Shown here piece by piece: positions 1 through 64,000 of a stretch of 64,000 nt of DNA (positions are counted from its first letter, which is position 1; each line of letters starts with the position of its first letter). Source of the DNA: Desulfatibacillum sp. Its GTDB lineage: Bacteria > Desulfobacterota > Desulfobacteria > Desulfobacterales > Desulfatibacillaceae. The position numbers were made by a program, and so were the translations under genes. Below the pieces are notes generated by a model. It saw nothing but the letters and a program-made list of their open reading frames with translations. It was not told where the DNA came from and did no database searches. The DNA lies in NCBI GenBank assembly GCA_016342355.1, contig JAEINP010000004.1, positions 1-64,000 on the forward strand, given 5' to 3'.

Positions 1-102
1 AACGGAACTGAAAACCTGAAAAATCGCCTCCAGAACCCCAAACAAGACCTGCGTCAAAAATCGCTCACGGATTCAGGATACAGTTATAAAATCTTTAAAT
101 GA
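1..102 (+). CDS. possible C-terminal end of a gene cut by the window edge
   Basis: An open plus-strand frame runs in from the left edge and stops at TGA 100-102, giving about 33 residues rich in Asn, Gln, Lys and Leu (ending GYSYKIFK). Base composition of the first ~80 bases resembles the GC-richer genes of the window rather than the AT-rich gene that follows. Its last part overlaps the 3' end of the truncated NTPase gene on the other strand, so the original end may have been altered by the same rearrangement. The family is not recognised; it could be noncoding. Confidence 0.25.
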   Translation, partial: NGTENLKNRLQNPKQDLRQKSLTDSGYSYKIFK

Positions 103-960
103 TTCCTGATTTCTAAGATTGACTAGTTTCTCAGCAGAGTCAATGACTATTGTTTTAATTTGACCTGAGGAATGAGCTGACAAAAACTCTGAAATTTGGC
201 ATTTTCCAAATAGCTGATTTACATCTTGGACTTCAAACTCTGTGGCTTTCCAAACATAAAAAGGCGTATGAATATGGTCTCTCTCATAAAGTATTTTTGT
301 GATGGCTGTTTTTCCAACACCCCCGACCCCAGATAAAAGATAAGTGTTGCCTCCATTGGTAGTAAAAGCCGAAAGAGCATCTCTCCTATCAATTACGATA
401 GTCTTTCCACTAAATGAAATTTCTGTCTTAATTTGACTCAAAAAATTTAAAGTTAGGCTCTGCCTGTTCTTTATGGTATTTAAAATATGTTCATCCATGC
501 TAAAAAAATATGACGTTATGATTGCATTATCGGACACAACAAAAGAGGACTCAAAAAAACTTGCACATTTCCATCTGAGTTTAATATCGAGTTTTCCGGC
601 TAATGATTCAATGTCTTTCAATCCTTGTGGCTTTTCCCCTTTATACTGGCCCCATTCCTTATTTGTGTAGAAATGTAACTTGGTCAAACTTGGATAGTAT
701 TTTTTGGATTTTTTTATCGAATCTTTTATGTCCGTAACATTGTTTGAAAGAGCAGTGTCATAAAATTTCGCCTGCCAGCCAACTATCTCTCCTTGGTAAT
801 CTATAGGTTCCGTTTCTATACCTGACTGATTAACGTATCGAAAGATTCCAAACGGTCGATCAAATCGTTTGCAAAACAAGAGGTAGCAAAACCATTCAAA
901 ATTCTTCTGCGGGTTGTCGTTAAATTTTGCTCGAAATATGTCCCAATTGGGTTTGATCAT
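73..960 (-). pseudogene. truncated STAND-type NTPase with PD-(D/E)XK-like N-terminal domain
   Basis: The 295-residue product has two visible parts. Residues ~15-130 look like a restriction-endonuclease fold: Glu49/Glu51 followed by GWQAKFY (Gln63, Lys65), the Q-x-K pattern of Mrr-like PD-(D/E)XK enzymes. Residues ~180-290 are the front of a P-loop NTPase, with Walker A GVGGVGKT (211-218) and a Walker B-like IKTIVIDSAEKL (268-279). The frame ends at TGA only ~15 residues after Walker B, so sensor 1, the winged helix and any C-terminal sensor repeats of a STAND protein are missing. Start ATG 958-960 has an AAGGA site 8 nt upstream. The gene is much more AT-rich than its neighbours, suggesting horizontal transfer. 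Nuclease-NTPase fusions of this kind are typical of Avs-like antiphage proteins; that role is inferred, and the remaining fragment is probably inactive. Confidence 0.6.
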
Positions 961-1082
961 ATTCAGATTCCTTCCCTCGAATTTCTGTCATTACCGTCCT
1001 ATTGTTCTTTGATTAACTATATGACATATTTCTCCATGATTGCAAGAACCTCATAAAGACCTGCGGAAAGTATTGTCAGTGG

Positions 1083-1238
1083 TTTTTTTGGGAGGGCTAC
1101 AACGAAGCAAAGTAGGTGATCATAGAATCCATCCACCGGGATTATCTGGAAAACCTTTTAACGAAAACCGGGGAAAACCTCACCCAGGTCGCTAAAAAAT
1201 GCGGCATAGACCACTGGAACCTCAAGCAAATTTTTTAA
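1083..1238 (+). pseudogene. remnant of an NtrC-family regulator C-terminus (Fis-type HTH)
   Basis: In one frame from about 1083 the translation reads FFWEGYNEAK, a stop (TAG 1113-1115), then VIIESIHRDYLENLLTKTGE and NLTQVAKKCGIDHWNLKQIF, ending at TAA 1236-1238. This matches the linker and the helix-turn-helix that close sigma54-dependent response regulators (pattern xEAKxxVIxxFxRxYLxxLLxKTGGNxxxAAKxxGIDRxN). No ATPase domain or receiver domain is found upstream, and the frame carries an internal stop, so this is a decayed fragment. It lies between the truncated NTPase and the acyl-CoA synthetase, marking this stretch as a region of gene loss. Confidence 0.65.
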
Positions 1239-1781
1239 TTCCGGGAACGCAATTGAATTTTCTGGACGCTTACTAAACCATAAACATTCTTCCGCCAACC
1301 AATGGGCTGCCATTCTGCGCATACGATTTACATAGCATCCTGAATTTTTGGATTATATGCACAATAGTGTGTCTCTAAAGATAGATGTCGCAAACATGAA
1401 TTGAGTACCCCTCCGTTTTCGCATGGGAGCCTGTCCCTCTGGCGCAACCGGAAACCGAAAGCAGGATCAGGGATGCAACCGTCACATTGACTAAGACAAA
1501 ACCCATTCCCGAAAGGTGACTTCCCAATCCACGGAAACATTGTGATTTTGAATTTGTTTTTGCAAAGGCCGCGAAAATGGTTTATCTGAATTCATGGCTG
1601 TTTTCTTTTGCGGGAGCTATGGGTTGGGTTGCAATTTCCAGCATACCGCAATCAAAGCCTCATTCCTTTTTTTTATTATTTCAGATAGTTATTCTAATTT
1701 TCATTCTAAAATCCAACTTCAAAACCTTAGCGTTCATAACAAAACTCCGGCAATAATTTTAATCCTGACAAGGGGGGCTCC
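1239..1781. other. intergenic stretch without a supported gene
   Basis: About 540 bases between the NtrC remnant and the acyl-CoA synthetase. Short open frames exist on both strands but none has a convincing ribosome site or recognisable protein. No clear promoter for the downstream gene was found; an AAGGGGGG ribosome site lies at its right end. Confidence 0.5.
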
Positions 1782-3437
1782 ATGAGCAAAAATCCATTAA
1801 AACCCATGCTGGCAGAGGACCAATTAAGGTACAACACCCTGAACAAGGAGAATGTCGACTTCCTGATGGAACGGTACAACCGGGTCAACCGGTTGGTGAT
1901 CGCGGACATGGTCCGGCGCAGCGCCTACCATTATCCGGACAAAAAGGCCGTGATTTTCGGGGAAAAGTCATTGACCTATGCGGAACTGGACGCGGCCGCC
2001 AACCAGGTGGCCAACGCCCTGACTGACCTGGGGGTGGAAAAATACGACCGCGTGGCGATTTTGGCCCACAACACCATCCACCACGTTCTCACCTGGCTGG
2101 GATGCTGCAAGATCGGGGCGGTGTATCTGGCCATCAACTACCTTTTGAAGGGCAAGGACGTGACCTATTGCATCGATCATTCGGAAAGCAAGGTCTTTAT
2201 TGTCGAAGATGCCTTATACGGATTGGTTGAGGACGTCCTGGACGACATGGGCACGGTCCAGTCCTTTATATGGTCCGATGATTTTGCCGGGCAGGCGCCG
2301 CCCAACGACCGGTTCAAGGATTTTGAAACCTGGTACAAGGCCTATCCCGCCACAGAGCCGGATGTGGTGCTGCGGATTGAAGACCCCTGCCAGATGACTT
2401 ATACCAGCGGGACCGAATCCCTGCCCAAAGGCGTGATCATCAGCAACCAGGCCCTGATCGCCCAGTATATGGGCGCCATCATCGATGGCCGTTACAGCAC
2501 CGACGATGTCAATGTCAACGCCCTGCCTATTTATCATTGCGCCCAGCGGGATGTTTTCCTGAACCCCCTGTTCTGGATCGGCGGCACCAATATCCTGATG
2601 GCCCCGGATATTGGGCAGATTCTCAAAACCATCGACCAATACAGGGCTTCCATGTTTTTCGCCCCGCCCACGGTCTGGATCGGCCTGTTAAGGCACCCGG
2701 ATTTTGACAAGTACGATCTTTCGTGCCTGAAAAAATGCTATTACGGGGCATCCATCATGCCCGTGGAGGTATTGAAGGAAATCATGGAACGCCTGCCCGA
2801 GGCCGGGGTGTATAACTATTACGGCCAGACGGAACTGGCGCCTTACCACACTGTTTTAAAAGCGGAAGACGCCATGGGCAAACTGGGGTCAGCCGGAATG
2901 GCGGGTCTCAACATGGAAACCCGGCTGGAGGATGAACACGGCCAGCCTGTCACGACTACAGGCGATCCTGGTGAAATCTGCGGCAAAGGCCCCCATGCCA
3001 TGATCATGTATTTCAAGGAGCCGGGAAAAACCGAAGAGGCCATGAAGGGGGGCTGGTTTCATTCCGGGGACATCGGGATCGCCGATGAGGATCGCTATAT
3101 TTCCGTGGTGGACCGGAAAAAGGACATGATCAAGACCGGGGGTGAAAACGTGTCCACCCGGGAAGTGGAAGAGGTGGTGTACCTGGACAAACGGGTGGAG
3201 GAAGTGGCTGTCATCGGCGTGGAGCATGCCAAATGGGTGGAGGCCGTCACAGCCGTTGTGGTTCCCCGGGCCGGAGAAACCATCACGGAAGAGGAGATTA
3301 TCAGCCTGTGCCGGGAACATTTGGCCCCGTTCAAAATGCCCAAAAAGGTGATCATCACGGATGCCCTTCCCAAGACGCCTACCGGGAAGATCTTAAAGCG
3401 CAACATGCGCCAAGCGTATAAGGATATTTTTAAGTAG
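1782..3437 (+). CDS. AMP-dependent acyl-CoA synthetase / ligase
   Basis: Adenylate-forming enzyme that activates a carboxylic acid to acyl-AMP and then to the CoA thioester, in the cytoplasm. The 551 residues span the full ANL family: P-loop A3 motif YTSGTESLPKG (207-217), YYGQTE (346-351), GWFHSGD (424-430), the hinge DRKKDMIKTGGENVS (444-458) and the C-terminal PKTPTGK whose Lys536 is the expected catalytic lysine. The A3 motif departs from the usual SGTTGxPKG by ES in place of TG. Residues 230-350, which line the acyl pocket, do not let me name the substrate; fatty or aromatic acids are both possible. The start is set by an AAGGGGGG ribosome site just upstream. It is single-gene and convergent with the DUF362 gene. 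Confidence 0.9.
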   Translation: MSKNPLKPMLAEDQLRYNTLNKENVDFLMERYNRVNRLVIADMVRRSAYHYPDKKAVIFGEKSLTYAELDAAANQVANALTDLGVEKYDRVAILAHNTIHHVLTWLGCCKIGAVYLAINYLLKGKDVTYCIDHSESKVFIVEDALYGLVEDVLDDMGTVQSFIWSDDFAGQAPPNDRFKDFETWYKAYPATEPDVVLRIEDPCQMTYTSGTESLPKGVIISNQALIAQYMGAIIDGRYSTDDVNVNALPIYHCAQRDVFLNPLFWIGGTNILMAPDIGQILKTIDQYRASMFFAPPTVWIGLLRHPDFDKYDLSCLKKCYYGASIMPVEVLKEIMERLPEAGVYNYYGQTELAPYHTVLKAEDAMGKLGSAGMAGLNMETRLEDEHGQPVTTTGDPGEICGKGPHAMIMYFKEPGKTEEAMKGGWFHSGDIGIADEDRYISVVDRKKDMIKTGGENVSTREVEEVVYLDKRVEEVAVIGVEHAKWVEAVTAVVVPRAGETITEEEIISLCREHLAPFKMPKKVIITDALPKTPTGKILKRNMRQAYKDIFK

Positions 3438-3489
3438 GCTGAGTAATTTCATTAATTTACGCGGGGCTGTTCAGCAAAATTCGGGGATC

Positions 3490-3518
3490 CCCTCGAAAAC
3501 CCAAAAGGTTCTCGGGGG
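3490..3518. terminator. candidate bidirectional terminator
   Basis: Imperfect 12-bp stem (left arm 3490-3501, right arm 3507-3518, one A-C mismatch, one T-G wobble) with loop CAAAA, between the convergent acyl-CoA synthetase and DUF362 genes. There is no long T run on either side, so efficiency is uncertain. Confidence 0.4.
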
Positions 3519-3614
3519 CATCCTTGATAAGCTCAATAAGCCCGGGCATTGATGAGTAATCAGGAAAACAAACGATTCAAGAACCATACGCTTCAGGATG
3601 TTCCGGAAATAGAA

Positions 3615-5003
3615 TCAAACCCGCTTGTTCAGGTGCGTGGTCAGAAAATGACCCATGTCCTGAAAATAGCGGCCTTTGATCAGTTTCATAAAGGACGCGG
3701 CCGCCATGTAGCCCACCATGGGAAGGATGGCGGAAGGGGTGGTGGTGACCACGGGCATACCCAGTTTATGAGCCATGCCCAGGTTCAGGTCGCTGGCTGT
3801 GGTAAAGCACTTGTCGAAATGTTTAATCTTGCGGGCGTTGACTATATCCGCTTTGGCGCAGGAACCGACAAGGAAGACATCAGCCCCTTTGGCGTCAATG
3901 GTTTCGTCGATCCGGCCCACAATCATGACCACAGGATTAGCTGAAGCAAAAGCCTCGGAACCGGCGAATTTTTCGATGGACCCCAAAAACATCTTCACAC
4001 CCATGACGCATCCAGTGAGGCATTTCTTTCCAGGCTCGTGGCGGTAGGGTCCAAAATAGAATCGAATGGGAGATTTTAAGCGATCCAGCTCCTTATTCAC
4101 GTCCTGCCAACGGTGGAATTCATCGTCATAAGGATGAATACGTTGGGCATGCTCGTCCAGGGCGGAAAGGGTTGTGATGTCGCCGCGCAGATCCACTTCA
4201 TCCAGGCTTGCCGGGGTATATCCCCGCTCCACGGCCAGTTTCAGGTAAGCGACATCCTCTATATCATAGCCCAAAAGCCTTGCGCCCACCAAGTCCACAG
4301 CCAGAGGATTATCGCCCATGAGAATCAGGCCCATTTTTCGGGGAGTGGGAAAGGCCTCGTTACCCACGCCCACGTCAATGGCGTCCATGGCGATAAAGTC
4401 CGGGTATCCGGGGGCCAGAAGATCCACAATTTTTTCGTTCAGCATAAAGTCGTGGCGAATGGCCCGTTCATCATCGGAGCAAATGCCGATATTTAATTTC
4501 ACTGCGCCGGTCATATTGCTCACGCAATGCCCCTTGAGCTTGGGAAGGTAAACCTTGGAATCAGCCCGGGCCATTCTCCGGGAAATTCGCAGATTGTCAT
4601 GGACGGCGCCGCCCACAAAAACCGAATCGCGCAACACCTCGTCCATGCAAAAGATGCCAACCGGGCAGGAAACCCGGGAGCGCACCTCTTTCACCTCGGT
4701 GAAATACCCGGCGTGTTTGTAGTTCAAGCGCGTGGGAAGGCCCACCGCCGAATTTTCGCCCATATCCACTCGGGTGACACCGGGCGCATTGGCCAGAGTA
4801 GTCAGGCTGGCCCCCACAAAAGGGGGAGCTGTGAACGCATGGCCGCCAAAAGTTTCCGAATGATACGCGAACACCACATTGGGTTTGACAAAAACATTGC
4901 CTCGGGGCGTGTAATGGAGTTCATTCATGCCTTGGGAAAGGATGGCGCTGATTTTTGCCCGGTCATATTCCTCACAAAACTTGATAATGACGGTATTGCT
5001 CAT
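3615..5003 (-). CDS. DUF362 domain-containing protein
   Basis: 462 residues matching the DUF362 family, recognised from the overall pattern: N-terminal VFVKPNVVF, a central KLKGHCVSNMTGAVKLNIGI stretch, DFIAMDAIDVGVGNE and DNPLAVDLVGARLLGYD. The family often occurs next to ferredoxin-like genes and its biochemical role is unsettled. No ferredoxin CxxCxxC cluster is present here, although the C-terminal third (MIVGRIDETID, FLVGSCAK) forms a second globular part. I place the start at the ATG of MSNTVII because an AAGGAG ribosome site lies 8 nt before it, whereas the frame continues seven codons further upstream without one. It stands alone with no same-strand partner. Confidence 0.75.
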   Translation of the reverse strand: MSNTVIIKFCEEYDRAKISAILSQGMNELHYTPRGNVFVKPNVVFAYHSETFGGHAFTAPPFVGASLTTLANAPGVTRVDMGENSAVGLPTRLNYKHAGYFTEVKEVRSRVSCPVGIFCMDEVLRDSVFVGGAVHDNLRISRRMARADSKVYLPKLKGHCVSNMTGAVKLNIGICSDDERAIRHDFMLNEKIVDLLAPGYPDFIAMDAIDVGVGNEAFPTPRKMGLILMGDNPLAVDLVGARLLGYDIEDVAYLKLAVERGYTPASLDEVDLRGDITTLSALDEHAQRIHPYDDEFHRWQDVNKELDRLKSPIRFYFGPYRHEPGKKCLTGCVMGVKMFLGSIEKFAGSEAFASANPVVMIVGRIDETIDAKGADVFLVGSCAKADIVNARKIKHFDKCFTTASDLNLGMAHKLGMPVVTTTPSAILPMVGYMAAASFMKLIKGRYFQDMGHFLTTHLNKRV

Positions 5004-5336
5004 GAAAAGAGCTCCTTGGCGCAATTTGTGTATTAGCTGCCATTATGGCGCTGTGTTCAAAAAAATGAACCTGCGCCCCTGTTTGTCTGTGTTTTGACTA
5101 TTTTTTTGTTTGATACAGAAAATCAGAAAGGGATCGGCAAAAATAATTCACATTCAGCCTCAAAGCCTGCATGAACCCCCGTAATGCATAATTCTTAACC
5201 AATACATCGCCTGGAGAGCCTTTTCAAGCCGGTTTTTACTATTTGCCCTGCCATTGCCCTTGGCTTGAATTGCTTCCTATCAAATAGCTACGGGGTGAGT
5301 TTATTATAAACCATAAGAAAAGCAATGACATACAAG
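5004..5336. other. intergenic stretch, no gene seen
   Basis: About 330 bases between the start of the DUF362 gene and the terminator of the VWA gene, AT-rich. It must hold the promoter of the DUF362 gene, but I could not pick a convincing -35/-10 pair. No open frame with a ribosome site was found. Confidence 0.5.
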
Positions 5337-5362
5337 GCAAGCCCGCCATATGACGGGCTTGC
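5337..5362 (-). terminator. hairpin after the VWA protein gene
   Basis: Perfect 9-bp stem GCAAGCCCG/CGGGCTTGC with an 8-nt loop, 18 bases past the stop codon of the VWA gene. No T tract follows on the minus strand, so it may act as a 3' stabiliser or a weak terminator. Confidence 0.5.
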
Positions 5363-5380
5363 TGCACCTGCAATCAAATC

Positions 5381-6772
5381 CTATGGCTGGTCATAATCCA
5401 CCTTGATTTCCACGGTCTTTCCGCCTTCAACCGTGGCGGAGAATTCCCGGATCGAGCCGTCGCCCCATTCGTCCTTGACACGCACCGTGTATTGGCCGGG
5501 CAGGACCGGAAACATTACTGCCTGATCTTCCCGGGTGGTCATGTTATCGACCTGCCTGCCTGTGGAGTCGATCACGTATACGTCGGCCACATAGGGTTTG
5601 CCCTGCCTGAAAGCCCAGGCATGAATGGCGCCGGAAGTAAAGTCCGCCTGCTTTGCAACGATTTCCGGACCTATGCTGACCATGCCAAGATCAATGACCG
5701 CGCCGGTCCCCCATTCATCCTTAACGCTTAGGTGATACTGGCCGCCTTCCAACTCAAATTTCGCCATTCCGGTATCCCCGGTCTGCTTAAACACGTCCTT
5801 GCCGCCGGAATCAGTCACCCGGACGTCGGCATTATAGGGGTCGCCGTTATTGACCACCCGGACTTCCAGCGTGCCTCCGCCGAATTCCATCGCCACTTCC
5901 CTGATTTCCGTTTCAACGACTTCCACCCCGCGCAAATAGTGCTCCGGGGCGCCTTCCTGGCTCCACGCATCCACCGCCTTGATGTCATATACACCAGGTT
6001 CCAGCCCAAATCCTGCCGGTTGTTTTTCAGTGGATGGACGGTTGGCCAACACCTTGCCGGTTTGGGGCTCCAGGACAAAAACATCCACAGGAAGCACCTT
6101 GCCGTTGCGGGTCGCCGAGACCTTTAAATTTTGTCCTACGGCTTTCTTGACGACCGAATTCAGAGCGCTTTTCAGATTGTCGGCGTCAGAAGCGGGAAAA
6201 TACTCGCCGCCTCCTGCCTGAGCCATGCACTTCAGTTGCTCTTCCGTGGCCCCGCCCACATCAAAACCCACCACATGCATGACAAATTTGATTCCCAGAG
6301 CCTTTAACTCCTGCACAAAAGCGCAGGGCTCGGGATCGCAGGTCTCTTCGCCGTCCGAAACCAGGATAATGGTTGTTTCATCCTCCAAATGTTTGATGGC
6401 TTCGGCGGTCATCCGGACCGAACGCACGATGGGAGTCTTGCCTTTGGGATTGATCGCCTGGACTGTTTTTATAACACCCTGTTTGTCGATTTTATCCAGA
6501 GGGATTAAAAATTCCACATCATCGCAATCGCCCTTTTGCCTGTGCCCATAAGCGACCAGCCCAAGATTGATGTCATCGGGCAAACCTTGGACTATTTCGC
6601 CCATGGCGTTTTTGGCGATGGTGATTTTTGCGACGCCATTGATCTGGCCCCACATGCTGCCGGACCCGTCAAATATGAGGACAAGTTGTGTCTTGCCAGA
6701 GGCGATACCAGGCAAAGGAATAAGAAAGGTCATGATGACAAACAACACATAGAACTTCAAACCATTACGCAT
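5381..6772 (-). CDS. secreted von Willebrand factor A domain protein with three C-terminal repeats
   Basis: 463 residues. Residues 1-26 form a signal peptide (hydrophobic core, cleavage near GIASG). The VWA domain covers ~28-210, with the metal-site motif DGSGSM (35-40), Thr113 and SDGEE (139-143). It is followed by three related beta-sandwich-like repeats at ~217-290, ~300-370 and ~380-463. Each has an [AD]V.V.[D/E] strand near its start and a GxYxxxVxDxW strand near its end; the last two share the octapeptide-like VKDEWG. The protein therefore acts outside the cytoplasmic membrane, probably in adhesion or in binding a partner through its metal site; substrate unknown. The start is fixed by a GGAGGAACT ribosome site; the frame is open 60 codons further upstream but that extension is not protein-like. 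Confidence 0.8.
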   Translation of the reverse strand: MRNGLKFYVLFVIMTFLIPLPGIASGKTQLVLIFDGSGSMWGQINGVAKITIAKNAMGEIVQGLPDDINLGLVAYGHRQKGDCDDVEFLIPLDKIDKQGVIKTVQAINPKGKTPIVRSVRMTAEAIKHLEDETTIILVSDGEETCDPEPCAFVQELKALGIKFVMHVVGFDVGGATEEQLKCMAQAGGGEYFPASDADNLKSALNSVVKKAVGQNLKVSATRNGKVLPVDVFVLEPQTGKVLANRPSTEKQPAGFGLEPGVYDIKAVDAWSQEGAPEHYLRGVEVVETEIREVAMEFGGGTLEVRVVNNGDPYNADVRVTDSGGKDVFKQTGDTGMAKFELEGGQYHLSVKDEWGTGAVIDLGMVSIGPEIVAKQADFTSGAIHAWAFRQGKPYVADVYVIDSTGRQVDNMTTREDQAVMFPVLPGQYTVRVKDEWGDGSIREFSATVEGGKTVEIKVDYDQP

Positions 6773-6896
6773 AGTTCCTCCTTCAGGACAAAGTCTTTGC
6801 ACGAGCCTGACAGCCCTTGCCCCTAAAAAATCCCCCGGTTCGGAAAAGCGGTGTTGGCAAAAAAATCGCCCGGTAAAAACGGCGAGTTGCAGCGAC

Positions 6897-6955
6897 AAAA
6901 AAAATGGGAAAGCAACGGAATGGATTCGGGCCATTCCTTGATCCTTTCCCATTTT
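6897..6955 (-). terminator. rho-independent terminator of the hydantoinase-deacetylase operon
   Basis: Two nested perfect stems: outer AAAATGGGAAAG (6901-6912) with CTTTCCCATTTT (6944-6955), inner GGAATGG (6917-6923) with CCATTCC (6931-6937). Read on the minus strand it ends in eight Ts (6904-6897), 36 bases past the stop of the deacetylase gene. Confidence 0.75.
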
Positions 6956-6990
6956 GAGTAGGATAAATAATTTATCATTTAAACAGTTGG

Positions 6991-8304
6991 TTAGCGAAGC
7001 ACCTCATAGGTGCATTTGGTACGGTCCTGGAGAAAAACAAAGTGAAATTTCTTGTCGTCCAGGGCCTCATTGACCCATTTTTCCGCCATTTTCTGACACA
7101 TGGGGCAGGCGTCTTTGGGTACATGGATTCCCATCATCTTGTTTCCCTTGCTGGAATGGGAATCAATGGCCAGGGTTCCTGCGCAATCACGGCAACGAAC
7201 CAGGCGTTCGTCCTGGTTTTCATTGATCATGTCTGTGTCGTAAAATATTTTTTTGCTGGTGGTGATAATCTCCCCGTTTTTTGCCGGATGGGGCTTGGGA
7301 GGATTGGTCAAGAACTGGCTTTTGAGGTTGACCATGAGATTTTGAATATAGTTGGTGATGTCCGGGGCCTGGGGGGCGTAATGCTTGTCATACCCGGGCT
7401 CCTTGACGGTGGAGGTGTCCATGCCCGCCATGGCCATGATAATCCCCACGTTCACATACGGGAGAGCCTTTTCCACGGAATACCCCCCTTCCAGTACGGC
7501 GAGGTCGGGTTTTAATCTGGCGTTTAGCTCTGCATATCCCCGGGCTGAAAAATTCATGTGTGTGATAGGATCGTCAAAATGGTTGTCCTGGCCCGCCGAA
7601 TTGATAATAAGATCCGGTTGAAATTTCTCCAACAGGGGCATCACCAGTTCATCCAGGGCGTACAGGAAACCGTCCTCTCCGGTCCTGGGAGGCAGAGGAA
7701 TATTGATGGTAGTGCCCAAAGCGTTGGCGCCGCCGTTTTCCTCGGCGAAGCCGGACCCCGGGTAAAGAGTTCTTCCGTCCTGATGCATGGAGATAAACAA
7801 GGTGTTGGGATCATGCCAATATATGTCCTGGGTGCCGTCCCCATGGTGGCAGTCGGTGTCCACAATAGCCACTTTTTTGACGCCATAAACGTCCCGGATA
7901 TATTCAATCATGACGGCTTCAATATTGATGTTGCAAAATCCCCGGTTGCCGTGGACCACGCGCATGGCATGGTGTCCCGGAGGCCGAACCAGGGCGAAAG
8001 CGCTTTCCACTTCCTTTTTCATGACCGCATCGGCGGCCACCAGGCACCCTCCGGCGGAAATCAAATGGCTTTCCGTCGCCATGGATTCTTCGTCGGGCAC
8101 GCAAAAATGCACCCGTTGCAGATCACTGTATTTGGCAGGTCGCACCCGATATTCACGGATGCCGGGCACGTCCAGCAGGCCTTCCTCCATCACCTGGTCC
8201 TGGGTGTACAGGAGCCTTTCCTCCCTTTCGGGGTGGGTGGGGCTGATGGCCCAGTCAAAGGCCGGAAAAAAAACAAGCCCGGTTTTTCTTTTTGCCCTAA
8301 TCAT
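6991..8304 (-). CDS. histone-deacetylase-superfamily amidohydrolase with C-terminal Cys motifs
   Basis: Zinc-dependent deacetylase of the HDAC/acetoin-utilisation/acylpolyamine amidohydrolase superfamily. In 437 residues the active site is intact: RPPGHH (107-112), DTDCHHGDGTQ (149-159) giving zinc ligands Asp151 and His153, Asp240 in AGQDNHFDDP, and the catalytic Tyr275 in LEGGYS. The C-terminal ~110 residues are extra. They contain CRDC and CPMC pairs (roughly 384-387 and 407-410), which could form a zinc or iron-binding ribbon. Its ATG overlaps the stop of the hydantoinase-like gene (ATGA), so the two are translationally coupled, and a terminator follows. Bacterial members usually remove acyl groups from small amines rather than histones; the true substrate is unknown. 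Both partners hydrolyse amide-type bonds. Confidence 0.85.
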   Translation of the reverse strand: MIRAKRKTGLVFFPAFDWAISPTHPEREERLLYTQDQVMEEGLLDVPGIREYRVRPAKYSDLQRVHFCVPDEESMATESHLISAGGCLVAADAVMKKEVESAFALVRPPGHHAMRVVHGNRGFCNINIEAVMIEYIRDVYGVKKVAIVDTDCHHGDGTQDIYWHDPNTLFISMHQDGRTLYPGSGFAEENGGANALGTTINIPLPPRTGEDGFLYALDELVMPLLEKFQPDLIINSAGQDNHFDDPITHMNFSARGYAELNARLKPDLAVLEGGYSVEKALPYVNVGIIMAMAGMDTSTVKEPGYDKHYAPQAPDITNYIQNLMVNLKSQFLTNPPKPHPAKNGEIITTSKKIFYDTDMINENQDERLVRCRDCAGTLAIDSHSSKGNKMMGIHVPKDACPMCQKMAEKWVNEALDDKKFHFVFLQDRTKCTYEVLR

Positions 8305-9974
8305 AATTCCCCCCCGCAGTTGCAGTCAGGAATAAGACCCGGAACCAGCGCCAGCTTCAGGCGGATATTCTTTCCAACCCTGTACCCGCCCCGGATCATG
8401 TTGAATTCTTCTTTTTCTATCACGGCAAACTCCCGGTTATCATGTTCCGCACCCACGGCCTGCCCTCTGTCAAACAGGGCCTCCTTGGCCTTTTCCAAGG
8501 CCATAGCCATGGTAAAATCTCTGGGAATGGCCATTTCCAGGCCCACTTCCGGAATCACCAGGGTGCCCCGCTGGGTGTCCGCCTGGAGGGTTATTTCCGC
8601 CGTGACCTTGGCCGCGGCAGCGCCTACAGCATTGGCCACCTGATAATGGGGAGGCACCTTGCAAGGGATGCCAAAGGCCTTTTCCAGCATGGGGGCCACA
8701 ATGGGCGCCGGAGCCCCCAGGACCACAATGCGGTCCGGATCGACCTTGAAGCCCTCAAGGACCTCATGAATGGTGTAAACCGGGCGGGAATTGATTCCCC
8801 GTACAAAGGCCATAACCGCCTTGGTCATGGCTTTGGTGGTTTCATCCAGAATCTTTTTCGCCACAGCCTCGGCATCCATGGATAGTTGCGCACCCACGCT
8901 CTCCATGGCTTTGCGGGCAAGGTCCTTATCCCCCTCTTCCATTAGGCCCAGGGTGATCATGGCGTCCGTGGGGGTTGGCATAGGCCCTCCAAAGGCCATG
9001 GCCTCGCCCTGGCGTATGGGGCCGATGGAAAGATTTTTTCCATCGTTCACCTTGACTTCCGAATCTCCGCCTATACCTACGGACCAAGTCAGCAGAGAAC
9101 GGATGGATGTCCGGTATTCTCCCAAACGAATTCCGTTAGGCACCCACAGGGGAAGACCGTCCAGGACCAGAGCCATGTCCGTGGTGGTCCCGCCTATGTC
9201 CAATACCAGACTGATTCCCTTGCAACCATCCAGGGCCAAAGCCCCCATAACACTGGCTGCCGGGCCGGACTGGGCGGTCTGGGCCGGAAATTCGCAACTC
9301 CGGTCCAGGCGCACTGTGCCGCCATCGGGCTTCATCAGATACCTGGGAGCGTCCAGGCCCCTCTCGGACAGGGTGGTCTCCAGGGATGTGATGAACTTAT
9401 TATGTAATGAGTGTAAAGCCGCGTTAAGATAGGCTGTGGCTATGCGCCGGGGGAAATTGAGGCTGCCGGAAAAACGATGGCCCAAGGCCTTGTAAACAAA
9501 TTGGTCTTTAAGCCAGCCTTCCGCCTGCAATTCCTGATGAGGGTTGCGCACTGAAAACTTGCACACTATGCCGCAGGCTTTAATGCCCTGCTTTTCCATG
9601 GCTCGGGCTGCTTCCATCACCTGACCCTTGTCAATGGCCATCACCTCGGTACCGCGATGGTCCATGCACCCTTCCACCACATGGTAGGACGGCCCAACCC
9701 GAAACCACTCCGGGTTCATGCCAGGACCGGCCGAAATAATCATACCGGCCGGGTCCATCTTATCCATAACCACGGCGTTGGTCGCCATAGTGGTGGAAAA
9801 GACCATGCGTTGGATTTTGCCGGGATCTATGCCCGCCAGGGTTTTGTCAAGGGATAGTCCTAAGGTTTCGAGAAGTTCCGGGCGATTAACCGTTTTGCTG
9901 TGAGCCCTGACCTTGCCGTTTTCAAGCACAACAGCGTCAGTCTGGGTTCCTCCAACGTCAAGTCCTAGAATCAT
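8301..9974 (-). CDS. hydantoinase/oxoprolinase-family protein
   Basis: 557 residues. An ASKHA-type nucleotide-binding fold is visible twice: N-terminal LGLDVGGTQTDAVVL (3-17) and central LVLDIGGTTTDMALV, as in the HyuA/5-oxoprolinase A family, which couples ATP hydrolysis to opening of cyclic amides (hydantoins, 5-oxoproline) or carboxylation of ketones. At ~557 residues it is shorter than the ~690 of classic HyuA and no HyuB gene is adjacent, so a direct hydantoinase role is doubtful. It is first of a two-gene operon with the HDAC-like gene (4-base overlap). The start ATG has a modest AGGTG ribosome site. ATP-dependent activation followed by zinc amidohydrolysis in one pathway is a reasonable inference; the substrate is not. 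Confidence 0.8.
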   Translation of the reverse strand: MILGLDVGGTQTDAVVLENGKVRAHSKTVNRPELLETLGLSLDKTLAGIDPGKIQRMVFSTTMATNAVVMDKMDPAGMIISAGPGMNPEWFRVGPSYHVVEGCMDHRGTEVMAIDKGQVMEAARAMEKQGIKACGIVCKFSVRNPHQELQAEGWLKDQFVYKALGHRFSGSLNFPRRIATAYLNAALHSLHNKFITSLETTLSERGLDAPRYLMKPDGGTVRLDRSCEFPAQTAQSGPAASVMGALALDGCKGISLVLDIGGTTTDMALVLDGLPLWVPNGIRLGEYRTSIRSLLTWSVGIGGDSEVKVNDGKNLSIGPIRQGEAMAFGGPMPTPTDAMITLGLMEEGDKDLARKAMESVGAQLSMDAEAVAKKILDETTKAMTKAVMAFVRGINSRPVYTIHEVLEGFKVDPDRIVVLGAPAPIVAPMLEKAFGIPCKVPPHYQVANAVGAAAAKVTAEITLQADTQRGTLVIPEVGLEMAIPRDFTMAMALEKAKEALFDRGQAVGAEHDNREFAVIEKEEFNMIRGGYRVGKNIRLKLALVPGLIPDCNCGGEL

Positions 9975-10051
9975 ATGAACACCTGAAGGCCGCGTTTGGG
10001 GTTGTTAAAACGTTTCCAGCATAGACTTTTGCACCGGAAAAGTAAAGAAAT

Positions 10052-10570
10052 TCAGCGGGACAAACCCTGGCTGAGCCAAAATAGCGCGCACAGGGTTTTG
10101 GCGTCCCAGATGGTTCCATCCTTTGCCATGGCCATGACCTTGTCCAGGGGAACGGTTTCCACCTCCAGAACTTCGTCCTTGTCAAGGTTTTGGACGGAAG
10201 GGCTGAGCCCGTTTCCGAAAAATATGTGTATGATTTCGTCCGAATAACCAGGCACTGGAATCATCTTGCCCAGTTTTTTCCATGTGGACACGCGAAACCC
10301 TGTCTCTTCCTCGATTTCCCGGGCCGCACAGTCAAGGGGCGACTCGCCGGGTTCCAGGGTTCCGGCGGGGATTTCGTACAAATACCCGCCAGCAGCATAC
10401 CGGTATTGGCGAAGGAGTAAAATTTCATCTTTGTCATTCAGGCAGATCATGGCCGCAGCCCCTGGATGGCGAATGACATCCAGGCCAGCCTCCCTGCCGT
10501 TTGGCAGGACTACCGTGTCATGATTTAGGGTGAATACTCGTCCTTTGTGCAGGGTTTTGCTGTTTTCCAT
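10052..10570 (-). CDS. NUDIX hydrolase, ADP-ribose pyrophosphatase type
   Basis: 172-residue NUDIX enzyme. The Nudix box is complete: G70 TLEPGE76 ... R84E85IEEE89TG91F, following GXXXXXEXXXXXXXREXXEEXG. The surrounding pattern (VLLRQYRYA-like LLLRQYRYAAG before the box, EIPAGTLE leading in) is that of ADP-sugar/ADP-ribose pyrophosphatases, which cleave ADP-ribose to AMP and ribose 5-phosphate. The start is put at ATG of MENSKTL, preceded by AGGAGC; the frame extends 11 codons further without a ribosome site. It is divergent from the gnd-zwf-pgl operon. Confidence 0.85.
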   Translation of the reverse strand: MENSKTLHKGRVFTLNHDTVVLPNGREAGLDVIRHPGAAAMICLNDKDEILLLRQYRYAAGGYLYEIPAGTLEPGESPLDCAAREIEEETGFRVSTWKKLGKMIPVPGYSDEIIHIFFGNGLSPSVQNLDKDEVLEVETVPLDKVMAMAKDGTIWDAKTLCALFWLSQGLSR

Positions 10571-10931
10571 GGGTGCTCCTGCTTGGGGATAATAAAAATA
10601 CATGAGAGCAACTATTCACTAACAATAATCCAAATGAAGCCGGGAAGCAAACCATAGAGCGTGTTGAAGGGAAAAAATCTTCGGGCGGGAAATTGCGCCT
10701 CAATCTTTGCGGGGAAGTCCATGGTAAAAAGCCCGAATCTGTCCTGCCGCCCAGCCGTATGCCTTGCATCAGTCTATTTCCCATTTTCCAATTGATTCCT
10801 TGAAGGGAACCTTTCCCGCGTAGTATATTTTTTGAATGCAATCGTGATCATTAACAAACCGTCGTCAAAGGCGGCAATAACCGCATTAGACGGGAAATCA
10901 GCGGATGGACGGCGCCATCAGGGAGGATGCC
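10571..10931. other. divergent intergenic region between NUDIX and gnd genes
   Basis: About 360 bases without a supported gene, expected to hold both promoters. For the plus strand a candidate is TTGAAG (10800-10805), an 18-base spacer and TATATT (10824-10829), about 100 bases before the gnd start. No clear promoter was picked for the NUDIX gene. Confidence 0.4.
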
Positions 10932-11840
10932 ATGAATATAGGCTTTGTGGGACTGGGAAAAATGGGCGGAGCCATGGTGGAAAGGCTTCTGGTCCGGGGG
11001 CATGACGTATCTGCTTATGCCCGGACACAGGCATCAGTGGACGCCGTCCGGACAAAAGGCGCTTACGGAGCAGACAGCCTGGAGGACTTGGTTGCAAACC
11101 TTCCCTTACCCCGCGTTGTGTGGGTCATGGTTCCGGCCGGAAATGCTACGGAAGCGATTATTCATCGGCTCGCCAACCTTATGGAGCCCGGGGACTGCAT
11201 CGTGGATGGGGGAAATTCTTTTTACAAAGAGTCCATGGCCCACGCCCATGCATTGGAAGAAAGGGAAATCCTTTTTCTGGACGCCGGAACCAGCGGCGGG
11301 ATATGGGGCCTGGAAAAGGGTTATTGCCTCATGGTGGGAGGGACCAGGGAGGCCTTTGACATGGTGCAGCCCATATTCCGGGACTTGGCTCCGCCCGACG
11401 GATACCTGCTCGTTGGGCCAAACGGAGCGGGGCATTTTGTCAAAATGATCCATAACGGCATTGAATACGCCATGCTTCAGGCCTATGCGGAAGGTTTTGA
11501 AATCATGAAGGCCAAAGAGGACTTTGGATTGGACCTGGAAGCCATTTCCCACCTGTGGAACCAGGGAAGCGTGGTCCGTTCCTGGATTTTGGAACTGGCC
11601 GAAAACGTTTTCGCCAAAGAACCGCACCTGGAATCTGTCTGGGGATATGTGGAAGACTCGGGCGAAGGCCGATGGACTGTGGCCGAGGCCATGGAGCAGG
11701 ATGTGCCCGCGCCGGTCATCACCCTGTCTTTGCTGGAGCGATTCCGGTCCCGCCAGGACCAGTCCTTTGCCGCCAAGGTCATTGCCGCTCTCAGGAACGA
11801 ATTCGGCGGCCACAGCATAAGGAGTGCGGAAAATGACTGA
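10932..11840 (+). CDS. gnd: 6-phosphogluconate dehydrogenase, decarboxylating (short type)
   Basis: Oxidises and decarboxylates 6-phosphogluconate to ribulose 5-phosphate. The 302-residue protein has the N-terminal dinucleotide fold (GFVGLGKMG 4-12), the substrate loop DAGTSGGIWG (117-126) and the catalytic GHFVKMIHNGIEY (167-179) with Lys171. Its length fits the short ~300-residue class (YqeC/GntZ-like), which is often NAD-linked, rather than the ~470-residue NADP enzyme. I start at ATG 10932 because GGGAGG lies 6 nt upstream; nine further codons are open upstream. It overlaps the start of zwf by 8 bases, so the three genes gnd-zwf-pgl are one coupled operon. Confidence 0.9.
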   Translation: MNIGFVGLGKMGGAMVERLLVRGHDVSAYARTQASVDAVRTKGAYGADSLEDLVANLPLPRVVWVMVPAGNATEAIIHRLANLMEPGDCIVDGGNSFYKESMAHAHALEEREILFLDAGTSGGIWGLEKGYCLMVGGTREAFDMVQPIFRDLAPPDGYLLVGPNGAGHFVKMIHNGIEYAMLQAYAEGFEIMKAKEDFGLDLEAISHLWNQGSVVRSWILELAENVFAKEPHLESVWGYVEDSGEGRWTVAEAMEQDVPAPVITLSLLERFRSRQDQSFAAKVIAALRNEFGGHSIRSAEND

Positions 11841-13392
11841 CTCCATGCCCGGCCAGGAAGGGATTAAAGTATCTCCAGACCCATGCACCCTTCCCGTTGC
11901 CACCCAGGGAGCAAGGGATTATCCCTTTGTCATGGTTATGTTCGGGGGGGCGGGCGACCTTGCCCGAAAAAAGCTGGTCCCTACCCTGTTTCGGCCTTTC
12001 CGGGACAACCTGCTGGCCGAGAACTTCCGGGTGATCGGGTATTCCAGGACCGGCCTCAGCACGCAGGAATACCGCATGTTGGTTAAAGAATCCGTCATCA
12101 GGCATTGCCAGCACCCCGCCCCGGAGGAATTGGTCGAGCAGTTTGCCAGCCACTTTGAATTCATATCCGGCCATTTTGAAGAGGACGCCAAATATGGAGA
12201 AATCGCCGCAGCCATCCGGGAAGGCATCCCGGGGATTCCCCCTGATGTCACGAGCACCCTTCACTATTTGGCCGTACCGCCGGATTCAGTGCCCCTAATC
12301 ATTGCCAAAATGAAAGAACACGGCTTGGCTGATGGCCCTGGCCGTAACCGCATAATTTTGGAAAAGCCCTTTGGCGCAGACAGACTTTCAGCCCATACGC
12401 TCAATCAAAAGGTGCTGGAGGTCTTTGACGAGAACCAAGTGTTCCGCATTGACCACTATTTGGGCAAAGAAACGGTCCAGAACCTAATGTTCTTCCGTTT
12501 CGGCAATAATGTGTTCGAGCCTTTGTGGAATCGGAACTATGTGGACCACGTGCAAATCACCGTGGCCGAAGATATTGGCATAGAAACCCGGGGAAATTTT
12601 TATGAGCAGGCCGGAGTGGTGCGGGATATTATCCAGAATCACATGCTCCAACTGGTGGCCCACACAGCCATGGAACCCCCAGCCAGTTTTGAGGCGGACG
12701 CCATCCGGGACGAGAAATTAAAAATATACAAAAGTTTCAGAAAGATGCCCCCGGAGTACATTGCACAGAACATGCTGCGGGGTCAGTATGGTCCAGGCAG
12801 ACTCGGCAAAGAGATAGTCCGGGGATACCGGGAAGAGGACAAGGTTTCTCCGGATTCCAAGGCATCCACATTTATGGCGGGCAAGTTCTATATTGATAAC
12901 TGGCGCTGGTCCGGGGTTCCCTTTTATCTGAGGAGCGGAAAACGGCTGCCAAAACGGATTACGGAAATCTACGTGGAATTCAAGCAACCTCCTTTAAAGC
13001 TCATGGGAAGCGCCTGCCAGGAGGCGCCCAACGCCTTATGCCTCCAAATTCAACCGGAGGAATCCATTATACTGCGATTCAACACCAAACAACCCGGTGT
13101 GGATAATCTGCCCTATCCCTCCATGTTGGAATTCAATTACGCCAAATCCTTTAAGGCCGCCACCTACCCCCCCTACGCCCGCCTGCTTCTGGATTGCCTC
13201 CGGGGAGACCTCACCCTCTTTGCAAGGCAGGACGGCATAGAAGCCATGTGGGGCGTGGTGGACCCTGTCATCCAGTTTTGGGAGGAGAATCCCGTCCCGG
13301 ACTTCCCCAACTACAAAGCCGGAACCTGGGGTCCGGACGCAGCCTGCCAGATGATGGACCGAGACAGCAGGCAATGGAGGCTTTTTGAATGA
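11833..13392 (+). CDS. zwf: glucose-6-phosphate 1-dehydrogenase
   Basis: Oxidises glucose 6-phosphate to 6-phosphogluconolactone. 519 residues, with the nucleotide loop GGAGDLARKKL (38-48; the usual GASGDLAKRKL), EKPFG (177-181) and the active-site signature RIDHYLGKE (205-213). The C-terminal (beta+alpha) domain is complete. ATG 11833 is preceded by AAGGAG at 11819-11824, and the start lies inside the last codons of gnd. The stop overlaps the pgl start as ATGA. The first ~30 residues before the nucleotide fold are longer than in most homologues and of low complexity. Confidence 0.93.
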   Translation: MTDSMPGQEGIKVSPDPCTLPVATQGARDYPFVMVMFGGAGDLARKKLVPTLFRPFRDNLLAENFRVIGYSRTGLSTQEYRMLVKESVIRHCQHPAPEELVEQFASHFEFISGHFEEDAKYGEIAAAIREGIPGIPPDVTSTLHYLAVPPDSVPLIIAKMKEHGLADGPGRNRIILEKPFGADRLSAHTLNQKVLEVFDENQVFRIDHYLGKETVQNLMFFRFGNNVFEPLWNRNYVDHVQITVAEDIGIETRGNFYEQAGVVRDIIQNHMLQLVAHTAMEPPASFEADAIRDEKLKIYKSFRKMPPEYIAQNMLRGQYGPGRLGKEIVRGYREEDKVSPDSKASTFMAGKFYIDNWRWSGVPFYLRSGKRLPKRITEIYVEFKQPPLKLMGSACQEAPNALCLQIQPEESIILRFNTKQPGVDNLPYPSMLEFNYAKSFKAATYPPYARLLLDCLRGDLTLFARQDGIEAMWGVVDPVIQFWEENPVPDFPNYKAGTWGPDAACQMMDRDSRQWRLFE

Positions 13393-14150
13393 TCACCAGA
13401 GAAACCAGCCCGGGAAAAACTGTCCTGGTGTTTGATACTCCCGAAGATCTTGCCGTGCATGCAGCCCGTTCCTTTGCGGACTATGCCGCCCAATGCATTC
13501 GGAAACAGGGGAGCTTTTTTGCGGCCTTATCAGGGGGGAAAACCCCAGCCAAGTTTTTCCGGGAATTGGCAAAATTAGGGGAAGAATTTGAATGGGAAAA
13601 AATCCATTTATTCCAGGTGGACGAACGCATGGCGCCTGCGGATCACCAGGACAGCAACCAGGCCATGATCCGGGAATCCTTTGTGGAACCAGCCGGATTT
13701 CCTCCTGAGCATTTCCTCCCTGTGCCCGTACAAATGGATGATGCGGCTCTGGCCGCCCAAGCCTATGAAAACTCAATAAATATGGTACTGGAATCTGTAC
13801 CTTCCCGCCCCAAACGGCTGGATATGATCCTGTTGGGAATAGGCCAGGACGGCCATACGGCATCTCTTTTTCCTGAAGATCCGGAATTTCGGCAAGCATC
13901 TTCCTGGGTGCGGTCCGCCAGATCCGAACATCATGCGCATCAAAGGGTGACCCTCAGCCTGAGCTTTGTCTCAGCCGCCTCAAAGGTTTTTTTCTTGATT
14001 ACTGGTCAGGACAAAGCGGACATGGTTCGCCAAATCCTTCTGGAGACATCCCCGTCCCTGCCCGCTTCATTAGTTTGGAAAAACGCCCAACAGGCTGTCA
14101 TGGCCCTTGACCGAGCTGCGGCCCGTGCCTATCTTCAAATAATGGCTTGA
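13389..14150 (+). CDS. pgl: 6-phosphogluconolactonase
   Basis: Hydrolyses 6-phosphogluconolactone, completing the oxidative branch between zwf and gnd. 253 residues of the glucosamine-6-phosphate-isomerase-like fold: AALSGGKTPAKFF near the N-terminus for phosphate binding, FQVDERMAPADHQDSN, and LLGIGQDGHTASLFP with the catalytic His region. Start ATG overlaps the zwf stop by 4 bases, so translation is coupled. No terminator was seen after it. Confidence 0.9.
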   Translation: MITRETSPGKTVLVFDTPEDLAVHAARSFADYAAQCIRKQGSFFAALSGGKTPAKFFRELAKLGEEFEWEKIHLFQVDERMAPADHQDSNQAMIRESFVEPAGFPPEHFLPVPVQMDDAALAAQAYENSINMVLESVPSRPKRLDMILLGIGQDGHTASLFPEDPEFRQASSWVRSARSEHHAHQRVTLSLSFVSAASKVFFLITGQDKADMVRQILLETSPSLPASLVWKNAQQAVMALDRAAARAYLQIMA

Positions 14151-14181
14151 CCGGAGAGGGTTTTAAATTTCCCGTATTACT

Positions 14182-14221
14182 TTGACTTAACCCGGACATT
14201 TATGTCATATAATTAGGTTAA
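14182..14221 (+). promoter_or_regulatory. candidate promoter and inverted repeat before the ferritin-like gene
   Basis: TTGACT (14182-14187) with TCATAT at a 17-base spacing (14205-14210), or TATAAT (14208-14213) at 20 bases. An inverted repeat TTAACC (14187-14192) / GGTTAA (14216-14221) brackets the -10 region and could be an operator for a redox or metal regulator. Confidence 0.4.
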
Positions 14222-14299
14222 CTGAAAAAATAGTATTTGAAATTCTACGGGCGACGGGTTGGAGCCCATTCTGTTAATAAACGAAGAGGAGAAGACACG

Positions 14300-14752
14300 A
14301 TGACCAATTTTAATTCAGTGAATGACATCCTGGATTTCGCCATCAAAAATGAGCAGGAAGCCCAAAAGTTCTATGCTGAACTGGCTGCGGTAGCCACCCG
14401 GTCCGGTTCCAAAGAATTGTTCGAGAGCTTTGTGATGGAAGAAAAACGGCATGAAGAAAAACTCAAAGCTGTCAAGGAAGGCAAGGCCATCGCCAGTGCG
14501 GAAGGCAAAGTGACTGACCTGAAAATCAGCGACTACGTGGTGGACGCTCCTGCCACCCCGGACATGGATTTCCAGAAATCCCTGATCCTTGCCATGAAAA
14601 AAGAAAAAGCCGCCTTTATGCTGTACACCAACCTTTCCAAAAGGGTGGAAGGCGAACTGAAGGATATCTTTTTGGCCCTGGCCCAGGAAGAAGCCAAGCA
14701 TAAACTGTATTTTGAAACCGAATACGACGAACATGTCCTGACCGATAATTAG
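14300..14752 (+). CDS. rubrerythrin-type ferritin-like protein without rubredoxin domain
   Basis: 150 residues forming one four-helix diiron domain: NEQEAQKFY (Glu18, Glu20), MEEKRHEEK (Glu47, Glu48, His51), KKEKAAFMLY and AQEEAKHKLYFETEYD supply the repeated E-x-x-H style ligands of the rubrerythrin family. The C-terminal rubredoxin CxxC...CxxC domain of classic rubrerythrin is absent, so electrons for peroxide reduction must come from a separate donor; iron handling is another option. Start ATG 14300 is set by AGGAG eight or so bases upstream. It is followed by a terminator, so it is monocistronic, and it precedes the metal-efflux operon. Confidence 0.85.
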   Translation: MTNFNSVNDILDFAIKNEQEAQKFYAELAAVATRSGSKELFESFVMEEKRHEEKLKAVKEGKAIASAEGKVTDLKISDYVVDAPATPDMDFQKSLILAMKKEKAAFMLYTNLSKRVEGELKDIFLALAQEEAKHKLYFETEYDEHVLTDN

Positions 14753-14762
14753 GAAAATCTTC

Positions 14763-14791
14763 GGGGAGGGTGCGATATATACACCCTCCCC
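14763..14791 (+). terminator. hairpin after the ferritin-like gene
   Basis: Perfect 10-bp stem GGGGAGGGTG (14763-14772) / CACCCTCCCC (14782-14791), 9-nt loop, starting 11 bases past the stop codon. The following bases (AATATAATCC) are AT-rich rather than a true T run. Confidence 0.6.
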
Positions 14792-14843
14792 AATATAATC
14801 CGCCTTTCCTCATTGCCCTCTTTTCCCCCGCCGCTTTATCCGC

Positions 14844-14874
14844 TTGACAAGGCAAAATGAGCGCTCCATATTAT
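14844..14874 (+). promoter_or_regulatory. promoter of the copper-efflux operon
   Basis: Consensus -35 TTGACA (14844-14849). A -10 can be read as CATATT with a 17-base spacer (14867-14872) or TATTAT with a 19-base spacer (14869-14874); the latter long spacer is the habit of MerR-family controlled metal promoters. An 8-base palindrome GAGCGCTC (14859-14866) sits in the spacer and may be the operator. The assignment to a metal regulator is inference. Confidence 0.5.
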
Positions 14875-14927
14875 ATAAGACTATTTTGGTCCTAATTAAC
14901 TCTTTTTTGCACATCGGAGGTGGCGCC

Positions 14928-15131
14928 ATGGAAGAAAAAACTTTTTCAGTACCTAAAATTTCGTGCGGACATTGCGTGAACGCCATCAAGGAAGAACTGA
15001 ACGAAATGGACGGCGTAACCAGCGTGGATGGCGATCCCGGGACCAAAACCATCAAGGTTCAATGGGAGGCTCCTGCCACGGAAGAGTCCATCCGGGCCAT
15101 GCTTAAAGAGATCAACTACCCGGCCGCATAG
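14928..15131 (+). CDS. copZ: CopZ-like copper chaperone (single HMA domain)
   Basis: A 67-residue heavy-metal-associated domain with the metal site [10 protein letters not shown] (Cys13, Cys16), which here is CGHC where CopA-type domains have CANC. It would carry Cu(I) in the cytoplasm and hand it to the ATPase encoded 17 bases downstream. The start is the ATG after an ATCGGAGGTGG ribosome site; the frame is open 28 codons further upstream, but that part covers the promoter. Confidence 0.85.
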
Positions 15132-15148
15132 CCCCCTGGGAGGCAGAT

Positions 15149-17587
15149 ATGGAACCAGCCAGGATAACCCTGCCAGTCACCGGCATGACCTGCGCCAATT
15201 GCGCCATGAACATCGAGCGGGGGTTAAAAAAGTTGCCCGGCGTTACCGAGGCTTCGGTAAATTTTGCCAACGAGGAAGCCTCCTTTCGCCTGGACGCTTC
15301 CCAGACCAAGCCCCAGGACGTGATCAACAAGATCCAAAGCCTTGGCTTTGGGGTTCCCACGGCAAAGATTGACTTGCCCATCACGGGTATGACCTGCGCC
15401 AATTGCGCGGCCAACCTGGAACGGAGTTTGAACAAAAAGGTTCCGGGGGTGATTTCCGCCACCGTGAATTTTGCTTCGGAACGGGCTTCGGTGGAGTACA
15501 TCCAGGCCCTGGCCGGGGTGGACGACATTGTGGCGGCGGTTGCCAAGGCTGGCTTTGAGGCCATCCGTCCCCAGGAAGGCATGGAGCCGGAAGACGCCGA
15601 GGCGGCGGCGCGGGCGGCGGAAGTCAAGGACCAAACCCGCAAGTTCCTGGTTGGCGTTGTGTTCGCCCTCCCTTTGTTTTTAATCAGCATGTCTCGGGAT
15701 TTTGGTCTGCTGGGACCATGGAGCCACCAGCCCTGGGTCAACTGGTTGTTTCTGGCAATGGCCACGCCCGTGCAATTCTACACAGGATGGGACTATTATA
15801 TAGGCGGCATAAATAGCCTGAAAAACAAAAGCGCCAACATGGACGTGTTGGTGGCCATGGGCTCTTCCACCGCCTATTTTTACTCTCTGGCCTTGCTGAT
15901 TTTTCCGGTCCTGGGCCAGCATGTGTATTTTGAAACATCCGCCGTCATCATCACCCTCATTAAACTGGGTAAATTGTTGGAAGCCCGCTCCAAGGGCAAG
16001 ACCGGCAAGGCTATCAAGGAACTCATGAGCCTGACCCCGGACACAGCCATTCTTGTGGTCGGGGACGAGGAAACTGAGGTTCCCGTATCCCAGATAAAGG
16101 TGGGAGACACAGTCCTGGTGCGTCCCGGTACAAGGATGCCCGTGGACGGAAAGGTGGTGTGGGGTTATTCCGCAGTGGACGAATCCATGCTCACCGGCGA
16201 ACCCCTGCCTGTGGACAAAACCGAAGGAGACCCGGTAGCCGGTGGCACGGTGAACGGCCAAGGCCTGCTAAAGGTGCAGGCCACCCGAGTGGGCAGTGAA
16301 ACCGCCCTGGCCCATATTATCCGCATGGTCCGGGACGCCCAGGGCAGCAAGGCGCCCATTCAGGCTTTGGCGGACAAGGTGGCGGCGGTTTTCGTGCCGG
16401 GCGTCATTGGTTTGGCCGTGCTCACCTTTGTATTGTGGTGGGCCATTGGCGGGGAATTCGTTCCCGCCATGATCCGTTTTGTTGCGGTTCTGGTCATTGC
16501 CTGCCCCTGCGCATTGGGGTTGGCGACTCCCACGGCCATCATGGCCGGAACAGGCAGGGGGGCCAAATCCGGCATTTTGTTCAAGGACAGCACCGCCCTT
16601 CAAATTGCTACCAAACTGGACGTGGTGGTCCTGGATAAAACCGGCACCATCACCATGGGCAAGCCTGCGATTTCCGACATCGAAGCAGTAGCGGATCTCA
16701 GCCGGGACGAGGTACTGATCATGGCGGCCAGCGTGGAATCCGGGTCTGAACATCCCCTGGGCAGGGCCATTGTGGATCACGCCAAAAGCAAGGGCCTAAA
16801 GCTCAGCCCCCTGGAAGATTTCCAGGCCCATGGCGGCAATGGAGTATCCGGGACTATTGGCGATGCCCGGGTGATTGTGGGCAAGCCCGGCTGGGTCAAG
16901 GGCGAGGGCGTGGATATGGCAAAGGCCGAAAAAGAAATCCTCCACCTTGCCAGCGAAGGTAAAACCGTCATGGCCATGGCTATGAAGGGTGTTCTTGTGG
17001 GGCTGGTTGCTGTTTCCGATACCCTCAAGCCGGAGTCTGCCGAAGCCATTAAACAGCTTCACAGCCAGGGCCTGGAAGTAATCATGCTTACCGGGGACAA
17101 TCCCCAGACAGCCCAGGCAATCGCCTCCCAGATTGGCGTGGATAGCGTTTTTGCAGAGGTAATGCCGGACCAAAAAGGGGACAAGATCAAAGAACTCCAG
17201 AGCCAAGGCAAAATTGTCGCCATGGTGGGCGACGGGATCAACGACGCCCCTGCCCTGGCCATTGCCGACCTGGGAATTGCCCTGGGGACGGGCACGGACG
17301 TGGCCATGGAAACCGCTGACGTAGTTCTGGCGAGCGGCAAGCTGACCGGTGTGGTCTCGGCCATTGCCCTGAGCAGGGCCACCATGCGCACCATCAAGCA
17401 AAATCTTGTATGGGCCTTCGGGTACAACGTGGTGCTCATTCCCCTGGCTGCCGGAGCCCTGGCGGGCTTTACCTTTTTACCCGAGTTCCTGAGACATTTA
17501 CATCCCATATTGGCGGCCCTTGCCATGGCCCTTTCCAGTATATCGGTGGTAACCAACAGCCTGACCCTTTACAGGGCCAAGGCGTAA
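15149..17587 (+). CDS. copA: copper-exporting P1B-type ATPase
   Basis: 812-residue P-type ATPase that pumps Cu(I) out of the cytoplasm. Two N-terminal HMA domains carry GMTCANC (12-18 and 80-86). After eight expected membrane helices come the actuator motif TGE (349-351), the transmembrane copper site CPC (452-454, [11 protein letters not shown]), the phosphorylation site DKTGT (496-500), the P1B His-Pro pair SEHPLG (535-536) and GDGINDA (694-700). All catalytic residues are present. It sits 17 bases after copZ and 19 before the TVP38-like gene, in what looks like a single six-gene unit. Confidence 0.95.
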
Positions 17588-17606
17588 TTGAAAGCGGGGC
17601 GGAGGG

Positions 17607-18350
17607 ATGAAAACCGGAGTACTTAAGAAAATTGCCGTTGCAGGGGTGTTGGCAGCTGCGGTCGCAGCATTTTTTATTTTTGACCTCGGCCAATATGTTC
17701 GTCTGGAATATATAAAATCATCCCAAGAGAACTTTGCCGCTCTCTATGCCCAGCACCCCGTGATGGTAATCGGGGCGTACATGCTCATTTATGTCTTGGT
17801 GACAGGCCTCTCCCTGCCAGGGGCGTTGGTACTTACCCTGGCGGGCGGCGCCTTGTTCGGCTTATTGACAGGCGTAATTATTATTTCTTTCGCCAGTACG
17901 ATAGGCGCTACTCTGGCCTGTGCGGTATCCCGGTTTCTTTTGCGGGATTGGGTGCAGGCAAAAATCGGACATCGCCTGGAAAAACTGAACCAGGGCATTC
18001 AGACAGAGGGGTCCTTTTACCTCTTTACCCTGCGGCTGGTTCCCGCCTTTCCCTTTTGGATGATCAACCTTGCCATGGGCCTGACCAAAATGCCCCTGTT
18101 TACTTTTTACTGGGTTTCCCAGGTGGGCATGCTTGCGGGAACCATCGTGTTTGTGAACGCAGGCAAGGAGTTAGGCAAAATAGACTCCCTGTCTGGAATT
18201 TTATCCCCTGGCCTGATTATTTCCTTTCTCATTCTGGGGGTCTTTCCCATCACCGTAAAAAAACTGTTGGAACTCTACCGCAGGCGCTCGGCTGTTCCTA
18301 TTTCGGAACCGGCGCCCCGGGAACAGGTTTCCGGCAAGAAGGAAAAATAG
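17607..18350 (+). CDS. TVP38/TMEM64-family (DedA/VTT-like) membrane protein
   Basis: 247 residues, integral membrane. One N-terminal helix (~8-26) is followed by the SNARE-associated/VTT domain (~50-200), recognised by LPGALVLTLAGGALFG, SRFLLRDWVQ and RLVPAFPFWMINLAMGLTKM. The C-terminal tail is basic. Members of this superfamily include lipid scramblases and transporters, so a role in moving lipid or a small solute is possible; the substrate is not known. It is 19 bases after copA and one base before the flavin reductase gene. The pairing of this membrane protein with a MerA-like flavoprotein recurs in many bacteria, from general knowledge. Confidence 0.85.
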   Translation: MKTGVLKKIAVAGVLAAAVAAFFIFDLGQYVRLEYIKSSQENFAALYAQHPVMVIGAYMLIYVLVTGLSLPGALVLTLAGGALFGLLTGVIIISFASTIGATLACAVSRFLLRDWVQAKIGHRLEKLNQGIQTEGSFYLFTLRLVPAFPFWMINLAMGLTKMPLFTFYWVSQVGMLAGTIVFVNAGKELGKIDSLSGILSPGLIISFLILGVFPITVKKLLELYRRRSAVPISEPAPREQVSGKKEK

Positions 18351-18351
18351 C

Positions 18352-19815
18352 ATGGCTGATTATGACATTGGTATCATCGGGGGCGGGGCAGGCGGGCTGA
18401 CTGTTGCTTCGGGCGCGGCCCAATTTGGCGCCAAAGCCCTTCTTATTGAAAAAGAAGCCCAACTGGGGGGTGATTGCCTCCATTTTGGTTGTGTGCCTTC
18501 CAAAACCCTCATCAAATCGGCCAAAGTTTTTCATTACATGAAAACCGCCCAGGCTTTCGGCCTGCCCGGGGTGGATCTCCCACCGGTGAATTTTTCCCAA
18601 ATCGCAGCGCGGATTGCGGGGGTCATTGCCGCCATACAAAAGCACGACTCTGAAGAGCGTTTTTGCTCCCTGGGGGCCAAGGTCCTGTTCGGGGAGCCTG
18701 TGTTTACCGATGAGCACACCGTGGACCTGGACGGAAAAAAAATTACGGCGGATAATTGGGTGATCGCCACCGGATCGTCTACCATGGTCCCGCCCATTCC
18801 CGGGTTGTTGGAGTGCCCTCACCTGACCAACCGGGATATTTTCTCTCTGGATGCCCTGCCCGAATCCATGATTGTCCTGGGTGGCGGCCCCATTGGCATA
18901 GAAATGAGCCAGGCTTTCGCCCGTTTGGGTTGCCAGGTGACCGTGGTGGAGCGCAACACCCAGATTTTGGGTCCCGAAGACGCAGACATGGCAGCCATTG
19001 TCCAAAATGTATTGGAGCAAGAAGGCCTAACCTTTCGTATGGGCTGTTCAGCGGAAGAGGTCAAGGACTTGGGGAACCAGCGCCAATTGACCATCCGCAC
19101 TCCCGAAGGCAAAACAGAAACCCTGGTCGCCCGGGAAATCCTGGTGGCCCTGGGCCGAAAAGCCAATGTGGAGGGACTAAACCTGGACGCCCTGTCCATC
19201 AAGCATTCTTCCCGGGGCATACCCGTGGACAAACGATGCCGCACCAAACACAAGCATATTTACGCGGTGGGCGACTGCAACGTGGGCCTGCAATTCACCC
19301 ACGTGGCCGGATACGAAGGAGGCATCGCCCTGTCCAACGCCATCCTTCACCTGCCCAGAAAAGCCGATTACACCTGGACGCCCTGGTGCACCTATACAGA
19401 TCCGGAAATCGGCTCCGTGGGCATGAATGAAAAACGAGCCAAGGCGGCCGGAATCGAAACCAAAATTTTTATCGAGGAATTTTCCGACAATGATCGGGCC
19501 TTGGCCGAAGGCCAACCCATAGGCCAAATCAAACTGGTGTTGGATGAAAAGGAAAAACCCCTTGGCGTGCAGGTGGTGGGGCCGGATGCGGGCAACATTA
19601 TCAACCAATGGGTTGGGATATTGAACGGCAAGGTTAAGCTGTCCACTGTAGCCGGGGCCATTCATCCCTATCCCACCCTGGCTGAAATCAGCAAAAGGGT
19701 GGCTGGCGATATCTACGCGCCCAAGCTCTATTCGGAAAAGGTGAAAAAAACCCTGAAATTTTTCTTCAACCTCAAAGGTCGGGCCTGTTCCCTGGAAGCC
19801 TCGGATGATTGCTGA
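18352..19815 (+). CDS. MerA/lipoamide-dehydrogenase-like FAD disulfide oxidoreductase
   Basis: 487 residues. N-terminal FAD fold IIGGGAGGL (8-16), redox-active disulfide GGDCLHFGCVPSK (Cys42, Cys47), a second dinucleotide fold IVLGGGPIGIEMS and the dimerisation domain. At the point where lipoamide dehydrogenase has HAHPTLSE with its catalytic His, this protein reads HPYPTLAE: the His is a Tyr, as in mercuric reductase. There is no N-terminal HMA domain. Two cysteines close the chain (Cys479 and the final residue Cys487), loosely recalling the C-terminal Cys pair of MerA but eight residues apart. The family is annotated variously; metal-ion or disulfide reduction is more likely than dihydrolipoamide oxidation. 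It directly abuts the next gene with no gap. Confidence 0.85.
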   Translation: MADYDIGIIGGGAGGLTVASGAAQFGAKALLIEKEAQLGGDCLHFGCVPSKTLIKSAKVFHYMKTAQAFGLPGVDLPPVNFSQIAARIAGVIAAIQKHDSEERFCSLGAKVLFGEPVFTDEHTVDLDGKKITADNWVIATGSSTMVPPIPGLLECPHLTNRDIFSLDALPESMIVLGGGPIGIEMSQAFARLGCQVTVVERNTQILGPEDADMAAIVQNVLEQEGLTFRMGCSAEEVKDLGNQRQLTIRTPEGKTETLVAREILVALGRKANVEGLNLDALSIKHSSRGIPVDKRCRTKHKHIYAVGDCNVGLQFTHVAGYEGGIALSNAILHLPRKADYTWTPWCTYTDPEIGSVGMNEKRAKAAGIETKIFIEEFSDNDRALAEGQPIGQIKLVLDEKEKPLGVQVVGPDAGNIINQWVGILNGKVKLSTVAGAIHPYPTLAEISKRVAGDIYAPKLYSEKVKKTLKFFFNLKGRACSLEASDDC

Positions 19816-20517
19816 ATGGAGTTGAACACCGCCCTGATTTTTTTCATGCGCTACCCATCGCCCGGAAAGGTCAAAACCCGGCTGGCCGCAGGGATAGGGG
19901 ATCATGCGGCCTGCGAACTGTATTCCTGCTTTATCCGGGATATACTGCAGACCACGGATAGCACAGGCCTGGACGTTCATATTTTCGCTTGGCCGGCCCA
20001 TGAATTGGACCATGTGAAAAACTGGCTGAAAAAAGAGTATTTGCTTTTTCCCCAAAATGGCTCTGATTTGGGCGAGAAAATGAAAAACGCCTTTGAACAG
20101 GTATTCGAGCTTGGGTATTCCAAGGCATTGCTCACGGGCAGCGATATCCCGGACCTGCCTGCGCAAGTAATCCTTGAAGCAGAGCAATGCCTGGATACTC
20201 ATGATTGCGTGTTAGGGCCATCCAGGGACGGCGGATATTATCTCGTAGGATTCAACAAAAAGAGGTTTTGCCCGGCTATTTTTTCAGGCCCCCAATGGGG
20301 AACCCATCAGGTGTTGGAGCAGACCCGGGCTATTCTGAAAAACAATCGGATAGCCACCGCCCTGGCGACCCCGTGGCGGGATGTGGATGAAGTGGATGAT
20401 TTAAAGGCGCTGCACGCCCGGCTGACAGACAATATCACCCGGGCGGAGGCCACCCGGGCCTGCCTGGAAAACTTGCAGGTCCAACGTCCGAATTTTTTTA
20501 CCCGGGACCAATCGTGA
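19816..20517 (+). CDS. DUF2064 / TIGR04282-type glycosyltransferase-like protein
   Basis: 233 residues with the nucleotidyl/glycosyltransferase A fold of the family named for arsenosugar biosynthesis: N-terminal FMRYPSPGKVKTRLA, LLTGSDIPDLP, LGPSRDGGYYLVGF and a WRDVDEVDDLKAL tail. It starts immediately after the preceding stop codon and its stop overlaps the GTG start of the next gene. No ArsM methyltransferase or radical SAM arsenosugar enzyme is nearby, so arsenosugar synthesis itself is not supported; the pair may glycosylate another acceptor. Confidence 0.85.
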   Translation: MELNTALIFFMRYPSPGKVKTRLAAGIGDHAACELYSCFIRDILQTTDSTGLDVHIFAWPAHELDHVKNWLKKEYLLFPQNGSDLGEKMKNAFEQVFELGYSKALLTGSDIPDLPAQVILEAEQCLDTHDCVLGPSRDGGYYLVGFNKKRFCPAIFSGPQWGTHQVLEQTRAILKNNRIATALATPWRDVDEVDDLKALHARLTDNITRAEATRACLENLQVQRPNFFTRDQS

Positions 20518-21188
20518 AGATTTCTGTTATCGTTCCCTGTCTCAACGAAGAAGCCGCCATAGAGGCGGCCCTGGCATCCTGCCGCCCGGGCGCGCATGAA
20601 ATCATTGTTGTGGATGGGGGAAGCCGGGATCAGACCATCGTCCGGGCCAGCGGCCATGCCGACATGGTCCTAAGCACCCGGCCTGGCCGGGGCTGCCAGC
20701 AGGCCTTGGGCGCCAAACACGCCACGGGTGACGTGCTTCTGTTTCTTCATGCCGACACCCTTTTACCTCCGGGGTACAATAAGACTATTCAATCTCTGCT
20801 GAAAAAAACAGACGTGGCTTTCGGGGCATTTTCCTTGGGTGCGGACCTGCCGGGGCGGGCCATGGCCCTTATCTGTTTTGGCGCCAACCTAAGGACCAGG
20901 GTGTTGGGAATGCCTTACGGGGATCAGGCGATTTTCGTCAAAGCGGACGACTACTGGCAGGCTGGGGGCTTTGGAGCCATGCCCATTATGGAAGACGTGG
21001 ATCTGGTAAAAAAACTATCCAAGGTGGGAAAATTCAAAATGGCCAGGGCATCGGTGAAATCCTCAGCCCGGAGGTGGCGACAGGATGGGCTTCTGCGCCG
21101 CACCCTCGGCAATTATTCCCTCATACTCCGACACCTTGCAGGAGCCACGCCGGAAGATCTTTTTCAGCATTACAAAAACACGCGGTAA
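20514..21188 (+). CDS. family 2 glycosyltransferase, TIGR04283-type
   Basis: 224 residues of a GT-A family 2 enzyme: ISVIVPCLNEE at the N-terminus, VVDGGSRDQT (nucleotide-sugar site), LFLHADTLLPPG with the DxD-like HAD position, and a C-terminal MPIMEDVDLVKKL typical of the TIGR04283 branch. The GTG start overlaps the upstream stop (GTGA), so it is translationally coupled. It is last in the run beginning at copZ. It is normally found beside the DUF2064 protein, which suggests that the two act on the same molecule. Confidence 0.85.
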   Translation: MKISVIVPCLNEEAAIEAALASCRPGAHEIIVVDGGSRDQTIVRASGHADMVLSTRPGRGCQQALGAKHATGDVLLFLHADTLLPPGYNKTIQSLLKKTDVAFGAFSLGADLPGRAMALICFGANLRTRVLGMPYGDQAIFVKADDYWQAGGFGAMPIMEDVDLVKKLSKVGKFKMARASVKSSARRWRQDGLLRRTLGNYSLILRHLAGATPEDLFQHYKNTR

Positions 21189-21253
21189 CAGAAGGACGGA
21201 GTGGACATCCTGGCCCCTCTCCCCGCTTTTCCAATTTGCCAAAAACGCAACAT

Positions 21254-21286
21254 AAAAAAAGCGGGAGGGAATGGCTCCCTCCCGCT
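21254..21286 (-). terminator. rho-independent terminator of the acyl-CoA synthetase gene
   Basis: Perfect 11-bp stem AGCGGGAGGGA (21260-21270) / TCCCTCCCGCT (21276-21286), loop ATGGC, followed on the minus strand by seven Ts (21260-21254). It lies 17 bases past the stop of the minus-strand gene and may also stop the converging plus-strand operon. Confidence 0.8.
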
Positions 21287-21303
21287 GATTGATAGTGAGT
21301 ACA

Positions 21304-22971
21304 CTATACGCGCAGGGCTTTTTTGTTGACTTTGCCCACGCTGGTCAGGGGAATGGCGTCCACAAATTCATAGAGCTTGGGCACCTTGTAGGGCGCCAGC
21401 TTTTCCTTGGCCCAGGCGCTGATTTCCTCTTGAATTTTCTCATTGGGCGTGTCTGCGTACGCCGCGCTTTTCTGGATGAACAGCTTGACGATTTCACTGT
21501 CAGGCCTTTCAGGATTATGGACTCCCACCAGGGCGCACATTTCAATGGCCGGGTGTTTGTACAGCTTATCTTCCACTTCCGAGGAAAAAACCTTGTACCC
21601 GCCCACGATGATCATGTCCTTGGCCCGATCCACCACGTACACAAAGCCGTCGTCGTCCATTTTACCCACGTCGCCGGTATGCATCCAAATGTCCCCTTCG
21701 TGTTCGCGCAGGGCGTTGGCTGTTTCGCCGGGCTTGTTCAGGTACCCCTTCATGACCTGGGGACCGCTACAAATAAGTTCGCCTTCCTGGCCCATGGGGA
21801 CTTCGGTCCAGCCGTCGGCAAGGTCCACAACCCGGAACTTGGTGTTGGGCAGAGGCAGGCCCACGGAACCGATTTTCGCCTGGTTTATGGCTGGATTGAC
21901 TGTGATGAGGGGGCTGGTTTCGGTCATGCCCCAGACTTCCACCATCTTGTTGGCGCCCACCACGCTTTCCAGGTCATTGGCGGCGTCCACGGGAAACGGA
22001 GCTGCGCCGGACATGCAGTAGCGAACATTGGAGAAATCCAACTTCCGGAATTTCTCGTTGGCCAGGAGCATGAGGAACAGAGAAGGCACATTGATAAGGA
22101 AGGTGGGACGGTATTTGTCCAGTTCTCCCACAATATGCTCCACGTTCCTGGGGTCCGGGATCAAACACTGGGTGGCCGCATAGGCCATGCCGCAAGTGCA
22201 TACAAAAAGGCCGGCTTGGTGAAACATGGGAAAGCCCGATAGCCAGACTTCCTTGCCATGCTCCATGCCCAGCCATTTTTCAAACTGATACACATTGCTC
22301 ACCATGTTGCTGTGAGTCAGAACCGCGCCCTTGGGAGGCCCGGTAGTCCCTCCGGTATATTGGAGATAACAGGGGTCTGAAAGGTCTGTTTTGACTTCAG
22401 GAGGATTGTCCTGCGCCTCCAGCACAAACCCATAAAAACTGACGACGGTTTTTCCGTCAATGGGCTGACCTTGAGGGTATTCCGTGGTGCTGGGCAGGGG
22501 GTCGAACACTCCAGTCACCAACACGGTTTCCACCTTGGGCACCTGATCCGCCACGGGCAGGAATTTGGCAGTAAACAGGAGATCCAGCATGAGCACGACC
22601 TTGGCGCCGCAATCATTCAATTGGTATGCTATTTCATCAGGCATGAGCAAGGGGGCCAAGCCGGATACCGCGCACCCTGCCCGCAACGCTCCCACGATGC
22701 ATATGAGGTATTGGGGAGTGTTAGGCATACACACAGCCACCACATCGCCTTTTCCGTATCCTTTCGCTGCAAGGGCCGTTGCAAAACGCCCGGATTTTTC
22801 CAGCAGTTCCGCGTAGCTCAGTGTGGAACCCAAATAATTGGCAGCTATTCTATCCGGGAAATCTTTGCACGACTGCACCAGGTAGTCCTTCAAAGAAATG
22901 TCAGGGATGTCAAGATTTTCTGGAATTCCGGGATCGTAGGATTTTAGCCATTGTTTTGAATCGTAAATCAT
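21304..22971 (-). CDS. long-chain fatty-acid-type acyl-CoA synthetase
   Basis: 555-residue ANL-family ligase resembling long-chain acyl-CoA synthetases (FadD-like). Visible: phosphate loop LQYTGGTTGPPKGAVLTHSN, the FHQAGLFV region, VWGMTETSP, IWMHTGDVG, VVDRAKDMIIVGGYKVFSSEVED and, at the end, IPLTSVGKVNKK with the catalytic Lys. The frame opens 52 codons further upstream, but GGAGG before the ATG of MIYDSKQW and the family length set the start there. It has its own strong promoter about 210 bases upstream with a hairpin in the leader. It sits next to a hotdog thioesterase, an enzyme that undoes the same chemistry. Confidence 0.9.
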   Translation of the reverse strand: MIYDSKQWLKSYDPGIPENLDIPDISLKDYLVQSCKDFPDRIAANYLGSTLSYAELLEKSGRFATALAAKGYGKGDVVAVCMPNTPQYLICIVGALRAGCAVSGLAPLLMPDEIAYQLNDCGAKVVLMLDLLFTAKFLPVADQVPKVETVLVTGVFDPLPSTTEYPQGQPIDGKTVVSFYGFVLEAQDNPPEVKTDLSDPCYLQYTGGTTGPPKGAVLTHSNMVSNVYQFEKWLGMEHGKEVWLSGFPMFHQAGLFVCTCGMAYAATQCLIPDPRNVEHIVGELDKYRPTFLINVPSLFLMLLANEKFRKLDFSNVRYCMSGAAPFPVDAANDLESVVGANKMVEVWGMTETSPLITVNPAINQAKIGSVGLPLPNTKFRVVDLADGWTEVPMGQEGELICSGPQVMKGYLNKPGETANALREHEGDIWMHTGDVGKMDDDGFVYVVDRAKDMIIVGGYKVFSSEVEDKLYKHPAIEMCALVGVHNPERPDSEIVKLFIQKSAAYADTPNEKIQEEISAWAKEKLAPYKVPKLYEFVDAIPLTSVGKVNKKALRV

Positions 22972-23087
22972 GCTGCGGCCTCCCTTTCTTTGGCGTCTGA
23001 GGATTTGGGTGAAGTTTTTTGAAAAACGGCTGGATGGGCCCCGCGCTTCCCCCTCCGTGGTTGGGGCTTTTAGATGGTTCGGTAAAT

Positions 23088-23121
23088 ACAGTGGTCGGCA
23101 AATGCGACTCCCGACCACTGT
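23088..23121 (-). promoter_or_regulatory. leader hairpin before the acyl-CoA synthetase gene
   Basis: Perfect 11-bp stem ACAGTGGTCGG (23088-23098) / CCGACCACTGT (23111-23121) with a 12-nt loop, inside the ~210-nt leader between the promoter and the start codon. No T run follows, so it is not a standard terminator; it could be an operator (a long DNA inverted repeat) or an RNA control element. Confidence 0.5.
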
Positions 23122-23189
23122 TATCAAGACTGGAAAGAAAGATGCTGAAAAATTTGGAATTGAATGCCCGTTGGAGTTTTCTTCCGATT

Positions 23190-23218
23190 ATTATAGAATG
23201 GGGACTTCCTTGGGTCAA
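23190..23218 (-). promoter_or_regulatory. sigma70 promoter of the acyl-CoA synthetase gene
   Basis: On the minus strand TTGACC (23218-23213), a 17-base spacer and a perfect TATAAT (23195-23190). Predicted transcription start near 23183, giving a leader of about 210 nt. Confidence 0.7.
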
Positions 23219-23252
23219 ACTTAAAAAAGCATAAAACGTGGCTGTCCGCTTT

Positions 23253-23699
23253 CTATTTACTAAGGCGTAACTGGTACAATCCCTTGCTCAGGGCTACCAC
23301 TTGGCCGGATTCATCCTTGAGTTCCCCCTCAAGAATAAAATCGCTTTTGCCTTTGGATGTGGCTTCATCTTCTATTCGGGTTATTTCCTCCGGGGATAGC
23401 GAGAATTCCACATAAGCATCCGTGGTGACCGGCTTGCGGTAGGAAATGTTCATCTCTTTGATAATGGGAAAAAATTTGCTTAAGTCAAAGCTGGACCAAC
23501 AAATGGCGCCGCCGGGAATTTCAGCCAGGGTGAACAGGGCGCCGGCATACATGGTGCCGATATGATTCTCATTCCCCTTGATGGGGCAGGAAAGTTTGAC
23601 ATACCCTTTGTCCAGCTTTAAAAGTTTAAGTCCGGTCCGCTTGACAAAGGGTATGCCCTCTTCGATGATCTTGATCATGTTGTCATTTAGTTCGCTCAT
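23253..23699 (-). CDS. hotdog-fold thioesterase-like protein (DUF4442/PaaI-like)
   Basis: 148 residues of a hotdog domain: the long central helix HIGTMYAGALFTLAEIPGGA, a beta strand run NISYRKPVTTDAYVEFSL, and a closing SDFILEGELKDESGQVVALSKGLYQLR. Such proteins cleave acyl-CoA thioesters; the closest patterns I recognise are DUF4442/PaaI-type. An acidic residue (Glu in TLAEIPGG) sits at the usual active-site helix. An AAGGAG ribosome site fixes the start. A consensus sigma54 promoter lies 68 bases upstream, and the divergent neighbour encodes a sigma54 activator, so expression is probably switched on by that regulator. Confidence 0.8.
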   Translation of the reverse strand: MSELNDNMIKIIEEGIPFVKRTGLKLLKLDKGYVKLSCPIKGNENHIGTMYAGALFTLAEIPGGAICWSSFDLSKFFPIIKEMNISYRKPVTTDAYVEFSLSPEEITRIEDEATSKGKSDFILEGELKDESGQVVALSKGLYQLRLSK

Positions 23700-23766
23700 T
23701 TTTTCTCCTTAATTGCGACTGTTTCCGGGAAAGACAAGGCCTTGGAACACTCCCGGGTTGTGATTA

Positions 23767-23782
23767 AGCAAGGGCTGTGCCA
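23767..23782 (-). promoter_or_regulatory. sigma54 (RpoN) promoter of the thioesterase gene
   Basis: The minus strand reads TGGCACAGCCCTTGCT: GG and GC separated by exactly 10 bases, matching the sigma54 consensus TGGCAC-N5-TTGCW at every defined position. It is 68 bases before the thioesterase start codon and about 165 bases from the divergent activator gene. Confidence 0.8.
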
Positions 23783-23824
23783 ACAGGACGATATAGCTTA
23801 TTACTTTATATATTCAAATAGTTG

Positions 23825-23845
23825 ATCAATGGATATCAAATGGAT
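23825..23845. promoter_or_regulatory. tandem repeat, possible activator binding site
   Basis: Two adjacent direct repeats, ATCAATGGAT (23825-23834) and ATCAAATGGAT (23835-23845), about 45-60 bases upstream of the sigma54 -24 element and between the divergent genes. Position fits an enhancer-like site for the sigma54 activator; this is inference. Confidence 0.35.
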
Positions 23846-23948
23846 TGCCTGACATGACGGTCTATTCTACCAAATAAGTTGTAAATGTCTACCTTATATG
23901 TTAGAAAAATGAACAACTAAGAAATATGGTGGAATCCTGGAGGAACCC

Positions 23949-25538
23949 GTGCATACCGACCCCAACGAATTTTTTAAAAACGCCACATTAAAAATCTGCT
24001 CCAGCCTGGAAATCGAAAAAGCCCTGTGGCACTGCCTCCTCTACGTACGGGAGCATATACCCACCTCCCAGATGAGTCTGCACCTTTACGACCCGGTTAC
24101 GGGAATCGCCGAAACCGTGGCCAACGCCACCTCGGACAAGTACCAGCGGCTTTCCCTCAAAACCCCTTTGTCTGAAAAAGGCCGCCGCCAAGTGGAGGAC
24201 CAACGCTCCCTGCGCTTGCGGAGGGTTCTCAATGCCAAGGACGATGCAGTGGCTGAAGAGGTGGGCAGGCATTTGGGGGGGAATGCAGTATCGGCCCTCA
24301 TCATGGACCTGGTGATCGAGGGACGCTTCATGGGCGTACTCACCCTCCATGGAGAGCATGGCAAACCATACACCGAAGAGCATGAACATTTGCTCCGCTT
24401 GCTGAATGAGCCCTTTGCCATTGCCCTGAGCAACAGCATCCGGTTCCGGGAACTGCAAAAATACAGGGACCTCCTGGTTGATGACAACCGATACCTCCAG
24501 GGAGAACTCCAAAGGGTTTCCGGAGAGGAGGTGGTGGGGGCCGATTACGGTCTCCGGGGAGTCATGGACATGGTACGCCAAGTTGCCCCCCTGGACAGCC
24601 CGGTTCTCCTTTTGGGTGAAACCGGCGTGGGTAAGGAATTGATCGCCAATACGGTCCATAACACCTCCCCCAGGCGAAACGGGCCATTGATCAAGGTCAA
24701 CTGCGGCGCCATACCCAATACACTCCTGGACAGCGAGTTATTCGGCCACGAAAAGGGGGCGTTTACCGGCGCCAGCACCATGAAACGGGGCCGCTTTGAG
24801 CGCGCTCACCACGGAACCATTTTCCTGGACGAAGTGGCGGAACTTTCTCCCGAAGCCCAGGTGCGCCTGCTAAGGGTTCTCCAGGAAAAGGAAATCGAAC
24901 GGGTAGGCGCCACAGAAACCACCCATGTGGACATCCGGGTGATAGCAGCCACTCATCGAAATCTGGAAGGTCTGGTGTCCATGGGCCGATTCCGTCAGGA
25001 TCTCCTGTTTCGTCTTAAGGTCTTTCCCATTGTCATCCCCCCTTTGAGGGACCGAAAAGGCGATATACCCCCTATGATCCAGCATTTTATCCGTAAAAAA
25101 GGCCTGGATATGAAACTGGGGACCATCCCCCCTTTGGCTCCTGGCGCCATGAGCAAACTCATGCACTACTCCTGGCCAGGGAATGTGCGGGAACTGGAAA
25201 ACGCCGTGGAGCGCGCCCTTATCCTCAGCAGCGGCAAACATCCGGTTTTTCAGCATTACGACTGGGTGGAGGGCGCGGACCAGAACACCAGGAAAGAAAA
25301 ATCCCTCAGCCTGCCCTCCATGGATCAGGCCATGGCCGACCTCATGCGAAATGCCCTATCCCTGGCAAATGGCCGGGTGGAGGGCAAAGGCGGCGCAGCG
25401 GAAATTCTGGGTGTCCAGCCCATGACCCTCCGCAATCGCATGAAAAAATTAGGCGTCCCCTTTGGAAAAAAAGCCAAAAAAATGTATCAGGGCAAAATGC
25501 CTGCAGTTTTTCCCAATTGGCCAAAAATTCCTGGATAA
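23949..25538 (+). CDS. GAF-domain sigma54-dependent transcriptional activator
   Basis: 529-residue enhancer-binding protein. Residues ~15-165 form a GAF sensory domain, ~190-430 the AAA+ ATPase and ~460-505 a Fis-type HTH. Key motifs: Walker A GETGVGKE (223-230), the sigma54-contact loop GAFTGA (270-275), Walker B IFLDEVAE (291-298), the arginine region FRQDLLFRL and WPGNVRELENAV (409-420). There is no phosphoacceptor receiver domain, so activity is probably set by a small molecule bound to the GAF domain. GTG start with a TGGAGGA ribosome site. It is divergent from a thioesterase gene with a perfect sigma54 promoter, its likely target. The ~25 residues after the HTH are basic and of unknown use. 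Confidence 0.92.
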   Translation: MHTDPNEFFKNATLKICSSLEIEKALWHCLLYVREHIPTSQMSLHLYDPVTGIAETVANATSDKYQRLSLKTPLSEKGRRQVEDQRSLRLRRVLNAKDDAVAEEVGRHLGGNAVSALIMDLVIEGRFMGVLTLHGEHGKPYTEEHEHLLRLLNEPFAIALSNSIRFRELQKYRDLLVDDNRYLQGELQRVSGEEVVGADYGLRGVMDMVRQVAPLDSPVLLLGETGVGKELIANTVHNTSPRRNGPLIKVNCGAIPNTLLDSELFGHEKGAFTGASTMKRGRFERAHHGTIFLDEVAELSPEAQVRLLRVLQEKEIERVGATETTHVDIRVIAATHRNLEGLVSMGRFRQDLLFRLKVFPIVIPPLRDRKGDIPPMIQHFIRKKGLDMKLGTIPPLAPGAMSKLMHYSWPGNVRELENAVERALILSSGKHPVFQHYDWVEGADQNTRKEKSLSLPSMDQAMADLMRNALSLANGRVEGKGGAAEILGVQPMTLRNRMKKLGVPFGKKAKKMYQGKMPAVFPNWPKIPG

Positions 25539-25563
25539 AAAGGAAGGCAAGGCCTTTTTATCC
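25533..25563. terminator. bidirectional terminator between convergent genes
   Basis: Perfect 11-bp inverted repeat GGATAAAAAGG (25533-25543) / CCTTTTTATCC (25553-25563) with a 9-nt loop. It includes the stop codon of the activator gene and ends 5 bases before the stop of the ferredoxin gene; A/T runs lie within the arms on both strands. Confidence 0.65.
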
Positions 25564-25568
25564 ACTAA

Positions 25569-26432
25569 CTATACATCGGGCCTGAACCCCCAGAAATAGT
25601 CCTTGATATCGTCTTTGAGAGGGGCTGTCTGGCAAAGTTCTATAGCCTGAACCGAACACCTGCTGATGCACAATCCGCACCCTATGCAGCGCCCGGCCAC
25701 CTCGGCGCCCTCAGAATTGAGAACAATGGCATCCATGGGGCAGATATCCAGGCACTGGCCACAGGCGACGCATTGATCATTGACCCTGGCTTCCCATCCC
25801 ATGCTCTGAACCCTGCTCCCAAAAGCCACGGGAATCTTCTTGCAGGAATTCAAGGCCAGGCAGCAGCATGGGCAGCAAAAGCAAACCTCCAGGAAGCTTT
25901 TCATCTTATCCGCCGGGAATCCCCAAAAATACTGCTCCGCCTCGATCCAAAGGCATTGGCAGACCAGCCCTAGTTCCACTCCCTTGTGAAGATGGGCGAT
26001 GGCCTCCTCTACCGTGGCTTTCCGGGAAATCCCGTTTTCATAGGTGACATGGGAGCCCTCCCCCAAAAAAAGACAGGCATGGTCATGGGGAAAATCCTGG
26101 CAGTCGTTCCCGTCCCTGCACAAGCAGCGGTGTACAATATAACGGTGAGGCGCCTCCCGGATGAGTTTCTCCACCAATTGGATGGGCAAAACCTTACTGC
26201 CTTGCTTGCCCTCTTTGTTGAGGTCCACATGCACCGGCACCACTGTACCTTGAGTGAAATGCTTCTTCCTGTCATTGATAAGGGCAAGTCTCCGGACAAT
26301 CCCTCCTATGTAAGGATTCTCAGCCTGGTGGAGCAAACCCACCAAACGATGGAAAATCTTAGTGTACAAACCCCAATGATCAAGGCGGACAGCGAATTTC
26401 TTCTTAAATAATTCTCCCAATTGCACCAGCAT
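25569..26432 (-). CDS. cysteine-rich protein with C-terminal 2x[4Fe-4S] ferredoxin domain
   Basis: 287 residues. The C-terminal ~75 hold a bacterial ferredoxin domain: Cys221, 224, 227, 231 (QCVACGQCLDICP) and Cys249, 252, 255, 259 (RCIGCGLCISRCS). Ahead of it are two other cysteine groups, CLC with Cys111 and Cys120 (RCLCRDGNDCQDFPHDHAC) and the dense CFCCPCCC (184-191), enough for one more metal centre. The N-terminus is not a signal peptide, so it is cytoplasmic. An electron-transfer role is likely; the partner is unknown. I use ATG 26432 (AGGGGG ribosome site) rather than a TTG seven codons upstream. The gene is divergent from the saccharopine-dehydrogenase-like gene. Confidence 0.75.
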   Translation of the reverse strand: MLVQLGELFKKKFAVRLDHWGLYTKIFHRLVGLLHQAENPYIGGIVRRLALINDRKKHFTQGTVVPVHVDLNKEGKQGSKVLPIQLVEKLIREAPHRYIVHRCLCRDGNDCQDFPHDHACLFLGEGSHVTYENGISRKATVEEAIAHLHKGVELGLVCQCLWIEAEQYFWGFPADKMKSFLEVCFCCPCCCLALNSCKKIPVAFGSRVQSMGWEARVNDQCVACGQCLDICPMDAIVLNSEGAEVAGRCIGCGLCISRCSVQAIELCQTAPLKDDIKDYFWGFRPDV

Positions 26433-26598
26433 GAATTGCACCCCCTGCGGCAAAAAACCTGCTTATCATTGCGTTTCCCGAAGAGCGTGGAGGCCCTTCC
26501 AAGGCAACTGACTACCCCTCCGGGAATGTTGATGATGTGAATAATCTCTGAAAATATTCATACTTTACATTTGACCCATTAGTCAACAGTTGATGTGC

Positions 26599-26614
26599 CA
26601 ATCCATATGGATTG
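26599..26614. promoter_or_regulatory. 16-base palindrome, candidate operator
   Basis: Perfect palindrome CAATCCATATGGATTG. Its right half (ATGGATTGC with the next base) also occurs at 23840-23848 near the sigma54 activator gene, so both could be sites for one regulator; this is inference. Confidence 0.4.
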
Positions 26615-26751
26615 CTTGCCCCCCCCCTTCAAATACCCAGGTCTGGCATGCTGTCCCAGAAAATGAAAAGGGCGCCTTTGCAAAGGATTTTGTTAGGCAA
26701 TACAGGGGAATACAATTTTCTGGTTGACAAGGCTTAATTTTTCTGAACTTA

Positions 26752-26770
26752 GTTAATTATAAGAATTAAC
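26752..26770. promoter_or_regulatory. inverted repeat before the saccharopine-dehydrogenase-like gene
   Basis: Perfect 7-base arms GTTAATT / AATTAAC around ATAAG, 10 bases before the ribosome site of the downstream gene, a position where a bound repressor would block transcription. Confidence 0.45.
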
Positions 26771-26795
26771 CATTTTGCAGGAGGGGGACAATATC

Positions 26796-28022
26796 ATGGC
26801 TAAAGCAGTTGTTTTAGGAGGATGCGGCGCAGTGGGCACAGTGGCTTCCAAAACCCTGGCCGCCCAGGAGCTTTTTTCCCAAGTGGTCCTTGCAGACCAA
26901 AACAAGGAACGGGCCGAACAATTAATCCGGGAATGGGGCACAAGCAAGGTGCGTTTTGTGCAAACCGACGCCCTGGACCCCGCCAGCATCAAGGCGGCCA
27001 TCCAGGGAGCGGACGTAGTGATCAACTGCGTGGGACCCTTTTACAAGTCGGTAAAAACCATCCTGGCCGCTGTCATGGAGGCGGGGGTCAACTATGTGGA
27101 TGTGTGCGACGATGTGGATGTTACGCTGGAAATTCTGGAATGGGATCAAAAGGCCAGGGACGCTGGAATTTGCGCCTGCATTGGCATGGGGAGCTCGCCG
27201 GGTGCCACCAATCTGTTGGCAAAATATGCCGCTGACGCCCTGTTGGATGAAGTGCATGCCATCGACATATTCCATGCCCATGGAGGGGAGCCTTTTGAGG
27301 GTCCCGGGGTGATTGGCCACCGGTTTCATTGCATGAGCATCGACATTCCCATGTTCCTGGACGGAGAATTGAAATATGTCAAATATTTTGAAGAGGATGG
27401 CATCGCCCTGCGCCAGACCTTTGATTTCCCGGTCCTTGGCAAGGATATCCTCCTGTACCCCTATCCCCATCCTGAACAGGTCACCCTGCCCCGGTACATC
27501 AAAACCCGGCAGGTCACCAACAAAGGAACGGTGCTTCCCCCGGAATACTATGACCTGACCCGGGATATGTGCCGCCTGGGCCTCTCCGGCAGGGATCCCC
27601 TGGAAGTGGCCGGACAAAGCATTGTCCCCTATGATTTTGCATTGGCCTACATCATCAGGGAGAGGGAAAAAATCCTGGCGAAAACCGGGTTTGGGTCCCA
27701 GCGCGGTTGCTGCACAGTGGCGGTAAAGGGAGCAAAGGATGGAGCGGATTGCGAGTACCGGTTCCATATGGCCTCGGGCAGCCAGGCTCTGGGAGAAGGA
27801 ACAGGCATCCCCGCTGCCGTGGGGGCCATGCTTATGGTTCAAAGCCGCATTACGAAAAAAGGAGTGCTGCCTCCCGAGGGGTGCATTAATCCCCAGGATT
27901 TTCTGGACCTCATCACGCCGGTCATGAAACTGGACGAAAAGAAGAAGGATCAGAATTCCTTCAGTGGCGTCATTGTCCAGCATGTGGACGCGTCCGGAAA
28001 TGTGACCACGCTGGACATTTAA
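26796..28022 (+). CDS. saccharopine dehydrogenase-like oxidoreductase
   Basis: 408 residues. The N-terminal NAD(P) fold is plain (VVLGGCGAVGTVASKTL, 5-21; ADVVINCVGPF; VNYVDVCDD), followed by the second domain of the saccharopine dehydrogenase/homospermidine synthase superfamily (GMGSSPGATNLLAKYA, then GTGIPAAVGAMLM). The family includes lysine-pathway enzymes, carboxynorspermidine synthases and trans-acting reductases, and I cannot tell which. It is followed 50 bases later by an FGGY kinase gene, so the pair may act in one catabolic route. ATG 26796 has a strong GGAGGGGG ribosome site. Confidence 0.8.
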   Translation: MAKAVVLGGCGAVGTVASKTLAAQELFSQVVLADQNKERAEQLIREWGTSKVRFVQTDALDPASIKAAIQGADVVINCVGPFYKSVKTILAAVMEAGVNYVDVCDDVDVTLEILEWDQKARDAGICACIGMGSSPGATNLLAKYAADALLDEVHAIDIFHAHGGEPFEGPGVIGHRFHCMSIDIPMFLDGELKYVKYFEEDGIALRQTFDFPVLGKDILLYPYPHPEQVTLPRYIKTRQVTNKGTVLPPEYYDLTRDMCRLGLSGRDPLEVAGQSIVPYDFALAYIIREREKILAKTGFGSQRGCCTVAVKGAKDGADCEYRFHMASGSQALGEGTGIPAAVGAMLMVQSRITKKGVLPPEGCINPQDFLDLITPVMKLDEKKKDQNSFSGVIVQHVDASGNVTTLDI

Positions 28023-28072
28023 GACGCCAGACAATATGGATACGGCATGTATAAAGGCTACGGAGGGGGAAT

Positions 28073-29656
28073 ATGAGCATTTCGGAAAAGCATATACTGG
28101 CCATAGACCATGGAACTTCGGGCGTGAAGGCCTGCCTGGTTTCCCTCAGGGGGGAGGTGCGGGATTTCGCCTATGTGAAAACGGAAATAACTTTTCTGCC
28201 CGAAGGCGGCGCGGAACAGAATCCCCTGGATTGGTGGAACGCCCTGATCTCCACCTGCAAAACCCTGGTCAAACGGGAAGCCGTTCCCAAAGATAGCATT
28301 GTAGGCATGTGCGTTTCCAGCACATTCTCAAGCACCGTGGCCGTGGACAAGGACGGAAAGCACCTCATGAACGCCCTCACCTGGATGGATTCCCGGGGTG
28401 CGCCCTATGTGCGGGAACTCATGAAAGGCTTTCCCTCCATCCTGGGTTATGGCGCGGTCAAGGCTTTGAAATGGGTGGCCAAGACAGCCGGAGGTCCCAC
28501 ACTCTCTGGCAAGGACGACATCGCCCATGTGCTCCTGATCCAGCGGGAATTCCCCGAAATTTACAACCAAACCCATATGTTCCTGCCTTCCAAGGATTAT
28601 TTGAACCTGCGACTGACGGGGGAATTCGCAGCCAGTTTCGATTCCATGACCCTGTTCTGGATGACAGACACCCGCAACCCCCACGATATCCGGTATGACG
28701 ATTCCCTTATCGCAGCCGCGGGAATCGACAAGAACAAGCTGCCTCCCATGTTTCCGTCCACCCACCTCCTGGGACCTTTGCTTCCCCGGGTGGCCGAGGA
28801 GATCGGCCTGCCCTCGGGCATTATGGTGGCGGCAGGCTCTCCCGACCACCAATGCGCTGCCATGGGGTCCGGAGCGGTGGAGGACTATCAGGCCCATTTG
28901 TATGTGGGCACATCCTCTTGGATTCAATGCATTGTGCCGTTCAAAAAAACCGACATCTTTCACTCCATAGCCTCCTTACCCACCTCCATTCCCGGAAAGT
29001 ACTCCTCAGTCAACGAACAGGACATGGCCGGGGGATGTCTGAGCCTCTTGGTCCAGAATGTTCTGGGAATCGGGGAAATCCAGGAGGATGAAAATCCCTT
29101 TGAAATGCTTACGGGCATCGCCCAAACCTCCCCGCCCGGGGCCAATAACGTAATTTTTACCCCGTGGCTTAATGGGGAACGGACCCCTGTGGACGACACC
29201 ACCATCAGGGGCTGCCTGTTCAACCTGAGCAGAACAAGCACTTCGGCGGACATGGTGCGGGCGGTCATGGAAGGGGTGGCGCTGAATGTGCGATGGAGCC
29301 TGAAGTATGTTGAGAAATTCGCGGGAAAAAGACTGGGCCCCCTCCATTTTGTGGGCGGGGGAGCCAAGTCCGACCTGTGGTGCCAGATTTTTGCAGACGT
29401 GCTGAACCGGACCATAAGGCAGGTGAGCGATCCCGTGGCGGCCAACGCCAGAGGCGCGGCCTTCATTGCGGCGGTGGGCCTGGGGGAGATTGAGTTCTCC
29501 CAGATTCCCGACCTCATAGAATACAGCGGGACCTTTATCCCCAATCCTGAAAATCGCAAAACCTACGACAACCTGTTCAAGACCTTCACCGATATTTACA
29601 AAGCCCACAAGAATATCTGTAAAAGGCTCAATAGAGTAAAAAAGAAACAGGACTGA
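28073..29656 (+). CDS. FGGY-family carbohydrate kinase (xylulokinase-like)
   Basis: 527-residue sugar kinase of the ASKHA superfamily that phosphorylates a pentulose, hexulose or polyol with ATP. Visible are the N-terminal phosphate loop LAIDHGTSGVKACLV (9-23), the central catalytic region AAGSPDHQCAAMGSGA with Asp as base, and the C-terminal FVGGGAKSDLWCQIFADVLNR. The overall pattern is xylulokinase-like, but the substrate is open. ATG is preceded by GGAGGGGG. No sugar transporter or isomerase is adjacent; the only same-strand partner is the saccharopine-dehydrogenase-like gene, an uncommon pairing. Confidence 0.85.
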   Translation: MSISEKHILAIDHGTSGVKACLVSLRGEVRDFAYVKTEITFLPEGGAEQNPLDWWNALISTCKTLVKREAVPKDSIVGMCVSSTFSSTVAVDKDGKHLMNALTWMDSRGAPYVRELMKGFPSILGYGAVKALKWVAKTAGGPTLSGKDDIAHVLLIQREFPEIYNQTHMFLPSKDYLNLRLTGEFAASFDSMTLFWMTDTRNPHDIRYDDSLIAAAGIDKNKLPPMFPSTHLLGPLLPRVAEEIGLPSGIMVAAGSPDHQCAAMGSGAVEDYQAHLYVGTSSWIQCIVPFKKTDIFHSIASLPTSIPGKYSSVNEQDMAGGCLSLLVQNVLGIGEIQEDENPFEMLTGIAQTSPPGANNVIFTPWLNGERTPVDDTTIRGCLFNLSRTSTSADMVRAVMEGVALNVRWSLKYVEKFAGKRLGPLHFVGGGAKSDLWCQIFADVLNRTIRQVSDPVAANARGAAFIAAVGLGEIEFSQIPDLIEYSGTFIPNPENRKTYDNLFKTFTDIYKAHKNICKRLNRVKKKQD

Positions 29657-29673
29657 ATAGGCCCCGGCCCGGG

Positions 29674-31332
29674 TTATTTTGCCGAATGATTTTCCAAGGC
29701 CAAAGCCCGGGCGTATTCTTTTTGGAGGAATTCCTTGCGGACGCCGTTGTCGATAAAATCCCAGGGAAGGATTTCTTCAGAATGGCGTTGGCGGGTGACA
29801 TAAAAGTCCGGGTTAATGGGAGCCTCCTTGAGGGTATGGGGCCAGTTTCCTTGATTTTTGCAGGCCAATTCCAGGATTTCACCCACTCTCCTGTCTCCTC
29901 TGGCTATTAGCGCCTGGATGAACGCCCACCTAGGCACATCGGCGGAAACCGTCACGTTGGCCACACTGGCCAAGCCGTTCCTGACCTGCCTGATTTTTTG
30001 TTTCAGGACCTTTACCTCGTCCATGGCCGCCCATTGAAATGGGGTGAAGGGCTTGGGTACAAAGGAATTAAGGCTGATGTGAATGGTTCCGATTCTGCCT
30101 GTGGGCTGACTGGCTTTCAGGAAACGGTGTTTGATTCGTTTGGTAAGGGCCACGATTTCGTCCACGTCTTCCTGTGTTTCCGTAGGCAGGCCCACCATGA
30201 AATAGAGCTTGAGATTGGGAATGCCCGCCTCCACAAGAATTTGGGCCGCGTCCAGGATATTATCCTCAGTGATGTTTTTTTTGATGACGTCCCTCATTCG
30301 CTGGGACCCTGCCTCGGGAGCCAGGGTGGCGGTTTTGACCTTACCCCGGGCAAGGGATTTCACCAAGCCCTGACTCATGGCATTGGCCCTGAACGAGGAA
30401 AAGGAAAGTACCGCGCCGGTTTCTTCTCCGTATTTACAAAGCTGGTCCAGGCAGGGGAGATCAGACACTGCCGCGCCCATGAGCCCGATTTTTCGGGTAT
30501 GCTCCAGGCCCTTGTCCATACAGGTGCTGAGGGTTTCGGGAGAACGGAACCGCACAGGCCTGTAGACGTATCCCACGGTGCAAAAACGGCAACCATGGGG
30601 GCAGCCCCGGCTGACCTCCACCAGACAGGTGTTGTTGAAGGTGGTGTCCTCCGTGTAGATATTGGTGATGGCCGGGGCCTGGTCCACATTTTCCAGGAAC
30701 AGGCGCTTGATGCTCGAAGGATGGCCCGGGTCCGGGGTCATGGCGGAAAAGGCGCCGTCTTCCCTGTACTCCGGATTATAAAATCGGGGAACATAGGCTC
30801 CGGGAACGTTTTGAGCCAGGCTTTCCAAAAGCTCATCCCTGGATTTTTCCGGGTTGAGGTTTTCCACCAGTTTGGGAAGGATGGGCTCGGCTTCGCCCAG
30901 AAGAAAGGCGTCAAAAAAAATTGCCAGGGGTTCGGGATTCATAAAGCATCCCACCCCCCCGGCAATTATTAGGGGATGGGAGGCATCCCGGTTGTCAGAC
31001 CGTAACGGGATGCCTCCCGCATGCAACATGGAAAGTATGTTTGGGTAGTCGTTTTCAAACGACAATGAAAAAGCGATTACATCAAATGCGCCTAATGGCC
31101 GTTTGCTCTCCACAGACTCGGGAGCCCCATAGGCCGGGCAGAAAACCCTTTCGCAGACCACATGGTCGTAGCTGTTAAACAGGGCGTAAACTGTCTGGAA
31201 TCCCAGGTTGGACATACCAACATGGTAGGTGTTGGGGAAAACCAGGGCCACGCGCAACCTGTTGGCCCAATTTTTCCTCACCGCTCCGTTTTCTTCCAAA
31301 CCCGGAGTGGCTTTGTTTCCTTTTTTACGCAC
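29674..31332 (-). CDS. B12-binding-type radical SAM protein (TIGR03960-like)
   Basis: 552 residues. The N-terminal ~200 residues resemble a B12-binding fold (RVALVFPNTYHVGMSNLGFQ, VIAFSLSFENDYPNIL, LIIAGGVGCFMNPEP). The radical SAM core has the cluster motif SRGCPHGCRFC (Cys244, 248, 251), then FSSFRANAMS, TLAPEAGSQRMRD and LKLYFMVGLPTETQEDVDEI. No substrate is known for this family from what I can recall. GTG start. It begins 33 bases after ftsZ with no terminator between, so it is the last gene of the division operon; it converges with the FGGY kinase gene with 17 bases between stops. Confidence 0.8.
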   Translation of the reverse strand: MRKKGNKATPGLEENGAVRKNWANRLRVALVFPNTYHVGMSNLGFQTVYALFNSYDHVVCERVFCPAYGAPESVESKRPLGAFDVIAFSLSFENDYPNILSMLHAGGIPLRSDNRDASHPLIIAGGVGCFMNPEPLAIFFDAFLLGEAEPILPKLVENLNPEKSRDELLESLAQNVPGAYVPRFYNPEYREDGAFSAMTPDPGHPSSIKRLFLENVDQAPAITNIYTEDTTFNNTCLVEVSRGCPHGCRFCTVGYVYRPVRFRSPETLSTCMDKGLEHTRKIGLMGAAVSDLPCLDQLCKYGEETGAVLSFSSFRANAMSQGLVKSLARGKVKTATLAPEAGSQRMRDVIKKNITEDNILDAAQILVEAGIPNLKLYFMVGLPTETQEDVDEIVALTKRIKHRFLKASQPTGRIGTIHISLNSFVPKPFTPFQWAAMDEVKVLKQKIRQVRNGLASVANVTVSADVPRWAFIQALIARGDRRVGEILELACKNQGNWPHTLKEAPINPDFYVTRQRHSEEILPWDFIDNGVRKEFLQKEYARALALENHSAK

Positions 31333-31365
31333 CTGCCGTCCCCCGGCCCCTAAGTCTGCCCCGGG

Positions 31366-32592
31366 CTAGTTTGCTTCCTTGCGCATAAATGTCGGTTGCT
31401 CCAGGTCATCATCCTCTGAGATAAGTCCCTTATAGCCCCGGTACATGGAACGAGCCGACTCGCCCACGGCCCTCTGCTGGCGACCCCGCATGAATGTGGG
31501 TTCATCCAGGTCCAGAGTATTATCCAAGTCCGCGGGGGTGACATCCCTTAGCTTTCCCCTGATGGCATCGTCCTGGGTGCTCCTGGGTTCTCCGATGGGG
31601 ATAGGCTGTTTCATGCCTCTGGGAGAGTCGGAACCTATACCAGTGGCAATAAGGGTCACCCGCACTTCGTCGCCCATGCTTTCGTCTACCACGCAGCCCC
31701 AGATGATATCCGCGTCGTCTCCGGCTTCCTCATGGATACGTTCGGACGCTTCAGCCACTTCATCCAGACTTATGTCCGCGCCGCTGGTAATGTTCATGAG
31801 GACGCCCCGGGCCCCGCTAATGGACAGGTCTTCCAGGAGGGGATGATACAGGGCTCTTTCGGCTGCCTCGACAGCGCGGTTTTCCCCCCTGCCCACACCG
31901 ATCCCCATGAGGGCCATACCGGCCTTATCCATGGTGGAGCGCACGTCGGCAAAGTCCAGGTTAACCAGACCGGTTTTCATAATAAGGTCCGTGATGCCCT
32001 TTACCGAATGGAGAAGCACCTCGTCCGCCCTTTTGAACATTTCCATCATGGAGGTGCCCTTTTCCGACAGGCTCCTCAGGCGGTCATTGGGAATGGTAAT
32101 GACTGTATCGGCGCATTCCTTCAGGCGCTCCAGGCCTTCCAAAGCCATCTTGGTACGCTTTTTCCCTTCGAACTTGAAGGGCTTGGTGACCACGCCCACG
32201 GTCAGCACGCCAAGATCCTTACAGATTTTGGCAATAACCGGTGCAGACCCTGTACCAGTACCGCCGCCCAGGCCAGCCGTGATGAACACCATGTGGCTGC
32301 CTTCCAGAGCCCTTTTGATTTCCTCGATATTTTCTTCGGCCGCCGCCCTGCCGATTTCCGGTTTCGCTCCGGCGCCCAGACCCTCGGTCAGGCGTTCCCC
32401 GATCTGGATCCTTGTGGTGGCCTTGCTGGCCATGAGAGCCTGGGAATCGGTATTGGCTACAATAAAATTAACCCCTTCCAGGCCAGCCTCAATCATGTTG
32501 TTGACGGCATTTCCGCCAGCTCCGCCAGCTCCGATAACCTTAATTCTGGCTGACTTTTCCCTTGGAACCATTTTGAACATCATGTCTGACAT
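31366..32592 (-). CDS. ftsZ: cell division protein FtsZ
   Basis: Tubulin-like GTPase that builds the division ring at midcell. 408 residues, with the GTP loop [10 protein letters not shown] (109-118), NTDSQAL and the T7-type loop NLDFADVRS. The disordered tail contains the partner-binding peptide twice: LDEPTFMR (362-369) and LEQPTFMR (397-404), the latter being the usual C-terminal position for FtsA and ZipA-like binding. AGGAGG seven bases before the ATG is the best ribosome site in the operon, fitting its need for high expression. It lies 84 bases after ftsA. Confidence 0.97.
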
Positions 32593-32676
32593 TTTAAACC
32601 TCCTGTCGCATGGCGCATTATGAGCCGCACAAGGCCCCCTAAAACCCTGCCGCCCGTTTTCACCAATATTTCCATT

Positions 32677-33903
32677 TTAAACGATGTCTTTAAACCATTT
32701 TTTCATTCGGCTAATTATCCAGTCGAACATGCTTTTTTCTTTAATGCGGGAATGATTCAAGTCCTGATTACGGGCTCCGTAAAGGACCAAACCAACGGCA
32801 GTTGAGTACATGGGGCTATTGACCATGTCCACCAAACCGGTGATACCAGTTGGTTTTCCAATACGAGCCGGGACATTGAACACCTGCTCCGCTGCTTCCA
32901 CCATGCCGTCCAGGAGCACCGCTCCTCCCGTGAGCACAACGCCCGAGCTGATATTGTTTTTCATGCCAGCCCGCCAGAGCTCCTGGTCCAGCAATTCAAA
33001 CATTTCCAAAACCCTGGGTTCCAGGATTTCCCCCAAGATCTGTCTTGGGAGTTTTCGGGATTTCCGCCCTCCCACACCGGGGATTTCTATGGAGTCGTCC
33101 TTACCAATCCTGCCCGAAGCGCAGGTTCCGTAAAACTGTTTGATTTTTTCCGCATCCACCAAGGGAGCCCGCAAGCCCACAGAGATATCGTTGGTCAGGT
33201 TGTTTCCTCCCAAGGGCAACACATAGGTATGGCGGATACAATTTTTCACAAACACTGCAAGGTCCGTGGTTCCTCCGCCTATGTCTATCAGGGCGGTTCC
33301 CAGGTCCCTTTCCTCAGGAATGAGCACCGCTTCGCTGGAAGCCAGGGGTTCCAGAACAATGTCAATAACGTCCAGGCCTGCCTTATCTGCGCACTTGATA
33401 ATATTCTGTGCTGCTGTGGCTGCCCCGGTTACAATATGAATATTGGCTTCCAGGCGTACTCCGGCCATTCCGATAGGGTTCCTGATGCCCCTTTGGCCAT
33501 CCACGATGAACTCCTGAGGGAGAACATGGATTACATCCCGGTCCATGGGAATGGCCACAGCCCTGGCGGCTTCGATAACCCTGGCCTTATCGGCAGGGGT
33601 GATTTCATTTCCCTTGATGGCAATGATACCGTTGCTATTGAAACCGGCAATGTGGCCGCCTGCAATACCAGCATAGACATTGGAGATGTCGCATCCTGCC
33701 ATGAGTTCTGCTTCCTGCACGGCCTTTTTGATGGATTCCACAGTGGATTCGATGTTCACCACCACACCTTTACGCAGTCCGTCAGATGGATGGTGTCCTA
33801 TGCCCACAATCTGGACACCCTCTTCGGTGACCTCACCCACTGCCGCGCAGATTTTTGTGGTGCCTATGTCCAGCCCCACTATTAATTCCCCTTGACTGCG
33901 CAT
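32677..33903 (-). CDS. ftsA: cell division protein FtsA
   Basis: Actin-like ATPase that tethers FtsZ to the membrane. 408 residues: GLDIGTTKICAAVGE (10-24), IDIGGGTTDLAVF, and VLTGGAVLLDGM from the second phosphate loop. The C-terminal MFDWIISRMKKWFKDIV is an amphipathic helix of the kind that serves as the membrane anchor. It begins 2 bases after the ftsQ stop. Confidence 0.95.
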   Translation of the reverse strand: MRSQGELIVGLDIGTTKICAAVGEVTEEGVQIVGIGHHPSDGLRKGVVVNIESTVESIKKAVQEAELMAGCDISNVYAGIAGGHIAGFNSNGIIAIKGNEITPADKARVIEAARAVAIPMDRDVIHVLPQEFIVDGQRGIRNPIGMAGVRLEANIHIVTGAATAAQNIIKCADKAGLDVIDIVLEPLASSEAVLIPEERDLGTALIDIGGGTTDLAVFVKNCIRHTYVLPLGGNNLTNDISVGLRAPLVDAEKIKQFYGTCASGRIGKDDSIEIPGVGGRKSRKLPRQILGEILEPRVLEMFELLDQELWRAGMKNNISSGVVLTGGAVLLDGMVEAAEQVFNVPARIGKPTGITGLVDMVNSPMYSTAVGLVLYGARNQDLNHSRIKEKSMFDWIISRMKKWFKDIV

Positions 33904-33905
33904 AC

Positions 33906-34730
33906 CTACACCTCCTCCCGGGGACGCACGACCACTCGGTCCACGTCCACTATATCGATCAATACCACTTGAATTCCCTGTTCTTTACTGCATTTTAAGA
34001 GCACCTGGTTCAGCCTCATGAATTTTTCGGCATAGTCGTCATAACCAAATCGTACGGCGAATGCAGGTTCGCTGGAAACCAGAGTAAGCCCCATGTCCCT
34101 ATCCACCTGAATACCTGCTATGGCGGAACAGGGCAGCGCCCATTCGTATTCTTTTCTGACCTGCAAAAACTCCAAAACTGATTTATATGCCCGGGACATT
34201 TTTTCCCCCGACACACTGATATCGGAAAATTTTAATCCGGTGACCACTGGCAGGTCCTTAGGGTCCGAAGCGTCACAACGCTTGAAAATTTCGCCCCTGG
34301 TATCCATCAAAAAACGTTCTCCCAGGTCGAGTACCGCTATGGCCTCCCTCTCTGTGACGCTAATGGTCATACTATTTGGAAGATTCCTGCGGACCCTTGC
34401 CTTGGCTATCCAGGGATGGGCCACCAGGCTGTCCTGAACTGTTTTAAGGCTGACGGACAGAATGTTAGCGCCTAGTTCCAATTTTGCCTGTTGCAAAATC
34501 TCATGGGCTGCCAAACGGCTTGCGCCCTGAATTTCTATGTCCTTGGCTTCAAAATAAGGGCTTTGGGTAAACACGTCGTAAATCAGGATCGCAAAAACCG
34601 CAAACAAGGCAAGACTGGCCAAAGATCCCGCCCCTACAAGGCACCGGAGCAACAATTTTTTGTACCGGAACTTTGTGGGTGCTGTGCTCTTTTTGTACCT
34701 GTTTTTCCGGACTTTTTTACGTACCAACAA
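33906..34730 (-). CDS. ftsQ: cell division protein FtsQ
   Basis: Bitopic divisome scaffold, 274 residues: a basic cytoplasmic tail (RKKVRKNRYKKS), a single membrane helix at ~32-55 and a periplasmic POTRA domain (YFEAKDIEIQGASRLAAHEILQ) followed by the beta domain with SVTEREAIAVLDLG. The start is TTG (two TTG in a row), chosen because GGAGGTG lies just upstream inside the 3' end of murB; the genes overlap by 14 bases. Confidence 0.9.
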   Translation of the reverse strand: MLVRKKVRKNRYKKSTAPTKFRYKKLLLRCLVGAGSLASLALFAVFAILIYDVFTQSPYFEAKDIEIQGASRLAAHEILQQAKLELGANILSVSLKTVQDSLVAHPWIAKARVRRNLPNSMTISVTEREAIAVLDLGERFLMDTRGEIFKRCDASDPKDLPVVTGLKFSDISVSGEKMSRAYKSVLEFLQVRKEYEWALPCSAIAGIQVDRDMGLTLVSSEPAFAVRFGYDDYAEKFMRLNQVLLKCSKEQGIQVVLIDIVDVDRVVVRPREEV

Positions 34731-35688
34731 TTTTCACCTCCGGTTCCAGGCTGATCCCGTGCATGTTCAAAACTTCCTGCCGGATCAGATCCATGAGCGA
34801 CAAAATCTGTGATGCCGTGGCTTTTCCCGTGTTAACGATCCAGTTTCCATGGACCGGGGAAACCATGGCGCCTCCAATGGCCTTTCCCTTTAAACCTGCC
34901 TTGTCAATCAATTCCCCGGCAGACATTCCTTCCGGGGGATTTTTAAAAAAACTTCCTGCACTCCGAACCCCATGGGGTTGGGTTGCCTTACGCCGCTGCA
35001 AGTGCTCATTGGCCTTGTTTTGCAGGATTTCAGGATTCCCCGGACGAGTCAAAAACCGGCCTCCTGTAATAATCGCCGCCCTGCCAGGCTCGCTTGGCAG
35101 GTTGTGCGTCATTGTGCGGTAGCTCCACGAAATTTCCCTGCTGGTCAGGCTCATATCTTTTCCATGCGTATTCATGATCCTGACCTCCTGTATGGCATCT
35201 GCCACACAGCCTTCGCGGGTTCCCGCATTCATAACAATTGCACCGCCAACAGTACCCGGAATGCCAGTGGCAAAACTTAAACCATCCAGGCCATTTTTGA
35301 CGGCAAAGGAACAAAGTCTGGCCAGCATTGCGCCTGCTCCTGCCTGGATCGAAGTGTGACCCGTTCCGTCCTTGTGGGCCTCGATGGATCTGAATTCCCC
35401 CATAAGGCGAATGACAATGCCTTGAATCCCGCCGTCCCGGACAATGAGATTGGTCCCTTTTCCCAGCAGAAAATAGGGAAAATCCCGCTCACCAGTCCAT
35501 TGGATGATATCCCTAAGGCCTGCCAGGTCCGAAACCTGAAGCAAAACCATTGCAGGACCTCCCACACCCAGGGAGGTGAATTTGTCCAAGGGCTCGTCAA
35601 AGAACGTGTTTTTGTCAAAGCGCCGGGACAGCCAATCCCTGTCTGTGGGAGACAGGCCCCTCGACTGCCCTGACGCCCTGGTCATCAC
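34717..35688 (-). CDS. murB: UDP-N-acetylenolpyruvoylglucosamine reductase
   Basis: FAD enzyme that makes UDP-MurNAc in the cytoplasm. 323 residues: NTFFDEPLDKFTSLGVGGPA at the start of the FAD domain, LGKGTNLIVRDGG, GIPGTVGGAIVMNAG, and the catalytic serine in AGSFFKNPP near the C-terminus. It overlaps the murC stop (GTGA); an ATG one codon later is an equally good start. ftsQ begins inside its last codons. Confidence 0.95.
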   Translation of the reverse strand: MMTRASGQSRGLSPTDRDWLSRRFDKNTFFDEPLDKFTSLGVGGPAMVLLQVSDLAGLRDIIQWTGERDFPYFLLGKGTNLIVRDGGIQGIVIRLMGEFRSIEAHKDGTGHTSIQAGAGAMLARLCSFAVKNGLDGLSFATGIPGTVGGAIVMNAGTREGCVADAIQEVRIMNTHGKDMSLTSREISWSYRTMTHNLPSEPGRAAIITGGRFLTRPGNPEILQNKANEHLQRRKATQPHGVRSAGSFFKNPPEGMSAGELIDKAGLKGKAIGGAMVSPVHGNWIVNTGKATASQILSLMDLIRQEVLNMHGISLEPEVKIVGT

Positions 35689-37055
35689 ACTTTTCCGGCC
35701 AGGAAGGATTCTCCGACTTTATAAACATCCCCAGCACCCAGGGTGATGAGAACGTCCCCTTCCCGCACAGTCTTTTCGATCTCCCTCAAGGCAGATTCCT
35801 TGCTGGGAGCATGGATTACATTTTTATGCCCAAAGGCTTTTATGGCTTTGCAAAGCCTGATGCTGTCCACGCCAGGAATGGGCTTTTCGCCCGCTGCGTA
35901 AATAGGCAGCATAATGAGATAATCCGCCTGATAAAAAGACCTTGCGAAATCCTCGAACAGGCTTTGAGTCCTGGAATACCGGTGGGGTTGAAAGATCACG
36001 CCCACCCGGCGTTCCGGGTAACTGTCGCTCACTGCCTGGAGCGTTGTCTTAATTTCCGTGGGATGATGTCCGTAATCATCCATCACGATTATTCCACCGA
36101 CCTTGCCTTTTGTTTCCAAGCGCCTATGCACACCAGTCAGGGTTTCCAGGGCGGATTTTATGTTCTCGAACGGAACATTCAACTCCAGTCCCACAGCAAT
36201 GCTGGCCAAGGAGTTATACACATTGTGCAGGCCAGGCAGGTTAAGGGTGATTCTACCCAACCTTTTTTTGTGGTGCCGCACCGTAAACCGGCTGGTGAGC
36301 CCTTGGGTGGTCACATCCCCTGCCTGCAAATCCGCCTGAGTGGTAAGTCCATAGGTGGTATAGCGTTTGTTGATAAATGGAATCAGATCCTGGACAGGTT
36401 CCGAATCCAGGCACAGGACAGACAGCCCGTAAAAGGGAATCTTATCCACAAACCTGGCAAAGGCGTCCTTGATCTCATCCATGTCCTTGTAATGATCCAT
36501 ATGCTCACGGTCGATGTTGGTAACCACCGCGATGCTGGGGGACATCTTCAGGAACGACCCGTCGGACTCATCCGCCTCTGCAACAATAAAGTCTCCGCGT
36601 CCCAGCTTGGCATTGGAGCCTATGCTCAGAAGTTTGCCGCCTATGACCACCGTGGGGTCCAGACCGCCCGAGGCCAGAACATCCGCCACAATGGATGTGG
36701 TGGTTGTCTTGCCATGAGCTCCGGCAATGGCCACGGAATATTTCAACCGCATGAGCTCCGCCAGCATTTCAGCTCTGGGAATGACGGGAATACCCTTTTC
36801 CCTTGCTGAAGTCACCTCGGGGTTTTCCATGTGGATCGCCGAAGAAACCACCACCACGTCGCATCCCAGGACGTTTTCGGAACGGTGCCCCCGATGTATG
36901 ACGCCCCCCAGGCCTGCCAGACGCCGGGTGATGTCCGACTCCTTGATATCGGAACCGGAAACGCGGTATCCTAAATTCAGAAGCAGTTCGGCAATACCGC
37001 TCATTCCGATTCCGCCAATACCCACAAAATGTATGCTGTACTTTTTACGGTACAT
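35685..37055 (-). CDS. murC: UDP-N-acetylmuramate--L-alanine ligase
   Basis: First amino-acid-adding ligase of peptidoglycan synthesis, cytoplasmic. 456 residues: N-terminal FVGIGGIGMSGIAELL, ATP loop IAGAHGKTTTTSIVADV, NIDREHMDHY and the central-domain HPTEIKTTLQA. AGGAG six bases before the ATG supports the start. It follows murG by 15 bases. Confidence 0.96.
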   Translation of the reverse strand: MYRKKYSIHFVGIGGIGMSGIAELLLNLGYRVSGSDIKESDITRRLAGLGGVIHRGHRSENVLGCDVVVVSSAIHMENPEVTSAREKGIPVIPRAEMLAELMRLKYSVAIAGAHGKTTTTSIVADVLASGGLDPTVVIGGKLLSIGSNAKLGRGDFIVAEADESDGSFLKMSPSIAVVTNIDREHMDHYKDMDEIKDAFARFVDKIPFYGLSVLCLDSEPVQDLIPFINKRYTTYGLTTQADLQAGDVTTQGLTSRFTVRHHKKRLGRITLNLPGLHNVYNSLASIAVGLELNVPFENIKSALETLTGVHRRLETKGKVGGIIVMDDYGHHPTEIKTTLQAVSDSYPERRVGVIFQPHRYSRTQSLFEDFARSFYQADYLIMLPIYAAGEKPIPGVDSIRLCKAIKAFGHKNVIHAPSKESALREIEKTVREGDVLITLGAGDVYKVGESFLAGKV

Positions 37056-37070
37056 GGCTTTCTCCTGCGT

Positions 37071-38186
37071 CTATTGCCGTTTGCAGTTATAGTTGATCCA
37101 GACCAGGACATCTTCCGCAATGTCTGCGGCAGCCCGGGGCTTCCCCAGTTTTCCGGCGTTTTTCTCCATTTCAATCAAACGGGCCGTATCTTCCTTGTAA
37201 TGCCTGATTCGCCGGGCCAGAGGTGCTCCCGACAAGTCGTGCTCCAGGATAACCTCGGCCGCTCCTGCTTCTTCCAGCGCCCGGGCGTTGTATTCCTGAT
37301 GGTTATCCGCAGCATGGGGAAAGGGGATAAAAATGCTCGCCTTTCCCAGGGCAGTCAGTTCCGCCACAGTGGATGCTCCGGCGCGGCATATGACCAAATC
37401 GGCCAACCCGTATTGATTGCCCATGTCATGGAAAAAGGCCCTTACATCTGAAGAACCTGGCCAATTTGCATAGGATTTTATCGTCTCTTCCAAATCCTGC
37501 AGTCCTGTCTGGTGGATGAAACCGAACTCCCCCGGACCCTCAAGGTCAGGAAGCGCTTCTATCACCGCCTTGTTGATGGCGTGGGCGCCCTGGCTGCCCC
37601 CCAGGACCAGGACAGTAAAAGGCTTGTTTATAAGACCTGTCCGGTCTTCGCCCGCTTCCTCAATTAGGCTCTTTCTAATGGGGTTTCCCAAAACCTTTAC
37701 CTTACCCGGCTTAAAGTATTCCGCTGTTTTTTCAAACGAAACATATGCCCTGCCCGCCAGTTTTCCCAACCATCGATTGACCATGCCAGGAATCAGATTT
37801 TGCTCCTGGATGCCGGTTTTTATGCCCATCATCATTCCCGCCATCATGCAAGGCGCCGAGGCATAACCGCCCACGCCTAAAATAAAGGCGGGGCGAAACC
37901 GGATCACCACTGCAAGGGCAGTCAGTATGGATAATGCCAACTTTGCCAGGGAACGTATTTTCAACAACAGGCCCCTGCCCTTCAGGCCTTCTATGGCAAT
38001 GGCCTTATGCGTGTATCCGGCCTTTTCCACGGCCTGTTTTTCAAAAGGTTTTTGGCTTCCCACAAAAAGGATTTGGATGCCCGGAACCAAATCAGCCAGG
38101 GCGTCAGCCACGGCAATACCAGGATAAAGGTGGCCCCCTGTCCCTCCACCTGCAACAATCGCTTTTAGTGTGGAGGTGTTTTTCAT
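37071..38186 (-). CDS. murG: UDP-GlcNAc:lipid I N-acetylglucosaminyltransferase
   Basis: Membrane-associated GT-B enzyme that converts lipid I to lipid II. 371 residues: GGGTGGHLYPGIAVADAL near the N-terminus (acceptor side), GVGGYASAPCM, LVLGGSQGAHAIN and CRAGASTVAELTALGKASIFIP with the UDP-GlcNAc site. Overlaps ftsW by 4 bases. Confidence 0.96.
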   Translation of the reverse strand: MKNTSTLKAIVAGGGTGGHLYPGIAVADALADLVPGIQILFVGSQKPFEKQAVEKAGYTHKAIAIEGLKGRGLLLKIRSLAKLALSILTALAVVIRFRPAFILGVGGYASAPCMMAGMMMGIKTGIQEQNLIPGMVNRWLGKLAGRAYVSFEKTAEYFKPGKVKVLGNPIRKSLIEEAGEDRTGLINKPFTVLVLGGSQGAHAINKAVIEALPDLEGPGEFGFIHQTGLQDLEETIKSYANWPGSSDVRAFFHDMGNQYGLADLVICRAGASTVAELTALGKASIFIPFPHAADNHQEYNARALEEAGAAEVILEHDLSGAPLARRIRHYKEDTARLIEMEKNAGKLGKPRAAADIAEDVLVWINYNCKRQ

Positions 38187-39361
38187 GCAGGCGCTTTCCT
38201 TTTCCGATAAAATATCCTGCTGAGTACAGGAGCCCTGTCAACCTGCCTGGCTTTGTGCCGGGAAGCGATATTCTGTAAAATGCCAATGGCCATCATGTTT
38301 ATGAGTAATGAGCTTCCGCCATAACTTATAAATGGCAATGCCAATCCCTTGGTTGGTAGCAGGTTAGTGGTCACGGCCATGTTTACGCATGCCTGAACGC
38401 CTATGGCTGAAACGATGCCAAAAGCCAGGTATCTGCCAAAGGCATCGGGCACTCTTTGAGCAATGGACAGGCCTCTCCAGACCACAATGGCAAAAAGCCC
38501 CACAACGATTCCCACCCCAAAAAGCCCCATTTCCTCGCCCAATACCGAAAAAACAAAATCCGTATGTGGTTCAGGCAGATAAAACAATTTCTGATATCCG
38601 TTCCCCACTCCCACACCCGAAAAACCGCCAGTTCCAAAAGCCATTAGGGAATGGGTTATCTGATATCCATCACCCAACTGATTTTCCCAGGGGTTGAGGA
38701 AGGCCAGAATTCTGCTCATCCGATAGCCTTCGCTCATGATCAGCTTGGCGCCTACGGCAAGCAGCATGATGGCCAATATTCCCAAATGCCCCAGATGTGC
38801 GCCCCCAGCAAACAACATGAGACCACCGACAGCCGCCAATAGCGCAATGGATCCGAAATCCGGCTGAGCCAGAAACATTCCCCCCATCACACCTAACAGA
38901 ATCAAATGTGGCAGGACCCCCACGGAAAATTCCTTCATTTTGTCAGCCTTGCGGGCCATGGAATATGCCATGTAAATAATGACTGCCAGCCGGGCTACTT
39001 CCGAAGGCTGAATGTTCACTGGCCCTGCATGCAACCATCGGGTTGCCCCTCCCACCTTGACGCCAATACCTGGCACAAACAGAAGGCCCAATAAGACTAT
39101 GGAGCCAAGCAGTACCGGGTAGGCCAGTTTTCTATATAGCCCGTAGGGGACGAACCTAAGGGCAAACAAAAATACTAACCCGGTCAATGCAAAGAAAAGT
39201 TGCCTTTTGAAAAAATAGGTGTCTGTGCCATAGGTTTTCACAGCCAGGGCGGAGCTTGCGCTGTAAACCATGATGAGCCCCATACCAACCAAGCCCAGCA
39301 CAGCGCACAGCAGCACCTTATCGTAACTGCCCTGTTTAATTTTTGCTGCTGGTTCAGGCAT
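38183..39361 (-). CDS. ftsW: SEDS peptidoglycan polymerase FtsW
   Basis: Divisome SEDS glycosyltransferase that polymerises lipid II with its partner FtsI. 392 residues and about ten membrane helices; conserved LNPWENQLGDGYQITHSLMAFGTGGFSGVGVGNG contains the active-site region, followed by HTDFVFSVLGEEMGL and the C-terminal LPFISYGGSSLLINM. The frame runs 64 codons further upstream over the end of murD, but that part is not protein-like; ATG 39361 follows GGGAG. It begins 25 bases after the murD stop. Confidence 0.93.
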   Translation of the reverse strand: MPEPAAKIKQGSYDKVLLCAVLGLVGMGLIMVYSASSALAVKTYGTDTYFFKRQLFFALTGLVFLFALRFVPYGLYRKLAYPVLLGSIVLLGLLFVPGIGVKVGGATRWLHAGPVNIQPSEVARLAVIIYMAYSMARKADKMKEFSVGVLPHLILLGVMGGMFLAQPDFGSIALLAAVGGLMLFAGGAHLGHLGILAIMLLAVGAKLIMSEGYRMSRILAFLNPWENQLGDGYQITHSLMAFGTGGFSGVGVGNGYQKLFYLPEPHTDFVFSVLGEEMGLFGVGIVVGLFAIVVWRGLSIAQRVPDAFGRYLAFGIVSAIGVQACVNMAVTTNLLPTKGLALPFISYGGSSLLINMMAIGILQNIASRHKARQVDRAPVLSRIFYRKRKAPA

Positions 39362-39386
39362 TTTCACCATTTCTCCCAAACTGCTT

Positions 39387-40739
39387 TTATGCTGGCAGGG
39401 CATTGACCACCCTGCAAAAATCCTGGCCGCGCTCCTTATAATTCTTGTATTGATCAAAGCTGGCGCACCCGGGAGACAACACCACCAACTCCCCGGGACG
39501 AGCCGCCCTTTTTGCAAATTCAACAGCTTTTTCCATGGTTCCCGCCTGGACAATCTCCATGACGCCGGAAAGGGCCGATGTAATTACCCCGGAGGCCTCT
39601 CCAATAACGTAAATCCTGACGACTTTTTGCTCCACCATGTGCGCAAGGTCGCGAAAGTGCCCGCCCTTATCCCGTCCGCCCATTATTAGATGCACGGGGG
39701 AGTGGAAGCCTTCCAGCGCCCGATATACAGCGTCCACATTGGTTGCCTTGGAATCGTCATAGTAAAGGACATCCATGACTTCCCTCACAAATTCCAGGCG
39801 ATGGGGCAGTCCCTTGAAGGTATCCACCGCTTTTTGGATTCCTTCCACATTAGCTCCTACTCCATAAGCGGCCAAGGCGGCGGCAGCTACATTTTCTCTG
39901 TTATGCTGTCCGGCCAAAGTCATTTTCGCCAGGGAAAGGGTCCACTCTGTTTTTTCCCCTTTGCTGAAAACAATTGAATCGGGGTTGATAATGGTTCCGG
40001 ACTCACTGGGTTCCGTGCCGGTAAAATACCATTTCGCAGCCCGGATGCTTCCCGCCATATCCCGTGTCCACTTGTCTGCGCCATTGAGTACGGCAATGTC
40101 TCCGGCCTGCTGGTTTTCAAATACTCTGGCCTTGGACGCGGCATAACCTGCCATGCCGTCATAGCGGTCCATGTGGTCCTCGGTAACATTGGTCAAAAGC
40201 GCCACCTTGGGGGCAAAGGTCTCAATGGTATCCAGTTGGAAACTACTGATTTCAGCCACCACAACCCGGGCCTTTACTTCGCTATTGGCATAGTTGACCA
40301 AGGGGTTCCCTATGTTCCCCCCCACAAATGTGGATATGCCGGATGCTTCCAGCATAGCCCCGATAAGGCTTGTGACAGTTGTTTTCCCATTGGTGCCAGT
40401 CACAGCCACGATTGGCTCCTTGATAAATCGGCTGGCCAGTTCCACCTCTCCGATAACAGGCACACCTTTTTGGGCGGCGGCCTGCAGCACCGGAATGGTG
40501 TGAGGAACTCCCGGGCTGATAACTATGAGATCCGCCTTTTCAAAGGTTTCAAAATTGTGAGGCCCCAGTTCCACTCTGGCGCCCATGGCCCGCACGTTTT
40601 GCACCCGTTCTCCCAATTCGAATTCCGAAGCCTTGTCCGCAACAATCACCTCTGCGCCCTGGGCAAGGCAGAAAGCCGCCACGGCCTCTCCGGTGAGAGC
40701 CAGGCCAACTGCTATGATTATTTTTCCTTTGAGGTCCAT
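39387..40739 (-). CDS. murD: UDP-N-acetylmuramoylalanine--D-glutamate ligase
   Basis: Adds D-Glu to UDP-MurNAc-L-Ala. 450 residues with ATP loop VTGTNGKTTVTSLIG, NVTEDHMDRYDG and YYDDSKATNVDAVYRAL. ATG 40739 is preferred over a TTG five codons upstream that overlaps the mraY stop; both are possible and the TTG would give translational coupling. Confidence 0.94.
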   Translation of the reverse strand: MDLKGKIIIAVGLALTGEAVAAFCLAQGAEVIVADKASEFELGERVQNVRAMGARVELGPHNFETFEKADLIVISPGVPHTIPVLQAAAQKGVPVIGEVELASRFIKEPIVAVTGTNGKTTVTSLIGAMLEASGISTFVGGNIGNPLVNYANSEVKARVVVAEISSFQLDTIETFAPKVALLTNVTEDHMDRYDGMAGYAASKARVFENQQAGDIAVLNGADKWTRDMAGSIRAAKWYFTGTEPSESGTIINPDSIVFSKGEKTEWTLSLAKMTLAGQHNRENVAAAALAAYGVGANVEGIQKAVDTFKGLPHRLEFVREVMDVLYYDDSKATNVDAVYRALEGFHSPVHLIMGGRDKGGHFRDLAHMVEQKVVRIYVIGEASGVITSALSGVMEIVQAGTMEKAVEFAKRAARPGELVVLSPGCASFDQYKNYKERGQDFCRVVNALPA

Positions 40740-40750
40740 ATTGTTCTTTC

Positions 40751-41833
40751 TCAACGCAGTTTGAGCGTACTTACGGATAAAAGAGCCAGCATAATGGCGA
40801 TGATCCAGAATCTGACGATCACTTTAGGTTCGGGCCACCCCTTTAATTCAAAGTGATGATGGATCGGAGCCATTTTAAACATGCGTTTTCCCTTGGTTAT
40901 TTTAAAAAAACCTACTTGCAGGATGACGGAAACCGCCTCCATGACAAAGAGCCCGCCCACAATAACCAGAGCCAGCTCCTGCTTGGTGAGTATGGCGACC
41001 ACGCCCAGGGCGCCGCCCAAAGGCAGGGATCCCACGTCTCCCATGAATATCTGAGCGGGATAGGCGTTGTACCAAAGAAATCCCAAACCAGCGCCCACCA
41101 AGGCGCCGCAAAAAACCGACATCTCGCCGGACTGGGGAACATGCCGCACGTTCAGGTACGTGGCGAAATCGTAATGACTGGCCACATAGGCAAAAATCAT
41201 GTAGGTGGCCGCTGCAATGGCCACTGGCACAATAGCCAGGCCGTCCAGGCCGTCAGTAAGGTTGACCGCATTAGAGGCCCCCACCATAACCAGCATGCCA
41301 AAAAGAACGTACCCGGGTCCTGTAAGGTCCGGGTTGAGATTCTTGAAAAAGGGAATGCTAAGGGTTGTGTCGCCGTCCAGACCGTACACCAGGGCTATTC
41401 CTGCTATTCCGGCCACAACCATTTGCCAGATGAATTTTCCCTTTGCAGACAAACCTTTGCTGCGTTTTTTCACCTGCATGAGGTAATCATCCACAAACCC
41501 GATAAGCCCGAAACCAAAGGTCACACCCAGGGCAATCCATACATAGGCATTGGTCAAGTCAGCCCACAGCAGGGTGGAAACAATCACGGCGCTTAGAATT
41601 AATACCCCGCCCATGGTCGGCGTTCCCGCCTTTTTGAGGTGTGTCTGGGGGCCATCCTCCCGAATATGCTGGCCGACCTGCATTTCTCCCAGTTTCCTGA
41701 TAACCCATGGCCCCAGGATAAAGGAGATCAGCAGAGCAGTTAGCGAAGCATAGATCGTCCTGAACGTAATGTACCGAAATACGTTAAAAACGCTGATATA
41801 CTTGGCTAATGGTGTGAGCAGATGATAAAGCAT
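40751..41833 (-). CDS. mraY: phospho-N-acetylmuramoyl-pentapeptide-transferase
   Basis: Integral membrane enzyme that makes lipid I from UDP-MurNAc-pentapeptide and undecaprenyl phosphate. 360 residues, about ten helices; [23 protein letters not shown] carries the catalytic DD pair, LTDGLDGLA the third conserved Asp and [20 protein letters not shown] the HHH loop. It follows murF by 30 bases. Confidence 0.97.
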
Positions 41834-41863
41834 GTTTACCCTGTTTTGTTCCTGCGCCCTACA

Positions 41864-43294
41864 TTATATAATGTTTTGGCAGGGAAAGGCCTCTTTAAGC
41901 CCCTCCACCACCTCGTTCATACCCGTACTACGAGAGCCTTTGACCAAAACCCAGTCCTTTTCCCTGAATTCCGGAATTATGCGGGTCACGATGTTCTGCT
42001 TTTCGTCAATGATCACCTGACTTTTTTTCATACCTGCTTCCCGGGCGCCCTTTGCAGTCCACCCGGCATAATAACCCGTCACATAAAGCAAGGAGACACC
42101 GGCGTCAGCCGCCCATTTTCCTAAAGCCATATGAGCATCCACGCTGTGTTCGCCCAGTTCCATCATGTCAGAGGCAACCAGGATCATCCTGCCCTTGTCT
42201 GCTTTTGCCAGGGCCTTGAGCGTTTGGATGGCCGCCTCAAAGCTGGCGGGATTGGCGTTATAGGTATCGTCAATCACCTGGACCTTATTGGGCAGGGAGA
42301 AAACATTCTGCCGGCCCTTGACCGGCGTCACCTTTTCCAGGGCGTCCCGAATCGCTTCAGGCGCCACTCCGGCTATCACGCCTACCGCGGCAGCGGCCAA
42401 AGCGTTGTTCACCATGCAGTCGCCATGGAAATGCAGTTGCACTGGCAATTCAGAGTCCAGAACACACAAGATGAAGCGAATTCCTTCCGGGGTCTGCCGT
42501 ACATTTTTTGCCCTGACCTGCGCCCGGGCGCCTTTACCGAACAGGACAGTCTTGCCCGGGAACTTTTCCGCCAAACTGGCAACCCGCTTGTCATCAAGGT
42601 TTAACACGGCGATTTTATTATCCATGTTATCCAAAAGCTCTCCTTTTGCGGCAAGCACGCCTTCCACGGAACCCAGTCCCTCAAGATGGCCGGGTCCCAC
42701 ATTGGTTATGACGCCAATATCCGGCTCGCATATTTGCGTGAGCTGTGCAATTTCTCCCGGATGATTCATGCCAAGTTCCACCACTGCCCATTGATGCCAG
42801 GGTTGGAGGCCAAGCAGCGTAAAAGGCAGCCCAATCTGATTATTATGGTTCCCACCGGACTTGTGGGTCTTGTACTTGGCCGACAAAACGGCCGCGGTCA
42901 TTTCCTTGGTTGTTGTCTTGCCATTGGACCCGGTAATCGCCACAACTGAAACATCAAAGCCTTTCCGAAAACGGTTGGCTATCCTACCCAGAGCCACAGT
43001 TGTGTCGGGAACCACCACACACCCCAGTTCCAGTTTGGCCATGCGTGCGTATGAAAAAATCCCGGCATGTTCTTTGTCTATCAGGATACCCCGCACGCCG
43101 CCATTGATCGCCTGCCTGATGAAATCATGGCCGTCCAGCTTTTCTCCCACAATTGCCACAAACAGATCGGAGGACAGGGCGGTACGCGAATCTATGGAAA
43201 TACCGGCAAAACAAAGATCAGGCGTTCCGGAAAAGCGCTCGCCGCCGGTTGCCTGAATAATTTCAGACAAGGTAAATGAAACATTCTGTCGCAC
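41864..43294 (-). CDS. murF: UDP-N-acetylmuramoyl-tripeptide--D-alanyl-D-alanine ligase
   Basis: Adds D-Ala-D-Ala to complete the pentapeptide. 476 residues: VVAITGSNGKTTTKEMTAAVL, ELGMNHPGEI, NVGPGHLEGLGS and IDDTYNANPASF. The start is GTG 43294, seven bases after GGAGG; the frame also has an ATG seven codons upstream, which would place the ribosome site inside the gene. No ddl gene is present in this cluster to supply D-Ala-D-Ala. Confidence 0.95.
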   Translation of the reverse strand: MRQNVSFTLSEIIQATGGERFSGTPDLCFAGISIDSRTALSSDLFVAIVGEKLDGHDFIRQAINGGVRGILIDKEHAGIFSYARMAKLELGCVVVPDTTVALGRIANRFRKGFDVSVVAITGSNGKTTTKEMTAAVLSAKYKTHKSGGNHNNQIGLPFTLLGLQPWHQWAVVELGMNHPGEIAQLTQICEPDIGVITNVGPGHLEGLGSVEGVLAAKGELLDNMDNKIAVLNLDDKRVASLAEKFPGKTVLFGKGARAQVRAKNVRQTPEGIRFILCVLDSELPVQLHFHGDCMVNNALAAAAVGVIAGVAPEAIRDALEKVTPVKGRQNVFSLPNKVQVIDDTYNANPASFEAAIQTLKALAKADKGRMILVASDMMELGEHSVDAHMALGKWAADAGVSLLYVTGYYAGWTAKGAREAGMKKSQVIIDEKQNIVTRIIPEFREKDWVLVKGSRSTGMNEVVEGLKEAFPCQNII

Positions 43295-43340
43295 TACTCG
43301 TCCTCCTAAAAACAAACACGCTATAAGACACCCAAACTCT

Positions 43341-44939
43341 TCAGCGAAAGTTTACATATTCTCCGGGGATGGGGCCTTCCTGGCGGGTCTTGACGTTTCG
43401 CCCCAGACACTCCAGAGCGTTTCTGGCCTCCACCCGGTCGTCAAAAGCAAATTTTTTATTCTTAACCACTTGATATGTTTCATGGCCCTTCCCGGCTATG
43501 AGCACCATATCTCCCGGACTGGACGACATAATGGCCACCAGGATGGCGCTGCGTCTGTCCGGTTCCACCATAAAGGCCGTCTTGCGGGAGCACATCATGC
43601 AATACGAGGCATTGAGCCGCTGGGCGCCCTCTCCTGAAATTCCTGCCACAATATCGTCAATGATGGCTTCCGGGTCCTCTGACCTGGGATTGTCGGATGT
43701 CACAACCACCAGATCACTGTTTCTGGCTGCTGCGGCGCCCATTTTGGGGCGTTTTCCCTTATCCCGGTCTCCGCCGCATCCGAATACCGTGATAATCTTG
43801 GAAGTAGCCACCCGCTTGAGAGCTTCCAAGACATTTTCCAGGGCGTCCGGGGTATGGGCGTAGTCCACAAAAACATGGCGTCCCAGGCTATTTTCGATTT
43901 TCTCCAAACGCCCCGGGACATTACTGGTCAGGTTGAGACCCATTTCCACCTCCTCCAGGCCCAGGCCAAATGCCAAGCCTATGCCTGCTGCGCTCATGAG
44001 GTTGTATAGGTTGTGCCTCCCCACTGCCCGGGATTTAAACGCCACATCCCCGGCAGGAGTTTCTATGATCCCTTCCAAGCCGTCTACTCCTGCTTTGACT
44101 TCAATACTGTGTATGTTACATCCTTCGGTCAGTCCGGTGCATAGGACCGGCACGGAGGATTCCCGGCACAGGATTCCCCCTTTGGGGTCGTCCAGGTTGA
44201 TCACGGCGGTCTTTTGCTTCTTGCTTGACGCCGCAAGCAGGTCGGCAAACAAAATGCGCTTGGCCTGGAAGTAGGTTTCCATGTCCTTATGATAATCCAG
44301 GTGGTCCCGGGTAATATTTGTAAACACTCCCACGTCAAAATGGCAGAATGCCGCCCTGCTTTGGGTCAGGGCGTGGGAAGAAACTTCGATAACGGCATGG
44401 GTGACTCCGGCCTCCACCATTTTCGCCAGATCCCTTTGAAGATCCAGGGATTCCGGGGTGGTCACATTGCTATTCGTCACATGGCCCGGCCACCGGCAAT
44501 TAACCGTGCCCACCACACCCACTTTGAACCCCGCGCCGGAAAGCAAGGTTTCGGCATAATAGGTGACCGTAGTTTTGCCGTTGGTGCCTGTCACGCCAGC
44601 CAGTTTTAGCTTTTCCGAAGGGTGGCCAAAAAAGGCGGCGGCAAGGTTGGCCAAAGCCCTGCGGGAGTCCCGCACCCGGATTACTGCAACCTGCTCACTG
44701 ACCTGCGCTGGATCTTCCACTACTATGGCCGCAGCCCCATTTTTTATGGCGCTTTCCACAAACTTGTGGCCGTCCACAGTATTGCCCTTGATGGCGACAA
44801 AAAGCCCTGACGGCCTAATCATCCGTGAGTTATACTGGATGGAGCCAATTTCAGGATCTTGCCCCGGCCCTGAAATTTCCAGGACAGGGTTATATTCATG
44901 GTCCGCCTTCAGGCAATTTAGTAGTTGGCCAAGCCTCAT
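43341..44939 (-). CDS. murE: UDP-MurNAc-tripeptide synthetase, meso-DAP type
   Basis: Third amino-acid ligase. 532 residues with VTGTNGKTTVTYYAETL, NITRDHLDYH, and the substrate-specificity motif DNPR (VVVTSDNPRSEDP), which marks the meso-diaminopimelate-adding enzymes of diderm bacteria. Start ATG overlaps the ftsI stop by 4 bases. Confidence 0.96.
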   Translation of the reverse strand: MRLGQLLNCLKADHEYNPVLEISGPGQDPEIGSIQYNSRMIRPSGLFVAIKGNTVDGHKFVESAIKNGAAAIVVEDPAQVSEQVAVIRVRDSRRALANLAAAFFGHPSEKLKLAGVTGTNGKTTVTYYAETLLSGAGFKVGVVGTVNCRWPGHVTNSNVTTPESLDLQRDLAKMVEAGVTHAVIEVSSHALTQSRAAFCHFDVGVFTNITRDHLDYHKDMETYFQAKRILFADLLAASSKKQKTAVINLDDPKGGILCRESSVPVLCTGLTEGCNIHSIEVKAGVDGLEGIIETPAGDVAFKSRAVGRHNLYNLMSAAGIGLAFGLGLEEVEMGLNLTSNVPGRLEKIENSLGRHVFVDYAHTPDALENVLEALKRVATSKIITVFGCGGDRDKGKRPKMGAAAARNSDLVVVTSDNPRSEDPEAIIDDIVAGISGEGAQRLNASYCMMCSRKTAFMVEPDRRSAILVAIMSSSPGDMVLIAGKGHETYQVVKNKKFAFDDRVEARNALECLGRNVKTRQEGPIPGEYVNFR

Positions 44940-46726
44940 GCAGGGCCTCCGCTATTAAGGGACGCCGTCAGGTGGGTTGTATCCACTTCCGGCGAAACCT
45001 TTAAATAATGCAACGTTTTCTGGGTGATCTCCTTAAAAGCCGGACCTGCAACCACGCCGCCGTAATGATCCAGGGTGGGCTCGTCAATGAGGACCACCAC
45101 TGTAATGGCCGGGTTTCCCAGAGGTGCAAAACCCACAAAAGAAGCCACATAGCTATCTTCGGAGTATCCGCCCTTTTCAGCGGGTTTTTGAGCTGTCCCG
45201 GTTTTTCCGCACACTCTGTAGCCTTCCACGGCCGCCTGAGTGCCTGTGCCCCCTTCGGTCATCACGGTTTTCATGATGCGAGACACAACCTGGGCGGTTT
45301 CTTCGGATACGGCGCGCCCCAACACTTCGGGAGGGAAACTTCTTACCAAGCGCCCCCGGGAGTTGGTGATAGCCTGAACTGTTCTGGGTTTCATAAGCAA
45401 CCCGCCGTTGGCTATGGCGGAAACCGCTCCCGCCAGTTGAAGGGCGGAAACCGAAATACCCTGGCCAAATGCAATGGCGCCCGCGTCGATGGCGCTCCAG
45501 TCGTTGTAGGGCCTTAAAAACCCGGAAGCCTCGCCTGGACAGTCAATCCCCATTTTTTTTCCAAACCCGAAGCTATCCAGGCCCTGGTACAGGGTGTTCG
45601 CGCCGATTTCCTCTCCCACCTTGACCGCTCCGATATTGCTGGACACCTTCACAATCTGCTGGAGTGAAAGCCAGGCATGGGGATGGGTGTCATGCACCAC
45701 ATTGCGTCCGATCCGGTAATTCCCCTGTTCGCAATAAAAGATGGAATTGGGGCTGCATTTACCGGAATCTATGGCCGCCGCCGCCATAAACACCTTGAGA
45801 GTGGAGCCGGGTTCAAAGGTATCGGTAACAGCCCGGTTTCGCCAATCCTTGGGGCTGTAGCTACTTGTGTCATTGGGGTTGTACAGGGGCACATTGGCCA
45901 TGGCCAGAATGGCCCCGGTATCCGGAACCATAACCACGGCAATTCCCGACTTGGCCTGGAATTTTTCCACCACCTTGGCAAGAGCTTCTTCCGCAATGTA
46001 CTGGACTGTACGGTCCAGGGTAAGCACCAGGTTATCCCCACTTTTCTTTGAATAAGTTTGCCTTTCCCGGGCAAAACTACGGCCCAGGGCGTCCTTCCAG
46101 ACTGTCCACTGAGAACTTTTTCCCGTAAGCAAGTCATCGTACTTGTATTCCAGGCCTTCCAGGCCATTGCCTTCGTTTCCGCAAAACCCCAGAACCTGCG
46201 CACCCAGTCCCATGTTGGGATAAAACCGACTGGAACTCTCTTCCAATGCCAGGCTGTGGGCATTAGGAATCCTGTCACTGGCAATCTGCTCCGGCGTGGC
46301 ATAGAGCCTGTTCCACTCTTTCCGGATTTCCTTAGCCGTTGCCGGACTCACCCGCCGGTCCACATATATGTAGGACTTTTTGGTTGTTTCCAGTTCACGC
46401 TGGAAATCTTTGGCGTCCCCTCCCAGGTATTTGGCCAATATTTTGCTGGCCGCCTTCACATCTTTAAGGGAGGAGGGCCTGACAGCCACCTTCACCACGT
46501 CCAGATTAACGCCCAGTTCCCTGTATTGGGCATCATAAATAGCCCCCCTTTTGGGGAGAGTTTCAACAGACTGGGAATACTGATTTTTTGCCTTATTGGA
46601 CAAAAAGGTCTTGTCCAGGACATGGAGCTGGATCAGCCTGCCGGATATAATCATGAAGCACAGGACAAAAAAGACCCCCACAAAAGTAATGCGTCCGGAG
46701 GCTATATATTTTCCTGTTTGCGCCAT
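44936..46726 (-). CDS. ftsI: septal class B penicillin-binding protein FtsI/PBP3
   Basis: Divisome transpeptidase, anchored by one membrane helix (~10-32) with a periplasmic dimerisation domain and a transpeptidase domain. Its active site is complete: STLK (in EPGSTLKVF), SSN (KVSSNIGAVKVG) and KTGT (CGKTGTAQKP). 596 residues; no PASTA domain. The frame is open 64 codons further upstream, but ATG 46726 overlaps the ftsL stop (TAATG) and fits the family length. Confidence 0.94.
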   Translation of the reverse strand: MAQTGKYIASGRITFVGVFFVLCFMIISGRLIQLHVLDKTFLSNKAKNQYSQSVETLPKRGAIYDAQYRELGVNLDVVKVAVRPSSLKDVKAASKILAKYLGGDAKDFQRELETTKKSYIYVDRRVSPATAKEIRKEWNRLYATPEQIASDRIPNAHSLALEESSSRFYPNMGLGAQVLGFCGNEGNGLEGLEYKYDDLLTGKSSQWTVWKDALGRSFARERQTYSKKSGDNLVLTLDRTVQYIAEEALAKVVEKFQAKSGIAVVMVPDTGAILAMANVPLYNPNDTSSYSPKDWRNRAVTDTFEPGSTLKVFMAAAAIDSGKCSPNSIFYCEQGNYRIGRNVVHDTHPHAWLSLQQIVKVSSNIGAVKVGEEIGANTLYQGLDSFGFGKKMGIDCPGEASGFLRPYNDWSAIDAGAIAFGQGISVSALQLAGAVSAIANGGLLMKPRTVQAITNSRGRLVRSFPPEVLGRAVSEETAQVVSRIMKTVMTEGGTGTQAAVEGYRVCGKTGTAQKPAEKGGYSEDSYVASFVGFAPLGNPAITVVVLIDEPTLDHYGGVVAGPAFKEITQKTLHYLKVSPEVDTTHLTASLNSGGPA

Positions 46727-47013
46727 TAAGGCCTCATTAACTGGTTCGGCCCGGGATGAGCCAGGCCAAAACGTTCTTTGGCAATCTTGGAAATCCTGTC
46801 CGGATTTTTCAAATGCTCCAACTTGACTTTCAGTTCCTCCTGCTTGCCAAGGAGATTTTCCGTTTGGATCTGTGCGGCGGTCACTTCGTACCCTCTTTGG
46901 GTACATTGGGACCGGCACCAGACAAACAGGAACAGTTCCAGGAACAAAAGTCCTGCGAGCAGTCCATAAGCCCAGGTCCTGACATTTTCATTATCATTGC
47001 TTTCCCCACTCAT
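46726..47013 (-). CDS. ftsL: cell division protein FtsL
   Basis: 95-residue bitopic protein: short cytoplasmic tail, membrane helix (~14-35, [19 protein letters not shown]), then a periplasmic coiled coil ([22 protein letters not shown]) ending in the FtsL-type [16 protein letters not shown]. Identified by that pattern and by position between rsmH and ftsI. Start ATG 47013 follows GGGGG and lies 20 bases inside rsmH. Confidence 0.85.
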
Positions 47014-47974
47014 TGTGCCCCCTGGGTTCCGGGCCATCATTCGCCAGTTTTTCAAAGGCCCGTATTTTGGCGCTCCGTGACATGGGGTTTTCTTCCACCT
47101 CTTCCTGCGTGGGCTTGACCACCTTGCGGGTCAGCAACTTCACTTTGGGCTGGTTCTCGCATATGCACACGGGAAAATCAGGAGGACAGATGCATCCCTG
47201 GGCCAACCGGGCGAAACGCCTTTTAACCATCCTATCCTCCAGGGAATGGAAGGAAATCACGCACAACCTACCCCCGGGAAGGAGGCAGTCCAGGCATGTT
47301 TCCAAAAATTTCTCCAAATGGGCCAGTTCAGCATTCACTTGAATCCGCAAGGCCTGAAAGACCTTGGTCGCCGGATGAATACGGCCAGGCTTGCCCCTCA
47401 CTGCTGAGGCCACCACATCGGCCAGGTGCGCGCTGGTTGTGATGGGTTCAATCTCCCGTTCCTGGACAATGCGGCGGGCCACCCTTCTGGACTGACGTTC
47501 TTCCCCGTATTCATAGAAGATTCTGGCCAATTCCTGCTCGGAGCATGTGTTGACAATGTCCATGGCCTTGGGAGCTCCTCCGCTTTTGTCCATGCGCATA
47601 TCCAGGGGTTCCTGGCGTTGGAAGCTAAAACCCCGCCCGCTCTTTTCCAAAAGGTGCAGGCTGAGCCCCAAATCCAATACAATGCCGTTGGCCCCTTCCA
47701 CATGGCATGCATCCAGGATGGATCTGATGTTGCTGAAATTATCGTGAAAAATCCTGAAATTCCCGGTAAAATCCGTAAAGCATGCCTGAGCGTTGGCAAC
47801 GGAGTCTTCGTCCAGGTCTGTTCCGATCAATAGTCCGTCAGGTAAGATGCGCTCCAATAAAGCTCGGGCATGGCCGCCGCCGCCAAAGGTTCCGTCCACA
47901 ATTATGTGGCCGGGCGCTGGAGCCAGCAGGTCCAGAACTTCCTGTTTCATTACGGAAACGTGATGGAAACCCAT
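46994..47974 (-). CDS. rsmH: 16S rRNA (cytosine-1402-N4) methyltransferase
   Basis: Methylates C1402 in the ribosomal decoding centre. 326 residues: [17 protein letters not shown] site [29 protein letters not shown], and [20 protein letters not shown] 47974 comes 2 bases after the mraZ stop. It is the usual second gene of division clusters. Confidence 0.95.
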
Positions 47975-47976
47975 TA

Positions 47977-48447
47977 TCAAAGCCCCAGTTTGGCCACTTC
48001 TTCACCCATGCGGCCAGATTTCATGTCATGTTCAAAGGCCTCATATTCCATTTCATAAGCCGTTCGGCTCCAGACTTCAAAATGGTTCACAACCCCCACC
48101 AGAACCACGTCCTTCTTGGGGCCGATCTCTGCATATTCTCTTAGCGCCGGGGGAATGAGTATGCGCCCTTGTTTGTCGCACATGCATTCGTGGGCGCCGC
48201 CGATGAAAAAACGCCTCAGCCGCCGGGTGTATTCGTCCTTTTCCACCCGGGCCATAATCCTGTCTTCAATGACCTGCCATTCGTTAAATGGGTATGCCAC
48301 CAGAGAACCGTCCAGTCGGGACACCACCACACCGTCGATTTCGCTGGCCTTGACGACATCACGAAACCGGGCAGGCAGGACGATTCGGGCTTTCTCGTCC
48401 GTGGAATGATACGAGGTGCCCCTGAAGTTTTTGGCTGCGGCAATCAC
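47977..48447 (-). CDS. mraZ: MraZ transcriptional regulator
   Basis: 156 residues with two AbrB/SpoVT-like half domains: [21 protein letters not shown] (the usual DxKGR is DEKAR here) and [28 protein letters not shown]. In other bacteria MraZ binds TGGG-type direct repeats upstream of its own gene and adjusts expression of the division operon. GTG start with GGAG seven bases before it. It is first of the 16-gene minus-strand operon. Confidence 0.93.
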
Positions 48448-48455
48448 TATAATGC

Positions 48456-48470
48456 TCCACTTTGATCCAC
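48456..48470 (-). promoter_or_regulatory. two GTGGA repeats at the mraZ ribosome site
   Basis: The minus strand reads GTGGATCAAAGTGGA: two GTGGA units exactly 10 bases apart, the second overlapping the mraZ ribosome site and both lying just past the predicted transcription start. The spacing fits MraZ-type operators (TGG repeats one helical turn apart). Confidence 0.45.
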
Positions 48471-48479
48471 TTTTCCTTT

Positions 48480-48508
48480 ATCTGACATATTTGCAAGGAC
48501 TATGTCAA
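48480..48508 (-). promoter_or_regulatory. candidate promoter of the division operon
   Basis: Consensus -35 TTGACA (48508-48503), a 17-base spacer and a weak -10 TCAGAT (48485-48480), about 35-60 bases before the mraZ start. Confidence 0.45.
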
Positions 48509-48575
48509 GGAAAATCCCTGGAGCCTTATACAGCTTTTCATAATGATTTGCAAAATTTATATACTCCCAGGCATA

Positions 48576-48601
48576 GTGGGAATCCTGTGGAGAAATGTGG
48601 G
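48576..48601 (+). promoter_or_regulatory. triple GTGG repeat, possible MraZ operator
   Basis: GTGGG (48576-48580), GTGGA (48587-48591) and GTGGG (48597-48601) at 11- and 10-base intervals, about 130 bases upstream of mraZ. The repeats read on the strand opposite to mraZ. A second, less regular set of TGG units follows at 48719-48759 with 10-12-base intervals. Confidence 0.4.
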
Positions 48602-48956
48602 AGATTTTTTTCAAAAGGGCGGATATTCAACCTCAAAAGCCCTTTTTGCGGCTTTAAAACAGAGGAGTTCCAAGGCTTTGGTCTGGTAAAAACCAAAAAT
48701 TTTTCCGAATTTTTTCCAGTGGTGCAGAGTGGAGGCTTTTTGGGGAGCAATGTGGGTGGAAAAAGCAAGGACGAAATACATCTTGCATTTTATGTTTAAA
48801 ATCAGATGCTAATGGAAACATTCAAAATCTGAAGAGCCGATTGCCTACAAGGTGGACGCCAAAAGATCGGTAAAGCCTTCCAAGGGCGCTCATCCGGGAC
48901 AAGAACCCTTCAAAAAACGCTGCAAAAATGGAATTCGCGCACCAAAGACAGCGCAA

Positions 48957-49005
48957 AAATTCCAAACACCCCCTCTATGCCTGGATAGACCGAGGGGTAG
49001 TTTGG
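48957..49005 (-). terminator. terminator of the TPR lipoprotein gene
   Basis: Long stem: CCAAAC (48962-48967) with GTTTGG (49000-49005) and CCCCTC (48970-48975) with GAGGGG (48992-48997), separated by a 2x2 internal loop. On the minus strand it is followed by GGAATTTTTG. It starts 7 bases past the stop codon. Confidence 0.65.
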
Positions 49006-49011
49006 CTGAAC

Positions 49012-49476
49012 TCAGAAAGGACTGCCCGAATCTTTTTTCTCATAAAGCATGAGCAGGGTTCCGGCGGCCGCAATGGAGGAATCCAGCTCCAGGGCTTTTT
49101 GCAGATCCTGAATGATGGCTCTTTCATCCTTGCTTTGAAGGGCAATGCGGGCCAGGGCCCGGTGATAATACGCATGGGCCATGGTTGGGTCCAGGGCGGC
49201 GGCCTTGTCGTAATCGTTGAAGGCTTTTTGCATGTCGCTGTTTTTTATGTAGGCATGTCCACGGGACAAATAGGCCAGGGCCGAATCAGGCTTGAGGGCA
49301 ATGGCCCGGGTGAACAGATCCAGGGCTTCCTGGCGCTTTTCCTGGCTGGTCCCCGAAACAAAGGCCGCCTTGCCCTTGTCCATGGCTTCCTGGAACTGGG
49401 CGTCGTTGTTTCCGCAGCCCCAAGTGCACACCAAACACAGAGTGACCACCAACATCCTTGCCAGATAATCATTCAT
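49012..49476 (-). CDS. TPR-repeat protein, probably exported
   Basis: 154 residues. An N-terminal hydrophobic segment (~6-20) ends in CTWGCGNN, which is close to but not a standard lipobox. Three tetratricopeptide repeats follow: ALDLFTRAIALKPDSALAYLSRGHAYI, AFNDYDKAAALDPTMAHAYYHRALARI and AIIQDLQKALELDSSIAAAGTL. Such repeats bind partner proteins or peptides. ATG 49476 has GGAG six bases upstream; the frame continues 26 codons beyond it. It stands alone between the division operon and the divergent tol operon. The function cannot be named. Confidence 0.75.
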   Translation of the reverse strand: MNDYLARMLVVTLCLVCTWGCGNNDAQFQEAMDKGKAAFVSGTSQEKRQEALDLFTRAIALKPDSALAYLSRGHAYIKNSDMQKAFNDYDKAAALDPTMAHAYYHRALARIALQSKDERAIIQDLQKALELDSSIAAAGTLLMLYEKKDSGSPF

Positions 49477-49602
49477 ACATTTCTCCTTTGATAGACAGGC
49501 TGTACCCATAGCCCCATTTACAGAAATTCTCAAGACTGGGAATCCATAACGCAAAAGTTTTGCAAATATCCCCTATTTGGCCTGACCGCCCCTTCCTAAG
49601 CC

Positions 49603-49631
49603 TTGACACACATCGGGGTCTCGTATAGTCT
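49603..49631 (+). promoter_or_regulatory. candidate promoter of the tol operon
   Basis: Perfect -35 TTGACA (49603-49608), a 17-base spacer and TAGTCT (49626-49631); TATAGT two bases earlier is an alternative -10. About 70 bases before tolQ. Confidence 0.5.
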
Positions 49632-49700
49632 CAGGTCCATGACAGCGGCATTAAGATCACGAAATTCTTCTAAGTATCCTACTGTTTTTACGGGGAAATT

Positions 49701-50420
49701 ATGACAGGTGCAAGTTCTGACATTTTCAAGTTGGTAACACAATCAGGATTGATGGTCCAATTTGTCCTGTTTGTGCTCATGAGCTTTTCCGTGGCCTGCT
49801 GGACCATTATCGCCCTCAAGGTTCGCCAATTATGGCTGGCCAAGACGGAAACAGCCCAGTTTGTGGAATTTTTCTGGAAAAGCGGGAATATGGCCAAATC
49901 ATTCGCCAAGGCCAAACAACTGCCCAACAGCCCCATTGCCAGGGCCTACCGGGTGGCCTACATGGAAATGGCCAGGATCACCCAGGCAGGAGTCAATGGT
50001 CAGGCTCCGGATGGCTTTTCCATGGGTACGGACAACATCAAACGTGCCTTACGCCGGGCCAATGTAAGTGAACTGACCCGCCTGACCCAATGGGTGCCTT
50101 TTTTGGCCACCATTGGCAACACCGCGCCTTTTATCGGCCTGTTCGGAACCGTATGGGGCATCATGAGCGCCTTTCACGGGATTGGGCAAAGCGGCACCGC
50201 CTCCCTGGCTGTTGTGGCGCCCGGGATCTCCGAAGCCCTGGTGGCTACGGCCGCTGGTCTTGCCGCAGCTATCCCCGCTGTCATGGCCTTCAACCATTTC
50301 ACGTCCCGCATTCGCGTGGCCGAATCCCAGTTGAACAACTTTGCCTCGGACTTCATCAACGTGGTGGAGCGGGAAGTGGTAAGCAAGCCCGCCCAGCCCG
50401 CGGTCCGCAAGCCCCAATAG
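49701..50420 (+). CDS. tolQ: Tol-Pal system proton channel subunit TolQ
   Basis: Inner-membrane stator of the ExbB/MotA family. 239 residues with three membrane helices (~13-33, ~130-152, ~165-190); TIGNTAPFIGLFGTVWGIMSAF and ISEALVATAAGLAAAIPAVMAFN are the family signatures. With TolR it uses the proton gradient to energise TolA during outer-membrane constriction at division. First gene of tolQRAB; the ybgC thioesterase gene that often precedes tolQ is absent here. Confidence 0.93.
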   Translation: MTGASSDIFKLVTQSGLMVQFVLFVLMSFSVACWTIIALKVRQLWLAKTETAQFVEFFWKSGNMAKSFAKAKQLPNSPIARAYRVAYMEMARITQAGVNGQAPDGFSMGTDNIKRALRRANVSELTRLTQWVPFLATIGNTAPFIGLFGTVWGIMSAFHGIGQSGTASLAVVAPGISEALVATAAGLAAAIPAVMAFNHFTSRIRVAESQLNNFASDFINVVEREVVSKPAQPAVRKPQ

Positions 50421-50446
50421 CAAAACAGCATCAGGAGGAACAAGGC

Positions 50447-50863
50447 ATGGCCGGAGTAAGCGAAACAGATCGCCTGATGTCGGATATCAACGTGACCCCC
50501 TTTGTGGACGTCATGCTGGTTTTGCTGATCATATTCATGGTGACGGCCCCCATGATGGTGCAGGGGGTGGACGTTGCCCTGCCCGCAACCACCTCCGCCA
50601 CCATGGAAACCGACGAAAACAACATCACCATCACTATCGACAAAAAGGAAAGAGTCTACATCAACGACTCCCAAATCCAGGTGGAAATGCTCGGGGAAAA
50701 AGTCGGCGCAATATTCGCCCAAAACAGGGATCTCAGGTTTTTCCTCAGGGCGGATAAAGACGTGCGCTACGGATTAGTGGTCCGGATAATGGCGGACGTC
50801 AAAGAAGCGGGCGTTCCCAAATTGGGCGTCATTACCGTACCCTTGCCTGATGAAGAATCATAA
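50447..50863 (+). CDS. tolR: Tol-Pal system protein TolR (ExbD family)
   Basis: 138 residues: one membrane helix (~18-38) with the conserved proton-path Asp21 in [19 protein letters not shown], then a periplasmic domain ([21 protein letters not shown] ... [25 protein letters not shown]). AGGAGG eight bases before ATG 50447 fixes the start; the reading frame is open far upstream within tolQ but that is a frame shadow. Confidence 0.93.
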
Positions 50864-50866
50864 ACA

Positions 50867-51898
50867 ATGGCAAAACAGCCGGGAGCCATTGTAAAGCAGG
50901 ATATGAAACAACAAAAGCCCACAAAAACCAGCCCCCCCGGGGCAGGCAAGGACGTGAAGCAGACCAAAAGCATGTCCCCGGACCTGCCGGATCAGGACGG
51001 CCCCATATGGCTGGCCTTTGCCGGGGGCTCCCTGGCGCTGCATATTGTGCTCATCGCCTTCATGATCTTTCTGCCCCAGATTGTGCGTTCCAAAACTTCG
51101 AATCTGCCTTATCTGGACATCACCCTGGAAGCCCTGCCCACGGTCAGGCCAGGCCCTCCCGGCCCCAAGGACGTCCAACCCAAGGCGGAGGCCCCCAAGC
51201 CTGAGCCCAAGGTAGAGCCTTTGCCTGAGCCCAAACCCGAGCCCAAGCCCAAGCCCGAGCCCAAGCCCGAACCTGTGGTGGAAAAAGAGCCTGAAAAGCC
51301 GAAAGAGGCGGTCAAGCTCAAGCCCCCCAAACAGGAACCGATCCAACAGCCAAAACCTGCCGAGGTTTCCACGGCCCCGCCCAAGGCGCCGGACGAAATC
51401 CCGGTTCTTACTTCCTTAAAGAAAAGAACCTACAAGGTGGATGTGGCCAAGGAAAAGGCCCTGCGGGAAATCAAGGAAAAAGTGGAAACCGGAAGGCCCA
51501 ATACTGTGGAGCAGGCCTTAAAGAGATTTCGTGAAAATCCGGGAGAAAGACCTGAACAGGTGAGCGCCACGGCGGGCGGCGGGGGCGGAAGGCCCACTCT
51601 AGACAGGATGGGCATGCTCCGTAATAGCTACATACAAGAGGTGGGGGCGCTGGTTGAAATGAACTGGGCCATGCCCGAAAGCTATGCTGGCAGCAACCTG
51701 GAAGCCCGTATTTGGTTTACTATTCATAGTGATGGAAACATAACCAATGTTGGGTTTGAAAAACGTTCCGGGGACAAGTTTTTTGACGATTCCGTGGAAA
51801 GGGCGGTAAAAAAGTCCATCCCCACCAAACCTTTTCCGGCGGAACTGGACAAGGAGCCCTTTGAAATGGTCGTCAAATTTACTCCTCCAAAAGATTAG
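50867..51898 (+). CDS. tolA: TolA/TonB-like energy transducer
   Basis: 343 residues: membrane helix ~47-70, a long periplasmic linker, and a C-terminal TonB/TolA domain (~250-343, ARIWFTIHSDGNITNVGFEKRSG ... PFEMVVKFTPPKD). The linker (~100-165) is Pro-Lys-Glu rich with repeated EPKP units, which is TonB-like; classic TolA has a long alanine-rich helix. Its place between tolR and tolB says it is the TolA of this system. It starts 3 bases after tolR with little ribosome site, so it may depend on translational coupling. Confidence 0.88.
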   Translation: MAKQPGAIVKQDMKQQKPTKTSPPGAGKDVKQTKSMSPDLPDQDGPIWLAFAGGSLALHIVLIAFMIFLPQIVRSKTSNLPYLDITLEALPTVRPGPPGPKDVQPKAEAPKPEPKVEPLPEPKPEPKPKPEPKPEPVVEKEPEKPKEAVKLKPPKQEPIQQPKPAEVSTAPPKAPDEIPVLTSLKKRTYKVDVAKEKALREIKEKVETGRPNTVEQALKRFRENPGERPEQVSATAGGGGGRPTLDRMGMLRNSYIQEVGALVEMNWAMPESYAGSNLEARIWFTIHSDGNITNVGFEKRSGDKFFDDSVERAVKKSIPTKPFPAELDKEPFEMVVKFTPPKD

Positions 51899-51948
51899 AC
51901 TATGCAAAGGAACAACAACGCGTGCCCAAAAAGAGAACAGGTGGAAAA

Positions 51949-53277
51949 ATGAGCAAAACATTCATCAGGACAGCCTGTACATGTTTTTTATTCCTCCTAA
52001 GCATGAGCCTATTGGCCGGATCTGCTGCGGCAGCCCGGTACGAATACTGGATCAACAATCCGTTTTTACGGAAGATCCCCATAGCCATACCCGACTTCCT
52101 GCCCCAGACGGTCAACGAAGAACCCCGGCAGGCAGCGGTTCAGGCCAGGGAATGGCTCATTTCGGGTCTGGAATTTGTGCGGTATTTCAAGATTCTTCCC
52201 CCGGAATCCTATATCATCAGCGACGGGGAGAGCCTGACGGCCCAGACCATCAATTTCACCAACTGGACCAGCATCGGGGCCGACCATCTTATAACCGGCG
52301 GGTTGGATTTACGGGGCAATGTTTTGGAAATGGAACTGCGCCTGTTTGATGTACCCCGGAACCGGCTGATTGTTGGCAAGCGGTATAAGGGACAGGTGGA
52401 GGACATGCGCAAGATGATCCGCCGGTTTTGCGTGGAAATTGTGTCCGCCCTTACCGACTCCAAGGGGGTGTTCGGCACCAAAATCGCCTTTGTGTCCAAC
52501 GGGCCGGGAAACAAAGAAATTTTCGCCTGCGAGTACGACGGATTCGACCCCCAGCAACTCACCTCCGGCAGCAAGATCGCTCTGTCTCCCGCGTGGTCCG
52601 GGGATGGTACGCACATGGCCTATGTGTCCTATGCAGACGGCACTCCCCAGATTTTCGTACGCAACCTGGAGCAAAAAAGCGGGATCAAAATCGCCTACAA
52701 AGGCATGAATGTGACTCCGGCATGGGACCCAACGCGTTTTTCCCTGGCTGCTACGCTTTCATTAAATGGGGACCAGGAGATTTACTCATTGACCGGAAAC
52801 GGAAAAATTATTAAGAAGTTGACAAATAACTGGGGTATTGATGTATCTCCCAGCTATTCCCCGGATGGAAAGCAGATGGCTTTTGTTTCCAACCGGAGTG
52901 GTAATCCCCAAATTTACATCATGGAAATGGATACGGGAGAGGTTAGAAGGGTCACTTTTACCGGCAAATACAATTCGGGCCCCAGTTTTTCACCCAAGGG
53001 AGACCGGATTGCTTACGCCGGAATGGACGATGGCACCTTTGACATCTACACGGTGCGGACGGACGGCACGGACGTGCAGCAACTGACCAACGATCCCGGG
53101 GACGACGAAAGCCCCTCGTGGTCGCCGGACGGCACCCTGATAGCCTTTAGCACCACCCGGGAGGGCAAACCCCGTATTTACGTCATGACCTCCCATGGGA
53201 CCGACCAGAACCGGTTACTCCTTTTGGACGGGGGACAGACCCAGCCTGCGTGGTCGCCTTGGCTGGGGGATTATTAG
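51949..53277 (+). CDS. tolB: Tol-Pal system periplasmic protein TolB
   Basis: 442 residues with a cleavable signal peptide (1-28, cut near AAA/R), an N-terminal anticodon-domain-like region, and a six-bladed beta-propeller of WD40-like PD40 repeats (SPAWSGDGTHMAYVS, SPSYSPDGKQMAFVSNRSG, SFSPKGDRIAYAG, SPSWSPDGTLIAFSTTREG). It binds Pal and TolA. ATG 51949 follows GGTGG; a GTG nine codons upstream is less likely. Confidence 0.93.
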   Translation: MSKTFIRTACTCFLFLLSMSLLAGSAAAARYEYWINNPFLRKIPIAIPDFLPQTVNEEPRQAAVQAREWLISGLEFVRYFKILPPESYIISDGESLTAQTINFTNWTSIGADHLITGGLDLRGNVLEMELRLFDVPRNRLIVGKRYKGQVEDMRKMIRRFCVEIVSALTDSKGVFGTKIAFVSNGPGNKEIFACEYDGFDPQQLTSGSKIALSPAWSGDGTHMAYVSYADGTPQIFVRNLEQKSGIKIAYKGMNVTPAWDPTRFSLAATLSLNGDQEIYSLTGNGKIIKKLTNNWGIDVSPSYSPDGKQMAFVSNRSGNPQIYIMEMDTGEVRRVTFTGKYNSGPSFSPKGDRIAYAGMDDGTFDIYTVRTDGTDVQQLTNDPGDDESPSWSPDGTLIAFSTTREGKPRIYVMTSHGTDQNRLLLLDGGQTQPAWSPWLGDY

Positions 53278-53335
53278 AAATTTTTCTGATTTGGCGAAAA
53301 CGCCTAAATTGAATTATATTCACGAATGTGAAAGG

Positions 53336-53365
53336 TTGACCTGGAAGCTAATTCAGCCTTATAAT
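53336..53365 (+). promoter_or_regulatory. strong sigma70 promoter of pal
   Basis: TTGACC (53336-53341), an 18-base spacer and a perfect TATAAT (53360-53365), about 115 bases before pal. It gives pal a separate transcript from tolQRAB. Confidence 0.7.
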
Positions 53366-53485
53366 TGAAAGATGTACGAGAATGTCAGCGTGCGGGAAAC
53401 CTTCAAAGAAACGTGGCTCTCCCGCCCGCATTAAGTTTTGAAGCAATATACCTATTCTGTTCATCAGTTGAAAAGGAGGAACACC

Positions 53486-54103
53486 ATGCAAAGGCGGTAT
53501 TGGAAGGGACTTGTAATTGCACTGGCCATCCTGGCTTTGGCTTGCACCACCACTCTTACAGGGTGCAAGAAAAAGATGGCGTCAGACCCCGGCATGAAAA
53601 CGACAGGAACAACCACCAGCACAGGAATTTATTCGGGAGGCGCCAGCACAACCGCTCCCACTCCTACCGCCGGCGGCATGAGCGAGGCCGATCTGGCCGC
53701 CCAAAAGGCTGCTGAAGCAAAACGTATGGCGGAAGAAAGGGCGCGCCAAATCGCTGACCAAGCCATGGCCCGTTTCAACACCCAAAACATCAATTTTGCA
53801 TTTGACAACTCGGATCTTTCTCCCGAAGCCATGTCTATCCTCAAGGACAAGGCCAATTACCTGCGTCAGTTCCCCAACAAGGGTGTGCTGATCAAAGGTC
53901 ATTGCGATGATCGCGGTTCCCTGGAATACAACTTGGCGCTGGGTGACAGGCGCGCCAATAGCGCCAAGAACTTCCTTACGGATCTTGGCATTGACGCCCG
54001 CCGCATCAACACCATCAGCTACGGCGAAGAAATGCCCCTGGCTCAAGGCCAGAACGAAGCAGCCTGGGCAGTCAACCGCCGTTGCGAATTTGCTTTGGAA
54101 TAA
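53486..54103 (+). CDS. pal: peptidoglycan-associated lipoprotein Pal
   Basis: 205 residues. Signal peptide with lipobox LTGC (lipid-modified Cys27), a Thr/Ser/Gly-rich spacer, a short Ala/Glu/Arg coiled region (LAAQKAAEAKRMAEERARQI), and an OmpA-type peptidoglycan-binding domain (~100-205: INFAFDNSDLSPEAMSIL, IKGHCDDRGSLEYNLALGDRRANS, NRRCEFAL). It links the outer membrane to the wall. AAAAGGAGG sets ATG 53486. It has its own promoter and terminator, fitting its role as an abundant structural lipoprotein. Confidence 0.95.
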   Translation: MQRRYWKGLVIALAILALACTTTLTGCKKKMASDPGMKTTGTTTSTGIYSGGASTTAPTPTAGGMSEADLAAQKAAEAKRMAEERARQIADQAMARFNTQNINFAFDNSDLSPEAMSILKDKANYLRQFPNKGVLIKGHCDDRGSLEYNLALGDRRANSAKNFLTDLGIDARRINTISYGEEMPLAQGQNEAAWAVNRRCEFALE

Positions 54104-54135
54104 TTTCTGCCCCACGTTATTTTGTTGACCAGCCT

Positions 54136-54173
54136 TTCCCCGTCCTGCTTGCAGGATGGGGAAGACTTTTTTT
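54136..54173 (+). terminator. rho-independent terminator after pal
   Basis: 12-bp stem TTCCCCGTCCTG (54136-54147) / CAGGATGGGGAA (54152-54163) with one G-T wobble, tetraloop CTTG, then seven Ts (54167-54173). It separates pal from cpoB. Confidence 0.8.
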
Positions 54174-54214
54174 CGTAAGTCGCCTTTTTCTGTCAATCTC
54201 CTTGGAGGGACCGC

Positions 54215-55114
54215 ATGGTCGGGATCAATCAAAAGCCTATTTTGGCAGGCTGTTTGAAACCTTTTCCCAAATATCTTCTCTTTGTTCTGTTGGTGTGCCT
54301 GATTATTGCGCCGGGTTGCGCCACACAGGATGATCTTGTGGTGGTGTACAACAGGGTAATCAGCCTGGAAGGCCAGCAAAAGGAAGCCGCCGCCGACAGG
54401 GAGCAAATGCGGGATCGCCTTGACGAGTCTCTTACCAATGCAGAGAGAGACATAGCCAAACTGCGTGAGGATGTGGCGGAAATCCGCGCAAACACCAATA
54501 GTTTACGCAACGAAATCCGGTCCATAAACGGCCTCATGGAAGAGCAGGGCTATCAGTTGAGGAGCAAAGTCGGCTCGGTGGAGTCCACCGGAGGAAAGGC
54601 CCAGGAAAACGTGGCTATTCTGGAAGCCCGTGTGGAATCCATGCGTGAAACGCTCTTGAGAATGGAGTCCTATCTTGGCATGGAAGGCGGTGCAACTCCC
54701 GCCCAAGCCACTCCCGGTGAAACCACGGCTACGCCCCAGGAGTTGGACGAAGACCAGGCTTACGCCCAGGCCAAGAAGGATTTTGACGAATTGCGCCTGG
54801 AGGCTGCCCGGGAAGGGTTCAAATCTTTCCTGACCCGTTTTCCCAATTCCTCCAAGGCGGACAATGCCCTGTTCTGGATGGGTGAGACTTTTTTCAAGGA
54901 AAAATGGTACGAAAAAGCCATTCTCCAATATCAGGAAGTCATAGAAAAATATCCCAAAGCCAACAAGGTGCCTGCCGCCTATTTCAAGCAGGGACTTGCC
55001 TTTTCCATGTTGGGCGACAATTCCAATGCCAGGCTCATTTGGACGGAATTGATCAAAAAATTCCCATCTTCCCCGGAAGCGGGATGGGCGCAAAAAAAAC
55101 TGGACGCCCTTTAG
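54215..55114 (+). CDS. cpoB: Tol-associated TPR protein CpoB/YbgF, lipoprotein form
   Basis: 299 residues. The N-terminus ends in LLVCLIIAPGC, a lipobox-like signal with Cys35 as the modified residue; the Escherichia coli protein is instead a soluble periplasmic protein. Then a coiled-coil trimerisation region (~45-115) and three C-terminal TPR-type repeats (~175-299: YAQAKKDFDELRLEAAREGF, NALFWMGETFFKEKWYEKAI, PAAYFKQGLAFSMLGD). It coordinates wall synthesis with Tol in other bacteria. GGAGG precedes the ATG. Despite the terminator upstream, I see no clear promoter for it. Confidence 0.88.
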   Translation: MVGINQKPILAGCLKPFPKYLLFVLLVCLIIAPGCATQDDLVVVYNRVISLEGQQKEAAADREQMRDRLDESLTNAERDIAKLREDVAEIRANTNSLRNEIRSINGLMEEQGYQLRSKVGSVESTGGKAQENVAILEARVESMRETLLRMESYLGMEGGATPAQATPGETTATPQELDEDQAYAQAKKDFDELRLEAAREGFKSFLTRFPNSSKADNALFWMGETFFKEKWYEKAILQYQEVIEKYPKANKVPAAYFKQGLAFSMLGDNSNARLIWTELIKKFPSSPEAGWAQKKLDAL

Positions 55115-55184
55115 GGCTTGTTTTGATTTGCCGGAAGCGGGAAATGCTTTTGCCTGTCATCCATTGTTCCCAGAGTGATTTGCC

Positions 55185-55691
55185 TTGAAGGTCCTGGGCA
55201 TAGATCCGGGCCTTGCCAGCACCGGGGTGGCCCTGGTGAACGGGACATCATCCCAGGTCATGGGCTATTCCTTTGGCATCATTACCACACCTCCCGAGTT
55301 GCCGCTCAGCGACCGCCTGATTCTTATCTACAACCGCATCCGGGAAATCACCGAGTCGGAAAAACCCGACCTCATGGTGGTCGAGGATATTTTTTCCCTT
55401 GGCATCTATCCCCAATCCGGCATAACCTTGGGAAAAGTGACGGGGGCCATATTAGTGGCGGGCTGCCACAGCAGTATTCCCGTGCGGGAAGTGCCGGTAA
55501 GGGAAGTAAAAAAAATCCTCACTGGTAACGGCGCTGCTGATAAAAACCAACTGGAACGGTCCGTTCGCCAGCATTTGGGCAGGGAAGAGCCGGTAAAGCC
55601 CTCCCATGCGTCGGACGCACTGGCCCTGGCCCTGATCGGCCTTTATCGCGGAGAGAAATATCTGAGGGAAGACCTTGATCGGATATCTTGA
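55185..55691 (+). CDS. ruvC: Holliday junction resolvase RuvC
   Basis: 168-residue endonuclease that cuts Holliday junctions. The acidic active site is visible: Asp7 (GIDPGLASTG), Glu67 (VVEDIFSLG) and, at the C-terminal end, His141 and Asp144 (HASDALALAL). The start is TTG with a weak GAGTGA site. It overlaps ruvA by 17 bases. Confidence 0.95.
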   Translation: MKVLGIDPGLASTGVALVNGTSSQVMGYSFGIITTPPELPLSDRLILIYNRIREITESEKPDLMVVEDIFSLGIYPQSGITLGKVTGAILVAGCHSSIPVREVPVREVKKILTGNGAADKNQLERSVRQHLGREEPVKPSHASDALALALIGLYRGEKYLREDLDRIS

Positions 55692-56289
55692 AGGAAAAAT
55701 ACTCCACCGGCAAGGGGAGCGGCTGATGATCCTGGCCGGCGGCGTGGGTTACGAAGTTCTTTTGCCTGCGTATGTCAGCATCGCCATGACTGAAGGCATA
55801 GGGGATGGTACGAGCCTGTATATTTACTATCACCAAACGGAAAAACAGCCCAAGCCAGTGCTGATCGGATTCAATTCCCTGGAAGAACGGGAGTTTTTCG
55901 AGCGATTTATTTCCGTGGAAGCCATCGGTCCCATCAAGGCTGTTTCAGCCCTGTGCATCCCCATAGGAGAAATCGCCGCAGCCATAGAAAACAAGGACTC
56001 CGGAGCCTTGCGCAAACTTAAGGGCATCGGGGCCAGGACCGCGGAAAAAATCATAGCCACCCTTAGGGGAAAAATGGCGGGCTTTGCCGCGGCGTCTACC
56101 GGAACTGGCGCCGGACCTGCTCCTGTGGAAGAAAATTACCATCTTTTGGTGTTGGACGTGCTGGTCAATCAATTGGGCCACAAAGGGGCGGAAGCCAAGG
56201 ATCTTATTAACCAGGCCTTAAAGCGTAATCCCGGCATATCAGGGCCCGAGGAATTGTTTGACGAAATATACCGGGGAGAAACCGGGTAA
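55675..56289 (+). CDS. ruvA: Holliday junction branch-migration subunit RuvA
   Basis: 204 residues: N-terminal OB fold (IGYLEGKILHRQGERLMILAGGVGYEVLLP), the helix-hairpin-helix domain (ISVEAIGPIKAVSAL, LRKLKGIGARTAEKIIATLRGK) and a C-terminal RuvB-binding domain after a Gly/Ala/Pro hinge. Start TTG with GAGG seven bases before it. Its stop directly abuts the ruvB ATG. Confidence 0.95.
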   Translation: MIGYLEGKILHRQGERLMILAGGVGYEVLLPAYVSIAMTEGIGDGTSLYIYYHQTEKQPKPVLIGFNSLEEREFFERFISVEAIGPIKAVSALCIPIGEIAAAIENKDSGALRKLKGIGARTAEKIIATLRGKMAGFAAASTGTGAGPAPVEENYHLLVLDVLVNQLGHKGAEAKDLINQALKRNPGISGPEELFDEIYRGETG

Positions 56290-57339
56290 ATGGACGGAGA
56301 AAATAAAAAAAGCTGGTTTTCGGAATCCACCGGGGTCATGTGTCCTGTGGAAAGCCCTGTGGACAAAGCCCCGGAGCTCATCTCCCTGCGTCCCGAACGC
56401 CTGGACGAGTACGTGGGCCAGAAGGACGCGGTGGAAACCCTTAAAATTGCTATCGAGGCGGCCTTGGGCCGTGACGAAGCCCTGGACCACACTCTTTTCC
56501 ACGGCCCTCCCGGCCTGGGAAAAACCACCCTGGCCCACATCATCGCCAACGAACTGGGCTCGCGCCTGACCGTGACTTCCGGTCCTGCCCTGGAAAAAGG
56601 CGGGGACCTTTTAGGCCTGTTGACCCACCTGGAAGAAAAGGACGTCCTGTTCGTGGATGAAATCCATCGGATTCCCAAAGTCGTGGAGGAGTTGCTGTAC
56701 CCTGCCATGGAGGATTTCGCCGTTGACTTCATCTTTGACAAGGGCATGCACGCCCGAAGCCACCGGTACCGGCTGAAAAATTTCGTACTGGTGGGCGCCA
56801 CCACCCGGGTGGGACTGTTGTCCGCCCCTTTGCGGGACCGTTTTGGCATATTCCGCAACCTGGATTTTTACGACGAGCCGGACCTGATCAAAATCGCCCG
56901 CCGTTCCGCAATGCTATTGAATGTGGAAATGGACCAGGAAGGCGCCCTGGAACTGGCCCGCAGGTCCCGGGGGACCCCTCGGATAGTCAATCGCCTGTTA
57001 AAACGGGTGCGGGATTACGCCCAGGTGCGCAGCCACGGGTTTATCGACAAAAAGACGGTCGGGGAGTCCCTTCTTTTGGAAGGGGTGGACGAGATGGGCC
57101 TGACCAACCTGGATCGCCGGTACCTGGAAACCATCATCAATTTTTACCAGGGCGGCCCTGTGGGCATAGAAGCCATAGCCGCCACGCTCCAGGAAGAGTC
57201 GGACACCCTGGTGGACGTGGTGGAGCCTTTCCTGCTAAAGATCGGTTATCTCATGCGCACGTCCTCGGGCCGCAAGGCCTCTGAGGCGGCGTACAATCAC
57301 CTGGGTATCACCTGCAAAGGCCAAGTGGGTTTGCTTTAG
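56290..57339 (+). CDS. ruvB: Holliday junction branch-migration ATPase RuvB
   Basis: 349-residue AAA+ motor. Motifs: [11 protein letters not shown] (34-44), Walker [10 protein letters not shown] (72-80), Walker B LFVDEIHR, sensor 1 [18 protein letters not shown] and the C-terminal winged helix with [17 protein letters not shown]. No gap to ruvA; no LexA-like box was noticed upstream of the ruvCAB run. Confidence 0.97.
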
Positions 57340-57400
57340 AAGATTGCCCCTGTTACTGTGTTCAAAATTCTAACGGGTAATGAATTACCTTGAGGGCGCC

Positions 57401-58204
57401 ATGGGCATTATCACCTTGCTGACGGATTTCGGACTGACCGACGAGTACGTGGGGGTCATGAAGGGCGTTATCCTGGGGATCAACCCCGGGGCTAAAATTG
57501 TGGACCTCACCCATCATGTGCCGGCCCAGAGTATTCGGGCAGCCTCGTTCATTTTAAAAACCAGCTATGACTATTTTCCAGCCGGTACGGTCCATGTGGC
57601 TGTGGTGGACCCCCATGTGGGATCGGAAAGGAAAATTTTGGCCGTTAAAATGAGAGACCATTACTTTCTCTCGCCGGATAACGGACTTCTTGTTCCCCTC
57701 CTGGAGGATGCCCAGGACCCTCTCATTGTTTCCATCGCAAATCACGAACTGTGCCTTCCTTTTATAAGCCATACTTTCCATGGCAGAGACATATTCGCGC
57801 CTGTGGCGGCCCATCTTTCCCTGGGGTTGGATTTGGAAAAACTGGGGCCAAGCCTTCCATTTGAAGACATTCAAAAATTCGAACAATCCCGGGAAGAACA
57901 AAAGGATGAACTATTACTGGGCCAGGTGGTCTGGGCGGACCATTTCGGCAATTTGCTCACCACCGTCAGCCAGGCAGGCCTGAAGATTTTTACTCAAGGG
58001 AGATCTTTGGACGACCTGAGCATTGAGATTAACGGCCATAAAATTTCAGGAATTGTGGATACCTATGTCCAGGCCCACCCCGGCTCCCTGGTAGCCCTTA
58101 TTGGCAGCCGGGGATTTTTGGAAATTGCGGTGAGCATGGGCAACGCCAAGGAGCAGTTGCAGGCAGGCCCGGGCGCCCGGGTAGCCATCAGCTTTTCCAG
58201 GTAA
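57401..58204 (+). CDS. S-adenosylmethionine hydrolase, adenosine-forming (DUF62 family)
   Basis: 267 residues of the SAM hydroxide adenosyltransferase family, related to fluorinase and chlorinase, which splits SAM into adenosine and methionine with water. Family marks: ITLLTDFGLTDEYVGVMKGVI (N-terminal Asp near residue 8), VAVVDPHVGSERK, YFLSPDNGLLVPLL and the C-terminal-domain WADHFGNLLTTVS. No chlorinase-type insertion loop was noticed. ATG 57401 is preceded by GAGG; seven codons upstream are also open. It is 61 bases after ruvB and its end overlaps the next gene's end on the other strand by 17 bases. Confidence 0.88.
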   Translation: MGIITLLTDFGLTDEYVGVMKGVILGINPGAKIVDLTHHVPAQSIRAASFILKTSYDYFPAGTVHVAVVDPHVGSERKILAVKMRDHYFLSPDNGLLVPLLEDAQDPLIVSIANHELCLPFISHTFHGRDIFAPVAAHLSLGLDLEKLGPSLPFEDIQKFEQSREEQKDELLLGQVVWADHFGNLLTTVSQAGLKIFTQGRSLDDLSIEINGHKISGIVDTYVQAHPGSLVALIGSRGFLEIAVSMGNAKEQLQAGPGARVAISFSR

Positions 58205-58940
58205 ATTCACAATACACCGGGTAATGGTCAGAGGGATGGACTCCCAAAAATTTATCCCGGACTATTTTTCGGCTGCTTTTCACAGGTTCAATCTTTTCCT
58301 TGTAAAGAATCCAGTCTATCCGCTTGCCGTCCGCCCTGCCCGTGAATTTGTGATGGGTGCCTCCAAACCGCTTATCAAAGGGGTCTGAGAATCCCCCCTC
58401 CGCAAAAGTCTGGTGGCAGGGGCTGTCTGGCTCCGCATTAAAATCACCCATGACCAGGATCGGCTCGCCCGGGGCAAAGCCCTCCAGCATATTCATTAGT
58501 AAATTGGCGCTGCGCACCTGGACCTCGCTTTTGAAATCAAAATGGGTGTCCGCACAGGCCAAAATTTCACCTTCCTTTTCCAATAAGGCCATGGTGCATT
58601 GCCGGGGCCACCTGGAGTCCTCCCATTTGCTTTCCACATCCGGGGTATCGCTAAGGAAAATATGCCTATGGGCTTTCAGACTCCATGGCTCTTTATAAAA
58701 CAGGATGTTGCTTTGCCAGAAATCCGGGGCCTTTTTCCTGAATCCCACATGGGCATATTCTTCCAGGTGTTGAATAAAGTATTCCGCCTGAAAGTCATTG
58801 GCTTCCTGCACGGCCAGAATGTCGGGATGATAGGTTTTGAATAGCTTCAAGAGGGCTTCTTTCCGGAATTCCCACCCATGGTCCCCGTCATCGGCCCTGC
58901 CAAAACGCAAATTGGCTGTCATTGCTGAAAAAGAATCCAT
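58188..58940 (-). CDS. endonuclease/exonuclease/phosphatase family protein
   Basis: 250 residues with the DNase I-like fold: N-terminal MTANLRFGRADDG, DILAVQEANDFQ (metal-binding Glu), ILVMGDFNAEPDSP (catalytic Asp-Asn pair), and C-terminal RIDWILYKEK and VHPSDHYPVYCEF (Asp-His). All expected catalytic residues are present. Substrate could be nucleic acid or a phosphoester; no signal peptide. ATG 58940 sits 2 bases after the CYTH gene stop (TGATAATG). Confidence 0.82.
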   Translation of the reverse strand: MDSFSAMTANLRFGRADDGDHGWEFRKEALLKLFKTYHPDILAVQEANDFQAEYFIQHLEEYAHVGFRKKAPDFWQSNILFYKEPWSLKAHRHIFLSDTPDVESKWEDSRWPRQCTMALLEKEGEILACADTHFDFKSEVQVRSANLLMNMLEGFAPGEPILVMGDFNAEPDSPCHQTFAEGGFSDPFDKRFGGTHHKFTGRADGKRIDWILYKEKIEPVKSSRKIVRDKFLGVHPSDHYPVYCEFTWKS

Positions 58941-58942
58941 TA

Positions 58943-59551
58943 TCAAACCTTGCCGGCAAAAAATTGATCAAGATATCGGTCCATTTGTATGGTATGGCCT
59001 TCAAAGGCTTGGAAAGTAAAATCCCGGGACTCAATCCCCTCCCCTTTTCGGATGATTTCAAATATTTGCATATAATTCAGAATAATGCGCTTGTCCCAAT
59101 CCTGCTCCAATTTTCCGGCCAATTCCCGAATAGGGGATCTTCGGCCCTCCAACTCTAAAAATGTCCCGCAGGGCATGGTGTCCAACAGGATTTTGGTTTG
59201 ATCCAGGACAAAACTTTCCCGCCATTTTTCATATTTGCGGACTGGCCCAAATCCCAGGGACTGGAGAATTTGCTCCGAACGTTCAAAGCTGTTTACTTCA
59301 ATTTCAAGCTCTTTAACTATTTTGAACGATGGATCTGACCCTGGAACCGGCTCCTTGTAAGTCAGTGTGATTTTCTTATCCTGTCGTAGCCTGAGAACGG
59401 AAAGTCTATGAAAAAGCTCGTCCTCCCGGTCATACAGAGTATTCTTTTCAAAGGCCCTTCCCCGGGATAATGCCCCCGAACCGAGAATAATCTCTCGGGT
59501 TTTTTCAGGATCAGGACAATAAAACTTTACCTCAATTTCAAGGTCTTCCAT
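58943..59551 (-). CDS. CYTH-domain protein (class IV adenylate cyclase CyaB-like)
   Basis: 202 residues forming a CYTH triphosphate tunnel: the signature ExExK (EIEVK, residues 5-9), TLYDREDELFHRLSVLRLRQDKKITLTYKEP, FVLDQTKILLDTMPCGTFLELEGRR. Two-gene operon with the endonuclease/phosphatase-family gene. Enzymes of this fold make cAMP or hydrolyse thiamine triphosphate or inorganic triphosphate; which one applies here is not settled by the sequence. GGAG six bases before ATG 59551 sets the start; 17 further codons are open upstream. Confidence 0.82.
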   Translation of the reverse strand: MEDLEIEVKFYCPDPEKTREIILGSGALSRGRAFEKNTLYDREDELFHRLSVLRLRQDKKITLTYKEPVPGSDPSFKIVKELEIEVNSFERSEQILQSLGFGPVRKYEKWRESFVLDQTKILLDTMPCGTFLELEGRRSPIRELAGKLEQDWDKRIILNYMQIFEIIRKGEGIESRDFTFQAFEGHTIQMDRYLDQFFAGKV

Positions 59552-59645
59552 GCATAACTCCTTAAAAGCACGCAATATTGACGCGCCATGAATCTTGTGC
59601 AAGGCTCAGTAACGACTCTCCATCCATAGGAGAGCGGAGGCCTGT

Positions 59646-59698
59646 TGTCAATTGGTGATTACAATTGTGTTGACACCCTCCATCATTTGATGGATAAA
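59646..59698 (+). promoter_or_regulatory. promoter and dyads upstream of the frd operon
   Basis: TTGACA (59670-59675), a 17-base spacer and GATAAA (59693-59698). The spacer contains the palindrome CCATCA-TT-TGATGG (59680-59693). Just upstream are TGTCAA (59646-59651), inverted relative to TTGACA, and two CAATTG palindromes (59649-59654, 59662-59667). This is dense enough to suggest an operator. Confidence 0.55.
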
Positions 59699-59805
59699 CT
59701 AGTCATGTAGTCATAGGTCTGTCCTGAACTCCGGGATGGGGGAATGCAGTCCGCACGAATGCGGGAGAATGGGCTGTAGGAATTTCAAATGCATGAGGAG
59801 GTAAA

Positions 59806-60447
59806 ATGGACTGGGTCAAGGGGACGTTTGGAACGTCCATAGGTAAGAAACAACTAATGGCGGTGACCGGGCTGGGTTTTATCGGTTTCCTCACGGGGCA
59901 TCTGCTGGGTAATCTCACGATTTACCTGGGGCCGGAGTCTTTCAATTCCTACGCGGAGCATTTGCACGCGTTGGGGCCGTTGGTAAATATGGCCGAGGTC
60001 GGCCTGCTGCTGTTCGCCACTGTGCACATAAGCACCGGGCTGCTTCTTTTTTACCAGAATTACAAAGCAAGACCGGTGAAATATGTTGGTAAAAAATGGG
60101 CAGGAGGCCGCACGATTTTTTCCGCGACCATGCCGTATACCGGAGTCCTGATTCTCGTGTTTTTGATTATCCATTTAAAGACCTTCCATTTTGTGGATCA
60201 CGACAACCAGACCATATCCCAAATCGCGTCCAATGTTTTTTCCAGTGTGGGATATGTCGTGTTTTACACGTTATCCATGGTTGTGGTGGCCTTTCACGTC
60301 AAGCATGGTTTTTGGAGCGCCTTCCAGACCTTTGGAGCTAACCACGTCAAATACATGCCTGCCATTTTTGTGCTGTCCGCCATTTGCGCGGTCGTGGCTG
60401 GCATAGGATTCGGATTTCTGCCGGTTGTATCCAGGCTGGTATTATAA
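59806..60447 (+). CDS. frdC: fumarate reductase/succinate dehydrogenase cytochrome b subunit
   Basis: 213-residue membrane anchor of the b558 type with five predicted helices and several helix-embedded His residues ([47 protein letters not shown]) that can bind two haems, as in the Wolinella-type dihaem enzyme. It exchanges electrons with menaquinone. AGGAGG precedes the ATG. First of frdC-frdA-frdB, the order expected for this class. Direction (fumarate reduction or succinate oxidation) cannot be read from sequence. Confidence 0.9.
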
Positions 60448-60458
60448 GGAGGGTGATA

Positions 60459-62372
60459 ATGCAATTAGATTCCAAGGCTCCAGGCGGGCCAATAGAGACC
60501 AAGTGGGATCGCCACCGCCAGGACCTGAAACTGGTCAATCCCGCTAACAAAAGAAAATTTGACATCATCGTAGTGGGTTCCGGGCTTGCAGGAGCATCTG
60601 CGGCGGCTTCGCTGGCTGAACTGGGTTATAATGTCAAATGTTTTTGCATCCAGGACAGCCCCAGGCGGGCTCACAGCATCGCGGCCCAAGGCGGCATCAA
60701 TGCTGCCAAGAACTACCCCAATGACGGCGACAGCGTTTTTCGGCTGTTTTACGATACGGTAAAGGGCGGGGACTTCCGCGCCAGGGAAGCCAACGTGTAT
60801 CGCCTTGCCATGTGCAGTAACAGCATCATAGACCAATGCGCGGCCCAAGGCGTCCCCTTTGCCAGGGAATACGGCGGGGGCCTTGCCAACCGGTCTTTTG
60901 GCGGAGCACAGGTTTCCCGCACCTTTTACGCCAGGGGCCAGACAGGCCAGCAGCTTTTGCTTGGAGCTTACAGCGCGCTCATGCGCCAGGTCTCTGTCGG
61001 CAAAGTGGAAATGCTTCCCCGCCGCGAAATGCTGGATCTGGTTCTGGTGAACGGCAAATCCAGGGGAATTATCGTGCGGAACCTCATCACGGGTGAAATG
61101 GAACGCCATGCGGCCCATGCGGTGGTCCTTTGCACCGGGGGTTACGGCAATGCCTATTACCTTTCCACCAACGCCATGGCATGTAATGTCACGGCTGCCT
61201 GGAGATGCCATAAACGGGGCGCTTTGTTCGCCAACCCCTGCTTCACCCAGATTCATCCCACATGCATTCCAGTCCATGGCACCTATCAATCCAAGCTCAC
61301 CCTTATGAGCGAGAGCCTTCGGAACGACGGCCGGGTATGGGTGCCCAAAAAGGCCGATGACCGCAGGAAGCCGGACCAGATTCCCGAGTCTGAGCGCGAC
61401 TATTACCTGGAGCGGAAATACCCCAGCTTCGGCAATTTGGTTCCCCGGGACGTGGCTTCCCGGAACGCCAAGGCCATGTGCGACGAAGGCAAGGGCGTAG
61501 GCTCCACCCAACTGGCCGTGTACCTAGATTTCGCCGAGGCTATCAAACGGGACGGAGAGGATGTCATTCGCAAAAAATACGGCAACCTCTTTGCCATGTA
61601 CGAAAAAATTACTGCGGAGAATCCTTATAAAACTCCCATGATGATCTATCCTGCCATCCATTACGCCATGGGCGGCCTGTGGGTGGACTACAACCTCATG
61701 AGCAACCTGGAAGGCCTGTTTGTCCTGGGCGAAGCCAACTTTTCGGACCACGGCGCCAACCGCCTTGGCGCCAGTGCGCTAATGCAGGGCCTGGCCGACG
61801 GTTACTTTGTCATACCCTACACCATGGGCGGATACCTTGGCGGCGCCGGCCTGGACAGTGTGGACACCAACCATCCCGCCTTCGCCGAGGTGGAAAACGA
61901 ATGCAAGGAACGCGTCAACAAACTCCTTTCCATCAAGGGTTCGCGCACCGTGGACGACATCCACAGAGAGCTTGGCCTGTGCATGTGGGACAACTGCGGC
62001 ATGGCCCGAAACGACGCTGGCCTTACAAAGGCGCTGAACACCATCCCCAAACTTCGGGACGAGTTCTGGCAGAACATCACGGTCCCGGGCGACCAGGGAG
62101 ACTTCAACCAATCTCTTGAAAAGGCCGGAAGAGTGGCTGACTTCCTGGAATTTTCCGAACTGCTGGCCAAGGATGCCCTGGACCGCCGGGAGTCCTGCGG
62201 AGGCCATTTTAACGAGGCTTTCCAGACAGAAGAAAACGAAGCCCTCCGCGATGACGAAAATTGCTGTTACGCGGCAGCCTGGGAATTTACAGGCGTGGGC
62301 AAGGAGCCGGTTCTCCACAAGGAGCCTTTGACCTTTGAGAACGTCCATCTGACGCAAAGGAGCTACAAGTGA
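60459..62372 (+). CDS. frdA: fumarate reductase/succinate dehydrogenase flavoprotein subunit
   Basis: 637 residues: FAD fold [12 protein letters not shown] (38-49), covalent-FAD histidine in [10 protein letters not shown] (His72), substrate-site [12 protein letters not shown] and MGGLWVDYN, and a C-terminal helical domain ending in [14 protein letters not shown] 60459 follows AAGGAGGGTG; the frame is open 25 codons further back over the end of frdC. Its stop overlaps the frdB GTG start. Confidence 0.95.
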
Positions 62373-63133
62373 CCAAGAAAATTAATCTCACCCTCAAGGT
62401 TTGGCGCCAAAAAGGCGCTGCCCACAAGGGGGCTCTGGAAACCTATTCCGCGCAGCAAATTTCCACGGACATGTCCTTTCTGGAAATGCTGGATTTAGTG
62501 AACGAAGACCTGACCCTTTCGGGCAAGGAACCCATTGCCTTTGACCACGATTGCCGCGAAGGCATCTGCGGCATGTGCGGCGCCATGGTCAATGGCCGGG
62601 CCCATGGCCCTGAAAAGGGAACCACCCTGTGCCAGCTTCATATGCGCCATTTTTCCGACGGCGACACCATCATGATCGAGCCATGGCGCGCCATGGCCTT
62701 CAAGGTGGTCAAGGATCTGGTGGTGGACAGGAGCGCCTTTGACAAGATTATCGCCGCAGGCGGCTATGTGTCCGTTAACACCGGCGGAGCGCCAGACGCC
62801 AACAACATCCCGGTGTACGCCGAGGATGCGGAACTGGCCATGGACGCGGCCCAGTGCATCGGTTGCGGGGCCTGCGTGGCTTCCTGCCCCAATGCTTCGG
62901 CCATGCTGTTCACTTCCGCCAAGGTTTCCCAACTGGCTCTCCTTCCCCAGGGCAAGGTGGAGGCGGACAAACGGGTGCTTTCCATGCTCCGTTGCATGGA
63001 CGAGCTGGGCTTTGGCAATTGTTCCAATGAAAGGGAGTGCGAGGCCGAATGCCCCAAGGAAATCAACATCACCAACATCGCCCGCATGAACCGGGGCTTT
63101 TTGAAAGCCGCCCTGTTCTCACGACATAAATAA
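62369..63133 (+). CDS. frdB: fumarate reductase/succinate dehydrogenase iron-sulfur subunit
   Basis: 254 residues with three clusters: [2Fe-2S] Cys62, 67, 70 and 88 (CREGICGMC ... TTLC), [4Fe-4S] from CIGCGAC (162-168) plus Cys227, and [3Fe-4S] from Cys172, 217 and 223. It wires the flavoprotein to the cytochrome b. GTG start in a GTGA overlap with frdA. A bidirectional terminator follows. Confidence 0.95.
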
Positions 63134-63140
63134 ACGCAAA

Positions 63141-63173
63141 GGGGGAACTTTTCGATTTATGAAAAGTTCCCCC
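63141..63173. terminator. bidirectional terminator between frdB and rseP
   Basis: Perfect 13-bp stem GGGGGAACTTTTC (63141-63153) / GAAAAGTTCCCCC (63161-63173), loop GATTTAT. It stands between converging genes, 7 bases past the frdB stop and 32 bases from the rseP stop. Confidence 0.75.
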
Positions 63174-63205
63174 TGTTATCATTTCAAAATAGTTGTCCCT
63201 GCCTC

Positions 63206-64000
63206 TTATCCTGTCAATCCCGGAGCTTTTCCGGCCACCGTGCGGGCGATATCAAAATAAAAGACAATGATCATGAGGAAGATGAGCGCCGCCATGCCCA
63301 CCTGCATGGAGATCTCCCGCACCCGCAGGCTAAGGGGTTTGCGGAGAATTCCTTCAATGAGAAAAAACAGCAGGTGGCCTCCGTCCAGGATCGGGATGGG
63401 AAACAGGTTGATGATTCCCAGGTTCACCGATAACAGGGCCATGATGAAAATAAATGTTGTCGCTCCCGCCTTGGCCGCCACTGCGCTCACCTGGGAAATC
63501 AGGATAACACCGCCAAGATTATCGATGGGAATACTACGATCCACAAATTTGAACAAAGCCTGAAAAGTAAATTTTGTAAAATACCATGTTTGATCCATGG
63601 CATATATGGCCGAAGCAATGGGCCGGTGGGGAATGAACTCCACCTTATTTGCGATGCCTACCTTATAGGCCTTCACGTCTTCTCCGAAAGAGTTTTTCCC
63701 CTCGGTTTCTTCCGGCTGAACCGTAATAGAAAACTCAACCCCGTTCCTTTTGACCAAAAACTCAACAGGCGCGCCTTTGCCCTCGTTTATGGTGCGGGAA
63801 ACCACCCTGAAATCCTCAATGGTTTGGCCGTTGATGGCAAGGATTTCATCCCCTTTTAAGAAACCGGCCTGTTCTGCGGGAGACCCTTCCATCACCATTT
63901 CAAGATGATTGGTCCTGTGGTCCACTCCTGAAAAAAAGCCGATCAGAAAAAAAAGCAGCACAGCAAGCACAAAATTAAAAGTCGGTCCGGCAGCCACAAT
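63206..64000 (-). CDS. rseP: site-2 protease RseP family, N-terminus beyond the window
   Basis: Partial: the frame runs off the right edge, so the first helix with the HExxH zinc motif is not seen. The ~264 visible residues include a membrane helix (AAGPTFNFVLAVLLFFLIGF), a PDZ domain (VMEGSPAEQAGFLKGDEILAINGQTIEDF), and the third-ligand region NLFPIPILDGGHLLFFLIEGI, followed by a last helix. It is an intramembrane metalloprotease of the M50 family that cleaves anti-sigma factors and leftover signal peptides. Confidence 0.9.
   Translation of the reverse strand: MVAAGPTFNFVLAVLLFFLIGFFSGVDHRTNHLEMVMEGSPAEQAGFLKGDEILAINGQTIEDFRVVSRTINEGKGAPVEFLVKRNGVEFSITVQPEETEGKNSFGEDVKAYKVGIANKVEFIPHRPIASAIYAMDQTWYFTKFTFQALFKFVDRSIPIDNLGGVILISQVSAVAAKAGATTFIFIMALLSVNLGIINLFPIPILDGGHLLFFLIEGILRKPLSLRVREISMQVGMAALIFLMIIVFYFDIARTVAGKAPGLTG

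Follow-up and report, generated by a model that had tools for sequence, protein, structure and literature searches.

ArsS-type arsenosugar clusters are marked by the families TIGR04167, TIGR04169, TIGR04282 and TIGR04283. Among FAD disulfide reductases, MerA has a Tyr at the position of the catalytic His of Lpd/GR, and it carries a C-terminal vicinal Cys pair. For COG0398 DedA proteins, Todor et al. 2023 (PMC10127716) name fusion to PF07992/PF02852 as the commonest fusion and tie the family to aerobic metabolism. This latter tie was counted against the best explanation offered below.

Here, relatives of all these proteins are compared with a six-gene locus from Desulfatibacillum sp. (GCA_016342355.1, contig JAEINP010000004.1, positions 1 to 64,000 of the forward strand; the window is this whole 64-kb stretch). 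Among the titles and abstract openings listed from arsenosugar, TVP38, DedA and copper-cluster literature, a scope outside which most subscription journals lie, no prior description of the cluster was found. The genes encode a copper chaperone (CopZ), a copper ATPase (CopA), a VTT/TVP38-like membrane protein (VTT), a FAD disulfide reductase (FADred), a TIGR04282 transferase (T82) and a TIGR04283 glycosyltransferase (T83). They lie on one strand in the order given by the first-pass annotation, and the coordinates bear out its gaps of 17, 19, 1, 0 and -4 bases (Table 1). Its first coordinate, 14844, is not the start of copZ; it is an upstream TTG whose bases belong to the -35-like TTGACA of a promoter-like site. 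The likely start is the ATG at 14928 with GGAGG ahead, and a matching ATG starts the same-genus copy.

Table 1 Features of the six-gene unit and its surroundings, with bit scores vs model cut-offs where available.
Feature	Position	Strand	Evidence
gnd, 6-phosphogluconate dehydrogenase	10905..11840	+	PF03446 and PF00393 over cut-off
zwf, glucose-6-phosphate dehydrogenase	11824..13392	+	TIGR00871 569 vs 400.6 bits
pgl, 6-phosphogluconolactonase	13389..14150	+	PF01182 206 vs 27 bits
Rubrerythrin-like protein	14300..14752	+	PF02915 54.1 vs 22.8 bits
Promoter-like site before copZ, TTGACA - 17 - CATATT	14844..14872	+	10/12 matches
Imperfect palindrome directly after -10, possible operator	14876..14894	+	partly conserved in same-genus genome
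copZ, copper chaperone (HMA domain)	14928..15131	+	PF00403 54.4 vs 24.8 bits; NCBIfam cut-offs not reached
copA, copper P1B-type ATPase	15149..17587	+	TIGR01511 621.3 vs 397 bits; two HMA stretches
VTT/TVP38-like membrane protein	17607..18350	+	PF09335 (VTT_dom) 76 vs 33.9 bits
FADred, FAD disulfide reductase, MerA/Lpd-like	18352..19815	+	C42/C47, Y440, E445, C-terminal GRAC
T82, TIGR04282/DUF2064 CofC-like transferase	19816..20517	+	TIGR04282 197.7 vs 134 bits
T83, TIGR04283 GT-A family 2 glycosyltransferase	20514..21188	+	TIGR04283 226 vs 182 bits
Hairpin between unit and convergent acyl-CoA ligase gene	21260..21286	-	T-tailed on minus strand

The same strand, the short gaps and the conservation in a same-genus genome are signs of a single operon and suggest that the six genes are co-transcribed. 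As had been proposed, no terminator separates the genes, the plus-strand terminator-like sites in the unit all lying inside reading frames. The best T-tailed one, a 5-pair stem at 17655-17668, is located 48 bases into the VTT gene and may cause some attenuation. At the gathering score, Rfam gave no match to known RNA elements in the 64-kb window. The promoter scan returned 7 promoter-like sites vs 4.4 (sd 2.1) in shuffles, so that by itself it is weak evidence for the site before copZ; conservation in the same-genus genome supports this putative promoter. The first-pass annotation had held that a promoter of the VTT gene's own, coupled with no shared response to metals, would speak against joint action; no such promoter emerged from the sigma-70-only scan, where the nearest upstream plus-strand site (17058-17085, 9/12 matches) falls inside copA. 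The palindrome behind the -10 element is presumably Rrf2/IscR-like. As an operator shared by a regulon it was rejected: a genome scan gave 52 matches vs 127 for the reversed control, and hence no regulon is claimed.

In the one other genome of the genus that was compared, the six genes occur in identical order with gaps of 14, 30, 4, 3 and -4 bases. Because order and short gaps are kept there, the six-gene arrangement is not chance. Protein identity between the two genomes is 55-85% across the six genes and dN/dS is 0.08-0.21; judged by these ratios, all six are under purifying selection, with T82 and T83 evolving faster than the other unit genes (0.21 and 0.14). The rubrerythrin-like neighbour is also retained upstream, at 82.7% identity.

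By family assignment, copZ-copA is ordinary copper export. The first-pass annotation had coupled metal export to the other four genes, and as a general tie this did not hold: copA was present in 1/84 VTT-centred loci and in 1/62 T82-centred loci, the same-genus locus both times. The copper linkage is known from two genomes of one genus. These counts, together with the ordinary nature of CopZ and CopA, speak for a chance adjacency at genus level, in which the four-gene module would be transcribed along with copZA but have no function in common with it. Against this stands the persistence of the gene order and of the copA-VTT gaps (19 and 30 bases) despite a dS of about 1 for copA, which is 85% identical between the two genomes. 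We regard chance adjacency as a real but not favoured possibility. Our preferred reading, to which we assign a probability of roughly 0.45, is that a copper cassette and an ArsS-independent four-gene module have been joined in one transcription unit in this genus.

According to the preferred reading, two older units would have fused within the genus. The first would be a copper(I) export cassette of CopZ chaperone and CopA pump with its own promoter, and the second VTT-FADred-T82-T83, a module present across the order. The copper link would then consist of read-through: copper stress would lift copZA transcription and the module would rise along with it, giving a predicted copper response of the module.

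Within the module, VTT and FADred are closely associated. FADred was found in 62/84 VTT-centred loci (stretch of up to about 7 kb on either side), and in many relatives the two form one frame of about 720 aa; they would thus act as one piece, driven by NAD(P)H, the probable reductant of FADred. An assignment of VTT to the undecaprenyl-phosphate transporter UptA was rejected (NF052604, 20.7 vs 250 bits). For the last four genes, a defence system was likewise dismissed, PADLOC giving no match at E up to 0.001.

FADred resembles MerA in belonging to the FAD disulfide reductase family, in its CxxxxC pair and in the Tyr replacing the catalytic His, and the conserved residues C42/C47, Y440 and E445 are intact. 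The unit might therefore be read as a mercury or other soft-metal reductase operon combined with copper export, a proposal to which Tyr440, at the Lpd catalytic His position in 65/65 aligned rows, and a single C-terminal Cys conserved in 18/21 rows of this unit's FADred type both lend weight. The same Cys is aligned in none of the 44 FADred rows under 50% identity. Unlike MerA, the protein stays under the TIGR02053 cut-off (349.6 vs 454.45 bits) and is without the vicinal C-terminal Cys pair, and a Pfam search found no HMA domain in its 487 aa. On cut-off and C-terminus, its identity as a true mercuric reductase was rejected, and a soft-metal reductase operon appears improbable. FADred would here most likely run on thiols or soft-metal thiolates.

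T82 and T83 are predicted to be soluble GT-A enzymes, by which a sugar would be activated and then moved to a small acceptor. For T82, the sole solved-structure match was PDB 3cgx, a putative nucleotide-diphospho-sugar transferase (E 1e-48). The predicted model of T83 (pLDDT 85) resembles WrtF and GpgS in fold (TMq about 0.67 and 0.60), whereas identity in these fold matches is just 19-25%. A T83-seeded search yielded 13 related loci, mostly distant, which were used for structure alignment alone.

Across 96 genomes, T82 and T83 occurred together in 56, T82 only in 3, T83 only in 4 and neither in 33, and the two genes lay at most 1 kb apart in 38/63 T82 loci. For T82 and FADred the numbers were 51 with both, 8 with T82 only, 5 with FADred only and 32 with neither (p = 6e-13; p = 5e-12 with genome size and completeness allowed for). 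In the 66 ArsS-negative genomes, both were present in 27, FADred only in 3, T82 only in 5 and neither in 31 (p = 3e-10); all these p values were computed without a species tree. The association had the same direction in 7/7 families with varying T82; in two of these, the T82-negative genomes are only 65% and 75% complete. At most 16 FADred candidates were scored per genome, and a FADred truncated at the edge of its contig was scored absent. Physical adjacency of FADred to the transferases is rare: this unit's FADred type lies at most 1 kb from T82 in 3/30 loci, two of which are this unit and its genus mate. At other loci, T82 is found near FtrB-like and glutaredoxin-like genes instead.

ArsS lies at most 5 kb from this unit's FADred type in 8/33 loci and from the other type in 5/33. 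In some relatives, VTT, FADred, T82 and T83 accompany ArsS, an AhpD-like protein and pentose-phosphate genes; gnd is close to the module in several relatives and upstream of copZ here. TIGR04282 was present in 59 of the 96 genomes, and 32 of these 59 are without ArsS over cut-off. In the present genome, rated 100% complete, neither ArsS (best score 44 vs 300 bits) nor an arsenosugar-type ArsM (AsSugarArsM, 106 vs 400 bits) came over cut-off, and the AhpD-like TIGR04169 had no match. The arsenosugar route as known is therefore incomplete here. The first-pass annotation had seen no ArsM, which is correct for the described stretch and not for the genome, where a generic ArsM (347.9 vs 263 bits) is encoded elsewhere, directly behind a frame read as ArsR-like.

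This ArsM, together with T82 and T83 scoring over 'arsenosugar' model cut-offs and the same genes standing next to ArsS in some relatives, could point to an arsenosugar-like product that would be made by this ArsM along with another C-As forming enzyme. The three missing components argue against it, as does the FADred tree, in which a 98/98-supported set of 29 rows contains all 8 ArsS-adjacent rows and leaves the FADreds of this unit and its genus mate outside. We consider such a product unlikely. Given this tree position, an origin by ArsS loss within the ArsS-linked clade is not favoured.

The earlier suggestion that the genes act together on a glycosylated metal or metalloid thus stands in part. 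The conserved tight unit, the promoter-like site, the transferase-reductase co-occurrence and the ArsS neighbours agree with it; a general tie to copper export and a true mercuric reductase are not supported. Since transferases and reductase adjoin ArsS in some relatives, a glycosylated metalloid is a plausible lead. In some other genera the module would serve arsenosugar clusters, with FADred and the AhpD-like protein probably holding arsenic trivalent for ArsS. With ArsS and the AhpD-like protein absent here, the module described by our preferred reading would most likely make a different small glycoside.

A bolder and distinctly speculative proposal is that TIGR04282, TIGR04283 and the VTT-linked FADred lie at the heart of a glycosylated small-molecule redox system not yet described, here under a copper-export promoter, of which arsenosugar clusters are one use. 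Its logic would be like that of mycothiol or a glycosylated cofactor: the transferase pair would build the molecule, the disulfide reductase recycle it and pentose-phosphate genes give NADPH. If so, 'arsenosugar' describes the TIGR04282 and TIGR04283 families too narrowly. Should the co-occurrence have a functional basis, the role of both families would be broader, as TIGR04282 tracks FADred in ArsS-negative genomes too. The unit would then offer a way into a new glycoside and into what the VTT-reductase fusion acts on, and automatic annotation of TIGR04282 and TIGR04283 as arsenosugar enzymes may mislead.

Compared with known systems, the locus shares T82 and T83 over cut-off with ArsS-type arsenosugar clusters, a further likeness being that some relatives carry VTT, FADred and pentose-phosphate genes alongside ArsS; it differs in that its genome is without ArsS, TIGR04169 and AsSugarArsM over cut-off. 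The COG0398 DedA-pyridine nucleotide-disulfide oxidoreductase fusion (PMC10127716) is matched by VTT and FADred being adjacent here and fused in many relatives. The likeness is one of VTT/FADred content, the two being separate genes here. With CopZ-CopA export cassettes the locus has in common an HMA chaperone adjoining a copper P1B ATPase at a gap of 17 bases, whereas the four extra genes behind copA, observed in this genus only, set it apart.

The transferase pair T82 (TIGR04282/DUF2064) and T83 (TIGR04283, a family 2 glycosyltransferase) is tied to the FAD disulfide reductase (FADred) without ArsS, the arsenosugar radical SAM enzyme, while copper appears as a genus-level addition. As a lead, the joint copper-metalloid-sugar pathway proposed in the first-pass annotation is partly supported.

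The six adjacent genes reported earlier were confirmed (gaps of 17, 19, 1, 0 and -4 bases). Order and spacing hold, whereas position 14844, given as the start, marks the TTGACA of a promoter-like site; GGAGG precedes the ATG preferred for copZ. The promoter scan returned 7 sites versus 4.4 (sd 2.1) in shuffles, a count that taken alone is little more than chance. The terminator scan returned 22 sites versus 12.5 (sd 3.7) expected. The two strongest are minus-strand sites lying outside the six genes; every plus-strand site within the unit falls inside a reading frame, among them, 48 bases into the VTT gene, a T-tailed stem of 5 pairs. A strong GC hairpin at 14761-14793, between the rubrerythrin-like gene and copZ, has a T tail on the minus strand only. 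In a scan of the window's own genome for the palindrome at 14876-14894, 15 of 52 matches had almost the same sequence (TAA, T or C, AGCAATTTGGTAT, one variable base, A), a dispersed short repeat scattered over many contigs.

Features of the six-gene unit and its flanks
Feature	Position	Strand	Assignment
gnd	10905-11840, 5' of unit	+	short form, about 300 aa
zwf, pgl, rubrerythrin-like gene	5' of unit, after gnd	+	family scans
copZ	start most likely ATG 14928	+	HMA family (family scan)
copA	gene 2 of unit	+	TIGR01511 over cut-off (family scan)
VTT-domain membrane protein	gene 3 of unit	+	family scan
FADred	gene 4 of unit	+	FAD disulfide reductase (family scan)
T82	gene 5 of unit	+	TIGR04282 over cut-off
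T83	gene 6 of unit	+	TIGR04283 over cut-off
acyl-CoA ligase gene	3' of unit	convergent with unit	family scan

Within the genus, the comparison is with one further genome, G001, whose locus L080 (zwf-pgl-rbr-copZ-copA-VTT-FADred-T82-T83) has an order identical to the window, with gaps of 14, 30, 4, 3 and -4 across the six genes and the promoter-like site 5' of copZ also kept. All six frames are open in both genomes, and dN/dS is 0.09 for copA, 0.11 for copZ, 0.14 for VTT, 0.08 for FADred, 0.21 for T82 and 0.14 for T83, at dS of 0.88 to 1.85.

Among 84 VTT-centred loci (80 stretches, mostly the best VTT search matches, and 4 loci first fetched for T82), FADred occurred in at least 62, ArsS and T83 each in at least 11, T82 in at least 8 and copA in at least one, L080, within the stretch examined; these are lower bounds because many stretches end at contig ends. 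L080 was again the single locus with copA among 62 T82-centred loci outside the window. VTT and FADred form a single open frame of about 720 aa in many relatives, and Todor et al. 2023 (PMC10127716) give PF07992/PF02852 as the commonest fusion partner of COG0398 DedA proteins. Since copA was seen only in L080 and VTT-FADred is so often fused, copZA would be a newcomer beside an older VTT-FADred pair. VTT genes 63-70% identical to that of the window also lie amid gnd, zwf and/or pgl in other genomes (L166, L167, L171 and L175), with no FADred within the stretch examined.

Across 96 genomes, T82 and T83 occurred together in 56 (T82 only 3, T83 only 4, neither 33), and T82 and FADred in 51 (8 had T82 alone, 5 FADred alone and 32 neither; p = 6e-13). 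FADred here covers both types (E of 1e-70 or lower against the window protein), with a maximum of 16 candidates per genome scored and genes cut by a contig end (e.g. G064) scored absent; the T82-FADred p values ignore the species tree and are uncorrected for multiple tests. The tie persisted in a logistic model that includes genome size and completeness (p = 5e-12). It also held among genomes at least 90% complete (45 with both, 3 with FADred alone, 7 with T82 alone, 19 with neither; p = 3e-9) and among the 66 genomes without ArsS (27, 3, 5 and 31 in the same order; p = 3e-10). FADred followed the direction of T82 in 7/7 families where T82 varies (two-sided sign test 0.016), in two of which the T82-negative genome is just 65% or 75% complete. 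Physical linkage falls well short of the co-occurrence: window-type FADred (at least 55% identity) lay within 1 kb of T82 in 3/30 loci, two of them in this genus.

Arsenosugar genes do recur near T82 in relatives. Of the 62 T82-centred loci, 12 contained a radical SAM family and 10 an AhpD-like one, the one member scanned of each exceeding the ArsS (TIGR04167) and TIGR04169 cut-offs, respectively. ArsS was over cut-off in 30/96 genomes and TIGR04169 in 26/96, the two at most 1 kb apart in 26 of 33 ArsS loci; within 5 kb of ArsS these loci held T82 (12), window-type FADred (8) or the other FADred type (5). More than half of the over-cut-off ArsS matches in relatives carry one in-frame TGA, as expected for the family's selenoprotein form. 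Pentose-phosphate genes also enter these neighbourhoods, in the gene orders FADred-VTT2-gnd-zwf-AhpD-ArsS-pgl-T82 (G024), FADred-gnd-zwf-VTT2-ArsS (G033, two stops in the FADred frame), gnd-zwf-VTT2-T82-T83 (G039), FADred-zwf-VTT2 (G082, FADred frame interrupted) and VTT-gnd-like (31% identity)-FADred-AhpD-ArsS (G053, where T82 and T83 come about 3 kb further along), VTT2 being a second VTT type with 29-36% identity to the window's. zwf was over cut-off in only 17/96 genomes (18 loci); 11 of the 17 also had ArsS and 6 did not, while 19 genomes had ArsS without zwf and 60 had neither (p = 0.003). Ten zwf loci, the window and its genus mate among them, have T82, T83, ArsS, TIGR04169 or FADred no more than 15 kb away; eight have none within that distance, and in one of these (G061) zwf adjoins a VTT gene.

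The known arsenosugar route is incomplete in the window's own genome (rated 100% complete), because ArsS (best 44 versus 300 bits), TIGR04169 (no match) and arsenosugar-type ArsM (106 versus 400 bits) are missing from it. The earlier remark that no ArsM is present fails at genome level: a generic ArsM is encoded on another contig, preceded by a frame that reads as putatively ArsR-like. The FADred tree groups the window with G001 (support 100/99) and places this clade outside a 29-row set (98/98) holding all 8 ArsS-adjacent rows, although rows lacking that label may still have ArsS nearby, several stretches being short. Given this placement, the locus is unlikely to derive by pruning from an ArsS cluster of the 29-row clade, and the ArsS-free VTT-FADred-T82-T83 module may equal or exceed the ArsS form in age.

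Six of the 62 T82-centred loci (L057, L065, L095, L106, L109, L112) have an FtrB-like gene no more than about 3.3 kb from T82, and four of the six also have a glutaredoxin-like gene (one member of each family scanned); these neighbours again point to a thiol redox role. A putative CooS-like family, assigned by reading, lies upstream of T82 on the opposite strand at L061, L062, L065, L067, L071, L095 and L109. We propose that T82 would activate a sugar that T83 passes to a small acceptor, with a membrane-bound reductase supplied by NAD(P)H. Where the cluster includes ArsS, reductase and AhpD-like protein could hold arsenic in the trivalent state; in this genus the module would rise along with copper export through read-through from the copZ promoter.

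The CxxxxC pair, Glu445 and Tyr440 of FADred are kept in 65/65 alignment rows, the Tyr aligning with the MerA Tyr and with the catalytic His of lipoamide dehydrogenase. A C-terminal Cys (GRAC-type tail) occurs in 18/21 window-type rows and in 0/44 rows below 50% identity. These residues and the tail therefore mark FADred as a reductase of the disulfide type that shares one feature with MerA, and assignment as MerA was rejected. T82 matches the solved structure 3cgx, and in both genus genomes the two transferases retain almost every strongly conserved residue of their families. The predicted T83 model (pLDDT 85, 4 sequences) has a fold like those of WrtF and GpgS, the latter an enzyme that glycosylates a small acceptor.
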